Positions 1 through 44,142 of a stretch of 44,142 bases of DNA are shown here, one piece after another. A program made the translations under genes and the position numbers. Origin of the DNA: Bacteroidota bacterium (GTDB lineage: Bacteria; Bacteroidota; Bacteroidia; JABEUT01); contig JABCZY010000004.1 of the NCBI GenBank assembly GCA_013289395.1, positions 1-44,142 of the forward strand, given 5' to 3'. Positions within the stretch are counted from its first letter, which is position 1. Each line of letters begins with the position of its first letter. The notes under the pieces were generated by a model that did not search any database, had not been told where the DNA came from, and was given only the letters and a program-made list of their open reading frames with translations.

Positions 1-333
1 GTTATTCCTCTCACTTACACGGTAAGTAATGGTATAGTCACCAGGCTTATTATTTAGCTTATGATGGTTCTTATTATGTGTAGGTATCCAGGCCCAAACA
101 GGAAACCCATAAAAACAAGTCAGCCACCAATCGGTGAGCATATTCAATGTTTTGTTCTTCCACATTGGCAAATGGTTATGGTTATGAGCCATAACAGCTA
201 CTGTAACCGCCATAAAAAGGCACCATACATAAAGTATTGGATTCAATGATTTAAGGTTCCATTGAACAATAAGCAACCCTGTGGTTATTGCCATGTAAAT
301 AAGCGATTTAATATCTGCCCTGTGTCGTAGCAT
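1..333 (-). CDS. Fatty acid desaturase family protein, N-terminal part (runs off the left edge)
   Basis: The minus strand is open from an ATG at 331-333 to base 1, giving 111 codons with no stop, so the rest of the gene lies outside the window. The protein has an early hydrophobic segment and then two histidine-rich boxes: AHNHNH at about residues 49-54 and THNKNHHK at about 85-92. These match the first two di-iron-binding boxes of membrane fatty acid desaturases (PF00487), which insert double bonds into acyl chains in the cytoplasmic membrane. The third box, expected near the C-terminus, cannot be seen. A Bacteroidota-type -7 box lies about 90 bp upstream at 420-427. The family is fairly secure from the two boxes; the substrate is unknown. 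Confidence 0.75.
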   Translation of the reverse strand, partial: MLRHRADIKSLIYMAITTGLLIVQWNLKSLNPILYVWCLFMAVTVAVMAHNHNHLPMWKNKTLNMLTDWWLTCFYGFPVWAWIPTHNKNHHKLNNKPGDYTITYRVSERNN

Positions 334-419
334 ATTAATGGAATAAAAAAATTATGAATTTCCGTAGGGTCCGGCGAACTGAGTAGTCGCCACTGTTGAC
401 AAGGAATACTTACCCGGTA

Positions 420-427
420 CAAAGGTA
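420..427 (-). promoter_or_regulatory. -7 box TACCTTTG, candidate promoter of the desaturase
   Basis: Read on the minus strand this is TACCTTTG, a perfect match to the Bacteroidota -7 consensus TAnnTTTG. No clear -33 TTTG was found at normal spacing. The predicted leader of about 80 nt holds a small hairpin (GGCGA/TCGCC arms at 373-377 and 387-391). Confidence 0.45.
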
Positions 428-515
428 GTCTTAAATTGTGAGCCATTTACATTTCACTGCAAAGAATCTAAAAAACTTTACGCCCGGTAAGGGTTCCTGG
501 CTTATAACTTCTTAG

Positions 516-1835
516 TCAACTCTGTGAGAGGGAGTTAATATCTGCAGACTGTGTTGCTTTTCCTGTTAACACTGAAATAAGCAGCCCAATATTAATTAAT
601 ACCAATGGTGGAATTGGTATATGAAATCTGTTATTCTGCCAAAAACTTATGCCTGATATAAGTATTAATGCGACAGGTATTATCCAAAGTAAAATACAAT
701 ATAAAAGCAGCTTGTTTTTAAGTTTTCGTCGCAATAGAAAAACAAGAACGATAAGGGCGCCAGCTATGAAAGAAATTAAAAGATTCATATAACCCGAAAC
801 TGTAGTACACATATTTCTAAATACCTGCAATGCTTTATCATTGTCTTGTGATATTGCAAAATCACCACCTTGCGCTGAGTTAAAGTAAATATCAATGCAT
901 AGCGCTTTGAATAATTTTATTTTGTTATATTTCACATTGTGCCACATATCATTACTGGCCATGTATTTTATGCTATCCCATTCACCTTTGTTAAAATAAT
1001 TCCAATATTCTTTTCCTCTTCTATTTTTTTCAAGATGTAAGTCGTCCCCTGTTTCCATGGAATGTACATATGAACCTATGTAGACATATACTGTTTTCTG
1101 ACCGTCGATTGAAAGTGTAAATGTTCCATAGTCTTTTTTCATCAGCAGCATCTGCCCCAGTATAATAGTAATGCCTGATAAAATGATCATTAAAAATGTC
1201 CTCATTTTTTTAAAACCAATGCTGTTTCTTTTTTTTATTACATGTACTAAAATCAGGAAAAGCAACACGGGTAGCAAAACCATCAGAATGGGCCTTGTGA
1301 TTATTGAATAACAGTAAATAAAAAACGCCCAGCCAAGTGAAGTAATATTTTCAGTTACTATATATTTTGCGGTAAAATAAGCTATGAGGGTGAGAATGAA
1401 AGTGTAAATGGTTTCAGAGAGGGCAAAGTTCACGTATTCTATATTACCTATCAGAATGCAAAATATACATGCACTAAGTAAAGCAATCTTTTTATTACCT
1501 GTTAACAAATTAAGTGTTTTGAATATGAGGATAGAAGTGAATATCCAGGCAATGAAATTCAGAAACACACCCCAATAAATAATAGTGCTATAGTCAGCTT
1601 TAAAAACGCAGGGTATTCCTAAAAGCAGTGGGTACCCCTCCCCTCTTTCAATGTTAGCTTTAAAACCTTGTTGATACATCTCTTTCGCAGCTTCAATATA
1701 ACCACTGGTATCTAAACCCTGGTGGCCCTCAATTACATAATAGTGGAAAGTTGGCAAGAGAAAGCTGACAACGAAATAGAATACAATAGAAATACCTACT
1801 ATAATATATATTTCTTTTTTATTACGCGTCTTCAT
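516..1835 (-). CDS. Polytopic membrane protein resembling GT-C glycosyltransferases
   Basis: A 439-residue protein with about 11 predicted membrane segments. The first periplasmic loop has an acidic residue and a Pro-containing pattern (LDTSGYIEAA near 41-50, then RGEGYPLLLG near 64-73). Later comes LSETIYTF. This layout is typical of GT-C-fold glycosyltransferases (PMT/ArnT-like), which use polyprenyl-phosphate sugars on the outer face of the inner membrane. It lies divergent from the sulfotransferase/transketolase glycan cluster, so a part in the same glycan pathway is plausible but inferred. The fold assignment is moderate; donor and acceptor are unknown. Confidence 0.6.
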   Translation of the reverse strand: MKTRNKKEIYIIVGISIVFYFVVSFLLPTFHYYVIEGHQGLDTSGYIEAAKEMYQQGFKANIERGEGYPLLLGIPCVFKADYSTIIYWGVFLNFIAWIFTSILIFKTLNLLTGNKKIALLSACIFCILIGNIEYVNFALSETIYTFILTLIAYFTAKYIVTENITSLGWAFFIYCYSIITRPILMVLLPVLLFLILVHVIKKRNSIGFKKMRTFLMIILSGITIILGQMLLMKKDYGTFTLSIDGQKTVYVYIGSYVHSMETGDDLHLEKNRRGKEYWNYFNKGEWDSIKYMASNDMWHNVKYNKIKLFKALCIDIYFNSAQGGDFAISQDNDKALQVFRNMCTTVSGYMNLLISFIAGALIVLVFLLRRKLKNKLLLYCILLWIIPVALILISGISFWQNNRFHIPIPPLVLINIGLLISVLTGKATQSADINSLSQS

Positions 1836-1882
1836 TTTTTATGCACTTCTAATATCGCCTAAACCAGTGGGCGAGTGAATAT

Positions 1883-1890
1883 CAAAATTA
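1883..1890 (-). promoter_or_regulatory. -7 box TAATTTTG, candidate promoter of the GT-C-like gene
   Basis: On the minus strand the sequence is TAATTTTG, matching TAnnTTTG, about 48 bp upstream of the ATG at 1835. No good -33 element was seen. Confidence 0.35.
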
Positions 1891-2235
1891 GCAAAATATA
1901 TGAGAGGATCTTTACTAATCCTGCTCCATTCCTACGGCTCAAGTTACTAACGACGACTATGGTGATGCTGGGTTTCCAAGTGCTTTCGGTCCATTCTCAT
2001 CCTGAAATACACGAATGAAATTACGCTTCACACTTTATTCATTTTAAAAATTGGAAATGATCCCTCTTTCTTTTATATACCGTCAGGGCTATTTGTTTAG
2101 AAGATCAATCTTCATACTATTTTTCTAAGCATAAAGTCTTATATTTACAGAATACAGAATAACTACAAGCGGTATTTCTTAATGATTAGCTCTAAAGCAT
2201 ATTTAGTTGACCTACTCACGTTTAAGTATTAGTAA
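1891..2235. other. Intergenic region between divergent genes
   Basis: About 400 bp (1836-2235) separate the GT-C-like gene from the transketolase-led cluster. No convincing ORF was found. There is a small inverted repeat at 2100-2113 (arms GAAGAT/ATCTTC). A stretch at 1925-2030 could encode a short minus-strand peptide, but without support. The promoter of the + cluster must lie here; no consensus -7 box was found, only the loose match TATATTTA near 2150. Confidence 0.4.
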
Positions 2236-3039
2236 ATGCATGAATCTATTACATTAAAGAGCTTACAAGGTAAATTAAGACTGAAAATGCTTGATTTATA
2301 TAAAATGGCAAATGCGGGGCATATAGGTTGCTCCCTAAGTTGCATTGATATTCTAATTGCCTCTTTGATTTTACGAAAGATTGAATCTGATGACTTTATA
2401 TTATCAAAAGGCCATGCTGCCGGTGCTTTATACGTTTGCCTTAATTATAAGGGTGAGCTTACCGATGAGCAATTAATGACTTATTATAAGAACGGAACAT
2501 CATTACCGGCACATCCTGCAGCAGGTAAACATGCAGGCATACCTTTTGCTACCGGCTCACTTGGTCATGGACTACCTATAGGTTGTGGTATTGCTAAAGC
2601 CAACAAAATGAAAAAAACAGATGGGTATGTATATGTTGTTATGAGTGATGGAGAAACTAATGAGGGTACAACATGGGAAGCTTCTCATTTTGCAATAACC
2701 CACAAACTGGATAACTTGATTGCAATTATTGACCGTAACGGAATACAGGGTTTTGGCAATACAAAAAATATATTAGGAGATACCGCAGCGCCAGATTTAT
2801 GGAAGAACTTGGGATATGATATGAGAGAGGTTGAAGGCCATGATGTAACAAAAATAGTTGAAACTATAGATGAGTTAAAAGGACTAAAAAATGGCAGGCC
2901 TAAACTTATTATTGCGAATACAATCAAGGGTAAGGGGGTGTCTTTTATGGAAAATGAGATGGCATGGCACTATTTACCAATGAATGGGGAGCAATTTGAA
3001 AAAGCTAAGCTGGAAATTGAAAAAAATTACTTGAGCTAA
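2236..3039 (+). CDS. Transketolase, N-terminal (ThDP-binding) subunit of a split enzyme
   Basis: A 267-residue protein matching only the N-terminal pyrophosphate-binding domain of transketolase. Visible features are the conserved His region AGHIGCSLS near 27-35, SKGHAAG near 57-63, GSLGHGLPIG near 107-116, and the ThDP/Mg motif SDGETNEG ending in DRN (normally GDG...N; here the first Gly is Ser). Transketolase moves a two-carbon ketol unit between sugars. The C-terminal half with the catalytic Glu is encoded separately at 6900-7808, four genes downstream. The next gene starts 2 bp after this stop, so this is the first gene of an operon. Central-metabolism transketolase is usually one chain of about 660 residues, so this pair probably serves the local sugar pathway (inference). 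Confidence 0.9.
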   Translation: MHESITLKSLQGKLRLKMLDLYKMANAGHIGCSLSCIDILIASLILRKIESDDFILSKGHAAGALYVCLNYKGELTDEQLMTYYKNGTSLPAHPAAGKHAGIPFATGSLGHGLPIGCGIAKANKMKKTDGYVYVVMSDGETNEGTTWEASHFAITHKLDNLIAIIDRNGIQGFGNTKNILGDTAAPDLWKNLGYDMREVEGHDVTKIVETIDELKGLKNGRPKLIIANTIKGKGVSFMENEMAWHYLPMNGEQFEKAKLEIEKNYLS

Positions 3040-3041
3040 GT

Positions 3042-4067
3042 ATGAATTCTCCTTATTCTATTTCTGAAGATTCGGTAAAGCAATTAAATTCTTTGCCAGG
3101 GCCAATTGCAGTTTTTGGCGCAGGTGGCTTTATTGGTATAAACCTATTGCTTGCAATTCTTGAACATAGAAAAGATGTATATGGTATATCTCAGGATCAT
3201 CAAAATAATTGGAGACTCAGCGCATCTCATGTGCCAATGACCAATTTATTATCATGCGATATAAATGACTTTACGCAGTTAAAAGAAGTTATTGAAAATC
3301 TTAAGCCTAAGACAATTTTTAATCTTGCGGCCTACGGAGCCTACCCCAAGCAAACAGAATACAAAAAAACATACCAAACTAATTTTAATTCCAGCATTGA
3401 TATGTTGGAAATATTGAAAAAACAAGGCTTTTCCGCATACGTGTATGCGGGCTCTAGTTCTGAATACGGAATAAATAGCGCAGCTCCGAGTGAGACAGCT
3501 GAACTAATGCCCAATAGTCATTATGCAGTTTCAAAAACCGCCATTTCTTCTGCTTTAAAATATTACGGCCTTATTGAAAAACTTCCGGTGATCAATCTTC
3601 GCCTCTATTCCGTATATGGTCCATGGGAAGAACCTGACAGACTTATACCTGTTCTGATTTCGCATGCCCGTAAAAACAAATTTCCACCATTTGTACAACC
3701 TGATATTTCAAGAGATTTTATATATATTACAGACGTTGTTGCTGCTTTTATTGCAGCTGCAGCTAATGCCGAAAGTAACCTCATCAAAGGCCAATCATTT
3801 AATATTGGTACAGGTAATAAAACTACTATACGCGAATTAGCTATTAAGACAAAAAACATTTGCAATATTAATGAAGACCCCTTGTTTGGCAATATGCAAA
3901 ACCGGAATTGGGATGTGCCGGATTGGTACGCAAATGCGGAAAAGGTTGCAAAAGAGCTCAAGTGGAAATACAGAATTGAATTGGAAGAAGGGTTAAAAAA
4001 AGTTATTGCATGGCAACATGAAGTTGGTTTTGATAATGCTTACTGGAATTGGACAAATAAAATATGA
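3042..4067 (+). CDS. NAD-dependent epimerase/dehydratase (extended SDR)
   Basis: A 341-residue extended short-chain dehydrogenase acting on nucleotide sugars. The Rossmann motif GAGGFIG is at about 26-32, the catalytic Ser lies in AGSSSEYG (about 136-143), and the catalytic YAVSK is near 161-165. LRLYSVYGPWEEPDR and SRDFIYITDVV match the substrate-binding parts of the UDP-glucose-4-epimerase/GDP-mannose-dehydratase group. The exact substrate cannot be read from sequence. It overlaps the next gene by 4 bp (ATGA) and follows the transketolase N-half by 2 bp, so translation is probably coupled. It likely makes or remodels the sugar on which the neighbouring enzymes act. Confidence 0.88.
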   Translation: MNSPYSISEDSVKQLNSLPGPIAVFGAGGFIGINLLLAILEHRKDVYGISQDHQNNWRLSASHVPMTNLLSCDINDFTQLKEVIENLKPKTIFNLAAYGAYPKQTEYKKTYQTNFNSSIDMLEILKKQGFSAYVYAGSSSEYGINSAAPSETAELMPNSHYAVSKTAISSALKYYGLIEKLPVINLRLYSVYGPWEEPDRLIPVLISHARKNKFPPFVQPDISRDFIYITDVVAAFIAAAANAESNLIKGQSFNIGTGNKTTIRELAIKTKNICNINEDPLFGNMQNRNWDVPDWYANAEKVAKELKWKYRIELEEGLKKVIAWQHEVGFDNAYWNWTNKI

Positions 4068-4747
4068 GTAACAATTTATACTCCATTATACTTCCCGCAT
4101 ATAAACAGGAAAACCAGATTTCATTATTATATGAAACCTATGTAAATGCCCTTAGTTTGCTAAGTGACCCATGGGAATTGATATTTGTTATAAATGGGCA
4201 AAAAGATAATTCGCAAAAAATATTAGAAGATCTCTCAAAACATGATCCCAGAATTAAAATTCATTATCTTGAAAAAGGTGGATGGGGCAGGGCAGTTAAA
4301 TATGGCGTATCGGTTGCTACAGGTGAGTTTATTTGCTACACTAATTCAGCAAGAACCAATATTGACGATTTGATCCTAATGTTAAAATACGCTAAAATAA
4401 ATGACAAAGCAATTATAAAAGCCACCCGTATTGTAAGAGAAAGTTTCTTCAGGAAGTTTGGTTCAATACTTTATAATTTTGGGAACAGGTTTCTTTTCAA
4501 AACCCCTGTTTGGGATGTAAATGGTACGCCAAAAATTATTCCCAGAAAAATGCTTGATCTATTCGAAATTGTTTCAGACGATGACTTGATAGATGCAGAA
4601 ATTATGGCTAGGTGCTTTAAAAGCAAAATGATGATAATTGAAATACCTGTTATATCAACTACTCGAATCAGCGGTAAAAGCACAACCAACATACGTTCAG
4701 CATTTAAGATGTACTGGGGCTTATTTAAATTAAAGAAGATAATATGA
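4064..4747 (+). CDS. Glycosyltransferase family 2-like protein
   Basis: A 227-residue GT-A-fold protein. The N-terminus (YSIILPAYKQE, near residues 6-16, then LIFVINGQKDNS) is the GT2 nucleotide-binding start, and GGWGRAVKYGVSVATGEFI matches the polyprenol-phosphate glycosyltransferase pattern before the metal site. The usual Asp-x-Asp is absent: the position reads YTNSART instead of a DADLQ-type motif. Either metal binding differs or the enzyme has changed activity. It has no C-terminal membrane helices. It overlaps both neighbours by 4 bp (ATGA at each end), placing it firmly in the operon. Confidence 0.8.
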   Translation: MSNNLYSIILPAYKQENQISLLYETYVNALSLLSDPWELIFVINGQKDNSQKILEDLSKHDPRIKIHYLEKGGWGRAVKYGVSVATGEFICYTNSARTNIDDLILMLKYAKINDKAIIKATRIVRESFFRKFGSILYNFGNRFLFKTPVWDVNGTPKIIPRKMLDLFEIVSDDDLIDAEIMARCFKSKMMIIEIPVISTTRISGKSTTNIRSAFKMYWGLFKLKKII

Positions 4748-5913
4748 GGAGCGCTGAACGTATATGGAAGAAACAGAATGAAGCCTTCCGTAATCCCCTA
4801 CAGGTTATTTCGTCATCAATTGCTGATTCCGGCATCACTGCTGATTCATTAACCAATATACCTGATACAGGATTTGTTCATTTACTCAGAAGGCTTGGTA
4901 TTACTTTATTAGTAACCCGTGAGTATGAAAATATGGCAATGGCCCTTTATTCAGGTTCGAAAGGGATCTCTCAAACATTTATGCCACTCCCTCACCCTTC
5001 TGGTATTGCGGTTGACAGAAAGAAAAATGCAGTATATATCGCAGCAACAAGAAACCCCAATCAGTTAATAGAGTTCTGCCCCTCAATAACAAGCATTCCC
5101 AGAAAAGAAACCAAAATAAAACCTTTGCACACAGGTTATCTTTTGCCTTCACGGATAAAGTTCTATCCCGGTTGTTATTATTTTCATGATCTTGCCATTA
5201 TTGGCAAGGATCTATACGCCAATTCAGTTGGAATGAATGGTGTAATAAAAGTAGATTGGGGGAAAAGCTCAGAGGAAGATTTGACATGGTTCCCTAACTG
5301 TATTAAAGACAAGAAGGGAAATCCTTTAACCAATGCCAATTACATACAACTTAATTCAATTGCAGCAGGAAAATCAATTAATAGCTCCTTTTTTACTGCA
5401 TCAGGTTCCAAGATAATTAAACAACGGCCGGGGCAAGCAGATTATCCGGTGGATAAAAAGGGAGTTATTTTTTCGGGCCGAACAGGTGAGCCTATTGTAA
5501 AGGGCCTTACCCGCCCGCATTCAGCCAAGCTTTATAAGGGAAAAATATACGTAAACAATAGTGGGTATGGTGAATTTGGCCTTATTGAAAACGGAAAATT
5601 TAAGATACTTGCGACACTGCCTGGATGGACAAGAGGCCTCTGTATTTACAAGGATATTGCTTTTATTGGTGTTTCAAGGGTATTACCTAAATTCAGACAG
5701 TATGCACCGGGTATTAGCAATACGAAACAAGTATGTAGTATATTTGCTTTCTCGCTCACTGAAAAGAAAATTTGCGGAAAAATAGAATGGCCTTTCGGGA
5801 ATCAGGTTTTTGGAATAGATTATATAGATAGTTCTGTAAGCAAGGGATTTTATTATGAAACTACAGCACCGGTTAGTGAAATTGAAACAACTGTTTTTTA
5901 TACTTCTAAGTAA
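4744..5913 (+). CDS. DUF4915 / TIGR03032 family protein
   Basis: A 389-residue protein of unknown enzymatic function. The repeated strand-rich blocks suggest a beta-propeller. Family-typical segments are YYFHDLAI (near 140), LTRPHSAKLYKGKIYVNNSGYGEFG (near 255-280) and LPGWTRGLCIYKDIAFIGVSR (near 290-315). Such proteins often sit beside glycosyltransferases, and here the next gene is a sulfotransferase, suggesting a binding or modifying role in glycan synthesis (inference). No signal peptide, so it is probably cytoplasmic. It starts inside the stop of the GT2 gene (ATGA overlap). Family assignment rests on recognised motifs, not a search. Confidence 0.72.
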   Translation: MRSAERIWKKQNEAFRNPLQVISSSIADSGITADSLTNIPDTGFVHLLRRLGITLLVTREYENMAMALYSGSKGISQTFMPLPHPSGIAVDRKKNAVYIAATRNPNQLIEFCPSITSIPRKETKIKPLHTGYLLPSRIKFYPGCYYFHDLAIIGKDLYANSVGMNGVIKVDWGKSSEEDLTWFPNCIKDKKGNPLTNANYIQLNSIAAGKSINSSFFTASGSKIIKQRPGQADYPVDKKGVIFSGRTGEPIVKGLTRPHSAKLYKGKIYVNNSGYGEFGLIENGKFKILATLPGWTRGLCIYKDIAFIGVSRVLPKFRQYAPGISNTKQVCSIFAFSLTEKKICGKIEWPFGNQVFGIDYIDSSVSKGFYYETTAPVSEIETTVFYTSK

Positions 5914-5948
5914 ATAATACCGATTTAATAATCAATAAATTAAAAACT

Positions 5949-6890
5949 ATGTCAAGTACTCCTTACAAAATGATAATGATCTCCGCAATGTATGAGAATG
6001 GAGGCAATACCACCCACAGGCTTATTGATGGGCATCCTCAGCTTTTCGTATACCCATTTGAGTCGCAGCCGGGAACTAAATATGTGAATGATTATTTTTC
6101 AAGTATGTATCCTTTAAAATATCGCTGGCCTCTTTTTCCCGGCACCGCTGCTGCTGAAGAAATGTATGAAATGATAATTGATGAGGAAGGTAAGGTTCGG
6201 TCGAAAACACCTAATAGCAGTAAATTCAAAGGGGCTGACTTTAGATTAGATGACAAAGACAGGAAAAAAGAATTTGTTCTTTTCTTAAAAAACAAACCAT
6301 TAACAAGAGCCAATGCTGTTGAAGCATTCTTCAGGTCTACATTTAAATCGTGGAAGAATTACAACCATAGCGGAAAGGAAAAAGCATATGTAGGATATAG
6401 CCCCATAATAGGTATTGATGGGGATAAAATTATCTCAGACTATGGTAAGAATGGGCATGTTTTACACGTAATAAGAAATCCTTTTTCAGCATATGCAGAC
6501 ACCAAAAAGAGAGCGGTGCCTTTGTCTATGGCTCATTACATAACAGGGTGGATATTGTGCCAATACCAGTCATTACTTTTTGCAGAGAAATATCCGAACA
6601 ACTACCATATAGTTAGGTTTGAAGATATTATTGAAAACCCTACAGAAGTGCTTGGTAAAGTATTATCAAAGATGGGGATCAGTAAAAGCTCAACGCTTGC
6701 TTATCCAAGTTGGAATGGAGAAAAACTTAAGGAAGTTTACCCTTGGGGAACAATAAGGATACCAACTGCTGAGGTGAATTTAAAAACCGCCAAAGAACTC
6801 AGTACCCAGGAAATAAAAGAAATTCATTCCCGGACAAATACTTATTTGAAGCTGCTTAATTATGAAGGTTTCTATAAGAAACTTGTATAA
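5949..6890 (+). CDS. PAPS-dependent sulfotransferase-like protein
   Basis: A 313-residue protein with the two sulfotransferase nucleotide-binding sites. The 5'-phosphosulfate loop is MYENGGNTTHRLIDGHP (about residues 14-30), followed by the FESQPGTKY region. The 3'-phosphate motif is HVIRNPFSAYADTKKR (about 175-190), the usual hhRxPxxxxxS/T pattern. FEDIIENP near 220 matches the conserved C-terminal part. Sulfotransferases move sulfate from PAPS to hydroxyl or amino groups; here the acceptor is probably a sugar of the local glycan (inference). It lies 35 bp after the DUF4915 gene and 9 bp before the transketolase C-half. An ATG at residue 8 is a possible alternative start. Confidence 0.8.
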   Translation: MSSTPYKMIMISAMYENGGNTTHRLIDGHPQLFVYPFESQPGTKYVNDYFSSMYPLKYRWPLFPGTAAAEEMYEMIIDEEGKVRSKTPNSSKFKGADFRLDDKDRKKEFVLFLKNKPLTRANAVEAFFRSTFKSWKNYNHSGKEKAYVGYSPIIGIDGDKIISDYGKNGHVLHVIRNPFSAYADTKKRAVPLSMAHYITGWILCQYQSLLFAEKYPNNYHIVRFEDIIENPTEVLGKVLSKMGISKSSTLAYPSWNGEKLKEVYPWGTIRIPTAEVNLKTAKELSTQEIKEIHSRTNTYLKLLNYEGFYKKLV

Positions 6891-6899
6891 TATTTCCTT

Positions 6900-7808
6900 T
6901 TGAGAAAAACGTTTTCAAATACAATTGAGGAACTTGCAACTTCAGATGAGAGTATATTATTCCTCACGGGTGATCTTGGATACAATGCTTTTGAAGGGCT
7001 ACAGGAAAAATTAGGAGATCGTTTTATTAATATGGGCGTAGCAGAGCAGAATATGGTAAGCGCTGCAGCAGGAATGGCCTATAAAGGATATAAGGTGTTT
7101 TGTTACAGCATTGCTCCTTTTATTGTGTATAGATGCCTCGAACAATTTCGTAACGATGTTTGTTTTCATGCTCTTCCGGTTTTCCTTATAGGAAATGGTG
7201 GAGGGTATGGATATGGCATTATGGGTTCATCGCACCATGCACTTGAAGATATAGCATGCCTGAGTGGCATGCAAAACAATGGGACATGGGTGCCTGCTTT
7301 CAATGATGATATAAAGCCTTTACTTACCGAAATAGTTGCGCAATCAAAACCAGCATACATCAGACTAGGGCTTGGTAAACCATCACCGGTTAAGCCAACA
7401 AGGCACGGTTCTTTTAACTGTATTTTTGAAAATAATAATGCAAAAGGAATAATAATTACACTTGGTCCGATTGCAAATAATGTTCTTGATGCCCTGTCAA
7501 CAAGTGGATTAAAAGATAAATTCAATCTCTTTTCACTTGTTTCTTTACCTTTAGTCGTTGATGATTATATGTATAAGAAAATGGCCGAATGTGAAAATAT
7601 ACTTGTGGTAGAAGAGCATATATCACTGGGTGGAATAGGGCAGCAAATCGGAAGCTTCCTCCTTGAAAAACAGATAAACCCAAAAAGGTTTATTTCTCTT
7701 TTCGCTAAAGGATATCCCGGTAAATTATATGGTGATCAGGCTTTTCATCAAAAATTATCGGGCCTGGATGCTGAAAATATTGCCAGGATACTAAAGGAAT
7801 TCATCTGA
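6900..7808 (+). CDS. Transketolase, C-terminal (pyrimidine-binding) subunit of a split enzyme
   Basis: A 302-residue protein matching the middle and C-terminal transketolase domains. The catalytic Glu that activates ThDP lies in NMGVAEQNM (near 44-52), followed by SAAAGMAYKGYKVFCYS. LVVEEHISLGGIGQQI near 237-252 is the typical C-terminal domain pattern. The start is a TTG 9 bp after the sulfotransferase stop; the next Met is inside a conserved segment, so TTG is preferred. It should pair with the ThDP/Mg-binding half at 2236-3039. Having the halves at opposite ends of a six-gene run is unusual. Confidence 0.88.
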   Translation: MRKTFSNTIEELATSDESILFLTGDLGYNAFEGLQEKLGDRFINMGVAEQNMVSAAAGMAYKGYKVFCYSIAPFIVYRCLEQFRNDVCFHALPVFLIGNGGGYGYGIMGSSHHALEDIACLSGMQNNGTWVPAFNDDIKPLLTEIVAQSKPAYIRLGLGKPSPVKPTRHGSFNCIFENNNAKGIIITLGPIANNVLDALSTSGLKDKFNLFSLVSLPLVVDDYMYKKMAECENILVVEEHISLGGIGQQIGSFLLEKQINPKRFISLFAKGYPGKLYGDQAFHQKLSGLDAENIARILKEFI

Positions 7809-7840
7809 AAATTACCTTAGTTTAGATTTGTGCCGCCTAA

Positions 7841-7870
7841 ACCAATAACATACTACGTAGTATTGGTCTT
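7841..7870. terminator. Inverted repeat between convergent genes, possible bidirectional terminator
   Basis: ACCAATA (7841-7847) pairs with TATTGGT (7861-7867). The interior also holds a perfect 14-bp palindrome (7850-7863, ATACTAC/GTAGTAT), so two alternative folds compete. It is followed by CTTT on the + side and lies in the 61-bp gap between the stops at 7808 and 7870. Confidence 0.4.
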
Positions 7871-9015
7871 TAAATACTGTGCGTTATAAATTTCATTCTA
7901 TATAACTGCGGAAGTAGCGGATAAAAATCATCGTACACCAAATTTATAAGTATAACTAATGCCACTATCCTGAAAGCTTCTTCCTTTGGGAAGAGTTTAT
8001 CTAGTAGTATCAGGATCAATATGAGAATTAATATATCATAGGACATGCTTCTGTTACGATCAACCAATGACTGTGAAATAAAGAGCAATAACAAAAAAGT
8101 CATAATGAGCAAAGTAGGGAACATATAAATGCGTTTTCTAAATAAAGCAATAACAACTAAAACAAAAGGGATAATAAAACCTTCTAATCCTATATAAAAA
8201 GTATTGAAAAGCTTATTTATCTGTGCGAAGAAAAGATTCTCAGCTCCGGTTCCCGTATATAAACCAAAAGCATTATGTAAACTATACCTGATTACAAAAT
8301 ATACGCCCCAGGAAACAAATAAACAAATACTAGAGGAAAATAAAGCGCCCTTTAAAATAGATCTAAAGTCATCAAAGCTATTATTGTCAATCATGTTAAA
8401 AAGGAATATAGCAGGCGATACAATCAGTGCTCTTTCATCTGAAAAATAAGCCAGTAACAAAGGAACTATGACATACATTTTTTTGCGAGCTAAAAGCACC
8501 ATTAAAAGAAAGTCTAATGAAAGTGTATCAAATACGCCCCTATAATCGGAACCATAAACATGCCCTGCAACTACAAAACAGATAGGTAAAATAAAAATAA
8601 ATGATTTAGCCCTGTCATTAAAAAAACTATTAAAAACGAGTACTAATAAATAGTAAAAGAGTACTAGTGTGAAAAATTGAAATATTAAACCGGGTATTAC
8701 GGTATATATGTGTAAGAAATTCAATATAACTGCAGGCACAAATCTAAACGCTATATTATCGCTATGCGGACCATATAAATGGTTTGTGTGATGATTTACA
8801 AAAGGTTGTGCTCCTTGTATAAAAACGGCATCCCAATTATTACCCATTTCATTTGTCCTCAATACCACATCATATGAAGGAAAGCTCCAAAATACAACAA
8901 TGGCAACTAAAGCGAGGGTAGATAGAAAGTAACTTGAAATGATTGTTTTAAAAAGTCTTGTGTTTATAAGTAGTTCCAGTAATTTTGCTGGATAAGACAG
9001 TAATTTTTCTCTCAT
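7870..9015 (-). CDS. Polytopic inner-membrane protein of unknown function
   Basis: A 381-residue protein with about ten hydrophobic segments. The first long non-membrane loop after helix 1 (about residues 45-90, with NNWDAVFIQG and HHTNHLYGPHSDN) is polar and His-rich; YFSDERALIVSP lies near 190. I do not recognise the family with confidence. Placement convergent to the glycan cluster and general shape resemble GT-C or polymerase-like glycan membrane proteins, but the diagnostic D/E motif is not clear. The function is unassigned. Confidence 0.6.
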   Translation of the reverse strand: MREKLLSYPAKLLELLINTRLFKTIISSYFLSTLALVAIVVFWSFPSYDVVLRTNEMGNNWDAVFIQGAQPFVNHHTNHLYGPHSDNIAFRFVPAVILNFLHIYTVIPGLIFQFFTLVLFYYLLVLVFNSFFNDRAKSFIFILPICFVVAGHVYGSDYRGVFDTLSLDFLLMVLLARKKMYVIVPLLLAYFSDERALIVSPAIFLFNMIDNNSFDDFRSILKGALFSSSICLFVSWGVYFVIRYSLHNAFGLYTGTGAENLFFAQINKLFNTFYIGLEGFIIPFVLVVIALFRKRIYMFPTLLIMTFLLLLFISQSLVDRNRSMSYDILILILILILLDKLFPKEEAFRIVALVILINLVYDDFYPLLPQLYRMKFITHSI

Positions 9016-9334
9016 TTTAAAATAAACATTGAGCTAAATTATACAAAAAAATAACTCCATTTACTAAAAGTGATATCCCGGAAGGAGTTGAGTTCAATAC
9101 CACATGCTATTTATAACCAGCACATTGTAACAAAAATGCGGATCACCCTTATTTACTGTCGTTGCAATTATGGCACAAAATGGCTTCAAACAGTAAGGGT
9201 CGACAGCAAGAAAAAATTCACATTTTTTTGCGTAAAGCAGAAGGTCAGTTTTTTATTTTCAGTGAAAAATTTTCGTCTACTCATTTTTTGTTTTAAAATA
9301 TAGTTTCATATTGTTGACAGAAAATTTGTAACAA
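9016..9334. other. Intergenic region between divergent genes
   Basis: About 390 bp between the starts at 9015 and 9404, AT-rich, with no convincing ORF. A 77-codon open frame on the + strand has low-complexity composition and no recognisable features. Only the promoter at 9335-9342 can be picked out. Confidence 0.4.
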
Positions 9335-9342
9335 AACCTTTG
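9335..9342 (+). promoter_or_regulatory. -7 element AACCTTTG with upstream TTG
   Basis: AACCTTTG differs from TAnnTTTG at one base and has TTG at 9314-9316, 18 bp upstream, near the expected -33 position. It lies about 60 bp before the ATG at 9404. Confidence 0.4.
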
Positions 9343-9403
9343 CAACGAGTATACCTTGCATTCGAAATCAACAAAAGTTCTAATTTTTAAAACCCTAAGT
9401 ATT

Positions 9404-10042
9404 ATGAACACACAAAAGATAGCGTTGTTCACAACCACAGGAGAAGTGGGAACACGCCTGGCTGAAGAAGCCCTGAAAAGAGGTCACTCTGTTACTGCAA
9501 TTGTAAGTAACGAAAATGAGTTCAAATTAAAACACCCTAACCTGAAAGTAGTAAGGGGTGATGGAAGAAGGAAAGAAGATGTGAGCAAACATTCGCGCGG
9601 GCATGATGTTGCTGTTTTCACCTATGAGCCTACCTTAAAGAATCCGCGTGAACACGTTGACATTACCCGCAACATGATTGAAGGTGCAAAGGAAGCAGGC
9701 GTGCAGCACATTGTTTCGGCAGCGCATCCGCTTTCACAACGTATGGAAAGCACGGAAGAGTTCTACAATTCCTTTAAACCTGTACTGCAGGCACAACAGG
9801 AAGCGTTGAAGCTTTTGCAAAAAGAAAAAGGTCTTTCCTGGGGCTACCTGCACACCATTGAACCTGAAGCAGGGCAAAAACCTCGTGAGTACCGCATAAG
9901 CAATGAGGTTTACCTTTCGCAGCCACAAGGTCAGGAAAGGGTACAGTTAAAAAACTATACTAATGCCATACTAGATGAAGCTGAGAAGAGCCAGCTTGAA
10001 ACACACGAATCTCACTACACAGACGATGACAGGTTGAATTAA
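9404..10042 (+). CDS. NAD(P)-binding atypical SDR (NmrA/NAD(P)H-binding-like)
   Basis: The protein has 212 residues from the chosen ATG. It begins with a strand followed by TTTGEVGTRLAEEALKRGH, the NAD(P)-binding turn of atypical short-chain dehydrogenases (GATGxxG-like, here with Thr in the first position). The later pattern VVRGDGRRKEDV, GAKEAGVQHIVSAA and the missing YxxxK fit the NmrA/YwnB group, which sense nucleotides or reduce small substrates. An in-frame TTG at 9356 would add 16 residues, but ATG at 9404 gives the usual N-terminus and follows the promoter-like element at 9335. The gene ends with a strong terminator. The substrate is unknown. Confidence 0.75.
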   Translation: MNTQKIALFTTTGEVGTRLAEEALKRGHSVTAIVSNENEFKLKHPNLKVVRGDGRRKEDVSKHSRGHDVAVFTYEPTLKNPREHVDITRNMIEGAKEAGVQHIVSAAHPLSQRMESTEEFYNSFKPVLQAQQEALKLLQKEKGLSWGYLHTIEPEAGQKPREYRISNEVYLSQPQGQERVQLKNYTNAILDEAEKSQLETHESHYTDDDRLN

Positions 10043-10063
10043 AGCAATCTGCTTCTCTTCTAT

Positions 10064-10102
10064 GAAAACCCCTTTCCCTTGCGGAAAGGGGTTTTCTGTT
10101 TT
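10064..10102 (+). terminator. Rho-independent terminator
   Basis: Perfect 14-bp stem (10064-10077 with 10083-10096) with a 5-nt loop, followed by TGTTTT. It lies 22 bp after the stop of the NAD(P)-binding protein gene. Confidence 0.9.
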
Positions 10103-10212
10103 ACACCACCAAGAAATATTGAATATCCCTAACGACTAAAGATTTTATTTATTCCTCAAATTATTGTATCTTTTTGAAGTTTTTGCATTATAAGTATATC
10201 ACCAGAAAAGTC

Positions 10213-11577
10213 ATGAAGAAACTGTTGCTATTTAAGTTATACTTTTTAACCCTGTTAGTCGGCGCCCAGCCAAAACCGAATAAATTCATTAAAGCATTCA
10301 GCCATCCGGTCTGGAAAATCGGCGGTTACGATGAAACAGGTGAATTCTATCCATTGCATGTCTCTGGAACAGTTGCTGTTGAAGAATCACAGAAAAAACT
10401 ACTTTCAGATACCTACCAACACCTTAGAGCATTTAACATTAAAACAGGGAAAACCTTATGGAAAATAAGTTGGGAAAATGACAACTGGTTTTACAATTCT
10501 TCTGCTATTGTATGGAACAATAAAATCTACTATACTGCTCATGGTATTTTATATTGCAGAGACATTAAAACCGGTGCGGCCTTATGGATGTGCCAAACAA
10601 ACAGCTATTTATGTACAAAGCAGACATATATAGCCGACTCTCTGCTATATACGTTTCCCTATGATAAATATAGTTCAAGCTACGAAGGAAAGAAAATGTT
10701 TGTGCTTAGTGCTTCAACCGGCAAAATCTTATGGGACTCAATAAACCCAATGAATATACCCAGCTTCGATGGTATACTGTATTCTTATAATAACAAAATT
10801 ATCGTCAAACCCGATAGTTTTTATATATGCTACAATGCGACTACTAAAAAAGAAATATGGAGATTAACAGCCTCAAATAAGAACTTCAATTATTATAATA
10901 TTGACTGGCAATGTACCAGGAGAGATACCATTTATTTCAGGAAGCACTTCAATATTTACCAAAATGGGTTTTACTTTATTAACATTGATACACTTATTTC
11001 TATTGACATGAACAGTGGGAAAATATTATTAAAATTTCAATCAATTGGATCAGTAAGGGCGGATAAAGAACATGCTGTTTTTTCTTTAGATGAGTTTTAC
11101 AATTTTACCGACTCAACACGAATATTCTCTCTAAACAAGATAGATTATATCAGTGGAAAAACAATTTGGAAAACAGAAATAGCAAAAGCGCCTTTAACAC
11201 CGAAAAACCTTGCCCATATGCATTTCTATCCGAATATCTGCTACAATGCTGATTCTTCCACTATTTACCTTTCAGTTGACAGCACCCTGTTTTGCTACTC
11301 GCAAGGCTCAGGCAAGCTACTGTCATCATTCAATTTACACATGTTTGTTATAGAACTGTTTTTAACCAAAGACTTCATCGTTTTGAATAGCGAATTTCCT
11401 TATCCTGCTGATATTGCAGAAGGTAATATGCTAGTGCTTGCTAAAAATGACTTCAAAAAATCTGCTCGGCTCCATTCTAAAAACTACTTTATTTTAGACC
11501 GTGCTTATCAGTATCCGGATATTCTATGTTTTCATGAGGAGCCTTTTGGTGGCTTACGCCTAATTAATATTAAGTAA
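10213..11577 (+). CDS. Secreted PQQ-like beta-propeller protein
   Basis: The protein has 454 residues from the ATG at 10213. An in-frame TTG at 10174 would add 13 residues ahead of the signal peptide, so ATG is preferred. The N-terminus MKKLLLFKLYFLTLLVGAQ is a signal peptide. The body has repeated blocks of the form AFNIKTGKTLWKI, CRDIKTGAALWM, VLSASTGKILWD, DYISGKTIWKTE, the PQQ/quinoprotein propeller repeat (structural, without PQQ ligands visible). No T9SS domain is seen. It is probably a periplasmic or surface scaffold or binding protein. The patatin gene converges from the other strand with only 7 bp between stops. Confidence 0.75.
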   Translation: MKKLLLFKLYFLTLLVGAQPKPNKFIKAFSHPVWKIGGYDETGEFYPLHVSGTVAVEESQKKLLSDTYQHLRAFNIKTGKTLWKISWENDNWFYNSSAIVWNNKIYYTAHGILYCRDIKTGAALWMCQTNSYLCTKQTYIADSLLYTFPYDKYSSSYEGKKMFVLSASTGKILWDSINPMNIPSFDGILYSYNNKIIVKPDSFYICYNATTKKEIWRLTASNKNFNYYNIDWQCTRRDTIYFRKHFNIYQNGFYFINIDTLISIDMNSGKILLKFQSIGSVRADKEHAVFSLDEFYNFTDSTRIFSLNKIDYISGKTIWKTEIAKAPLTPKNLAHMHFYPNICYNADSSTIYLSVDSTLFCYSQGSGKLLSSFNLHMFVIELFLTKDFIVLNSEFPYPADIAEGNMLVLAKNDFKKSARLHSKNYFILDRAYQYPDILCFHEEPFGGLRLINIK

Positions 11578-11584
11578 AATAGTT

Positions 11585-12550
11585 TTACACCACTACATTA
11601 TATCCTTTCAGCTTGTTTTGCGCTAACTGGTAACCAATTTCATAATCGGCTTGAATTTGCGCCGCTGTAAACGTGCTTATGTCAATGGTCAGATCTTTAT
11701 CAGGTTGAATAAGTAGATGGTTTATTATTTTGTATGATTTCAAGGTATCGAGGTTCAGGTTTTTGCTGCGTGCTTCTGTTACCACATTATTTAAAAATGA
11801 AATCCATTGCGAGTCATTCTGCACATTCTGGTTCACAATAATATCTTCAATACGTCCGGCAAGTTGCATTAAATTCCCTTGGCTGAAATTTGTATTCTCC
11901 TGCACCGAATCAAGTTGTTCGGCCTGGCAAATAATGCCTATAATGTTATCTGCACCCTGGTTAATAGCATAACCCAGTGGAGCTACATCACGTGTTCCTC
12001 CATCAAACAACACCTCTCCCTTTTTCGAAATACTTGGTGGCATGGCAATTGGTATAGCTATACTTCCTTTTAGGTACGATATAAAATCAACATCACCAGG
12101 GCTGGCATATATCATGTTGCCGCTTAAAAAATCTACTGTGCCTACCACAAGCTTTGCAGGCGATTGTTTAGCAACTGTTACATCAACAATATTATCTATC
12201 ATTTTATTTATGGGTGTAGTGTCCGACAACCCGTTGAATTTTTTCCATAACAATTCCCACACATCCGATACCGCTGAACGTTGTATAGCAATATCGGCTG
12301 GTTTTTCAATATTGGTAAACCAAAAGTGCTGCAGATCATTGGCAATGGTTACCCAATCATCAGCGGTTAATTGTTTTTTACCCGATGCCACTAATTTGCC
12401 AGCTTCATTGGCCATAAACGCGCCGTTCAAACTACCTACAGATATGCCGTAAATAATATCGGGTATAAATCCTGATTCTAATACTGCTTTTATGGCTCCG
12501 GCCTGGTAACAGCCTTTTACTGCTCCGCCACTAAGTACTAATGCTTTCAT
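11585..12550 (-). CDS. Patatin-like phospholipase
   Basis: A 321-residue patatin-family lipid acyl hydrolase. The oxyanion-hole Gly-rich turn GGAVKG is at residues 8-13, the nucleophile elbow GISVG at 35-39 gives Ser37, and the dyad Asp is in FDGGTRD near 180. The Ser-Asp dyad is therefore complete. There is no signal peptide, so it is a cytoplasmic or peripheral member acting on membrane lipids. It is monocistronic, convergent with the PQQ-like gene. The physiological substrate is unknown. Confidence 0.85.
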   Translation of the reverse strand: MKALVLSGGAVKGCYQAGAIKAVLESGFIPDIIYGISVGSLNGAFMANEAGKLVASGKKQLTADDWVTIANDLQHFWFTNIEKPADIAIQRSAVSDVWELLWKKFNGLSDTTPINKMIDNIVDVTVAKQSPAKLVVGTVDFLSGNMIYASPGDVDFISYLKGSIAIPIAMPPSISKKGEVLFDGGTRDVAPLGYAINQGADNIIGIICQAEQLDSVQENTNFSQGNLMQLAGRIEDIIVNQNVQNDSQWISFLNNVVTEARSKNLNLDTLKSYKIINHLLIQPDKDLTIDISTFTAAQIQADYEIGYQLAQNKLKGYNVVV

Positions 12551-12852
12551 TATTTTTTGTTTTATATTTTGTTACGTTCTTTAGGCCTTCACCTAAGGCA
12601 AAATTCGTGCAGACCAAATTAGTATGGTAAGTATAACAATGATTTTTATTCACAACCCAAATTATGTTAATTTTACGTGTATGTACGTAGGCATTTGTAT
12701 GCGAATACCAATGCTTCTGTGGCGTTTGCAATGTACCCTCACCGCCTTGCTGGTGAGTATTTTGGCGGCTTTTCTGAAGGATTCATAGACACGAAGATGT
12801 ACACTTGTGAATAAAGGATAATTAAAATAGTTCCGCCTCGTGTTTTTCAGGG
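12551..12852. other. Intergenic region with small inverted repeats
   Basis: 302 bp between the patatin start and the stop of the upstream phosphatase gene, with no credible ORF. A hairpin CTCACC/GGTGAG (about 12739-12758) lies near a nearby GGCGGC. It is not followed by a T-run on either strand, so I do not call it a terminator. Confidence 0.35.
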
Positions 12853-15126
12853 CTAAATGCGCACTCCTATCACCAAAATATCATCTACCTGCTCTACTCC
12901 TGCTTTCCACTTCTCAATATGATCATCTAAATATTGTTCTTGTTGAGGCATTGTTTTGTCTTGGATTGCAATAAGCAACTGCTTGAAATTCTTTGTAGTG
13001 AGCTTTTTCTGGTTAGGCCCTCCAAATGTATCTGCATATCCGTCAGAAAATATATAGAATGTATCTCCCTGCTCTAATTCTATCTCATGCGAATCAAAAT
13101 GTTGATCATCTTCTGTAAATCCGCCAATTGCTTTTTTTGTTGCCTTAATCTCTTCTATCTCGCTTTTACCTTTACGAATCAACCAGAAAGGCCTGTTAGC
13201 TCCTGCATACCTTACAATATGGCTTTTCATATCAATTGAACATATTGCAATGTCCATTCCATCACGAGTTGATTCTTTGTCCTCAGATTGATGCAGGGAA
13301 TTCTTGAGTTCCTTATTAAGGTAATTCAATATATGAGAAGTATCAGTACTTTGCTCCACAGCAAGGCTCAATTTCTCTGAGCCTATTATACTCATAAATG
13401 CCCCTGGAACTCCATGTCCCGTACAGTCCGCCGCTGCAATTAAAACTGAGTTTCCCTTAGTATGAAAAAAATAAAAATCTCCACTTACTATATCCTTTGG
13501 TTTAAAAAGAATGAAACTTTGTGGCAACGCGGACATAATTTCATTTCTCTTGGGAAGCCGGGCATGTTGAATTCTTTTTGCATACGTAATACTGCTCGTA
13601 ATATCCTTGTTCTTTTCTTCAATTATCTTATTCTTATCTTCCAGCAGAAAATTAGCCTTTCTCTTTTGCACATAAGCCCTTGAAATAAATGTAGCAAACA
13701 ACAACACAAGCATTAAGCCGGCAATACTAAAATAAGTTATTGTTTTCTGTCTCTGTTTTTCTTCTTTCACAATTACTTCTTTTTTTTCCTGTTCCGCCTT
13801 TTCTATGGCCTTCTTTTTTTCATACTCGTTCCGCAGATTTTCCTGCGCAAGCGCTTTATGAATTCCATCTTTGTTTAACTTTTCACTATATATAAAATAT
13901 TGCTGATAATGGGCGTAGGCACTTTTATAATCGCCCAATATCGAATCAAGTTGTGCGCAACATTTTTCATCAAGCATGATACTTGTCAGTTCCCCGCTTT
14001 TAATAGCAAGCGAAAGTGATTGTTGCATGTATTCCTTTGCCGTTTTATATTGCTTCTGATCCCAGTATATCAACCCTAATTGACTAAGACCTCTCGAAGT
14101 TTCAATGTCATAATCCCCATTTTTGATTGAATTCAATGCATCGTTACAATATCTGATAGCCTCACTATAATTCGCCTCATTTTCATATACCTGGCATATA
14201 GCACGAAGAACTCTGCTTGTCATATAATTATTATGCCCTTTTACAATGGGCAAATACTTTTGAAAATACTCAAGCGCTTTAGCAAAATTCTTTTGTCGAA
14301 AATATAACTGCCCTATATAAAAATACGCGATTCCTACGCCTTTTTCATTATTCTTTTTCTCAAATAGTATTATTGCTTTTTTAAAATAATCCAGTGCGTT
14401 AGCAGTATCATGAATTCTGGAATATAATATACCTATATTAATCAGGTTATTGCCAATCAAACTTGTATCCTTCAATTCATTGACCACAGATAAACTCATT
14501 TGCATTTTCTCTAAAGCCTGAGTAGTATCCCCATAATCCATGTAAATGCTTGCAACTTGAGACAACAACAGCTGCATGCCTTTTTTATAATTCATTTTAT
14601 TTAATAACTCTATATTCTGCTGGTAATATTCCAGTTGTTTCATAACATTGCCCTGCCTTGCATAGTCAAACCCAATATCATATATAGTTTTAGCAAAGCC
14701 TTTATTATCATTAATTTCCTTGTATATCAAAAGCATTTTTTCATGATACATTAATGCTTTGGGAGTACCTCCTCCTTCATACTTCTGGTAATACTCTATA
14801 ATGCAGGAAAAAGCATTAGCCTTTTGCTCCAGAATAGATTTACGGGCACTTTTATAATTATCCACAGAAAGTAAACTATCTGCCAGTTTTACTAAAGGTT
14901 CAGCATACTTCAGGTTATCCTTAACATCGCATGCATCGCAAAGAGCGGAATATAAACGCAATTGGCTCGTATCGGCCTTTTCGGTTTTGATTAATGCAAG
15001 AAGTGAGTCTATCTTATGAGCGCTCTGCCCCATAATACCGGAAGCATATAACAAGCCAAATACCAGTAAACCGGCAAATCGCGAAATAGAAGGCCGGAAT
15101 ACTTGGTTATGAAACTGCACGCTCAT
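12853..15126 (-). CDS. TPR - transmembrane - SpoIIE/PP2C-type phosphatase
   Basis: The protein has 757 residues from ATG 15126; an in-frame GTG at 15138 is an alternative start. Order: signal peptide (ending near GIMGQ), TPR-type helical repeats (about 60-420) with repeated AL-Y/F-K patterns, a charged coiled coil, one membrane helix (about 462-482), a second coiled coil (RIQHARLPKR), then a SpoIIE-type phosphatase domain (about 540-757). Metal/active-site motifs are present: DIVSGDFYFF, AADCTGHGVPGAFM, RDGMDIAI, FSDGYAD and QVDDILVIGV. The architecture suggests a sensor that dephosphorylates anti-sigma-antagonist or other Ser/Thr-phosphoproteins (inference). A close paralog is divergent at 15555. 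Confidence 0.88.
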   Translation of the reverse strand: MSVQFHNQVFRPSISRFAGLLVFGLLYASGIMGQSAHKIDSLLALIKTEKADTSQLRLYSALCDACDVKDNLKYAEPLVKLADSLLSVDNYKSARKSILEQKANAFSCIIEYYQKYEGGGTPKALMYHEKMLLIYKEINDNKGFAKTIYDIGFDYARQGNVMKQLEYYQQNIELLNKMNYKKGMQLLLSQVASIYMDYGDTTQALEKMQMSLSVVNELKDTSLIGNNLINIGILYSRIHDTANALDYFKKAIILFEKKNNEKGVGIAYFYIGQLYFRQKNFAKALEYFQKYLPIVKGHNNYMTSRVLRAICQVYENEANYSEAIRYCNDALNSIKNGDYDIETSRGLSQLGLIYWDQKQYKTAKEYMQQSLSLAIKSGELTSIMLDEKCCAQLDSILGDYKSAYAHYQQYFIYSEKLNKDGIHKALAQENLRNEYEKKKAIEKAEQEKKEVIVKEEKQRQKTITYFSIAGLMLVLLFATFISRAYVQKRKANFLLEDKNKIIEEKNKDITSSITYAKRIQHARLPKRNEIMSALPQSFILFKPKDIVSGDFYFFHTKGNSVLIAAADCTGHGVPGAFMSIIGSEKLSLAVEQSTDTSHILNYLNKELKNSLHQSEDKESTRDGMDIAICSIDMKSHIVRYAGANRPFWLIRKGKSEIEEIKATKKAIGGFTEDDQHFDSHEIELEQGDTFYIFSDGYADTFGGPNQKKLTTKNFKQLLIAIQDKTMPQQEQYLDDHIEKWKAGVEQVDDILVIGVRI

Positions 15127-15138
15127 TAATTTCTGCAC

Positions 15139-15387
15139 TCTGCTTTTTTTATTTCAAATTATTAGATTGAGTGATAGAATACAGTAAAAATACCATTAAA
15201 ATCTAATTGAAATACCATGTGGAGGAAGAGAAATCGATTAGAATACGCTATTGTGGTTTCCCTGAGGCTAAGAGCAAAATTCAAAACCCTACATCACTAA
15301 ATTCAATGATGGTGTTTTGCCGATGTAATTGCCAATGCAATTTTGTTACGAAACGGCAGAGAGAAAAGCCCTTAACAATTGTAAAAG
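15139..15387. other. Intergenic region between divergent phosphatase paralogs (left part)
   Basis: The whole gap is 15127-15554. Apart from the terminator and tRNA relict I see no gene; an 86-codon + frame crosses both structures and has no recognisable content. The minus promoter of the 12853-15126 gene should be near 15150-15165, where a loose -7-like ATAATTTG occurs. Confidence 0.35.
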
Positions 15388-15417
15388 CGAAAAAGGTGCT
15401 ATTTCGCGCCTTTTTCG
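15388..15417. terminator. Strong stem-loop terminator next to a tRNA 3'-end relict
   Basis: A 12-bp stem (15388-15399 with 15406-15417, one U-G pair) and a 6-nt loop, A-rich on one arm and T-rich on the other. It works on either strand. On the minus strand it directly follows a sequence like a tRNA 3' end, the same order as at the tRNA-Cys gene and its terminator (20481-20580). No intact + or - strand gene in the window is clearly served by it. Confidence 0.75.
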
Positions 15418-15435
15418 AGGTGCCTAGCGGAATAT
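15418..15435 (-). pseudogene. Displaced or relict tRNA 3' end
   Basis: Minus strand ATTCCGCTAGGCACC followed by T matches the 3' side of a tRNA: last T-loop bases, 3' T-stem (CCGCT, same as in tRNA-Cys here), 7-nt acceptor strand and discriminator. The rest of the T-arm, anticodon arm and the matching 5' acceptor (GGTGCCT) are missing upstream. A terminator follows at once. This is the expected appearance of a tRNA 3' end displaced by a tRNA-targeting integrase. Confidence 0.5.
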
Positions 15436-15554
15436 ACGTTGCGTGTCATAAGCTATTGATTATTTGAGGTATACTATTGCTGGCTCTTTCATAAACCACG
15501 CAATAATGAGTGAAAACCATAAAAAAATTACTTTTATAATCTTAATTGTAACGA

Positions 15555-17807
15555 ATGTCTTGGCTTAATAGGTTTTTATTTTCATTTTTTGTTACAGGGG
15601 TTGGTGTGGTTTCCCCCTACTTCGCTTCTGCACAAAACTCTCAGATAGATTCGTTAACGATGGCCTTAAAAAAGTCAGTTAGCGATACAAACCGTGCATT
15701 TTATTTAAATAAACTCAGTTTTCAATATGAAAACATAGGAAACTATATTATGGCCGATTCTATGTCGCACCAAGCCCTAAACTTGGCAACTAAAGAAGGG
15801 TATAAACGTGGCATTGCTTTAGCGTACACTCAAATGGCAAGCGTATATGAAGATCAGGGGAATTATCAAAAAGCGCTGGAAAATTTCTCGAAGGCACTAG
15901 CGATTCGTAAACAATTAAAGGATAAAAGTGGTACTGCGAACTCCCTTAAAAGAATAGGTTTTGTATATAATGAGGAAAGTGAATACTCACTTGCCCTAGG
16001 TTACTTGCAAGAAGCCTCAATGATATACCAGGAGATAAAAGATAAGCATGGTATAGCCATGGTGCAAATTGATATTGGTAAGGTATATACCAACCAGGGC
16101 AATTACGCCAAGGCGCTTGAAGAGCATTTAAATGCTTTAAACGTATTGGAGGAGACAAATGATACCAGCAACATGATATTAACCTACCAGAACATTGGGA
16201 ATGTTTACAGCGGGCAAAAAGCTTATGATAAAGCTCTTGATGAGTATAGAAATGCACTTTTATTAAGCGAAAAGAAGCAAGACACCACAAATATAGCCGA
16301 TGCAGAGAGTAATATTGGCCTTACATACAGTAATAAGGGAGAATACCCGAAAGCCTTGGCAGAAAATTTTAAAGCGCTGGATATACGTACAAAACATAAT
16401 GACAAAAATGGCATTGCAACTTCTCTTATAAATATAGGTGGCATATATTATGCGCAGCAAGATTTCCCGAAAGCTTTAGATTATATTGGTAGGTCGTTGG
16501 ATATTTTTGAGAAGATAGGAAATAAGGACGGCGTTGCAGCTTGCCTTGGTGGTATTGGTCAGGTTTACCAGATGCAAAAAAATTATCCGAAAGCGCTGGA
16601 ATTTGAAAACAAAAGCCTGGACCTTGCTAAAAGTATTGGCTCACTTGATGATATTGCAAGTTCATACCTGACTTTGAGCAGTACTCTGGAGTTGACAGGA
16701 AATACAGGCAAGGCCCTTGAATACTACAAGGATTTTATAAAATATCAAGACAGCATATCGAATAAAGAGAATACAAAAAAAACTGTGCAGGCCGAAATGA
16801 ATTATAATTTCGAAAAGAAACAGGCCGCCGAAAAAGCCGACCAGGACAAGAAGGACGCGATACAGGCAGAAGCGGTAAAAAAACAGAAAATAGTTATTTA
16901 CTCTGTATCAGGTATACTGTTACTGGTTATTGGTTTTGCCATTTTTGCTTATCGCAGCAATTTACAAAAACAAAAAGCCAATCGAGAACTGGATATTAAG
17001 AACAAAAAGATAGAGGCCGCCTATACTATTATTGAAACAAAAAACCATGAAATAACCGATAGTATAAATTACGCCCAGCGAATACAGCAGGCCATACTTC
17101 CGAAAAAGAAAGAAATACTTGAGAGCATACCCGAAAGCTTTGTGCTTTTTAAGCCCAAAGACATTGTAAGCGGAGATTTTTATTTTTTTGCCAACAGGAA
17201 CAATACTAAATTTATTGCAGCGGTAGATTGTACAGGGCATGGCGTTCCGGGTGCATTCATGAGTATGATCGGATGGGAAAAATTGAATGATGCAGTAGAA
17301 GAGACTCCACATACCGGTGAGGTACTAAAGTTATTGAACAGGCGAATAAAAACAGCACTGCACCAATCCAATGACAGAGACAGTACACGGGACGGAATGG
17401 ATATTGCCATCTGCTCTATGCAATATAACCCCGGTGGATTGGATCTTTCTTTTTCCGGAGCTAACCGCCCTATATGGATAGTAAGAAAGGGTACAAAGCA
17501 AGTGGAAGAAATAAAGGCCACCAAAAGATCGATAGGAGGTTTTTCAGAAGAAGATCAGGATTTTGAGGAGCATCAACTGGCCTTGAAGCACGGAGATTCT
17601 TTTTATATCTTCTCTGACGGATACGCCGACCAGTTTGGTGGGGAAAAACAAAAAAAACTTACCACCAAAAAATTCAGAGAGCTCATACTTGATATATGTG
17701 AGCTTCCCATGAACGAACAGGAAAGACACCTGGATGATTTCATTGAAAAATGGAAAGTAAACAGCGAACAGATAGATGATATTCTGGTAATAGGTATAAG
17801 GGTATAA
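15555..17807 (+). CDS. TPR - transmembrane - SpoIIE/PP2C-type phosphatase (paralog)
   Basis: A 750-residue protein with the same plan as the divergent gene at 12853-15126. A signal peptide (to about residue 26, FASAQ) is followed by about eight TPR units (about 55-400; e.g. GNYQKALENFSKAL, GNYAKALEEHLNAL), coiled coil, one membrane helix (about 447-467), a second coiled coil (RIQQAILPKK) and a SpoIIE domain (about 535-750). Motifs DIVSGDFYFF, AVDCTGHGVPGAFM, RDGMDIAI, FSDGYADQFGG and QIDDILVIGI are intact, so it is likely an active Mg/Mn-dependent Ser/Thr phosphatase facing the cytoplasm with the TPRs in the periplasm. No kinase or STAS partner gene is adjacent. Confidence 0.9.
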   Translation: MSWLNRFLFSFFVTGVGVVSPYFASAQNSQIDSLTMALKKSVSDTNRAFYLNKLSFQYENIGNYIMADSMSHQALNLATKEGYKRGIALAYTQMASVYEDQGNYQKALENFSKALAIRKQLKDKSGTANSLKRIGFVYNEESEYSLALGYLQEASMIYQEIKDKHGIAMVQIDIGKVYTNQGNYAKALEEHLNALNVLEETNDTSNMILTYQNIGNVYSGQKAYDKALDEYRNALLLSEKKQDTTNIADAESNIGLTYSNKGEYPKALAENFKALDIRTKHNDKNGIATSLINIGGIYYAQQDFPKALDYIGRSLDIFEKIGNKDGVAACLGGIGQVYQMQKNYPKALEFENKSLDLAKSIGSLDDIASSYLTLSSTLELTGNTGKALEYYKDFIKYQDSISNKENTKKTVQAEMNYNFEKKQAAEKADQDKKDAIQAEAVKKQKIVIYSVSGILLLVIGFAIFAYRSNLQKQKANRELDIKNKKIEAAYTIIETKNHEITDSINYAQRIQQAILPKKKEILESIPESFVLFKPKDIVSGDFYFFANRNNTKFIAAVDCTGHGVPGAFMSMIGWEKLNDAVEETPHTGEVLKLLNRRIKTALHQSNDRDSTRDGMDIAICSMQYNPGGLDLSFSGANRPIWIVRKGTKQVEEIKATKRSIGGFSEEDQDFEEHQLALKHGDSFYIFSDGYADQFGGEKQKKLTTKKFRELILDICELPMNEQERHLDDFIEKWKVNSEQIDDILVIGIRV

Positions 17808-17876
17808 GCCTGTATACAGAATTTTCTTATTTTTATTTCATATTATTTAACCCTAATAATATTAATTAATATCTAC

Positions 17877-20405
17877 GTGAAAAAAATAGCAGCTATTTTA
17901 AGTTTTTGTATTCTATTGTTTGTATCAAATGCACAAACACTAAACCGGAGGCCAACAGCTGCATCAGGCAGTGCAATTGGAATGACATCAGGTGGCGGCA
18001 GTAAAGGATTTGGAGTCATTTTCCAATATGATATTGGAACCGGAAAAGACCATACTCCCACTCATTTTAATGGGAAAAAAATTGAACTTACTTATGGTAA
18101 CCCGCTGGGTAATCTTATACAAGCCTCTAACGGCAAATTATATGGCCTGACATGGTTTGGCGGGACTAAAGGGTATGGTGCAGCATTTTGCTACAACCCA
18201 AAAACCGGCAAGGATAGTGTAATTATTAGCTTCAATGGCCCTAATGGCGCTTACCCGGCAGGCAGTCTTTTTCAGGCGACTAATGGCTTACTGTATGGAA
18301 TGACCGATAGTGGAGGCGTTTCTAATAATGGGGTGTTCTTCAGCTATAATATAGCAACAGGGAAGGACAGTATTATTGTAAATTTTAACGATACAACCAA
18401 TGGTGCAAATCCAACCGGCAACCTTATACAGGCTAAAAATGGATGGTTATATGGAATGACGGCATGGGGTGGAGATAGCACTATTAAAGACGGCACTATT
18501 TTTACATACAATCCGGTTAGCGGAAAGGATTCACTGTTTCATGACTTCCAGTATAATGACGGTGTTTCACCTGAAGGTACATTGGTTCAGGCTTCAAATG
18601 GTTTATTATACGGGATGACATATGAGGGTACTTCATCTAACGATGGAGCACTTTTTGTAATAGACCCCATAACCGGCAAGGATAGTGTCATTTTTGGTTT
18701 CGATAGTGTGCACGGAAGATACCCTACATACAATACATTGATGCAGGCGAAAAATGGTATGCTTTATGGATTGGTATCTGAGGGTGGTAATAATGACGGC
18801 GGAGTGCTTTTTGCATTAGATCCTAAAAATGGCTTAGATACTACTGCTTTCCTTAGCCTTGATGATATAGGCGGAGATTACCCTAACGGAAGCCTTATGC
18901 AGGCAAAGAACGGCCTTCTTTATGGTATGACTACCCAGGGTGGTTATAGTAATTATGGAAGCCTTTTTATTTATGATCCTGTTTCGGGAATAGATAGCAT
19001 ATTATTTGATTTTAGCGGGAATAATGGTGCCTATCCATACGGAAGCCTGGTGCTCGATTCGAATGGATTATTGTATGGAATGACCTACAGTGGTGGTCAT
19101 TATGGATATGGTGTACTTTTCTGTTACAATACCATTACCCTTAAAGACAGTGTACTGTTTAACTTTAACGGAGCCGTTAGTAATAATAATTGTATGGTGC
19201 AGGGCACAGGCGGACTTTTATATGGAATGTCACTTGTAGGAGGTAATAATTTTTATGGTGATATTTTCAGTTTTGATCCAAACTCTGGTACTAATACAGT
19301 GATTTATAGTTTCGATAGTACCTCAGGCCAATATCCTTACTCAGGCCTTATTCAGGCTTCGAATGGCTTGCTTTATGGCATGACACAATATGGTGGTGCG
19401 AATAATGAGGGTGTTCTATTTAGTTATAATACAGGTAGCAATACAGAGGCTGTTGCAGTAAACTTTAACGATGCAAACGGTTCTTATCCGGAGGGGAATT
19501 TATTGCAGGCCTCAAATGGTTTGATTTATGGAATGACTCCTAATGGCGGAAGCAATGCGGAAGGTACTCTGTTTTACTATAACCCGGTATCGGGCAAAGA
19601 TAGTGTGATGGTTAATCTGTCGGATAATATCGGATTCTCTCCTTATGGTGGGGTAATACAGGCCAATGATGGCCTCCTTTACGGAATGACGAATAGCGGG
19701 GGGACTAATTATGATGGTGTGATATTTAGTTTTAATACAAAAACTAAATCATATAAGGCTCTGTACAGCTTCAATGATTCAACAAGCGGAGAAGCGCCTT
19801 ACGGTAACCTTGTTCAGGCTGAAGATAGCCTGTTATATGGAATGACATACTTTGGTGGCAAGCAGGGCGATGGAGTATTATTCAGTTTTAATACGAAGAC
19901 TAATAAAGAAATACCCTTAATGAATTTTAAAGGAGCAAATGGCGCAAACCCAACAGGAACATTGGTGTTAGATAGTGCAGGTACAACTCTTTATGGTACA
20001 ACATCTATCGGCGGGCAATCAAACTATGGTGTGCTCTTTAGTTATAATATACTTACCGGTAAAGATTCTGTTTTACTCAGCTTTAGTGATACTAACGGAG
20101 CTAACCCAACCAGCTTGCTTATTATAGGAGGTTTTGTTTCGGGTATTAATACAATAACTGAAACTCATGATGTAATAATGGTATATCCAAATCCTTTCAG
20201 GGATGCTGCTACGGTGCTCTTTAGTACAGCGGGAGAACATTATGTGGAAATGTATAGCCCGAGTGGTGAAATGATCAGGTCGCTATCATGCAATACTTCA
20301 CATTGCGAAATTTCGAGGAATAATCTTCCTGCAGGAATTTACTTCTTGAAATTCTATAATAGCAATCATGCTTTTGAATATACTTCCAAAATTATTATTC
20401 AATAA
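17877..20405 (+). CDS. Secreted GloVer-repeat protein with T9SS type A sorting domain
   Basis: An 842-residue protein starting at a GTG. A signal peptide (residues 1-20, to SNAQ) is followed by about 13 tandem units of roughly 55 residues, each with a core like NGLLYGMT..GG and a following G-x-LF-x-Y/F-x-P/T strand. These match the Gloeo/Verruco (TIGR03803) repeat that forms propeller-like folds. The last about 75 residues (VYPNPFRDAATVLF ... LPAGIYFLKFYN ... KIIIQ) are a Por/T9SS type A sorting domain, so the protein should cross the outer membrane and be released or anchored at the surface. It lies 69 bp after the phosphatase gene, possibly co-transcribed, and ends before a bidirectional terminator. 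Confidence 0.88.
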   Translation: MKKIAAILSFCILLFVSNAQTLNRRPTAASGSAIGMTSGGGSKGFGVIFQYDIGTGKDHTPTHFNGKKIELTYGNPLGNLIQASNGKLYGLTWFGGTKGYGAAFCYNPKTGKDSVIISFNGPNGAYPAGSLFQATNGLLYGMTDSGGVSNNGVFFSYNIATGKDSIIVNFNDTTNGANPTGNLIQAKNGWLYGMTAWGGDSTIKDGTIFTYNPVSGKDSLFHDFQYNDGVSPEGTLVQASNGLLYGMTYEGTSSNDGALFVIDPITGKDSVIFGFDSVHGRYPTYNTLMQAKNGMLYGLVSEGGNNDGGVLFALDPKNGLDTTAFLSLDDIGGDYPNGSLMQAKNGLLYGMTTQGGYSNYGSLFIYDPVSGIDSILFDFSGNNGAYPYGSLVLDSNGLLYGMTYSGGHYGYGVLFCYNTITLKDSVLFNFNGAVSNNNCMVQGTGGLLYGMSLVGGNNFYGDIFSFDPNSGTNTVIYSFDSTSGQYPYSGLIQASNGLLYGMTQYGGANNEGVLFSYNTGSNTEAVAVNFNDANGSYPEGNLLQASNGLIYGMTPNGGSNAEGTLFYYNPVSGKDSVMVNLSDNIGFSPYGGVIQANDGLLYGMTNSGGTNYDGVIFSFNTKTKSYKALYSFNDSTSGEAPYGNLVQAEDSLLYGMTYFGGKQGDGVLFSFNTKTNKEIPLMNFKGANGANPTGTLVLDSAGTTLYGTTSIGGQSNYGVLFSYNILTGKDSVLLSFSDTNGANPTSLLIIGGFVSGINTITETHDVIMVYPNPFRDAATVLFSTAGEHYVEMYSPSGEMIRSLSCNTSHCEISRNNLPAGIYFLKFYNSNHAFEYTSKIIIQ

Positions 20406-20480
20406 GCTAGAGGATGTCTTTGGCGAATAGTGTAAATAAGAGATAGTTTCTATACGATCTTTAATCTTTATTAAAAACAC

Positions 20481-20508
20481 GAAAAGGCGCGAAAAGCGTC
20501 TTTTTTTT
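20481..20508. terminator. Bidirectional terminator between GloVer gene and tRNA-Cys
   Basis: AAAAGGCGC (20482-20490) pairs with GCGTCTTTT (20496-20504), one G-U pair, loop GAAAA, then TTTT on the + strand and A-run/T-run symmetry on the minus strand. It serves the + gene ending at 20405 and the minus-strand tRNA-Cys. Confidence 0.75.
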
Positions 20509-20509
20509 G

Positions 20510-20580
20510 AGGTCCCGAGCGGATTCGAACCGCTGTACAAGGTTTTGCAGACCTCTGCCTAGCCACTCGGCCACAGGACC
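20510..20580 (-). tRNA. tRNA-Cys (anticodon GCA)
   Basis: The minus strand folds as a cloverleaf. The acceptor GGTCCTG pairs with CGGGACC, anticodon loop CTGCAAA (anticodon GCA) sits on a 5-bp stem, and the T-arm is GCGG-TTCGAAT-CCGC. The discriminator is T, as expected for tRNA-Cys. No CCA is encoded. Confidence 0.95.
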
Positions 20581-20720
20581 TTTTTTCAAGGTAAATTGTT
20601 CCATTTGCCGTCTTATTCAACAAATTGGGAACCTTATTTCAATAAAAGTACTGTTTATCCGTTATCTGGCTGAACAGTACCTTTTTTACTTGGGCTGCAA
20701 ATGTAATAAAATTAACAATG
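20581..20720. other. Divergent promoter region, tRNA-Cys and ABC exporter
   Basis: Between tRNA-Cys and the ABC gene. On the minus strand a TACCTTG element lies about 10 bp before the tRNA, with TTGTTG about 24 bp further upstream, a plausible tRNA promoter. No ORF of its own. Confidence 0.35.
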
Positions 20721-20728
20721 TATCTTTG
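20721..20728 (+). promoter_or_regulatory. -7 box TATCTTTG before the ABC exporter gene
   Basis: Perfect TAnnTTTG match, 22 bp upstream of the TTG start codon at 20751, implying a leader of roughly 15 nt. It supports the TTG start. Confidence 0.6.
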
Positions 20729-20750
20729 AACCTTATTAACTTAAAATCAC

Positions 20751-22607
20751 TTGAAAGGACTACTTAAAATACTTCGGTATATAAAGGGCTATAAGCGCTT
20801 TGCTGTGTTAAACGTGATATTTAATATTCTGCAACTGGTGTTTTCCCTCTTTTCCCTCACCATGGTAATTCCACTTATTCAGCTATTATTTAACACCGAT
20901 CCGGCTGAATATGCAGAAACATTGAAAAAACTTCCTCCAGAGATTAGCATAGGGCATTTATCTCCTAAAAACTTAACCGAATATCTTAAATACCACATTA
21001 CCCAATCAATAGTAAATGGTGGCGCAGAACGGATACTACTTACAATATGTATTGTTTTTGTAATTGTTGTGCTACTCAAAAATCTATTCAGGTACCTGGC
21101 TATCTTTTATATGGCTCCCATCCGGAACGGAGTAGTTAAAGATATACGCAACGAAATATTCAGTAAAGTACTGGAGCTTCCTCTATCCTATTATTCTGAT
21201 GAGCGTAAAGGCGATATAATGTCGCGTATGACAACCGATGTGCAGGAGGTAGAATGGTCTATTATGCAATCCATTGAAATGCTTACGGTAAACCCATTGC
21301 AGATAATTATTTTCGTTGGCGCACTTATATTTATAAGCCCGCAACTTACCTTTTTTGTATTTGTTCTTTTACCGGTAACAGGTTTACTTATTGCCCGAAT
21401 AGCTAAAAGTCTTAAGCGCAGTTCCACCAAATCGAAAGAACAGATGGGCCGTATTTTTTCCATGATGGAAGAAACACTTAGTGGTTTACGCATTGTTAAA
21501 GCTTTTAATGCAGAAAATATTACCCGTACAAATTTTATTGAGGAGAATAATAATTACACTCACACTATGAATCGTGTGTATCGTAAAACTGACCTAGCTT
21601 CCCCGTTAAGTGAATTCTTAACTTCAATTGTTATAGCCGTTATTATGTATTTTGGTGGCAAACTGGTATGGAGCTCAGCACATACATTAAGTGGCGAACT
21701 GTTTGTATACTATCTGGTGGTTTTTTCACAGCTTATTCCTCCTGCTAAAGCTTTTACCCAGGCATATTATACGGTGCAAAAGGGAATGGCCTCGGTAGAA
21801 CGTATTGATAAAATAATTCAGAGTGAGGTTACTATTCGTGAGAAAGAAAATGCAATTACCATTAACTCATTCGATAAAGAAATAGAATATAAAAACGTAT
21901 CATTTGCATACCAGCGTGGCGATAATGGCTGGGCTTTGAAGGATGTAAACCTTAAAATACCTAAGGGCAAAACCATTGCAATTGTAGGGCAATCTGGCTC
22001 GGGAAAGAGCACCCTGGTAGATATGCTTCCGCGTTTTTACGACCCCACCGATGGCGAAATAACTATTGATGGTAAACCGCTTAAAGACCTTACACTTACC
22101 AGTATTCGTAACCTGATGGGTATTGTTACGCAGGAGAGCATTTTGTTCAACGATACGGTAAAGAACAACATTGCCTTTGGCATGAAAAACATTACCACCG
22201 AACAGGTTATAGAAGCAGCCAAAGTAGCCAATGCGCACGATTTTATAATGCGCATGGAAAATGGCTACGAAACAAATATTGGTGACAGGGGAAGTAAACT
22301 ATCGGGTGGTGAACGCCAACGTATGAGCATAGCACGTGCCATTCTGAAGAATCCACCTGTACTAATATTAGATGAAGCGACATCAGCACTCGATACTGAA
22401 TCGGAAAGGCTTGTGCAAGATGCCCTTACCAAGCTTATGGCACACCGTACTTCTATAGTAATTGCACACAGGCTTTCTACCATTAAAAATGCCGACGAAA
22501 TTATAGTTATGCAAAAGAGCCTTATAGTTGAAAGAGGTACACATGCTGAGCTTTTGACCCATAACGGCACGTATAAAAAGCTGTACGACCTGCAAAGTTT
22601 TGTATAA
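20751..22607 (+). CDS. ABC exporter, fused permease-ATPase (MsbA-like)
   Basis: A 618-residue half-transporter. A six-helix ABC type 1 membrane domain (about 1-340) is followed by an ATPase domain (about 380-618) with Walker A GQSGSGKST, signature LSGGERQR, Walker B VLILDEATSALD and switch His in VIAHRLSTI. It works as a homodimer moving lipids or hydrophobic substrates out of the inner leaflet. Resemblance to MsbA suggests lipid A-core or drug export, but the substrate cannot be fixed. The start is TTG; the next in-frame ATG is inside the first membrane helix, and the -7 box lies 22 bp upstream. Confidence 0.9.
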   Translation: MKGLLKILRYIKGYKRFAVLNVIFNILQLVFSLFSLTMVIPLIQLLFNTDPAEYAETLKKLPPEISIGHLSPKNLTEYLKYHITQSIVNGGAERILLTICIVFVIVVLLKNLFRYLAIFYMAPIRNGVVKDIRNEIFSKVLELPLSYYSDERKGDIMSRMTTDVQEVEWSIMQSIEMLTVNPLQIIIFVGALIFISPQLTFFVFVLLPVTGLLIARIAKSLKRSSTKSKEQMGRIFSMMEETLSGLRIVKAFNAENITRTNFIEENNNYTHTMNRVYRKTDLASPLSEFLTSIVIAVIMYFGGKLVWSSAHTLSGELFVYYLVVFSQLIPPAKAFTQAYYTVQKGMASVERIDKIIQSEVTIREKENAITINSFDKEIEYKNVSFAYQRGDNGWALKDVNLKIPKGKTIAIVGQSGSGKSTLVDMLPRFYDPTDGEITIDGKPLKDLTLTSIRNLMGIVTQESILFNDTVKNNIAFGMKNITTEQVIEAAKVANAHDFIMRMENGYETNIGDRGSKLSGGERQRMSIARAILKNPPVLILDEATSALDTESERLVQDALTKLMAHRTSIVIAHRLSTIKNADEIIVMQKSLIVERGTHAELLTHNGTYKKLYDLQSFV

Positions 22608-22663
22608 TCTGCACAGATTATGAAAAATTCACTACTTTCGTGGTCCTTAAAAAAAGCATCAAT

Positions 22664-22747
22664 GCCCGGATGGCGGAACCGGTAGACGCGCTGGTCTCAA
22701 AAACCAGTTCTTTCACGAGAATGCCGGTTCGATTCCGGCTCCGGGTA
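22664..22747 (+). tRNA. tRNA-Leu (anticodon CAA)
   Basis: Acceptor GCCCGGA pairs with TCCGGGT (one G-U), anticodon loop CTCAAAA (anticodon CAA) sits on CTGGT/ACCAG, there is a long variable arm typical of tRNA-Leu, T-arm GCCGG-TTCGATT-CCGGC, and discriminator A. No CCA is encoded. Confidence 0.95.
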
Positions 22748-22819
22748 CTGAAGCAAATTTCTTTTCAACTCTTAGCTAATTTTCGGCATTTACAAGTAAA
22801 GATGTAGGTTTGTCTTATT

Positions 22820-23884
22820 ATGCCAAGCCAAATGACGAAATATTTAAATCACATTTACCCGCTGCTTATCTTATTAGTTTTTTTCCCTTCCTGCAAGGGA
22901 CAAGATCAAAAATCAATTGAAAACAAATCTGAACAGGTTGCCAAGGCAATTGCAGGCGATACAGTTTCTGAAATTGGCGGGGCTATCCGTTGCATTTTTC
23001 AAGACTCCAAAAATAACTTTTGGTTTGCTACCGATGGAGAAGGCGTGTTTAAATATGACGGAAAAAAAATGGTACAATTTACAAGCAAGCATGGACTCAG
23101 CTCGAATTTTGTTTGGAATGTTCAGGAAGGTAAGAATGGAAATATCTGGCTCAAAACAAAGGATGGCATTTGCTATTTTGACGGCAAAGAATTTAAAACA
23201 ATCCCGGCCGATACTTCTGCTCTTCAAACAACGAATTATAACTATCTGAATGATGAATTGTTAGTTGAATACTATTACAATGGGAAATCACTGGTAAAAA
23301 TTCAATTACCTAAAACTTCACCACTTAAGAATGATAATAATTCCCGATTTCAATATGACATTTATTGCACCTGCAAAGATAGAAATGGTAATTTGTGGTT
23401 CGGAACCTGCACCGCGGGTGTTTGCAAATACGATGGAAAAACGTACACCTGGCTTGACAATAAAGAGTTAGGTGCCCCGGTCCGGTCAATTTTTGAAGAT
23501 AAAAACGGAACTATTTGGATGGGCAATAATGGATACGGCCTGTTTCGGTACGATGGGAAAAGTTTGACCAACATTACAAAAGAAAAGAAACTGGAAAACC
23601 CGAATTTCATAAAAACTTTTGAGAGCAAAGAAGGCACTTTGGCTCGTGTCTGGACAATTACAGACGACAAACAAGGAAACCTTTGGGTAGGAACAATAGA
23701 TGCAGGAGCTTGGATGTTTGATGGCAAAACGTTAACCAATTTTACAACTAAAGATGGGCTTGGCAGCGATAATATCTGGACAATCTATAAAGACAAAAAC
23801 AATAATCTTTGGTTTGGAACAGACGGAGCTGGAGTTTATACTTTTAACGGAAAGACATTTCAAAAATTCCGCCTAACAAAGTAA
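22820..23884 (+). CDS. Reg_prop beta-propeller lipoprotein
   Basis: A 354-residue protein; an ATG four codons later (22832) is equally possible. The N-terminus has a hydrophobic segment ending FFPSC at about residues 24-28, a lipobox-like site, so it is likely lipid-anchored. It contains five to six units of the two-component regulator propeller repeat (DKNGTIWMGNNGYGLFRYDG, DKQGNLWVGTIDAGAWMFDG and others). In Bacteroidota hybrid sensors such propellers form the periplasmic sensor and are fused to a histidine kinase. Here there is no kinase part, so it acts alone as a binding or structural module. Confidence 0.8.
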   Translation: MPSQMTKYLNHIYPLLILLVFFPSCKGQDQKSIENKSEQVAKAIAGDTVSEIGGAIRCIFQDSKNNFWFATDGEGVFKYDGKKMVQFTSKHGLSSNFVWNVQEGKNGNIWLKTKDGICYFDGKEFKTIPADTSALQTTNYNYLNDELLVEYYYNGKSLVKIQLPKTSPLKNDNNSRFQYDIYCTCKDRNGNLWFGTCTAGVCKYDGKTYTWLDNKELGAPVRSIFEDKNGTIWMGNNGYGLFRYDGKSLTNITKEKKLENPNFIKTFESKEGTLARVWTITDDKQGNLWVGTIDAGAWMFDGKTLTNFTTKDGLGSDNIWTIYKDKNNNLWFGTDGAGVYTFNGKTFQKFRLTK

Positions 23885-23989
23885 GTTAATCACCCGGAAA
23901 TTTGCAGTAATTATCTATCGATTTTCCTGCCATTGAAAATCACCTAAAAAGTTCGATATTGGGTACCCACCGGATGCTCAAAGTGTAAG

Positions 23990-24898
23990 TCATTTATTTT
24001 TCATAACCTTTTTCATACGTGAAGGCTTACCTTTACCTTTGGTGATAAGATTCCGTAAACTCTGCTTTAAATATTCACCCCATGCATCAGAACAGGTTAC
24101 GTAGCACTCAATCTCCGGAACTAAACCTTTGTGTGTAAACAGGATTTGTGTATTGCTATCCTTATCCGAGATTTCCCAGATCAATTTCGTGCCTTTCCAC
24201 TCTTTCTTGTTTTTAAGCCATGGTTTATTACAATCTGTAACAAACCAAACTATTTTTTTTCCGGGAACTAATTCGGTTACTTTCATCGTTATGTAAACTT
24301 CTCCGAATCGCACAGTAAAAATATCGTTCTGCTTTCTCAAACTCCCTTCCACGTCTTCGGTCCACCAGCTGTGAACATTATTGATTGCATTGAATGCTTC
24401 CTTATGCGATGTTGTAACAATAATAGTTGCTGTATAATCCTTCTGTTTAACCTTCTCTTTTTTATTCGGATTGCCTTTACCTTTGGTTATCAAGTTCCGC
24501 AAGCTTTGCGTTGCATATTCTCCCCAGGCATTGGAACATATCTCATAACATTCGTAAGCGGGAACTAGTCCCTGGTGGGTAAAGCGGATTTGCGTCTTCT
24601 TCTCTTTTTTAGAGATTTCGAAAATAATTTTTGTGTCTTTCCATTCGCTTTTATCTTTTGTAAAACTAAAATAGTTGTCCAGTACAAGCCACACTACTTT
24701 TTCATTCGGAATGACCTCTATTAATTTCATCCGGCAATTGTGCACGTCTTTATAATGGTAGGTAAACTCATCATTGAGTTTTTCCGTATTGCCTTCAATT
24801 TCTTCACTCCACCATCCACGAGGGTTAGTTATTGCTTTGAATGCTTCTGCCGTGGTATTGTCTACCAATATTGTAGCTGTAAAATCTTTCGTTTTCAT
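23990..24898 (-). CDS. Tandem SRPBCC (AHSA1-like) protein
   Basis: A 302-residue protein made of two copies of an about 145-residue START/SRPBCC domain (roughly 1-145 and 155-295). Each copy begins KDFTATI/KDYTATI, has a WW(S/T)E.(I/V)EG motif, and ends AWGEY..QSLRNLITKGKG. The fold holds hydrophobic ligands; AHSA1-like members are often of unknown role. It is 29 bp downstream of the RibD-C domain gene in the same direction, so the two are likely co-transcribed and under the divergent AraC-type regulator. Confidence 0.8.
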   Translation of the reverse strand: MKTKDFTATILVDNTTAEAFKAITNPRGWWSEEIEGNTEKLNDEFTYHYKDVHNCRMKLIEVIPNEKVVWLVLDNYFSFTKDKSEWKDTKIIFEISKKEKKTQIRFTHQGLVPAYECYEICSNAWGEYATQSLRNLITKGKGNPNKKEKVKQKDYTATIIVTTSHKEAFNAINNVHSWWTEDVEGSLRKQNDIFTVRFGEVYITMKVTELVPGKKIVWFVTDCNKPWLKNKKEWKGTKLIWEISDKDSNTQILFTHKGLVPEIECYVTCSDAWGEYLKQSLRNLITKGKGKPSRMKKVMKNK

Positions 24899-24927
24899 TT
24901 TGTTTATGTTTTTGATTGTCGGATTTT

Positions 24928-25512
24928 TTAATTTTTATTGTACTTAACGCTATTATGCATTTTATACTGGATGATATGCACGCCCGATTTTAATTGTATG
25001 CTATTTACATATTTAAGCGACAATGGGGTGTCCAGTTTCAGTTTGTCGGAAAGGCGCACACTACCGTGACCGGCGATGTGAGGCTGAATGCAGAAGTAAA
25101 AGTCATCTATTAACTTCATTTCCGTTAATGCCGCAACCAGGCTCAAACTGCCTACTGTAAGCAATCCCTTTTTACCCTCCTCCTTATAAGAGTTAATATG
25201 TTCCGCATCTATTTTTTCAACAATAGTGGAATTGCTCCATACAGTCGTTTTCAATGCCGATGAGTAAATCACCTTTGGTATATCTGTCAGTGCCCTTGCC
25301 AATTTCCTTTGACCTTCGGTTGCATTTTCATTTTCCAGTCTGGGTGGCCAGATATTTTGAAATAGTTCGAACGTGTTGCGCCCAAAGGCAACTGTCGCGC
25401 TGTTCGATAGAAGGCTCCGGGCAAACTCATGAAATTCGTCATCGACAATTAGAAATTTAGCATCTGCAAAGCCATCCGGCGTGGTATTCATTAAACTGAC
25501 TATTTTTCCCAT
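24928..25512 (-). CDS. RibD C-terminal / dihydrofolate reductase-like protein
   Basis: The protein has 194 residues from ATG 25512; an upstream in-frame start at 25554 would add 14 residues of low family similarity. It starts GKIVSLMNTTPDGFAD, the DHFR-fold N-terminus of the RibD_C group, and has SATVAFGRNTFELF and KKGLLTVGSLSLVAAL, the nucleotide-binding parts. Such stand-alone proteins (YyaP/YwjB-like) are putative NADPH reductases of unknown substrate. A -7 box lies at 25565-25572. Confidence 0.8.
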   Translation of the reverse strand: MGKIVSLMNTTPDGFADAKFLIVDDEFHEFARSLLSNSATVAFGRNTFELFQNIWPPRLENENATEGQRKLARALTDIPKVIYSSALKTTVWSNSTIVEKIDAEHINSYKEEGKKGLLTVGSLSLVAALTEMKLIDDFYFCIQPHIAGHGSVRLSDKLKLDTPLSLKYVNSIQLKSGVHIIQYKMHNSVKYNKN

Positions 25513-25558
25513 GCTATTTTTAGATTTAATTAAACTATTAATTATTGACTTCAAATTG

Positions 25559-25579
25559 ACGATACAAAAGTACTATCGT
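25559..25579. promoter_or_regulatory. Inverted repeat over the -7 box of the RibD-C/SRPBCC operon, possible operator
   Basis: ACGATA (25559-25564) and TATCGT (25574-25579) are perfect inverted repeats around a 9-bp centre that contains most of the minus-strand -7 element TACTTTTG (25565-25572). Located between the divergent operon and the AraC-type gene. Confidence 0.45.
25565..25572 (-). promoter_or_regulatory. -7 box TACTTTTG for the RibD-C/SRPBCC operon
   Basis: Minus-strand TACTTTTG is a perfect TAnnTTTG match about 52 bp before the ATG at 25512. Confidence 0.5.
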
Positions 25580-25643
25580 AATTTGATACCAGTAGGGTGT
25601 AAAATAGACAATGTAATGGGTTGATTTGGACAAGGCAAAGTAA

Positions 25644-25651
25644 TATCTTTG
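25644..25651 (+). promoter_or_regulatory. -7 box TATCTTTG with TTG 20 bp upstream
   Basis: Perfect TAnnTTTG with TTG at 25621-25623 (20-bp spacing), 19 bp before the ATG at 25671. The best complete promoter in the window. Confidence 0.65.
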
Positions 25652-25670
25652 CTACTCAAAATCGAATACC

Positions 25671-26648
25671 ATGAAACAAGTAATTATAGTTGTGCCTAAA
25701 GGGAACATTAACATAAGTAGCATTACAGGCTCATTTGAAATACTTACACGTGCAAACCAATATTGGCAAAAGTTGGGGAATAAACCCATGTGGGAAGTAC
25801 GTATAGCCGGTTACGTTAAAGAGCTAAACTTAGGTGAGGGTTTCTTTTCGCTCCATCCAATAGATATTAAGGAAATAGCCAAAACCGACTTAGTTATCAT
25901 TCCTTCCCTTACGTACGACTATGATTATGTACTGAAAGAGAATAAAGCACTTATTGCCTGGCTTACAAAACAATATAAAAGCGGCGCCGAAATTGCAAGC
26001 ATCTGCACCGGTGCATTTTTACTAGCCTCTACCGGCTTGCTTGATGGAAAGAGCTGCTCTACACACTGGAATGCGGCAGCTGATTTCAGAAGGTTATTCC
26101 CCAATATCGACCTGCAAATTGATAAGTTGATTGTTTCTGAACCTGGTATATATACAAATGGCGGAGCTTATTCATTTTTAAATCTGATACTATTTTTGAT
26201 TGAAAAATATTTTGACAAGCAAACTGCTATTTATTGCTCAAAGGTTTTTCAGATCGATATGGAGCGGACATCGCAATCACGGTTTTTTATTTTTCAGGCA
26301 CAGAAAAACCATGGCGATGAATTGATACATAAAGCGCAAAAATATATTGAAGAGCATTTGACCGAACGTATATCTTTTGAAGAATTAGCTTCGAAACTGG
26401 CCATTAGCAGGCGGAATTTTGACAGGCGCTTTATAAAAGCTACGGGCAATACTCCGGTAGAATACTTGCAGCGTGTAAAAGTGGAAATCGCAAAAAGCAC
26501 ACTGGAAAAAGGTCGGAAAACCATTTTCGAAGTAATGAATGACGTAGGCTATGCAGATGACAAAGCATTTCGTGAAGTGTTTAGAAAAATAACAGGAATG
26601 TCACCATTGGAATATAAGGGGAAGTATAATAAGGAAGTTGTAGTTTAA
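25671..26648 (+). CDS. GlxA-type AraC family transcriptional regulator (DJ-1/PfpI + HTH)
   Basis: A 325-residue regulator. An N-terminal DJ-1/PfpI-like domain (about 1-190) has the Cys elbow ASICTGAFLLASTGLLDG and TTHW-like STHWNAA, followed by an AraC double helix-turn-helix (about 220-320; ISFEELASKLAISRRNFDRRF, then TPVEYLQRVKVE and DVGYADDKAFREVFRKITGMSP). This pairing is the GlxA/FtrA group, where the first domain senses a ligand. It is divergent from the RibD-C/SRPBCC operon, which it probably controls (inference), with an inverted repeat at 25559-25579 as a candidate site. Confidence 0.9.
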   Translation: MKQVIIVVPKGNINISSITGSFEILTRANQYWQKLGNKPMWEVRIAGYVKELNLGEGFFSLHPIDIKEIAKTDLVIIPSLTYDYDYVLKENKALIAWLTKQYKSGAEIASICTGAFLLASTGLLDGKSCSTHWNAAADFRRLFPNIDLQIDKLIVSEPGIYTNGGAYSFLNLILFLIEKYFDKQTAIYCSKVFQIDMERTSQSRFFIFQAQKNHGDELIHKAQKYIEEHLTERISFEELASKLAISRRNFDRRFIKATGNTPVEYLQRVKVEIAKSTLEKGRKTIFEVMNDVGYADDKAFREVFRKITGMSPLEYKGKYNKEVVV

Positions 26649-26679
26649 CTAATCTGTTTCCTTTAGATTTAGTATTTGC

Positions 26680-27438
26680 TTACCAGCTTCCGCTGGCACC
26701 ACCGCCGCCAAAGCTACCGCCACCAAATCCACCGAAGCCACCACCGCCGCCACCTCCAAAACCACCACCTGAGCCACCGCCGCCCATAAATATGAATGGC
26801 AAGAAACCTCCGCTACCATAGTGCCCGCTTCTTCCACCACCGCCTGAGAATATGGAGAAGATGATAAAAAGAAGAATTATTGCGAGAATGAAATACTTGC
26901 TGTAATCTTTTGCAGTAACAGGTGTATCTGCTTTAAACTCGCCCCTCATGGCCTGCATAATAGCTGTAGTAGCAAGGTCAAGCCCCTGGTAATAATTTTG
27001 CTGCCGGAAGTTAGGCGTAATGAACTGTTCAATTATATGCTTTGCAGTTACGTCAGGAACGGCTCCCTCTGCTCCCCTACCTGTAGCTATATTTACACCA
27101 TGCGGTTGCATGGCAATGGTTATAAGTATGCCGTTATCTTTTTGCTTCTTCCCTATTCCCCAGTAGTCACCAAGCCTTGCACCAAACTCTGCAATATCAT
27201 CATCAACCGATGGCACAATAACAATAGTTATTTGTGTGGATGTGGAATCATTATACGCAACCAGTTTGCGTTCCAGTATTTGAACCTGGTCGCTTGAAAG
27301 TATATTGGCATAATCGTTCACCAGCCTTGGTGGGTTCGGCTTAGCTGGCAGGTCTTTATTATTCTGGGCATACAGGCTACCAATGGCAAGCCACATGAAA
27401 ACAAACAATGATACTATTTTCTTTATGTATGTTTTCAC
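26680..27438 (-). CDS. TPM-domain membrane protein (YgcG-like) with Gly-rich tail
   Basis: A 252-residue protein: signal peptide (to about residue 25, LYAQ), TPM domain (about 40-165; VNDYANILSSDQ, TQITIVIVPS, WGIGKKQKDNGILI), one membrane helix (about 182-202), then a Gly/Ser/Phe-rich tail of low complexity ending GASGSW. This matches the YgcG/TPM_phosphatase family. Function is poorly known; relatives are linked to membrane protein repair or quality control and often sit with LemA, as here. The start overlaps the end of the next upstream TPM gene by 4 bp. Confidence 0.88.
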   Translation of the reverse strand: MKTYIKKIVSLFVFMWLAIGSLYAQNNKDLPAKPNPPRLVNDYANILSSDQVQILERKLVAYNDSTSTQITIVIVPSVDDDIAEFGARLGDYWGIGKKQKDNGILITIAMQPHGVNIATGRGAEGAVPDVTAKHIIEQFITPNFRQQNYYQGLDLATTAIMQAMRGEFKADTPVTAKDYSKYFILAIILLFIIFSIFSGGGGRSGHYGSGGFLPFIFMGGGGSGGGFGGGGGGGFGGFGGGSFGGGGASGSW

Positions 27439-27875
27439 TTGCCGCGGTTTATAGTGTCTGAATACCCTTGCTTATTATTGGGGTCGAATGGAAACGATTC
27501 TTTTAGTTTTTCCCCAACCAGTCTTACTCCTTCACAAATTCCTTCTGTTAATTCTCCACGCTTAAAAAATTCAGCCATTTTATCTTTTACATTCTCCCAA
27601 AAAATATCAGTAACCTTAGTATGAATACCTTCATCGCCAATTATGGCAAACTTCTTGTGATCCTTGGCAAGGTATATCAATACTCCATTCCTGTGGTTCT
27701 TTTCATGAAGCTTTAAGTGATGAAATACGGCAACACTTCTTTCGTACGCATCACCTTCACATTTCGATTCAACATAAAACCGTATTTCGCCCGATGTGGA
27801 ATGCTCTGCCAGTTTAATGGCATCAATTATCTGCTTTTCTTCTGCAGCCGAAAAAAACTTCTTCTTAAAGAACAT
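27435..27875 (-). CDS. TPM-domain protein, soluble
   Basis: A 146-residue protein carrying a single TPM domain (STSGEIRFYVESKC near 28-41, KNHRNGVLIYLAKDHKKFAIIGDEGIH near 59-85). No signal peptide or membrane helix, so cytoplasmic. It is the middle gene of lemA-TPM-TPM, with 2 bp to lemA and a 4-bp overlap with the next gene. Confidence 0.85.
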   Translation of the reverse strand: MFFKKKFFSAAEEKQIIDAIKLAEHSTSGEIRFYVESKCEGDAYERSVAVFHHLKLHEKNHRNGVLIYLAKDHKKFAIIGDEGIHTKVTDIFWENVKDKMAEFFKRGELTEGICEGVRLVGEKLKESFPFDPNNKQGYSDTINRGK

Positions 27876-27877
27876 GG

Positions 27878-28471
27878 TTAGAAGCTAACATTAGGAACCT
27901 TGTCTGTACCCGCCTGAGCCTGGAAATAACCCTTGGATGTAAAGCCATACATATTGGCCACAATATTATGCGGGAATGTCATTATATAGGTATTATACTC
28001 TTTAACAACATCGTTAAAATCCTGTCTTGCCTTATTAATGCGGTTCTCAGTGCCTTCCTGCTGGGTTTGAAAATCCTGGAATGCAGCCGTTGTTTTCAGG
28101 TCGGGGTATTGTTCTGCAATAGCCATTAACCTGCCGAATGAACTTTTAAAACCATCCTGTGCCTGTTCAAATTGCTTTACACTTTCAGGTGTAAGCTTAC
28201 TTGCATCAACTGTAATACTTGTCGCTTTCGAACGTGCGTCAATAACTTCCGTTAATGTTTGTTGCTCAAATTTTGCAGAACCCTTTATAGTTGCCATTAC
28301 AGTACTGTACAAATCATTTCTGCGCTGGTATTGTGTTTCCACATTGCTCCACATCTGGCTTGTATTTTGGCTACGGCTTACCATACCATTGTATGGGCCT
28401 ATAAATATTCCGAATACAACTAACAATGCAAGACCAACAACAACTAATAAAACAATCGTTCCCTGTTTCAT
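27878..28471 (-). CDS. LemA family protein
   Basis: A 197-residue protein with one N-terminal membrane helix (about 5-25) followed by the LemA helical domain: NGMVSRSQNTSQMWSNVETQYQRRNDL near 29-55 and YNTYIMTFPHNIVANMYGF near 158-176 are family hallmarks. First gene of the lemA-TPM-TPM operon, with a TATCTTTG promoter 24 bp before the start. The role is unclear, probably membrane-associated with the two TPM proteins. Confidence 0.9.
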   Translation of the reverse strand: MKQGTIVLLVVVGLALLVVFGIFIGPYNGMVSRSQNTSQMWSNVETQYQRRNDLYSTVMATIKGSAKFEQQTLTEVIDARSKATSITVDASKLTPESVKQFEQAQDGFKSSFGRLMAIAEQYPDLKTTAAFQDFQTQQEGTENRINKARQDFNDVVKEYNTYIMTFPHNIVANMYGFTSKGYFQAQAGTDKVPNVSF

Positions 28472-28494
28472 AATTTTTTATTTAATAATTAAAG

Positions 28495-28502
28495 CAAAGA
28501 TA
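28495..28502 (-). promoter_or_regulatory. -7 box TATCTTTG for the lemA operon
   Basis: Minus-strand TATCTTTG, a perfect match, 24 bp from the ATG at 28471. Confidence 0.6.
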
Positions 28503-28516
28503 GCTAAAGGCTTTCA

Positions 28517-29683
28517 CTAATTAGTGATGACCATTTTACAGGTATGCACTACTCCCCTACCCGTTGTTCTTATAAAGAAAAATCCTTTTTCAGGCAGATA
28601 CATATCTAACAGCTTCATACCTTGCACATTTGCTTTTTTAATAAGACGCCCTATAGCATCTATTACTTCAATTTGCTCTGTATTATCTGGTAACTGAACT
28701 GTAAAATTACCTGCACTTGGGTTAGGATATACAAGGTAATTATCAGTTGATGCGGTGGCTTCATTAATATCTGTTACGGTATAAGGAATACAACGATAAA
28801 AAACAGCCGTGTCGGACATGAATGAGTCTACAACTGTTTTGGTAATTGCACTTGCGGTAAAATAAACCGCTGAATTACCGGTAAGCGGATTGAACCCTGT
28901 AGAAGGAACTGTGTTGTAATTATTATACCGTATAAGTGCATAGCTTTTACCAATAGTAAGTGAATCAGCAATTATTTGTGCTTTCATCATGCGTGGTTTT
29001 GCACCAAGACTAACGTTGGGTTCATCATTTGAATCGAGTACTATATGTACGGGCCGTGTAACATGGCCAGGGTCTTTATTTCCTGTAACAACAACACCAT
29101 AATCAACATCTTGCGGTACATAATATGGAAATGGGGCCGAATTATTAGCAACTGTACGGGTACCGTATAATGTGGAAAAGATTCGAGTAAAAGGCATAGT
29201 ATCGAAATTACTGTTGTAAGTAAGTGAATCGGTACTTGTATACGTGCCTATACTCTTAGCATTAAAGCCAATGGCAGGAATAATATGGTCATAATCAGGA
29301 TCACTCGCCCCGCTTACATATACAACAATAATTACCGGCTGTTTTTTATTCAAATATTGCTTTACCCAATCAAGGTAACTCGTATACTGTGGTGAAGCAC
29401 CATTGGGATCCCATTCAACATAATTGAATGAAAGGGTGTTAAGCGCTATAGTGTCATTCACATATATAAGTAACTCTCCACCCGCAACATTACGGCAAAG
29501 CCCTTCCGAAATATAATCGCCATAATACAGCCCGCACATCTGTATGGAGTTCTCTCCGCAATACCCATTATTATTGGGCCACTGTATACGTGAAGGTATA
29601 TTTAACCTTGTGCTGACCTGTGCATTCAGGCACAGTGACAATGCAACAACAAATATGCTGAGTATATTTTTTTTCATAGCCAC
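28517..29683 (-). CDS. Secreted cysteine-peptidase-like protein with T9SS sorting domain
   Basis: A 388-residue protein (a second ATG two codons in is possible). Signal peptide to about residue 21 (CLNAQ). Residues about 30-55 contain NGYCGENSIQMCGLYYGDYIS, a Cys-helix pattern as in papain-like/C39-type peptidases, and DYDHIIPAIGFNAK (about 128-141) supplies a matching His. The last about 75 residues (VYPNPSAGNFTVQLPD ... GMKLLDMYLPEKGFFFIRTT ... KMVITN) form a T9SS type A sorting domain, so it should be surface-exposed or released. The catalytic role is inferred from the Cys/His pattern only. Confidence 0.7.
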   Translation of the reverse strand: MAMKKNILSIFVVALSLCLNAQVSTRLNIPSRIQWPNNNGYCGENSIQMCGLYYGDYISEGLCRNVAGGELLIYVNDTIALNTLSFNYVEWDPNGASPQYTSYLDWVKQYLNKKQPVIIVVYVSGASDPDYDHIIPAIGFNAKSIGTYTSTDSLTYNSNFDTMPFTRIFSTLYGTRTVANNSAPFPYYVPQDVDYGVVVTGNKDPGHVTRPVHIVLDSNDEPNVSLGAKPRMMKAQIIADSLTIGKSYALIRYNNYNTVPSTGFNPLTGNSAVYFTASAITKTVVDSFMSDTAVFYRCIPYTVTDINEATASTDNYLVYPNPSAGNFTVQLPDNTEQIEVIDAIGRLIKKANVQGMKLLDMYLPEKGFFFIRTTGRGVVHTCKMVITN

Positions 29684-29811
29684 AGATGAATATGTTCAGG
29701 TAAATGTAACGATTTAGATTATTGATTTACAATTTATTAGCAGAAAACTACTTTTGGTGGGAGATAGGGCATTATTCCTTCTTACAAACACCCGTTTTTC
29801 ATCAATATCTC

Positions 29812-29819
29812 TATCTTTG
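29812..29819 (+). promoter_or_regulatory. -7 box TATCTTTG for yebC
   Basis: Perfect TAnnTTTG match, 20 bp before the ATG at 29840. Confidence 0.6.
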
Positions 29820-29839
29820 CCACCTCTAATATTACACTT

Positions 29840-30553
29840 ATGGGACGCGTATTTGAAAAAAGAAAATATACAATGTTTGCCCGTTTTGCCAAAATGGCTA
29901 AAACATTTACAAAAATTGGTAAGGATATTGCTATTGCTGTAAAAGCCGGTGGACCAGACCCCGATACGAACCCACGTTTACGTATGTGCATACAAAATGC
30001 CAGGGCCGTAAATATGCCAAAAACAAATGTTGATGCGGCAATAAAAAGGGCATCGGACAAGGATGTTTCAAATTATGAAGAAGCTATATACGAAGGATAT
30101 GCACCGCATGGTGTACCTGTGTTAGTTGAATGTACTACCGATAACCCGACCCGTACGGTTGCTAACATCCGAATGTATTTTTCACGTGCCGGAGGAAATT
30201 TGGCAACAAATGGCTCAGTAAGTTTTATGTTTGAAAGAAAAGCGCTTTTTAAAGTTGCGGCGGCTGGCTTGAATAAAGAAGAAATTGAATTTGAACTGAT
30301 AGATTTTGGAGCGGAAGAATTTACCTGGGACGATGAGCATAATGAACTGATCATTCAAACTCCTTTTTCTGAATTTGGCCATATGCAAAAAGCATTGGAA
30401 GAAAAGAAGTTCGAGATAAAAGAAAGCTCGAAAACATTTATTCCTACTACACATAAGGAACTAACAGATGCCGAGGAAGCAGACCTGGTTGCACTCATTG
30501 AAAAGATGGAAGAAGATGACGATGTTGTAGCGGTTTTCCATAACGCCCGTTAA
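29840..30553 (+). CDS. yebC: YebC/PmpR (TACO1) family protein
   Basis: A 237-residue member of the YebC family. The start MGRVFEKRKYTMFARFAKMAKTFTKIGKDI and the segments GGPDPDTNPRLR, NMPKTNVDAAIKRAS, YEGYAPHGVPVLVECTTDNPTRT and GGNLATNGSVSFMFERK are family landmarks. Members are described as transcriptional regulators and, as TACO1 homologs, as translation factors. Full family length, monocistronic, with its own promoter 20 bp upstream. Confidence 0.93.
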   Translation: MGRVFEKRKYTMFARFAKMAKTFTKIGKDIAIAVKAGGPDPDTNPRLRMCIQNARAVNMPKTNVDAAIKRASDKDVSNYEEAIYEGYAPHGVPVLVECTTDNPTRTVANIRMYFSRAGGNLATNGSVSFMFERKALFKVAAAGLNKEEIEFELIDFGAEEFTWDDEHNELIIQTPFSEFGHMQKALEEKKFEIKESSKTFIPTTHKELTDAEEADLVALIEKMEEDDDVVAVFHNAR

Positions 30554-30618
30554 TTTAACCTGTTACCTGCGTAAATACATTTAGCCTTATTCGCACAAAG
30601 GCCATATGCCTATTTTAC

Positions 30619-30626
30619 TACCTTTG
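30619..30626 (+). promoter_or_regulatory. -7 box TACCTTTG for the M13 peptidase gene
   Basis: Perfect match. It lies inside the extended open frame but 27 bp upstream of the ATG at 30654, so it supports that ATG rather than the one at 30606. Confidence 0.55.
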
Positions 30627-30653
30627 AAGTATAACGAACCCATTAAACTTAAA

Positions 30654-32702
30654 ATGAAAAAACATTTATCATCCCTGGCACTACTTGTTCTAATTGCAGC
30701 ATTTACTTCATGTAATACTGCATCAAAGAAAACGGAAGGCATTGTTTCTGACGAATTGGCTTCACATATTGATTCTACTGTAAAACCAGGTAACGATTTT
30801 TTTCTGTATGCTAATGGTAAATGGTTTAAGAATAACCCTATACCTAATAGTGAACAGCAAAACGGGTTATGGCAATTGATACAGGACACAATTAATGCAC
30901 AGATACTGAATCTTTGTAAAACATCGGCAGCACTTACAAATGCTGCACCAGGTTCGAACAAACAAAAAATAGGAGATTTTTATTATTCAGGTATGGATAG
31001 CGTTACTCTGAATAAAAATGGTATTTCAGGACTTAATGATGCACTCAGCAAAATTGATAATATAAAAGATCTTAAAGGTGTTATTCAAACTGCAGCATAC
31101 ATACATACGGTTGCAGGCGCACCTTTATTCCATTTCTCGGTTCGGCAAGATGATAAGTTGAGCAGTAAAAATATGATTGCAATAGAGCAAGGTGGACTAA
31201 GCCTGCCTAACCGCGATTATTATTTTGATGCAGACCAAAGAGCCGTGTCCGTTCGTGAAAAATTTCTTGTTCACCTTACCAACATGTTTACCATAATGGG
31301 GTATGATGAAAAGAAAGCTAAGGCAGCAACTGACAACGTAATGAAGCTGGAAACTGCTATGGCTAAAACATCAAGAAAGAAGGAAGATACACGCGACCCC
31401 TTAAAGAACTACAACAAAATTACCTATAAACAATTACAGGCACTAACTCCGAATTTAGATTGGTCCATTTTTATGGATGAAGTAAACCTGCATAACGTAG
31501 ATACAGTTATGGTTGGCCAACCTGAATTCCTGACTGCGCTAAATGGTGAGCTGAAAAGTTTTTCATTGGACGATTGGAAGAACTACTTAAAATTTCATTT
31601 GGTTAATGGTCTGGCTCCATATACCGACGACAAAACCTATATGGAATATTTCAGTTTCTATGGCACCGCATTAAGGGGAATAAAAGAACCTAAGCCAAGG
31701 TGGAAGAGAGTTGTGGAATCAACCGATGAAGCTTTGGGAGAATTAATTGGCCAGGTGTACGTTACGGATTACCTGCCGAAAGGAACAAAAGAAAAATTGC
31801 TGGAAATAGGAAAGGCTATTAAAGATGTATATGCATCGAGAATAAAGAATCTTGATTGGATGAGCCCCGCAACAAAAGAAAAGGCTTTGAACAAGCTGAA
31901 CGTAATGGTTGTGAAAGTAGGCTATCCTGATAAATGGAAGGATTTGAGCGCATTGAAAATAGACAGAACATCGTACCTGCAAAATGAAATGAATGCCAAT
32001 AAGTGGGAATTCAATTACATGACAGCCAAGTATGGAAAACCAGTTGACCGTACCGAATGGGAAATGGAACCACAAACCTACAATGCTTACTATGAGCCTA
32101 CTAACAACGAAATTGTAGTACCCGGATGTAATATAATTATACCTGGCTATGAGCATAAATTTGCCGATGATGCATTGTTATATTCAATTATTGGTGGAAC
32201 ATTCGGCCATGAAATGACCCATGGGTTTGATGACCAGGGAAGCATGTATGATGAGAAAGGGAATATTAATAACTGGTGGACAGCGGAGGACAGCATTAAG
32301 TTTCATGCACGTACAAAAAAACTTATTCAGCAGTTTAACGAATACATTCCAGTTGATAGCCTGCATATAAATGGTAAGGTAACCTTAGGGGAAAACCTTG
32401 CCGATCTTGGTGGAATAATGTTTGCATACGAAGCATTCAAAAAAACAAAACAATACCAGGACAATCAAATAATTGCCGGCTTAACTCCCGATCAGCGTTT
32501 CTTTTTAGGATATGCATACGGGTGGATGATAGACACAAGGCCTGAAGCATTGGCTGACCAGGTAAAGAGCAATGAACACTCTCCTGCCAAATTCAGGGTT
32601 ATTGGTCCACTTACAGATATGCCTGAATTCTATAAGGCTTTTGATATTAAGCCAGGTGATAAATACTGGCGTGCTGATAGCTTAAGGGTCCACATCTGGT
32701 AA
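30654..32702 (+). CDS. M13 family zinc metallopeptidase, lipoprotein (PepO-like)
   Basis: The protein has 682 residues from ATG 30654; an upstream in-frame ATG (30606) lies before the promoter box and would spoil the signal. The N-terminus MKKHLSSLALLVLIAAFTSC is a lipoprotein signal (Cys at 20). The peptidase M13 N domain spans about 40-430, and the catalytic domain has HEMTH (about 518-522), the third zinc ligand in GENLADLGG (about 578-586) and the NAYYEPTNNEIVVPG motif. It is probably an envelope-anchored neprilysin-like endopeptidase for short peptides. A small gap of 44 bp separates it from the esterase gene. Confidence 0.93.
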   Translation: MKKHLSSLALLVLIAAFTSCNTASKKTEGIVSDELASHIDSTVKPGNDFFLYANGKWFKNNPIPNSEQQNGLWQLIQDTINAQILNLCKTSAALTNAAPGSNKQKIGDFYYSGMDSVTLNKNGISGLNDALSKIDNIKDLKGVIQTAAYIHTVAGAPLFHFSVRQDDKLSSKNMIAIEQGGLSLPNRDYYFDADQRAVSVREKFLVHLTNMFTIMGYDEKKAKAATDNVMKLETAMAKTSRKKEDTRDPLKNYNKITYKQLQALTPNLDWSIFMDEVNLHNVDTVMVGQPEFLTALNGELKSFSLDDWKNYLKFHLVNGLAPYTDDKTYMEYFSFYGTALRGIKEPKPRWKRVVESTDEALGELIGQVYVTDYLPKGTKEKLLEIGKAIKDVYASRIKNLDWMSPATKEKALNKLNVMVVKVGYPDKWKDLSALKIDRTSYLQNEMNANKWEFNYMTAKYGKPVDRTEWEMEPQTYNAYYEPTNNEIVVPGCNIIIPGYEHKFADDALLYSIIGGTFGHEMTHGFDDQGSMYDEKGNINNWWTAEDSIKFHARTKKLIQQFNEYIPVDSLHINGKVTLGENLADLGGIMFAYEAFKKTKQYQDNQIIAGLTPDQRFFLGYAYGWMIDTRPEALADQVKSNEHSPAKFRVIGPLTDMPEFYKAFDIKPGDKYWRADSLRVHIW

Positions 32703-32746
32703 TAGCATTGTAGGTATGAATATTTCTTAATGAAATCAGCATAAGA

Positions 32747-33742
32747 ATGAAGAGGTGTTTCCTTTCTCTGGTTGTTATTCTTTTTATTTCTATTACTGCC
32801 TTATCACAAAAATATTGCATATCTGGCCGCTTTACAAAAACTGACTATTTTAAAGATAGTTCAATTACTTTTTTAAATAAAGTAGTGTATGGAAGTGCAA
32901 TAGACTGGCAAGGCAAACTTAAAGAAGTGGACATGTCAGTTTTCATGCCCAAAAATAATGTTGACTCATTAAAAAAACGACCTCTTATACTTTTCATCCA
33001 TGGCGGGTCATTTAATGGCGGAAGTAAAACATCGTTCCACAATTTAGCAAGGTTACTGGCAAGGCAAGGTTTTGTTACTGTCTCAATTAATTATCGTTTA
33101 GGCTGGATAATAGATTTCGGCAGGACAGATACTTCATTTAACGAAGACTATTATCGTGCCGTACAAGATTCTAAGGCAGCTATTCGTTTCCTGGTTCATA
33201 ATGCTGCGGAATATGGTATCGATACTTCAGAGATATTCCTTTGCGGTGGAAGTGCCGGAGCTATTACCATATTGACCGACGCATTTTATACACAAAAAAT
33301 ATGGGATACGTATTTTCCTTGGCTACATAAAAAACTGGGCGCAACCGATAGTTCTACCAATAAATTACTTGAACACTATTCTATTAAAGGCTTAGTATCA
33401 ATGTGGGGACAAATAAGAGACACAACCCTTATCACTTCACAAATAGCAAAACGTATTCCCATACTTTTATGTCATGGTACTGCCGATAGGGTAGTTGCTT
33501 ACGTAAAATCAGATACAGCACACTACCCGAAGTTACTTAATCCTGCGTATGGCTCTTACCTTATTGCACAGCGCTACAAACACCTGGGTGCTTGTTATCA
33601 GCTTAATACAAAAATAAATGGTGGCCACGGAGAAGACTTCAGCGATAATTTCTTGGCAGAAAAAATCGGTAGCTTCTGTAAAAGCATACTTTGCAGCAAT
33701 TGTAAGTCGGAAGAATTTTCCACAACCTTTATCGAAAAATAA
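32747..33742 (+). CDS. Secreted alpha/beta hydrolase (carboxylesterase-like)
   Basis: A 331-residue protein with a signal peptide (to about residue 21, TALSQ). The oxyanion motif HGGSF is at about 84-88, nucleophile elbow GGSAG (about 166-170), Asp in HGTADRVV (about 243) and His in GGHGED (about 291). The Ser-Asp-His triad is therefore complete. This layout is that of the HSL/type B carboxylesterase-like group. Substrate unknown. It follows the M13 gene by 44 bp and precedes the cytochrome b561 gene by 8 bp. Confidence 0.85.
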   Translation: MKRCFLSLVVILFISITALSQKYCISGRFTKTDYFKDSSITFLNKVVYGSAIDWQGKLKEVDMSVFMPKNNVDSLKKRPLILFIHGGSFNGGSKTSFHNLARLLARQGFVTVSINYRLGWIIDFGRTDTSFNEDYYRAVQDSKAAIRFLVHNAAEYGIDTSEIFLCGGSAGAITILTDAFYTQKIWDTYFPWLHKKLGATDSSTNKLLEHYSIKGLVSMWGQIRDTTLITSQIAKRIPILLCHGTADRVVAYVKSDTAHYPKLLNPAYGSYLIAQRYKHLGACYQLNTKINGGHGEDFSDNFLAEKIGSFCKSILCSNCKSEEFSTTFIEK

Positions 33743-33750
33743 CTTAAACT

Positions 33751-34401
33751 ATGGCTACACCAAGTAATGAACCAACATTCGGAGGAAAGCAGTCACGTTC
33801 TATGCGCATATGGCACTGGAGCACATTTATAATTATAATGGGTTCATTGGTAACAGTACTGTTGGCAAAAACAATATTCAATACACGTAGTAATATAGCA
33901 CTGGTTAAGGATAGTTTGCAAGAAAATAATATTGCGGTTACCGATCAACAAGCCAGGTCAGTATCGCATGAGTTTAATGACTTGCTATGGCATTGGCATA
34001 TTTATATCGGTTATGTATTAGCTGGCTTGTTTTTGTTTCGCTTGATCTTTGAATTCTTTCAGCCTGCGGAACAAAAATTAATACCTGCTCTTAAAAAAGC
34101 ATTGAACTATTTAAAAATGCCCGGAGCTGATAAAAAAGAAACGAAACATTACATAGTCGTAAAACTTCTTTACCTGTTCTTCTACTTCTCACTTTTTATT
34201 CAAACCTGTACCGGCTTGTTCATGGTATATTCTGATGATGTAGACAACATGAAAGACATAAGACACACGACAAGCGATATTCATTCTGTTTTTATGTGGG
34301 TACTTATTACTTACATTGTTGTGCATATTGGTGGTGTTATACTTGCTGAATTAGGTAAGAACAAGGGCATAGTTTCGAAAATGATAAACGGGGGCAAATA
34401 G
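33751..34401 (+). CDS. Cytochrome b561-like membrane protein
   Basis: A 216-residue protein with four predicted membrane helices. His in RIWHWS (helix 1), HWHIYIG (helix 2), RHTTSDIHSVFMW and VVHIGG (last helix) are placed as heme-binding His of the bacterial cytochrome b561/Ni-hydrogenase b-type group. An about 45-residue polar loop lies between helices 1 and 2. It likely carries electrons in the inner membrane; partner unknown. Translation follows the esterase gene after 8 bp. Confidence 0.8.
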   Translation: MATPSNEPTFGGKQSRSMRIWHWSTFIIIMGSLVTVLLAKTIFNTRSNIALVKDSLQENNIAVTDQQARSVSHEFNDLLWHWHIYIGYVLAGLFLFRLIFEFFQPAEQKLIPALKKALNYLKMPGADKKETKHYIVVKLLYLFFYFSLFIQTCTGLFMVYSDDVDNMKDIRHTTSDIHSVFMWVLITYIVVHIGGVILAELGKNKGIVSKMINGGK

Positions 34402-34710
34402 ACTTTCTCTGTCAATTTGACACGAAAGAATTTTAGCAATCACATTACCGCCATATCACAATGATTACCACCAAGATGCGTAAAACATTGCTATATAAAT
34501 TAGTAAAATGATTCATTGTATTTTATTGTAAATAACAATAACTACTCCTTCCACACTTATAACAAATGGCAGATATAACTTGAGTGGGTTGTTGATAGCT
34601 TTCGTCTTTAAAATTTACACTGACACTTTGTATGCCTAATTTTGTTTTATGACCTTATTGTGCAACCATTCTTATGCGTTTGTATTATTGCCATATAGTA
34701 TTCGTTTAAC
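34402..34710. other. Intergenic region with candidate promoter
   Basis: 309 bp upstream of the ECF sigma gene, AT-rich, no convincing ORF (a 16-codon frame at 34461 is too short to support). It holds the -7 match at 34637-34644. Confidence 0.4.
34637..34644 (+). promoter_or_regulatory. -7 box TAATTTTG before the ECF sigma gene
   Basis: Matches TAnnTTTG, 66 bp before the ATG at 34711. No properly spaced -33 TTTG. Confidence 0.35.
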
Positions 34711-35271
34711 ATGGATGAAGAAGTTGAATTGCTGAATAGAATTAAAGCAAGCCCGGGAAACTTTTCTGAAGTTTTTAAGCTATACTATAAGCCAATTTTT
34801 GGATATATACTGCGCCGCACCGGTAATTTTGATGAAACGGCCGACATTGCAGCGAACACTTTTCTTAAAGCCTATACCCACATAAACAATTTTACGTATA
34901 AAGGCATTTCCATTAAGGTATGGCTCTACCGTATAGCTACAAATGAAACAAATCAGTTTTTCAGGTACAGAAAAAAATACAATTCCTTATTTGAGAAAAT
35001 TGATTTTGAAAATAAAGAGCTTTTCAGAAATTACCTGCAAGATGACAGAGAAGAATTAGAACAAGAGCTTAAAAAGCACCATCAGTTTATTTCGGTTATC
35101 ACAGCTTTGAAAACATTACCCAACAAGTACCAGGAGGTAATTTCATTACGTCATTTTGAAGGGAAAGACAATAAGGAAATTGTTGATATTTTGAATATTA
35201 AAGAAGGGACATTGAAATCTTTATTATCCAGAGGAATTGAAAAGTTGAGAGAAAAGTGCAACCAAATTTAA
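34711..35271 (+). CDS. ECF-type RNA polymerase sigma factor
   Basis: A 186-residue sigma-70 family protein of ECF size. Region 2 (about 20-90; FKLYYKPIFGYILRRTGNFDETADIAANTF, KVWLYRIATN) and region 4 (about 128-183; LPNKYQEVISLRHFEGKDNKEIVDILNIKEGTLKSLLSRGIEKL) are complete, with an acidic linker between. It should direct transcription of a small regulon. The next gene, 18 bp downstream, encodes a small membrane protein that may be its anti-sigma factor. Confidence 0.9.
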   Translation: MDEEVELLNRIKASPGNFSEVFKLYYKPIFGYILRRTGNFDETADIAANTFLKAYTHINNFTYKGISIKVWLYRIATNETNQFFRYRKKYNSLFEKIDFENKELFRNYLQDDREELEQELKKHHQFISVITALKTLPNKYQEVISLRHFEGKDNKEIVDILNIKEGTLKSLLSRGIEKLREKCNQI

Positions 35272-35289
35272 CGTTTAGCATTATTGATC

Positions 35290-35709
35290 ATGGAAGCAGA
35301 AAAATTTGAAAATATATTAATGCAAATGAGCAAACCAAAAGTTGCTCATTTAAAACACCAGGATATGTTGGCAAACGCAATAACAAATGCAAAAGATAAG
35401 TCTGTTTTAAGCTTATGGTGGTTAAGTGTACCGCTATATATTATTGCAGCACTGTTAATGAAAACATGTTTTATGCCTAACACAACACTAGCATCGAACA
35501 TTCATGAATTGGCAAACAAAGGAAAGTATTCAGCTTTGTTCATCTTTATTGTAATACCAATATTATTTATTGTAATAAATGCTGCAACGATCAGGAAAAT
35601 CTATTTTCTGTCAGGTAGTCCGAAAAGTGCAAGCTTTCTTAAAGAGATTTGGGTTAACGTTTTTATCATACTCGCTTCCATTCTCATTCTGATAATTTAT
35701 TTACTTTAA
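35290..35709 (+). CDS. Small membrane protein, possible anti-sigma factor
   Basis: The protein has 139 residues from ATG 35290; an in-frame TTG six bases earlier is unlikely. A cytoplasmic N-terminus of about 45 residues (KFENILMQMSKPKV) is followed by three membrane helices (about 45-63, 80-100, 120-139). No family recognised and no zinc-binding anti-sigma motif seen. The position right after an ECF sigma gene and the soluble-N/membrane-C plan suggest an anti-sigma role (inference). Confidence 0.6.
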   Translation: MEAEKFENILMQMSKPKVAHLKHQDMLANAITNAKDKSVLSLWWLSVPLYIIAALLMKTCFMPNTTLASNIHELANKGKYSALFIFIVIPILFIVINAATIRKIYFLSGSPKSASFLKEIWVNVFIILASILILIIYLL

Positions 35710-35721
35710 AAAAACAATAAA

Positions 35722-35958
35722 ATGAAATTACCTTGGTTTAAGCGCAACGGGTTATTCTTTATGCCTATCAGCATAATTGGGTGGCTTATCCTTATTGTAG
35801 GGATAGGGTACTCAGTTTATACTTTCATCGAAATTAATAATCAGGGGCACTCTGTAAGTGACATACTTATTAATTTTGTCTTCAGTCTTATTATTATCGG
35901 GGCTATTTATTCTTCTATAGCCTATTTTACCAGCAGGCCATGGCCTCAAAAGAAATAA
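35722..35958 (+). CDS. Small two-helix membrane protein
   Basis: A 78-residue protein with two hydrophobic helices (about 10-32 and 47-67) and a basic end (RPWPQKK). No known family. It is 12 bp after the possible anti-sigma gene and the third gene of the sigma operon. Confidence 0.55.
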   Translation: MKLPWFKRNGLFFMPISIIGWLILIVGIGYSVYTFIEINNQGHSVSDILINFVFSLIIIGAIYSSIAYFTSRPWPQKK

Positions 35959-35973
35959 AAACCACATTTTTCG

Positions 35974-35981
35974 TACCTTTG
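35974..35981 (+). promoter_or_regulatory. -7 box TACCTTTG just before the acyltransferase start
   Basis: Perfect TAnnTTTG, only 4 bp before the GTG at 35986, so a transcript from it would be leaderless or nearly so. Confidence 0.5.
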
Positions 35982-35985
35982 ATAT

Positions 35986-37194
35986 GTGCAGCACTTCCCC
36001 AAAAACATAATACACCCCATTTTCAGGGCATGGATACAATGCACAGCTTATTTCTATTTTGAAAAAGTAATTGTAAGTGGTGAGGAGAACATACCCGACA
36101 CCGGTCCAGTAATATTAGCCAGCAATCATCCAAATTCCTTTCTCGACCCTTTGCTAATAACATCTTATTATAACAGGCCTATCTATTACATGGCTCGAGG
36201 AGATGTTTTTGCAACCAGGCTTGCATCTGCATTACTGGGGTTTCTGAATATTATTCCTATTTACCGAAAAGAAGAAGGCGCCGAGAATTTCCCTAAGAAC
36301 GAAAGCACTTTCACTTTTTGTATAAAGGCATTTGAGCAGAACGGGACCGTCCTAATATTTTCGGAAGGGCAATCAGAGAATGAGTGGGAACTGCGGCCGT
36401 TGCGTAAAGGCACAGCGCGGTTGGCTTACGATGCTTGGCATAGCCAGGGGATAGGCCAGGAACTTAAAATACTTCCCGTGAGTATTAACTATAGTTCATG
36501 GTTACATATAAATTGTGTTGCCCACTTGTCTTTCGCACCTGTTATTTCAAAAAGCAATTTACCCGAAGATATGGAGCAAGGCTTGTTTCACAGAAAATTC
36601 AATGAGCAATTAAAGAGTGAACTACAGGAACACTGTGTGGTTATTGATACAGAGAAGCAGATAGAGTTGCAAGAGATCCTTGTAGCGTTTCTGCTTAAGA
36701 ACATGATAAATGGGAAGAAGTTTGCAAAGCGGGCAATAGAAAAAATAAGCGGAGAAAGCGAAACGGAGAGAGAAAAAACAATATTGTTTGCCAATTACAT
36801 TAAAACACATAACATTAAATACTTCGAAGAGCCAAGTGTAGAAGGCTTTTTAGCAGGTGTTTTTATTTACCCATTAGCAATTGTATTCAATTTTATCCCC
36901 TACACTATTTGTAAGTTCATTGCTACACGCACCACACACCATAACGAGTTTTACGATTCTGTACTCTTCTGCACACTTCTGTTTATATACCCCATATATA
37001 TCTTAGCCTTGTTCGCAGTAACTATTAGTATTACGCATTCCATTGTAAGCAGTATAGCTATAAGTGCATTGGCATTGCTTGCAGCAAAATGGCGTGAAAA
37101 AGCCAGAAGAAATATTATTTGTTTCAGTAAAAGAAAAGAAATGAAGACCGTTTCAACTATGCTACGCGGGCTTTTTGAAAAAGGTAGTGACTAA
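35986..37194 (+). CDS. PlsC-like glycerophosphate acyltransferase
   Basis: A 402-residue protein starting with GTG; a stop lies in frame just upstream (35980-35982) and the next ATG is after the catalytic motif, so GTG is needed. The acyltransferase motif NHPNSFLDP (HX4D) is at about 46-54, the second block FSEGQSENEWELRPLRKGTARLAYD near 126-150. Two to three membrane helices lie at about 285-375. Family members move acyl chains from ACP/CoA to glycerol-phosphate or lysophospholipid. The gene follows the sigma operon by 27 bp but may also have its own promoter. Its 3' end overlaps the convergent methyltransferase gene by 38 bp. Confidence 0.8.
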   Translation: MQHFPKNIIHPIFRAWIQCTAYFYFEKVIVSGEENIPDTGPVILASNHPNSFLDPLLITSYYNRPIYYMARGDVFATRLASALLGFLNIIPIYRKEEGAENFPKNESTFTFCIKAFEQNGTVLIFSEGQSENEWELRPLRKGTARLAYDAWHSQGIGQELKILPVSINYSSWLHINCVAHLSFAPVISKSNLPEDMEQGLFHRKFNEQLKSELQEHCVVIDTEKQIELQEILVAFLLKNMINGKKFAKRAIEKISGESETEREKTILFANYIKTHNIKYFEEPSVEGFLAGVFIYPLAIVFNFIPYTICKFIATRTTHHNEFYDSVLFCTLLFIYPIYILALFAVTISITHSIVSSIAISALALLAAKWREKARRNIICFSKRKEMKTVSTMLRGLFEKGSD

Positions 37195-38194
37195 CTATCC
37201 ATTCATCTCCATTGTTATAGCCCCAAAGCTCAGCACAGGCCATAAAAAATATTCTCCAATATACCCACCACTTTACAGCTTGCTCAGCCCCATAAACACG
37301 TTTCATTATTTCCATTATCTCGGTCTTATGCCCATCCATATTTTGCAACCAGGCTTCCGATGTTTTTTGATAATGTGTACCACTGACTCTCCAGTGCTTT
37401 TCTATATTAATGTGTTCAGGAAAATATAAGAGCAAATGATCACTTGGCATTATGCCACCAGTAAAGAAATACTTACTCATCCAGTCGGTCTCATCAATTA
37501 CCTCGAACTTGTATGCGTATTCCTTATGTGTAAAAATATGCACGAATAACTTACCATCATCCTTCAGAAAGCCTGCCACCTTTTTAAGCAACAGGTCGTA
37601 ATTGCGCATATGCTCAAACATTTCAACCGATACAACCCTATCAAACTTACCACCGGTTTGAAACACATTCATATCAGCTGTTACAATTGTCAGGTTAGTT
37701 ATGTTTCTCTGCTTAGCCTGTTCATCAATAAAAACTTTTTGGCTATGCGAGTTTGACACTGAAGTCACTTTACTATTGGGATACTTAGTCGCCATAAATA
37801 AGGAGAGAGAGCCCCAGCCGCAACCCAGTTCAAGGACCTGCTGGCCATCTTTCAGTTCTGCGCGTTGGCAAGTTAGCTCCAGCATATCTCTTTCTGAAGT
37901 GTCAATATCTGTCACTCCATCCTTCCAATAACCAGAGCTATATTTTAAATACTTACCTAATACTCTTACAAAAAAAACTGCCGGCACCTCGTAGTGTTGT
38001 TGGTTAGCATCAACAGTATTAACCGCAATAGCAGAACTTCTCAACTCAGCAAGGAGTTTCATAAAATGTTCTTGCTGCGCTTCAGGGTTGCCCTTATTCT
38101 CATCAATAAGCCTTTGCTTTAAAAGGTTACGAATACCGGTGCGCAATGCAAAATCAGGCAATGAATCTTTTTCAAGAAGTGATGTGTACCACAT
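37157..38194 (-). CDS. Cyclopropane-fatty-acyl-phospholipid synthase-like SAM methyltransferase
   Basis: The protein has 345 residues from ATG 38194; an in-frame start at 38224 would overlap the upstream gene by 26 bp and is less likely. Motifs of the CFA synthase group are YWKDG (about 85-89), SAM-binding LELGCGWGSL (about 115-124), VSNSHSQ and SVEMFEHM (about 165-172). It likely methylates unsaturated fatty acyl chains or related lipids. It follows the DUF1295 gene by 4 bp. The 3' end overlaps the convergent acyltransferase by 38 bp. Confidence 0.83.
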   Translation of the reverse strand: MWYTSLLEKDSLPDFALRTGIRNLLKQRLIDENKGNPEAQQEHFMKLLAELRSSAIAVNTVDANQQHYEVPAVFFVRVLGKYLKYSSGYWKDGVTDIDTSERDMLELTCQRAELKDGQQVLELGCGWGSLSLFMATKYPNSKVTSVSNSHSQKVFIDEQAKQRNITNLTIVTADMNVFQTGGKFDRVVSVEMFEHMRNYDLLLKKVAGFLKDDGKLFVHIFTHKEYAYKFEVIDETDWMSKYFFTGGIMPSDHLLLYFPEHINIEKHWRVSGTHYQKTSEAWLQNMDGHKTEIMEIMKRVYGAEQAVKWWVYWRIFFMACAELWGYNNGDEWIVSHYLFQKARVA

Positions 38195-38198
38195 AAAA

Positions 38199-38978
38199 TT
38201 ATTTCTTTTTAAACCAGGGTACAAATACTGACGTAGTCCTTTGGTATTCTTTGTATAGATCTCCCTTCGACCTGATCGACTGCTCTTCAGTCATGGGAAT
38301 ACCGGTAACCCTGAATAACAGCAGCAGAATTGTTATAGGGCTCAATATCCCGATCCAGCCACAATCAGCATTCAGTGAAACCATGAAATAACCTACCCAA
38401 ATCATTGATTCGAAAAAGTAATTGGGGTGGCGTGAATAGTTCCATAAACCGGCATTACACACCCTACCTTTATTCGCGGGATTGCTTTTAAACTTCTTCA
38501 ACTGCCCGTCGGCAATACCTTCACCCAAAATACTTATGGCCCAAACTACTACTCCTGCATATTCGAGCACTGATAGTTGAGGCTTAGGATTAAATGCAAT
38601 CAGAAAAAAAGGAATAGCGAGGTAAATATTTGAGAGCGCCTGCATTTGAAAAAAGTAAAAGAATTTCCGGTCAGGCTTAGGAGCCCATTCTTCACGTAAT
38701 TTCTTGTACCTGCCTTCTTCAACTTGTAAGTGTGATCCGACCCTTATCAGGAGATATATACCAAGGCGCATGCTCCATATTAATATCATGGCACATATTA
38801 GCAACTTACGTTCCCAATACCCTGTTGCCATTAGGCACAACACTATTGCTATAAACGAAAAGTTAAATGACCAGAAAATGTCAACTACACCTGCATTTTG
38901 AATGGCCTTGGCCCAAACCCACACAAAAAGCATTATTAAGCAAGAAACCAGTGTACAAACAAGAATAGTTAAAAGCAT
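38199..38978 (-). CDS. DUF1295 family membrane protein (steroid 5-alpha-reductase-like)
   Basis: A 259-residue protein with seven or so membrane segments. The C-terminal part GLWNYSRHPNYFFESMIWVGYFM (about 178-200) and YKEYQRTTSVFVPWF (about 243-257) match the steroid reductase/ICMT-like DUF1295 family; NAGVVDIFWS near 28-37 is also typical. Such proteins are often encoded with CFA-synthase-like methyltransferases, as here, which suggests a joint lipid-modifying step (inference). Confidence 0.85.
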   Translation of the reverse strand: MLLTILVCTLVSCLIMLFVWVWAKAIQNAGVVDIFWSFNFSFIAIVLCLMATGYWERKLLICAMILIWSMRLGIYLLIRVGSHLQVEEGRYKKLREEWAPKPDRKFFYFFQMQALSNIYLAIPFFLIAFNPKPQLSVLEYAGVVVWAISILGEGIADGQLKKFKSNPANKGRVCNAGLWNYSRHPNYFFESMIWVGYFMVSLNADCGWIGILSPITILLLLFRVTGIPMTEEQSIRSKGDLYKEYQRTTSVFVPWFKKK

Positions 38979-39068
38979 GTTTATTTCTATTTAAAAGACA
39001 TACGATAATAAGATAATTACAGATTTCTAAAAATAACAAATATATTTACCATAGTAAATTAATAGAAC

Positions 39069-39926
39069 ATGCTGGTTAAAACATATGGAAGTGCAGTTAG
39101 CGGAATAGATGCTACAACAATTACAGTCGAAGTAAATGTGAGTGCAGGGGTTAATTTCTTTTTAGTGGGATTGCCCGATAGCGCAGTTAAGGAAAGCCAG
39201 CAGCGGATAGATGCCGCTCTTAAAAATAATGGGTTCCGTTTGCCCGGTAAAATGATAACCGTAAATATGGCGCCGGCCGATATTCGTAAGGAAGGTTCTT
39301 CTTATGACCTAACTATAGCAATTGGCATACTAGCCGCTTCGGAACAAATAACAAGCGAGAAGGTTGGCGAATATGTAATTATGGGCGAACTGTCTCTTGA
39401 TGGAGGACTACAACCCATAAAAGGCGTATTGCCTATAGCCCTTAATGCCCGAAAAGAAGGATTTAAAGGGCTTATTCTGCCTGAGCAGAATGCTAAAGAG
39501 GCTGCAATTGTAGAAGGCCTGAATGTATATGGTATTAAGAATATTAAGGAAGCGATTGATTTTTTAAATGGCGATATAGAATTACAACCTGTTGTAGTTG
39601 ATGCTCTCGAAACATTTCATACTCAGTTATCATTGGCCGATGTAGATTTTGCAGATGTAAAAGGCCAGGAAAATATAAAACGGGCACTTGAAATTGCAGC
39701 TGCCGGCGGGCATAATGTAATACTGATCGGCCCTCCGGGTGCCGGCAAAACTATGTTAGCAAAACGCCTACCCACCATATTACCTCCACTTACATTAGAT
39801 GAAGCACTTGAAACCACAAAAATACATTCCGTTGCAGGTAAGGTAGGAAGTGGCAAAGGGCTTGTAGCATCGCGTCCGTTCCGTGCTCCGCACCATACTA
39901 TTTCAGATGTGGCTTTGTTGCAATGA
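39069..39926 (+). pseudogene. YifB/ComM-type AAA ATPase, interrupted at the 3' side by a mobile element
   Basis: The open frame has 285 codons, while YifB/ComM proteins run to about 510. Present: the Lon-S16-like N-domain (about 1-170; GLPDSAVKESQQRI, MAPADIRKEGSSYDL) and the ATPase Walker A GPPGAGKT (about 221-228) up to RPFRAPHHTISDVAL (about 270-283). Family proteins go on with VGGG and then the Walker B region, but here the frame ends LLQ-stop. The stop arises where the mobile element begins. Lost: Walker B, the rest of the AAA domain and the C-terminal domain. In proteobacteria ComM aids natural transformation, so that function is probably inactivated here. Confidence 0.85.
39903..39926. 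other. Element-chromosome junction (att half-site) in the YifB gene
   Basis: YifB frame and serine recombinase frame overlap tail-to-tail over these 24 bp. Family conservation (SDVAL followed by VGGG) puts the last host base near 39917. The crossover dinucleotide cannot be set without the other junction, which is beyond the right edge. Confidence 0.65.
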
Positions 39927-41612
39927 GGCATTTTTAGTATCAGGTCCTAATTCCCATATTCCCCCATCTTCTTTCTCAATACCAATAGGATGCCATCCAA
40001 GCCCTTTTTTGGGTATTTCATATATCCAAGGAGCAAGCTTTAATTCCAGGTTAAAAATGACCTTAACAATATGCGTGTTTGCCTTTTCGTCAAATCCAAT
40101 TCGAATCTGATGTATATAATTTTTCAATAATTCCCTTTTTTCTATATCGGTTTTACTGTCAAGATCAGAGTTTAAGTCTTCAAATACCTTTATATTGGGG
40201 AACTGAAGGTCCTTTTTGGATTGTAGGAATTTAAGCTCATTAATTGCTGATTGTATTTTACCTTCTAAATTTCCAATTTCTTCAATAAATTCATTATTTT
40301 TTTGAGTCAACTGCTCATCTGAAAATATTCTTTTAGTTGCAAGAGTAAGCAAGGTATTTTGTTGGTCTTTAATACTCGAAATCTGATTGTAATAGGTCTT
40401 GACATAATGTTCCAATTCTTTTATTTTCTTTTCATCTATTCCAGTCCCAAGCTCATTTATTGCCTTTACCAAAAGAATATTCGACTCCTTAAAATTTGTC
40501 CAAACGACCTCATTCAACCGATCAATATTAATACTCCTCATATTGCACTCTTTATGCCGTTTTGAGACACATGAATAAACCCGCATACTTCTTTTGGGTT
40601 TTATTATACCATACATACCTTTTCCGCATTTTTCACATCGAATAAAACCCTTGAGCATATAAAAATGGACTTTATTGTTCCTTCCTGCAAGAATACTGTT
40701 ATTCTTAAGGTTTTTTTGAACAGCTTCCCATAGAGACACTTCAATCATCGGTGTCACAGGTAATATTAGACCCTTATATCGCCTATGCCCTTTATAAATT
40801 GGATTTTTTAAAATACTCAAGATGGTATTAGGTCTCCAAATAATATCTTCTTGATTAACGTGTCGAACTTCACCGGTTAGTCTGTCTTTTAATTTTAAGC
40901 CATTTACAAGGCTTTTCCTGCCTCGTGTCGGAACTCCTTCCTCATTTAGATTCTTGGCTATTGTTGCCGTACCAATGCCTTCTAAACTCATCTTGAAGAT
41001 TTTTATAATGATTAAAACTTCATCCGGGTGAAACTCTAATGGTCCGCTTTCAATTTTAATGATTTCGTCACCATCAAATATTTTTATAGATTGCCTACGA
41101 AATCCATAAGGGAGCATAACACCACCACTCCATTTGCCTTTTTTGGCTGATTGTTCCAAGGTTCGCACTACCCTCTCATTTTTCAACCTTATTTCATGCA
41201 TGCTCAATACATTACTTATACCAAGCATTAATTCATGTGTAGGATTATTTTTGATGTCATATATATTATGGGAATCATAAAATAATATGCCATACTTCTT
41301 AAATATGCCTTTAATATAAGCTCCAATTTTTTCATTTCTGGCTAACCTATCCCACTCAGTACAAAAAATATGCTTAACCACCCCTTTCTCGCATCCTTCC
41401 AATAGACCTTTAAATACTGGTCTATTGTCTAAATTATCAGCAGTAGCGCTTGTGCCGGTGTTTTCATCACCTTCTCTCTGAATAATGGGAATCAAGTTAT
41501 AAGTATTTCCAATTCTTAAACCTGTCTCTTCTTGTGCAGGTGGGCTATTATCTTTTTTAGCGCTTTTATCTCCAGAGACCCGAATATAAATATGCAATTC
41601 TTCCTTCTTCAT
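39903..41612 (-). CDS. Large serine recombinase
   Basis: A 569-residue site-specific integrase. The N-terminal resolvase domain (about 1-150) has the nucleophile Ser13 in YIRVSGDKS and EWDRLARNE (about 88-96). The recombinase domain (about 165-300; MLPYGFRR, AKNLNEEGVPTRGRK, ILKNPIYKGHRRY) is followed by a zinc ribbon (RCEKCGKGMYG, then YSCVSKRHKECN, about 323-355) and a coiled-coil region. Its reading frame runs 3' into the truncated YifB gene: the last codons (about QQSHI) and the TGA stop are in host DNA. This position beside the junction is typical for an integrase gene next to its attachment site. Confidence 0.92.
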   Translation of the reverse strand: MKKEELHIYIRVSGDKSAKKDNSPPAQEETGLRIGNTYNLIPIIQREGDENTGTSATADNLDNRPVFKGLLEGCEKGVVKHIFCTEWDRLARNEKIGAYIKGIFKKYGILFYDSHNIYDIKNNPTHELMLGISNVLSMHEIRLKNERVVRTLEQSAKKGKWSGGVMLPYGFRRQSIKIFDGDEIIKIESGPLEFHPDEVLIIIKIFKMSLEGIGTATIAKNLNEEGVPTRGRKSLVNGLKLKDRLTGEVRHVNQEDIIWRPNTILSILKNPIYKGHRRYKGLILPVTPMIEVSLWEAVQKNLKNNSILAGRNNKVHFYMLKGFIRCEKCGKGMYGIIKPKRSMRVYSCVSKRHKECNMRSINIDRLNEVVWTNFKESNILLVKAINELGTGIDEKKIKELEHYVKTYYNQISSIKDQQNTLLTLATKRIFSDEQLTQKNNEFIEEIGNLEGKIQSAINELKFLQSKKDLQFPNIKVFEDLNSDLDSKTDIEKRELLKNYIHQIRIGFDEKANTHIVKVIFNLELKLAPWIYEIPKKGLGWHPIGIEKEDGGIWELGPDTKNASLQQSHI

Positions 41613-41853
41613 GATTCCGTTACAGTTTCGTTATTTTAGCTATATCCTGATATAACCCAGTAAATTTCAATTTAAATTACCTCAACAAAAAAGCCTATCA
41701 ATAAAGGCTTGTATAGAATTATATACTGCCTTAAATTCTCTATAAGAATTATGGTCAAATGTTACTGAGCTCCATAATCGTTTGATATACTGGGTATTCC
41801 ATTTTATTCGTTATTATTTTCGTTAATTTCAACAGAATACCCAGTTAAATTAA
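41613..41853. repeat. Intergenic region dense in inverted repeats between the two integrase genes
   Basis: It holds: TATATC/GATATA (41641-41654); AAGCCT/AGGCTT terminator stem (41691-41710); AGAATT at 41715-41720 and 41745-41750 with AATTCT at 41734-41739; and an 11-bp perfect inverted pair ACTGGGTATTC (41789-41799) and GAATACCCAGT (41835-41845). A third ACCCAGT occurs near 41655. Candidate recombinase or regulator binding sites. Confidence 0.55.
41683..41710 (-). terminator. Terminator after the tyrosine recombinase gene
   Basis: On the minus strand AAGCCT pairs with AGGCTT (loop of 8), followed by TTTTTG. It lies about 145 bp after the stop at 41854 and before the serine recombinase start at 41612, so the two integrases are transcribed separately. 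Confidence 0.65.
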
Positions 41854-43005
41854 TTAGGCAGCTATATTTCCAATACCCACTATGTCCAATTCCGGAAGTG
41901 TATCGAACCTTACATCAAAGTAGTGTAATAAGGTTGCCTCCTTCAATTCACTCTCTAGGATTTCTCCATAATTTGTCATTCCTATGGTATTAGGAACGTG
42001 ACCAAGTGCTTTCTCCATAATCTCTACCCTCTTAGTATGGTTTAGTATTAGATTAGCAAAAGTTTTTCGGCAGCAGTGAGTAGTAATATGCTTGGGAATA
42101 CCAGCTGCTTTTACCCAGTTAAAGAGTGCCTTTCGGAATAAATGATATCCAATGATCTTGAATCCTGGGAAAATGAAATCATTATCATTACCACGCTTTC
42201 CCAATAATCTAACAACATCAGGACGTATGTAAATGTGTAACAATTTGCCGGTCTTAGACATACATTTATTTAGGACGTACTCATTATTACCCTTTTCAAG
42301 AATATGTTTCCATTGCAGGCTTTTCAGATCTGAAATTCTTAGCCCAGAAAAGACACCAAATATTACAGAAACCTTTATGAAATCATATTTGCAATAAGCA
42401 GCCCACATAGCTGATACATCTTCAGCACTTAATATCTCTTTCGACGCACATGGTATTTTTCTTATGGGTTTAACATCAAGATAATTGTGAATCAAACCAT
42501 ACTTCGTTGCCACATTTAATACATGGCTGATTTTAGTAAAATTACCATACGAAGTATTAATATGCCGACATTTCGCTATGAAGAATTCTTGCAAGTCATC
42601 AACAAAAAACTGGTCAATTCTATTAAATGGCAGCTCGTTTGTTCTCAAGCCTTTTGACTGCAAAAAGTCCTTAAGAAGATTTCTTGGGTATTTATATGTT
42701 TTTTTCGTATGTGCTTTTTTACCCATCTCTACTTTTTCATAAAGAGCAAGAAAATCCTTTCTCCATCCATCAGATAAATAGAAGTTTTCATTTACTTCAG
42801 TTTCCAATCTAATTCTCTCCATTTCAGCTCTTACCATGGCATCCTTATCATCCAGGCTTGTAGCTTTAAAATCTAATCGTCTAGTAAGTTCTGCGTTACG
42901 AATTCCTGTTGCTTTATCTTTGAATTCAATGTAAAGTGTATATCCGTCCTTTTTAGGTGTTAGGTCCACTCTTACTCGACCTTTATATTGTGTATTGTTT
43001 TCCAT
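41854..43005 (-). CDS. Tyrosine recombinase/integrase, complete
   Basis: A 383-residue integrase of the Bacteroidota type. An N-terminal arm-binding region (about 1-90), SAM-like core-binding domain (about 95-190), and catalytic domain (about 195-370) with box I Arg in SGLRISDL (about 222), HxxR in THCCRKTFA (about 306), LGHVPN (about 335) and the nucleophile Tyr in MTNYGEI (about 344). All catalytic residues seem present, so it is probably active. It may serve this element or be an inner element's integrase; the serine recombinase next to the junction is the likelier integrase for the YifB site (inference). Its leader shares 19 nt with the next upstream gene. Confidence 0.92.
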   Translation of the reverse strand: MENNTQYKGRVRVDLTPKKDGYTLYIEFKDKATGIRNAELTRRLDFKATSLDDKDAMVRAEMERIRLETEVNENFYLSDGWRKDFLALYEKVEMGKKAHTKKTYKYPRNLLKDFLQSKGLRTNELPFNRIDQFFVDDLQEFFIAKCRHINTSYGNFTKISHVLNVATKYGLIHNYLDVKPIRKIPCASKEILSAEDVSAMWAAYCKYDFIKVSVIFGVFSGLRISDLKSLQWKHILEKGNNEYVLNKCMSKTGKLLHIYIRPDVVRLLGKRGNDNDFIFPGFKIIGYHLFRKALFNWVKAAGIPKHITTHCCRKTFANLILNHTKRVEIMEKALGHVPNTIGMTNYGEILESELKEATLLHYFDVRFDTLPELDIVGIGNIAA

Positions 43006-43008
43006 AAT

Positions 43009-43027
43009 TGTTTGTTTTTTAATTTTT
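43009..43027 (-). repeat. 19-nt leader repeat, copy 1
   Basis: On the minus strand AAAAATTAAAAAACAAACA directly precedes the start of the tyrosine recombinase; an identical copy precedes the next gene (43489-43507). Probably a shared A-rich translation-initiation leader. Confidence 0.7.
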
Positions 43028-43042
43028 ATTTATTTAAATTGG

Positions 43043-43486
43043 TTAAAAGGGGATGACTTCATTATTTGATGGCTTCAACACTTCGCATGATAGATATGCC
43101 CTGCGTACTTCATTAAGGGTAAAATCCTCCAAGCCAATAACCTTGCCCCATTCCTCACAATAAATATTAATGTGATAGTAACTCAGCTTATTCAGGGCAG
43201 GAAAAACATAGCTATCATTACTTAAACGATCACCTAGTTGTTGCCTGATAATTGGGCGTATAAAATGTCTAAACCTCTCACATGAAAGTTCTATTAAGAA
43301 GCTTATTAAATGTTTTCCATCTGGGGTATCAATAATGTTCGACCATTTCAGGTTCTGTATTTCTACTCTACGCAACCCAGTATTTGCTACTAATATCAAG
43401 GCTGGTTTTAACTCCGGTATTCTACATGGCATTGAAAGAAGATGCTTCAATTGGATGGTTGTCGGCATTGTTTTCTTTGTTTTCAT
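43043..43486 (-). CDS. Short tyrosine-recombinase-like protein lacking the catalytic Tyr
   Basis: A 147-residue protein corresponding to part of a tyrosine recombinase catalytic domain only. LLSMPCRIPELKPALILVANTGLRRVEIQNLKW (about 13-45) matches box I with its Arg. FTLNEVRRAYLSC (about 117-129) is at the HxxR position but with Asn for His. The protein ends soon after, before the third box and the nucleophile Tyr. So it cannot cut DNA alone. It has a proper leader (the 19-nt repeat) and no frameshift sign, so it may be an accessory DNA-binding protein rather than debris. It is 37 bp upstream of the complete integrase gene. Confidence 0.72.
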   Translation of the reverse strand: MKTKKTMPTTIQLKHLLSMPCRIPELKPALILVANTGLRRVEIQNLKWSNIIDTPDGKHLISFLIELSCERFRHFIRPIIRQQLGDRLSNDSYVFPALNKLSYYHINIYCEEWGKVIGLEDFTLNEVRRAYLSCEVLKPSNNEVIPF

Positions 43487-43488
43487 AA

Positions 43489-43507
43489 TGTTTGTTTTTT
43501 AATTTTT
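43489..43507 (-). repeat. 19-nt leader repeat, copy 2
   Basis: Identical to 43009-43027 on the same strand, immediately upstream of the short recombinase-like gene. Confidence 0.7.
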
Positions 43508-43598
43508 GACAAACCTATCGTGTATATCTCTTGTGGAGATGCGTACAATGGAAGATCATTCAATCTTCCATTGCAAATACCTAAACTATTCTTCTTGA

Positions 43599-44142
43599 TT
43601 ATTTTGTCAGGTGACCCGATGGCATGGTAAACTCACTATACCATTGTGCACTTAAGGATTTATTTTTCCCCAATAAGTTATTTACAGCCCTTAGATACAT
43701 GTCTATTTTGCTGTTTTGGTCTAGAGTATCGTTGCCCTTAAAACAGTCACAAAAATTCTTAGCAATATACCCGGCAATACTCCAAATTTGTCCCTTAACA
43801 AATTTATGTGTTTGATTATTGTGAACTATCCATTCTTTCATTGTTCTATTAATAAATAGAAGCCAAGCAGTATCAGACATTTTTTTATTTCTTCTTTGCT
43901 TTTTAATAGTAAGCCGAACAGTGTACTTTAATAAATCATTAAATCCATTATACTTCCTATACTCGTCCTTAGTATCGGGATTGATATACTTTGTAGCCTC
44001 GAAAAAATAACTCCTTTGTTTATGAAAATAAGTTAAAGCCACTGATAACCTATCTTCGATTACCTTGGTGTAATACAAGCCTTCTTCAAGCCTGATGTCA
44101 TGCAATAAACTGAAGCATTTGACAATTTTATGATTACTGACT
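43599..44142 (-). CDS. Unknown protein of the mobile element, 5' part missing
   Basis: The minus strand is open from the stop at 43599 to the window edge (at least 181 codons; a TTG at 44105 is possible but not needed). The visible part is mostly helical, rich in Lys, Tyr and Phe (SYFFEATKYINPDTKDEY, LLKYTVRLTIKKQRRNKK, GYIAKNFCDCFKG). I recognise no family. Being upstream and co-oriented with the two tyrosine-recombinase-type genes it may belong with them. A 112-bp gap separates it from the short recombinase-like gene. Confidence 0.6.
   Translation of the reverse strand, partial: VSNHKIVKCFSLLHDIRLEEGLYYTKVIEDRLSVALTYFHKQRSYFFEATKYINPDTKDEYRKYNGFNDLLKYTVRLTIKKQRRNKKMSDTAWLLFINRTMKEWIVHNNQTHKFVKGQIWSIAGYIAKNFCDCFKGNDTLDQNSKIDMYLRAVNNLLGKNKSLSAQWYSEFTMPSGHLTK

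Follow-up and report, generated by a model that had tools for sequence, protein, structure and literature searches.

A split transketolase in a six-gene sugar cassette of a Bacteroidota genus and its possible role in C2-branched surface sugars

A six-gene cassette in the analysed contig (C4; 44,142 nt from a Bacteroidota bacterium, the whole stretch being called the window below) encodes both halves of a specialised split transketolase (Tkt). A dedicated function of this Tkt in glycan synthesis is well supported, and its chemistry is best read as C2 branching of a keto sugar.

The six-gene cassette

Six ORFs, all on the + strand, were found at 2236–7808 in the order tktN-SDR-GT2-DUF4915-ST-tktC. 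The domain assignments were made by Pfam/NCBIfam profile searches:

2236..3039, +: tktN, ThDP/Mg half of the split transketolase (Transketolase_N, 5.5e-33)
3042..4067, +: extended SDR of the nucleotide-sugar epimerase/dehydratase/reductase type (Epimerase, 3.9e-43; GAGGFIG and YxxxK present)
4064..4747, +: GT2-like protein without DxD (Glycos_transf_2, 8.3e-17)
4744..5913, +: DUF4915 protein, predicted beta-propeller (DUF4915, 8.7e-43)
5949..6890, +: divergent sulfotransferase-like protein, ST (weak Sulfotransfer_3)
6900..7808, +: tktC, pyrimidine-binding/catalytic-Glu half plus C-terminal part of the split transketolase (Transket_pyr, 4.8e-24)

Two of the junctions are 4-bp ATGA overlaps, and the remaining gaps are 2, 35 and 9 bp. 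The window genome (1.87 Mb, 52% complete) belongs to an order represented in the search set by one genus with 11 genomes. The identical six genes in the identical order were present in two of the ten congeners (G006 and G010), with 50–68% identity per protein (57–58% for the SDR). The tightly packed run described in the original prediction was borne out at its coordinates, and because its order is repeated in G006 and G010, it is a conserved unit; a chance neighbourhood of six genes is ruled out by the kept order and the recurrence. Among the loci searched, the exact order was found in the window genus only. The G006 and G010 blocks have common surroundings (ABC transporter, phosphofructokinase), which are absent around the window block.

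A TTG start was seen for tktC in the window (6900), G006 and G010, and likewise for tktN in G006 and G010. On either side of the cassette, multi-pass membrane proteins without a Pfam match are encoded on the minus strand (516–1835 and 7870–9015); they are possible membrane glycosyltransferases.

A complete transketolase with an altered acceptor site

The first and last genes had been predicted to be halves of one transketolase, and this was confirmed. Together, tktN and tktC aligned end to end with a single transketolase model (NF004559, 17–281 and 321–622 of 627), and both ThDP domains were present across the pair (Transketolase_N and Transket_pyr). In the Pfam/NCBIfam searches, transketolase models matched both halves, and no ThDP decarboxylase family (YerE-like) was among the matches listed. 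The closest solved chain to tktN was 6yak (5.5e-63), itself the N-terminal chain of a split transketolase, and tktC matched the split chains 6yaj/6yak at 4.5e-34. The two-chain enzyme of Carboxydothermus hydrogenoformans (6yaj, 6yak) is the closest solved relative of both halves. The window tktC differs from this enzyme in its place within a sugar cluster and in the loss of the phosphate-binding His and the acceptor Asp.

The active-site histidines of tktN were largely kept among the loci: His29 and His60 in 75 of 77 each, His93 in 72 of 77 and His245 in all 77. The catalytic Glu49 of tktC was kept in 83 of 83 loci. The residue signature of the split-Tkt set is GGGxxYGxMGxTHHALED.

The residues of tktC were mapped to human transketolase by HMMER alignment. 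We take human R318, S345, H416, D424 and R474 to be the phosphate/acceptor residues, with H416 binding phosphate and D424 belonging to the acceptor site. In the window tktC, R318 and R474 correspond to R2 and R155 (kept), and S345, H416 and D424 to N29, G100 and M108 (replaced), so the residue set of a sugar-phosphate transketolase is incomplete. Position 100 was Gly instead of His in 82 of 83 loci, and position 108 was other than Asp in 81 of 83. The housekeeping split tktC of the window genome (L007), which retains Ser, His and Asp, accounts for the single exception at position 100 and for one of two exceptions at position 108. Since both phosphate-site arginines are kept, the enzyme may still use a phosphorylated substrate.

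A dedicated role would have been unlikely if these halves were the only transketolase of the genome, or if in most relatives they lay apart from sulfotransferase genes and beside pentose-phosphate genes. Both objections failed. The window genome has a second split Tkt on contig C47, at the contig end, and G010 and G006 each have a full-length Tkt plus an additional split Tkt. An additional Tkt was found in all 16 comparator genomes checked (16/16), and the relatives lie in sugar/glycan clusters. A housekeeping pentose-phosphate role of the cassette Tkt is ruled out by the other Tkt genes together with the altered phosphate site. The prediction of a dedicated Tkt was thereby supported: the enzyme is split, is not the housekeeping one and is linked to nucleotide-sugar genes and an ST. 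In the second split Tkt of the window genome (L007, 8611–11523), the halves are separated by an unrelated gene, whose product looks by eye like a protein with a von Willebrand-type domain.

A wider tktN-tktC-SDR core

A genome scan with tktC, based on conserved peptides of three sequences, gave at least 80 loci; counts from the loci listed are not frequencies. In about 64 of the 80 loci listed, from roughly ten phyla, tktN and tktC adjoined an SDR or an SDR-GT2 fusion. In 58 of the loci listed, the SDR fell into a cluster whose typical member is an SDR-GT2 fusion of ~650 aa, and the cassette SDR is homologous to the SDR half of this fusion. Going by the titles of the records or by the tree, tktC loci occur in phyla such as Bacteroidota, Planctomycetota, Pseudomonadota, Myxococcota, Acidobacteriota, Cyanobacteriota, Armatimonadota, Chloroflexota, Bdellovibrionota, Ignavibacteriota and Kiritimatiellota. 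Cultured relatives with such loci include Dyadobacter and Larkinella strains (L011–L029). Across the loci, tktN-tktC-SDR forms the conserved core, with the SDR usually fused to a second GT2, and GT2-DUF4915-ST is a rarer add-on to it. The core of the predicted gene order is widespread; the full six-gene order was seen in the window genus only. In G006, a separate SDR and an SDR-GT2 fusion adjoining tktC were also observed (L009, 4890–6878), which is perhaps an intermediate between the two layouts.

The GT2-like protein of the cassette has N94-x-A96 at the DxD position, aligned with DGD of the fused GT2. The sequence CYTN[SA]ART in place of DxD was invariant in five sequences from three phyla. 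Judged by this motif, the protein may not be a normal glycosyltransferase. The AlphaFold2 model of the DUF4915 protein (pLDDT 77, pTM 0.82) was mostly beta, and its top Foldseek matches were beta-propellers.

In some other lineages, the split Tkt lies with CDP-hexose genes. Three Armatimonadota loci (L139, L140 and L141) have the order RfbF-RfbG-ST-APH-like kinase-SDR-tktN-tktC. A Wzx-like flippase follows tktC in L141, and similar ORFs are present in L139 and L140. The glucose-1-phosphate cytidylyltransferase of L141 scored 385 bits (cut-off 300), and its CDP-glucose 4,6-dehydratase-like SDR (RfbG) scored 215 bits, below the cut-off of 278. In the distant proteobacterial relatives L084 and L088, RfbF-, RfbG- and RfbH-like genes precede tktN-tktC; the names rest on sequence clustering and visual inspection, and one related aminotransferase was profile-scored. 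Their gene order is the one expected for a CDP-3,6-dideoxy-4-ketohexose, the type of acceptor used by YerE (CDP-3,6-dideoxy-4-keto-D-glucose; PMC12247030). No CDP-glucose 4,6-dehydratase was found at E <= 1e-60 in G010 (96% complete, with the cassette) or G000. The CDP-glucose pathway as substrate source in the window genus is therefore unsupported, and the acceptor there must be another keto sugar.

The sulfotransferase-like protein and its link to the transketolase

The predicted gene identities held for the SDR and the DUF4915 protein by profiles and for the GT2-like protein by Glycos_transf_2, with the missing DxD as a reservation; the ST was the weakest assignment. The window ST scored 17.9 bits with Sulfotransfer_3, below the Pfam cut-off of 27, and the match was weak in all three copies of the genus (best E 3.7e-5). 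The ST model was of low confidence (pLDDT 59.7), and its best Foldseek matches were sulfotransferases, none at E <= 0.001. The protein shares the N-terminal loop and the RNP motif with PAPS sulfotransferases (Sulfotransfer_3) and has Asp where the 3'-phosphate motif normally has Ser. It differs from them in its score below the gathering cut-off and in being a tight family, found only with the split Tkt in the genomes searched. PAPS supply is indicated by an APS kinase (PF01583) in the window genome (1.6e-63) and in G006 and G010; congeners without the cassette have it likewise.

Strong homologues of the ST were rare: 3 of 395 genomes of the class had one. In the phylum to which the Spirulina locus belongs, it was 1 of 292 genomes (the centre genome itself), and in that of L046 it was 5 of 291 (one being the centre genome). 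In all eight loci with enough contig (8/8, three phyla), tktN, tktC and an SDR lay within ~4 kb of the ST; the ST of G761, on a 3.5-kb contig, is outside this count. Five genomes were found by the ST search alone (G006, G010, G756, G760 and G762), and all five had tktN, tktC and the SDR. Because L046 and L083 were picked up by the Tkt scan, they do not count as independent evidence for the link. No ST was confirmed in viral contigs, and none matched in plasmids.

The ST-bearing loci are spread over at least four distinct Tkt lineages. On the Tkt tree of 31 of the 86 rows, five changes of the ST label are required, and one common ST clade was rejected (p-AU 0.0009), meaning that ST and Tkt came together on more than one occasion. 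In the window genus, L046 and L083, the ST is accompanied by GT2 and DUF4915, which were not detected beside it in L139–L141. The ST is strongly tied to the cassette-type Tkt.

Proposed function and alternatives

The original prediction, a two-carbon transfer to a sugar or sugar nucleotide followed by glycosyl transfer and sulfation, was mostly to partly supported. From genes and residues we infer the substrate, the position of the branch, the sequence of the steps, the sulfation and the product. We lean towards the following route. The tktN and tktC halves would assemble into a specialised split transketolase, which would take a hydroxyacetyl (C2) unit from a ketose and place it on the keto group of a sugar activated by a nucleotide or a lipid, rather than on a sugar phosphate. 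The product would be a C2-branched sugar. The SDR would either generate the keto sugar or reduce the new branch ketone. The GT2-like protein, the ST and the DUF4915 propeller would then build the branched sugar into a surface glycan or modify it there. Sulfation of the cassette product is likely, and the sulfate would probably be added to the branched sugar.

The kept phosphate-site arginines also fit an enzyme that forms or extends a heptulose, an octulose or a pentose precursor, either free or phosphorylated; this sugar would be activated later, with chain extension and no branching. This would be normal transketolase chemistry, and the APH-family kinase in the Armatimonadota loci would suit it. 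We consider it unlikely, since the acceptor-site His and Asp are lost, an isomerase or a heptose kinase/phosphatase/nucleotidylyltransferase set was not seen adjoining the Tkt, and the distant relatives are placed after the RfbF-RfbG-RfbH-like genes. The same CDP-hexose genes point to nucleotide sugars and thus speak against a polyprenyl-phosphate-linked keto sugar as acceptor, where the fused SDR-GT2 would load the lipid carrier and the Tkt would act there or on a precursor. That fusion, whose GT2 resembles a polyprenyl-phosphate transferase, in 58 loci and PMT-like membrane proteins close by argue for such an acceptor. However, no fused SDR-GT2 was found elsewhere in the window genome (52% complete) or in G010 (96% complete), and we regard this as quite improbable.

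Glycan clusters are hot spots of gene exchange, the exact six-gene order was seen in one genus only, and the window block differs from the G006/G010 blocks in its surroundings. The genes could thus merely share a mobile glycan island, with Tkt, ST and SDR serving unrelated sugars. The constant company of tktN, tktC and SDR around the ST wherever the contig suffices, on separate Tkt lineages, makes this very unlikely. Extending the C2-branching route beyond the window genus is more tentative than the route itself: a multi-phylum class of split Tkts may make C2-branched and, in some lineages, sulfated surface sugars via keto nucleotide sugars, with the ST family recruited several times.

Relation to known systems

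The original prediction knew of no described pathway with this gene set, and none was found; split-gene Tkts, however, had already been proposed to branch keto sugars. According to a 2025 review, hydroxyacetyl transfer to keto sugars was proposed for split-gene Tkts in miharamycin/amipurimycin; the 13 putative branching Tkt sequences were all from Streptomycetes, with none characterised in vitro, and the use of ketone acceptors by transketolase is proposed, with no in vitro study (PMC12247030). These Tkts, like that of the window cassette, are split and adjoin an oxidoreductase. They differ in belonging to Streptomyces nucleoside-antibiotic clusters (compared by description), whereas the present loci are glycan-type clusters with SDR-GT2 fusions or ST in Bacteroidota, Armatimonadota, Planctomycetota, Pseudomonadota and others.

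The yersiniose A pathway is similar in that a ThDP enzyme (YerE) attaches a two-carbon unit to a CDP-keto sugar that goes into an O-antigen, and the Rfb-like genes of L084 and L088 are those expected to make its acceptor. YerE belongs to the decarboxylase superfamily (acetaldehyde from pyruvate), whereas the cassette enzyme is a split transketolase.

A literature search on DUF4915, TIGR03032 and split transketolase gave nothing beyond PMC12247030; subscription papers were mostly outside this search, and an earlier report is possible. Compared with the 13 Streptomycetes candidates, the present Tkt set is larger and genetically compact, with a residue signature, a candidate CDP-keto-sugar substrate in some lineages and a co-occurring ST family. 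C2 branching by transketolase thereby becomes directly testable, and the set hints that the surface glycans of several phyla contain branched sugars not yet charted.

Other features of the window

Two adjacent TPR-SpoIIE phosphatase-type proteins are encoded on opposite strands at 12853–17807; the one on the + strand was profile-scored and the other was recognised by eye. Near the window end (39903–43005), a serine recombinase lies beside a phage-type integrase, which suggests a mobile element.
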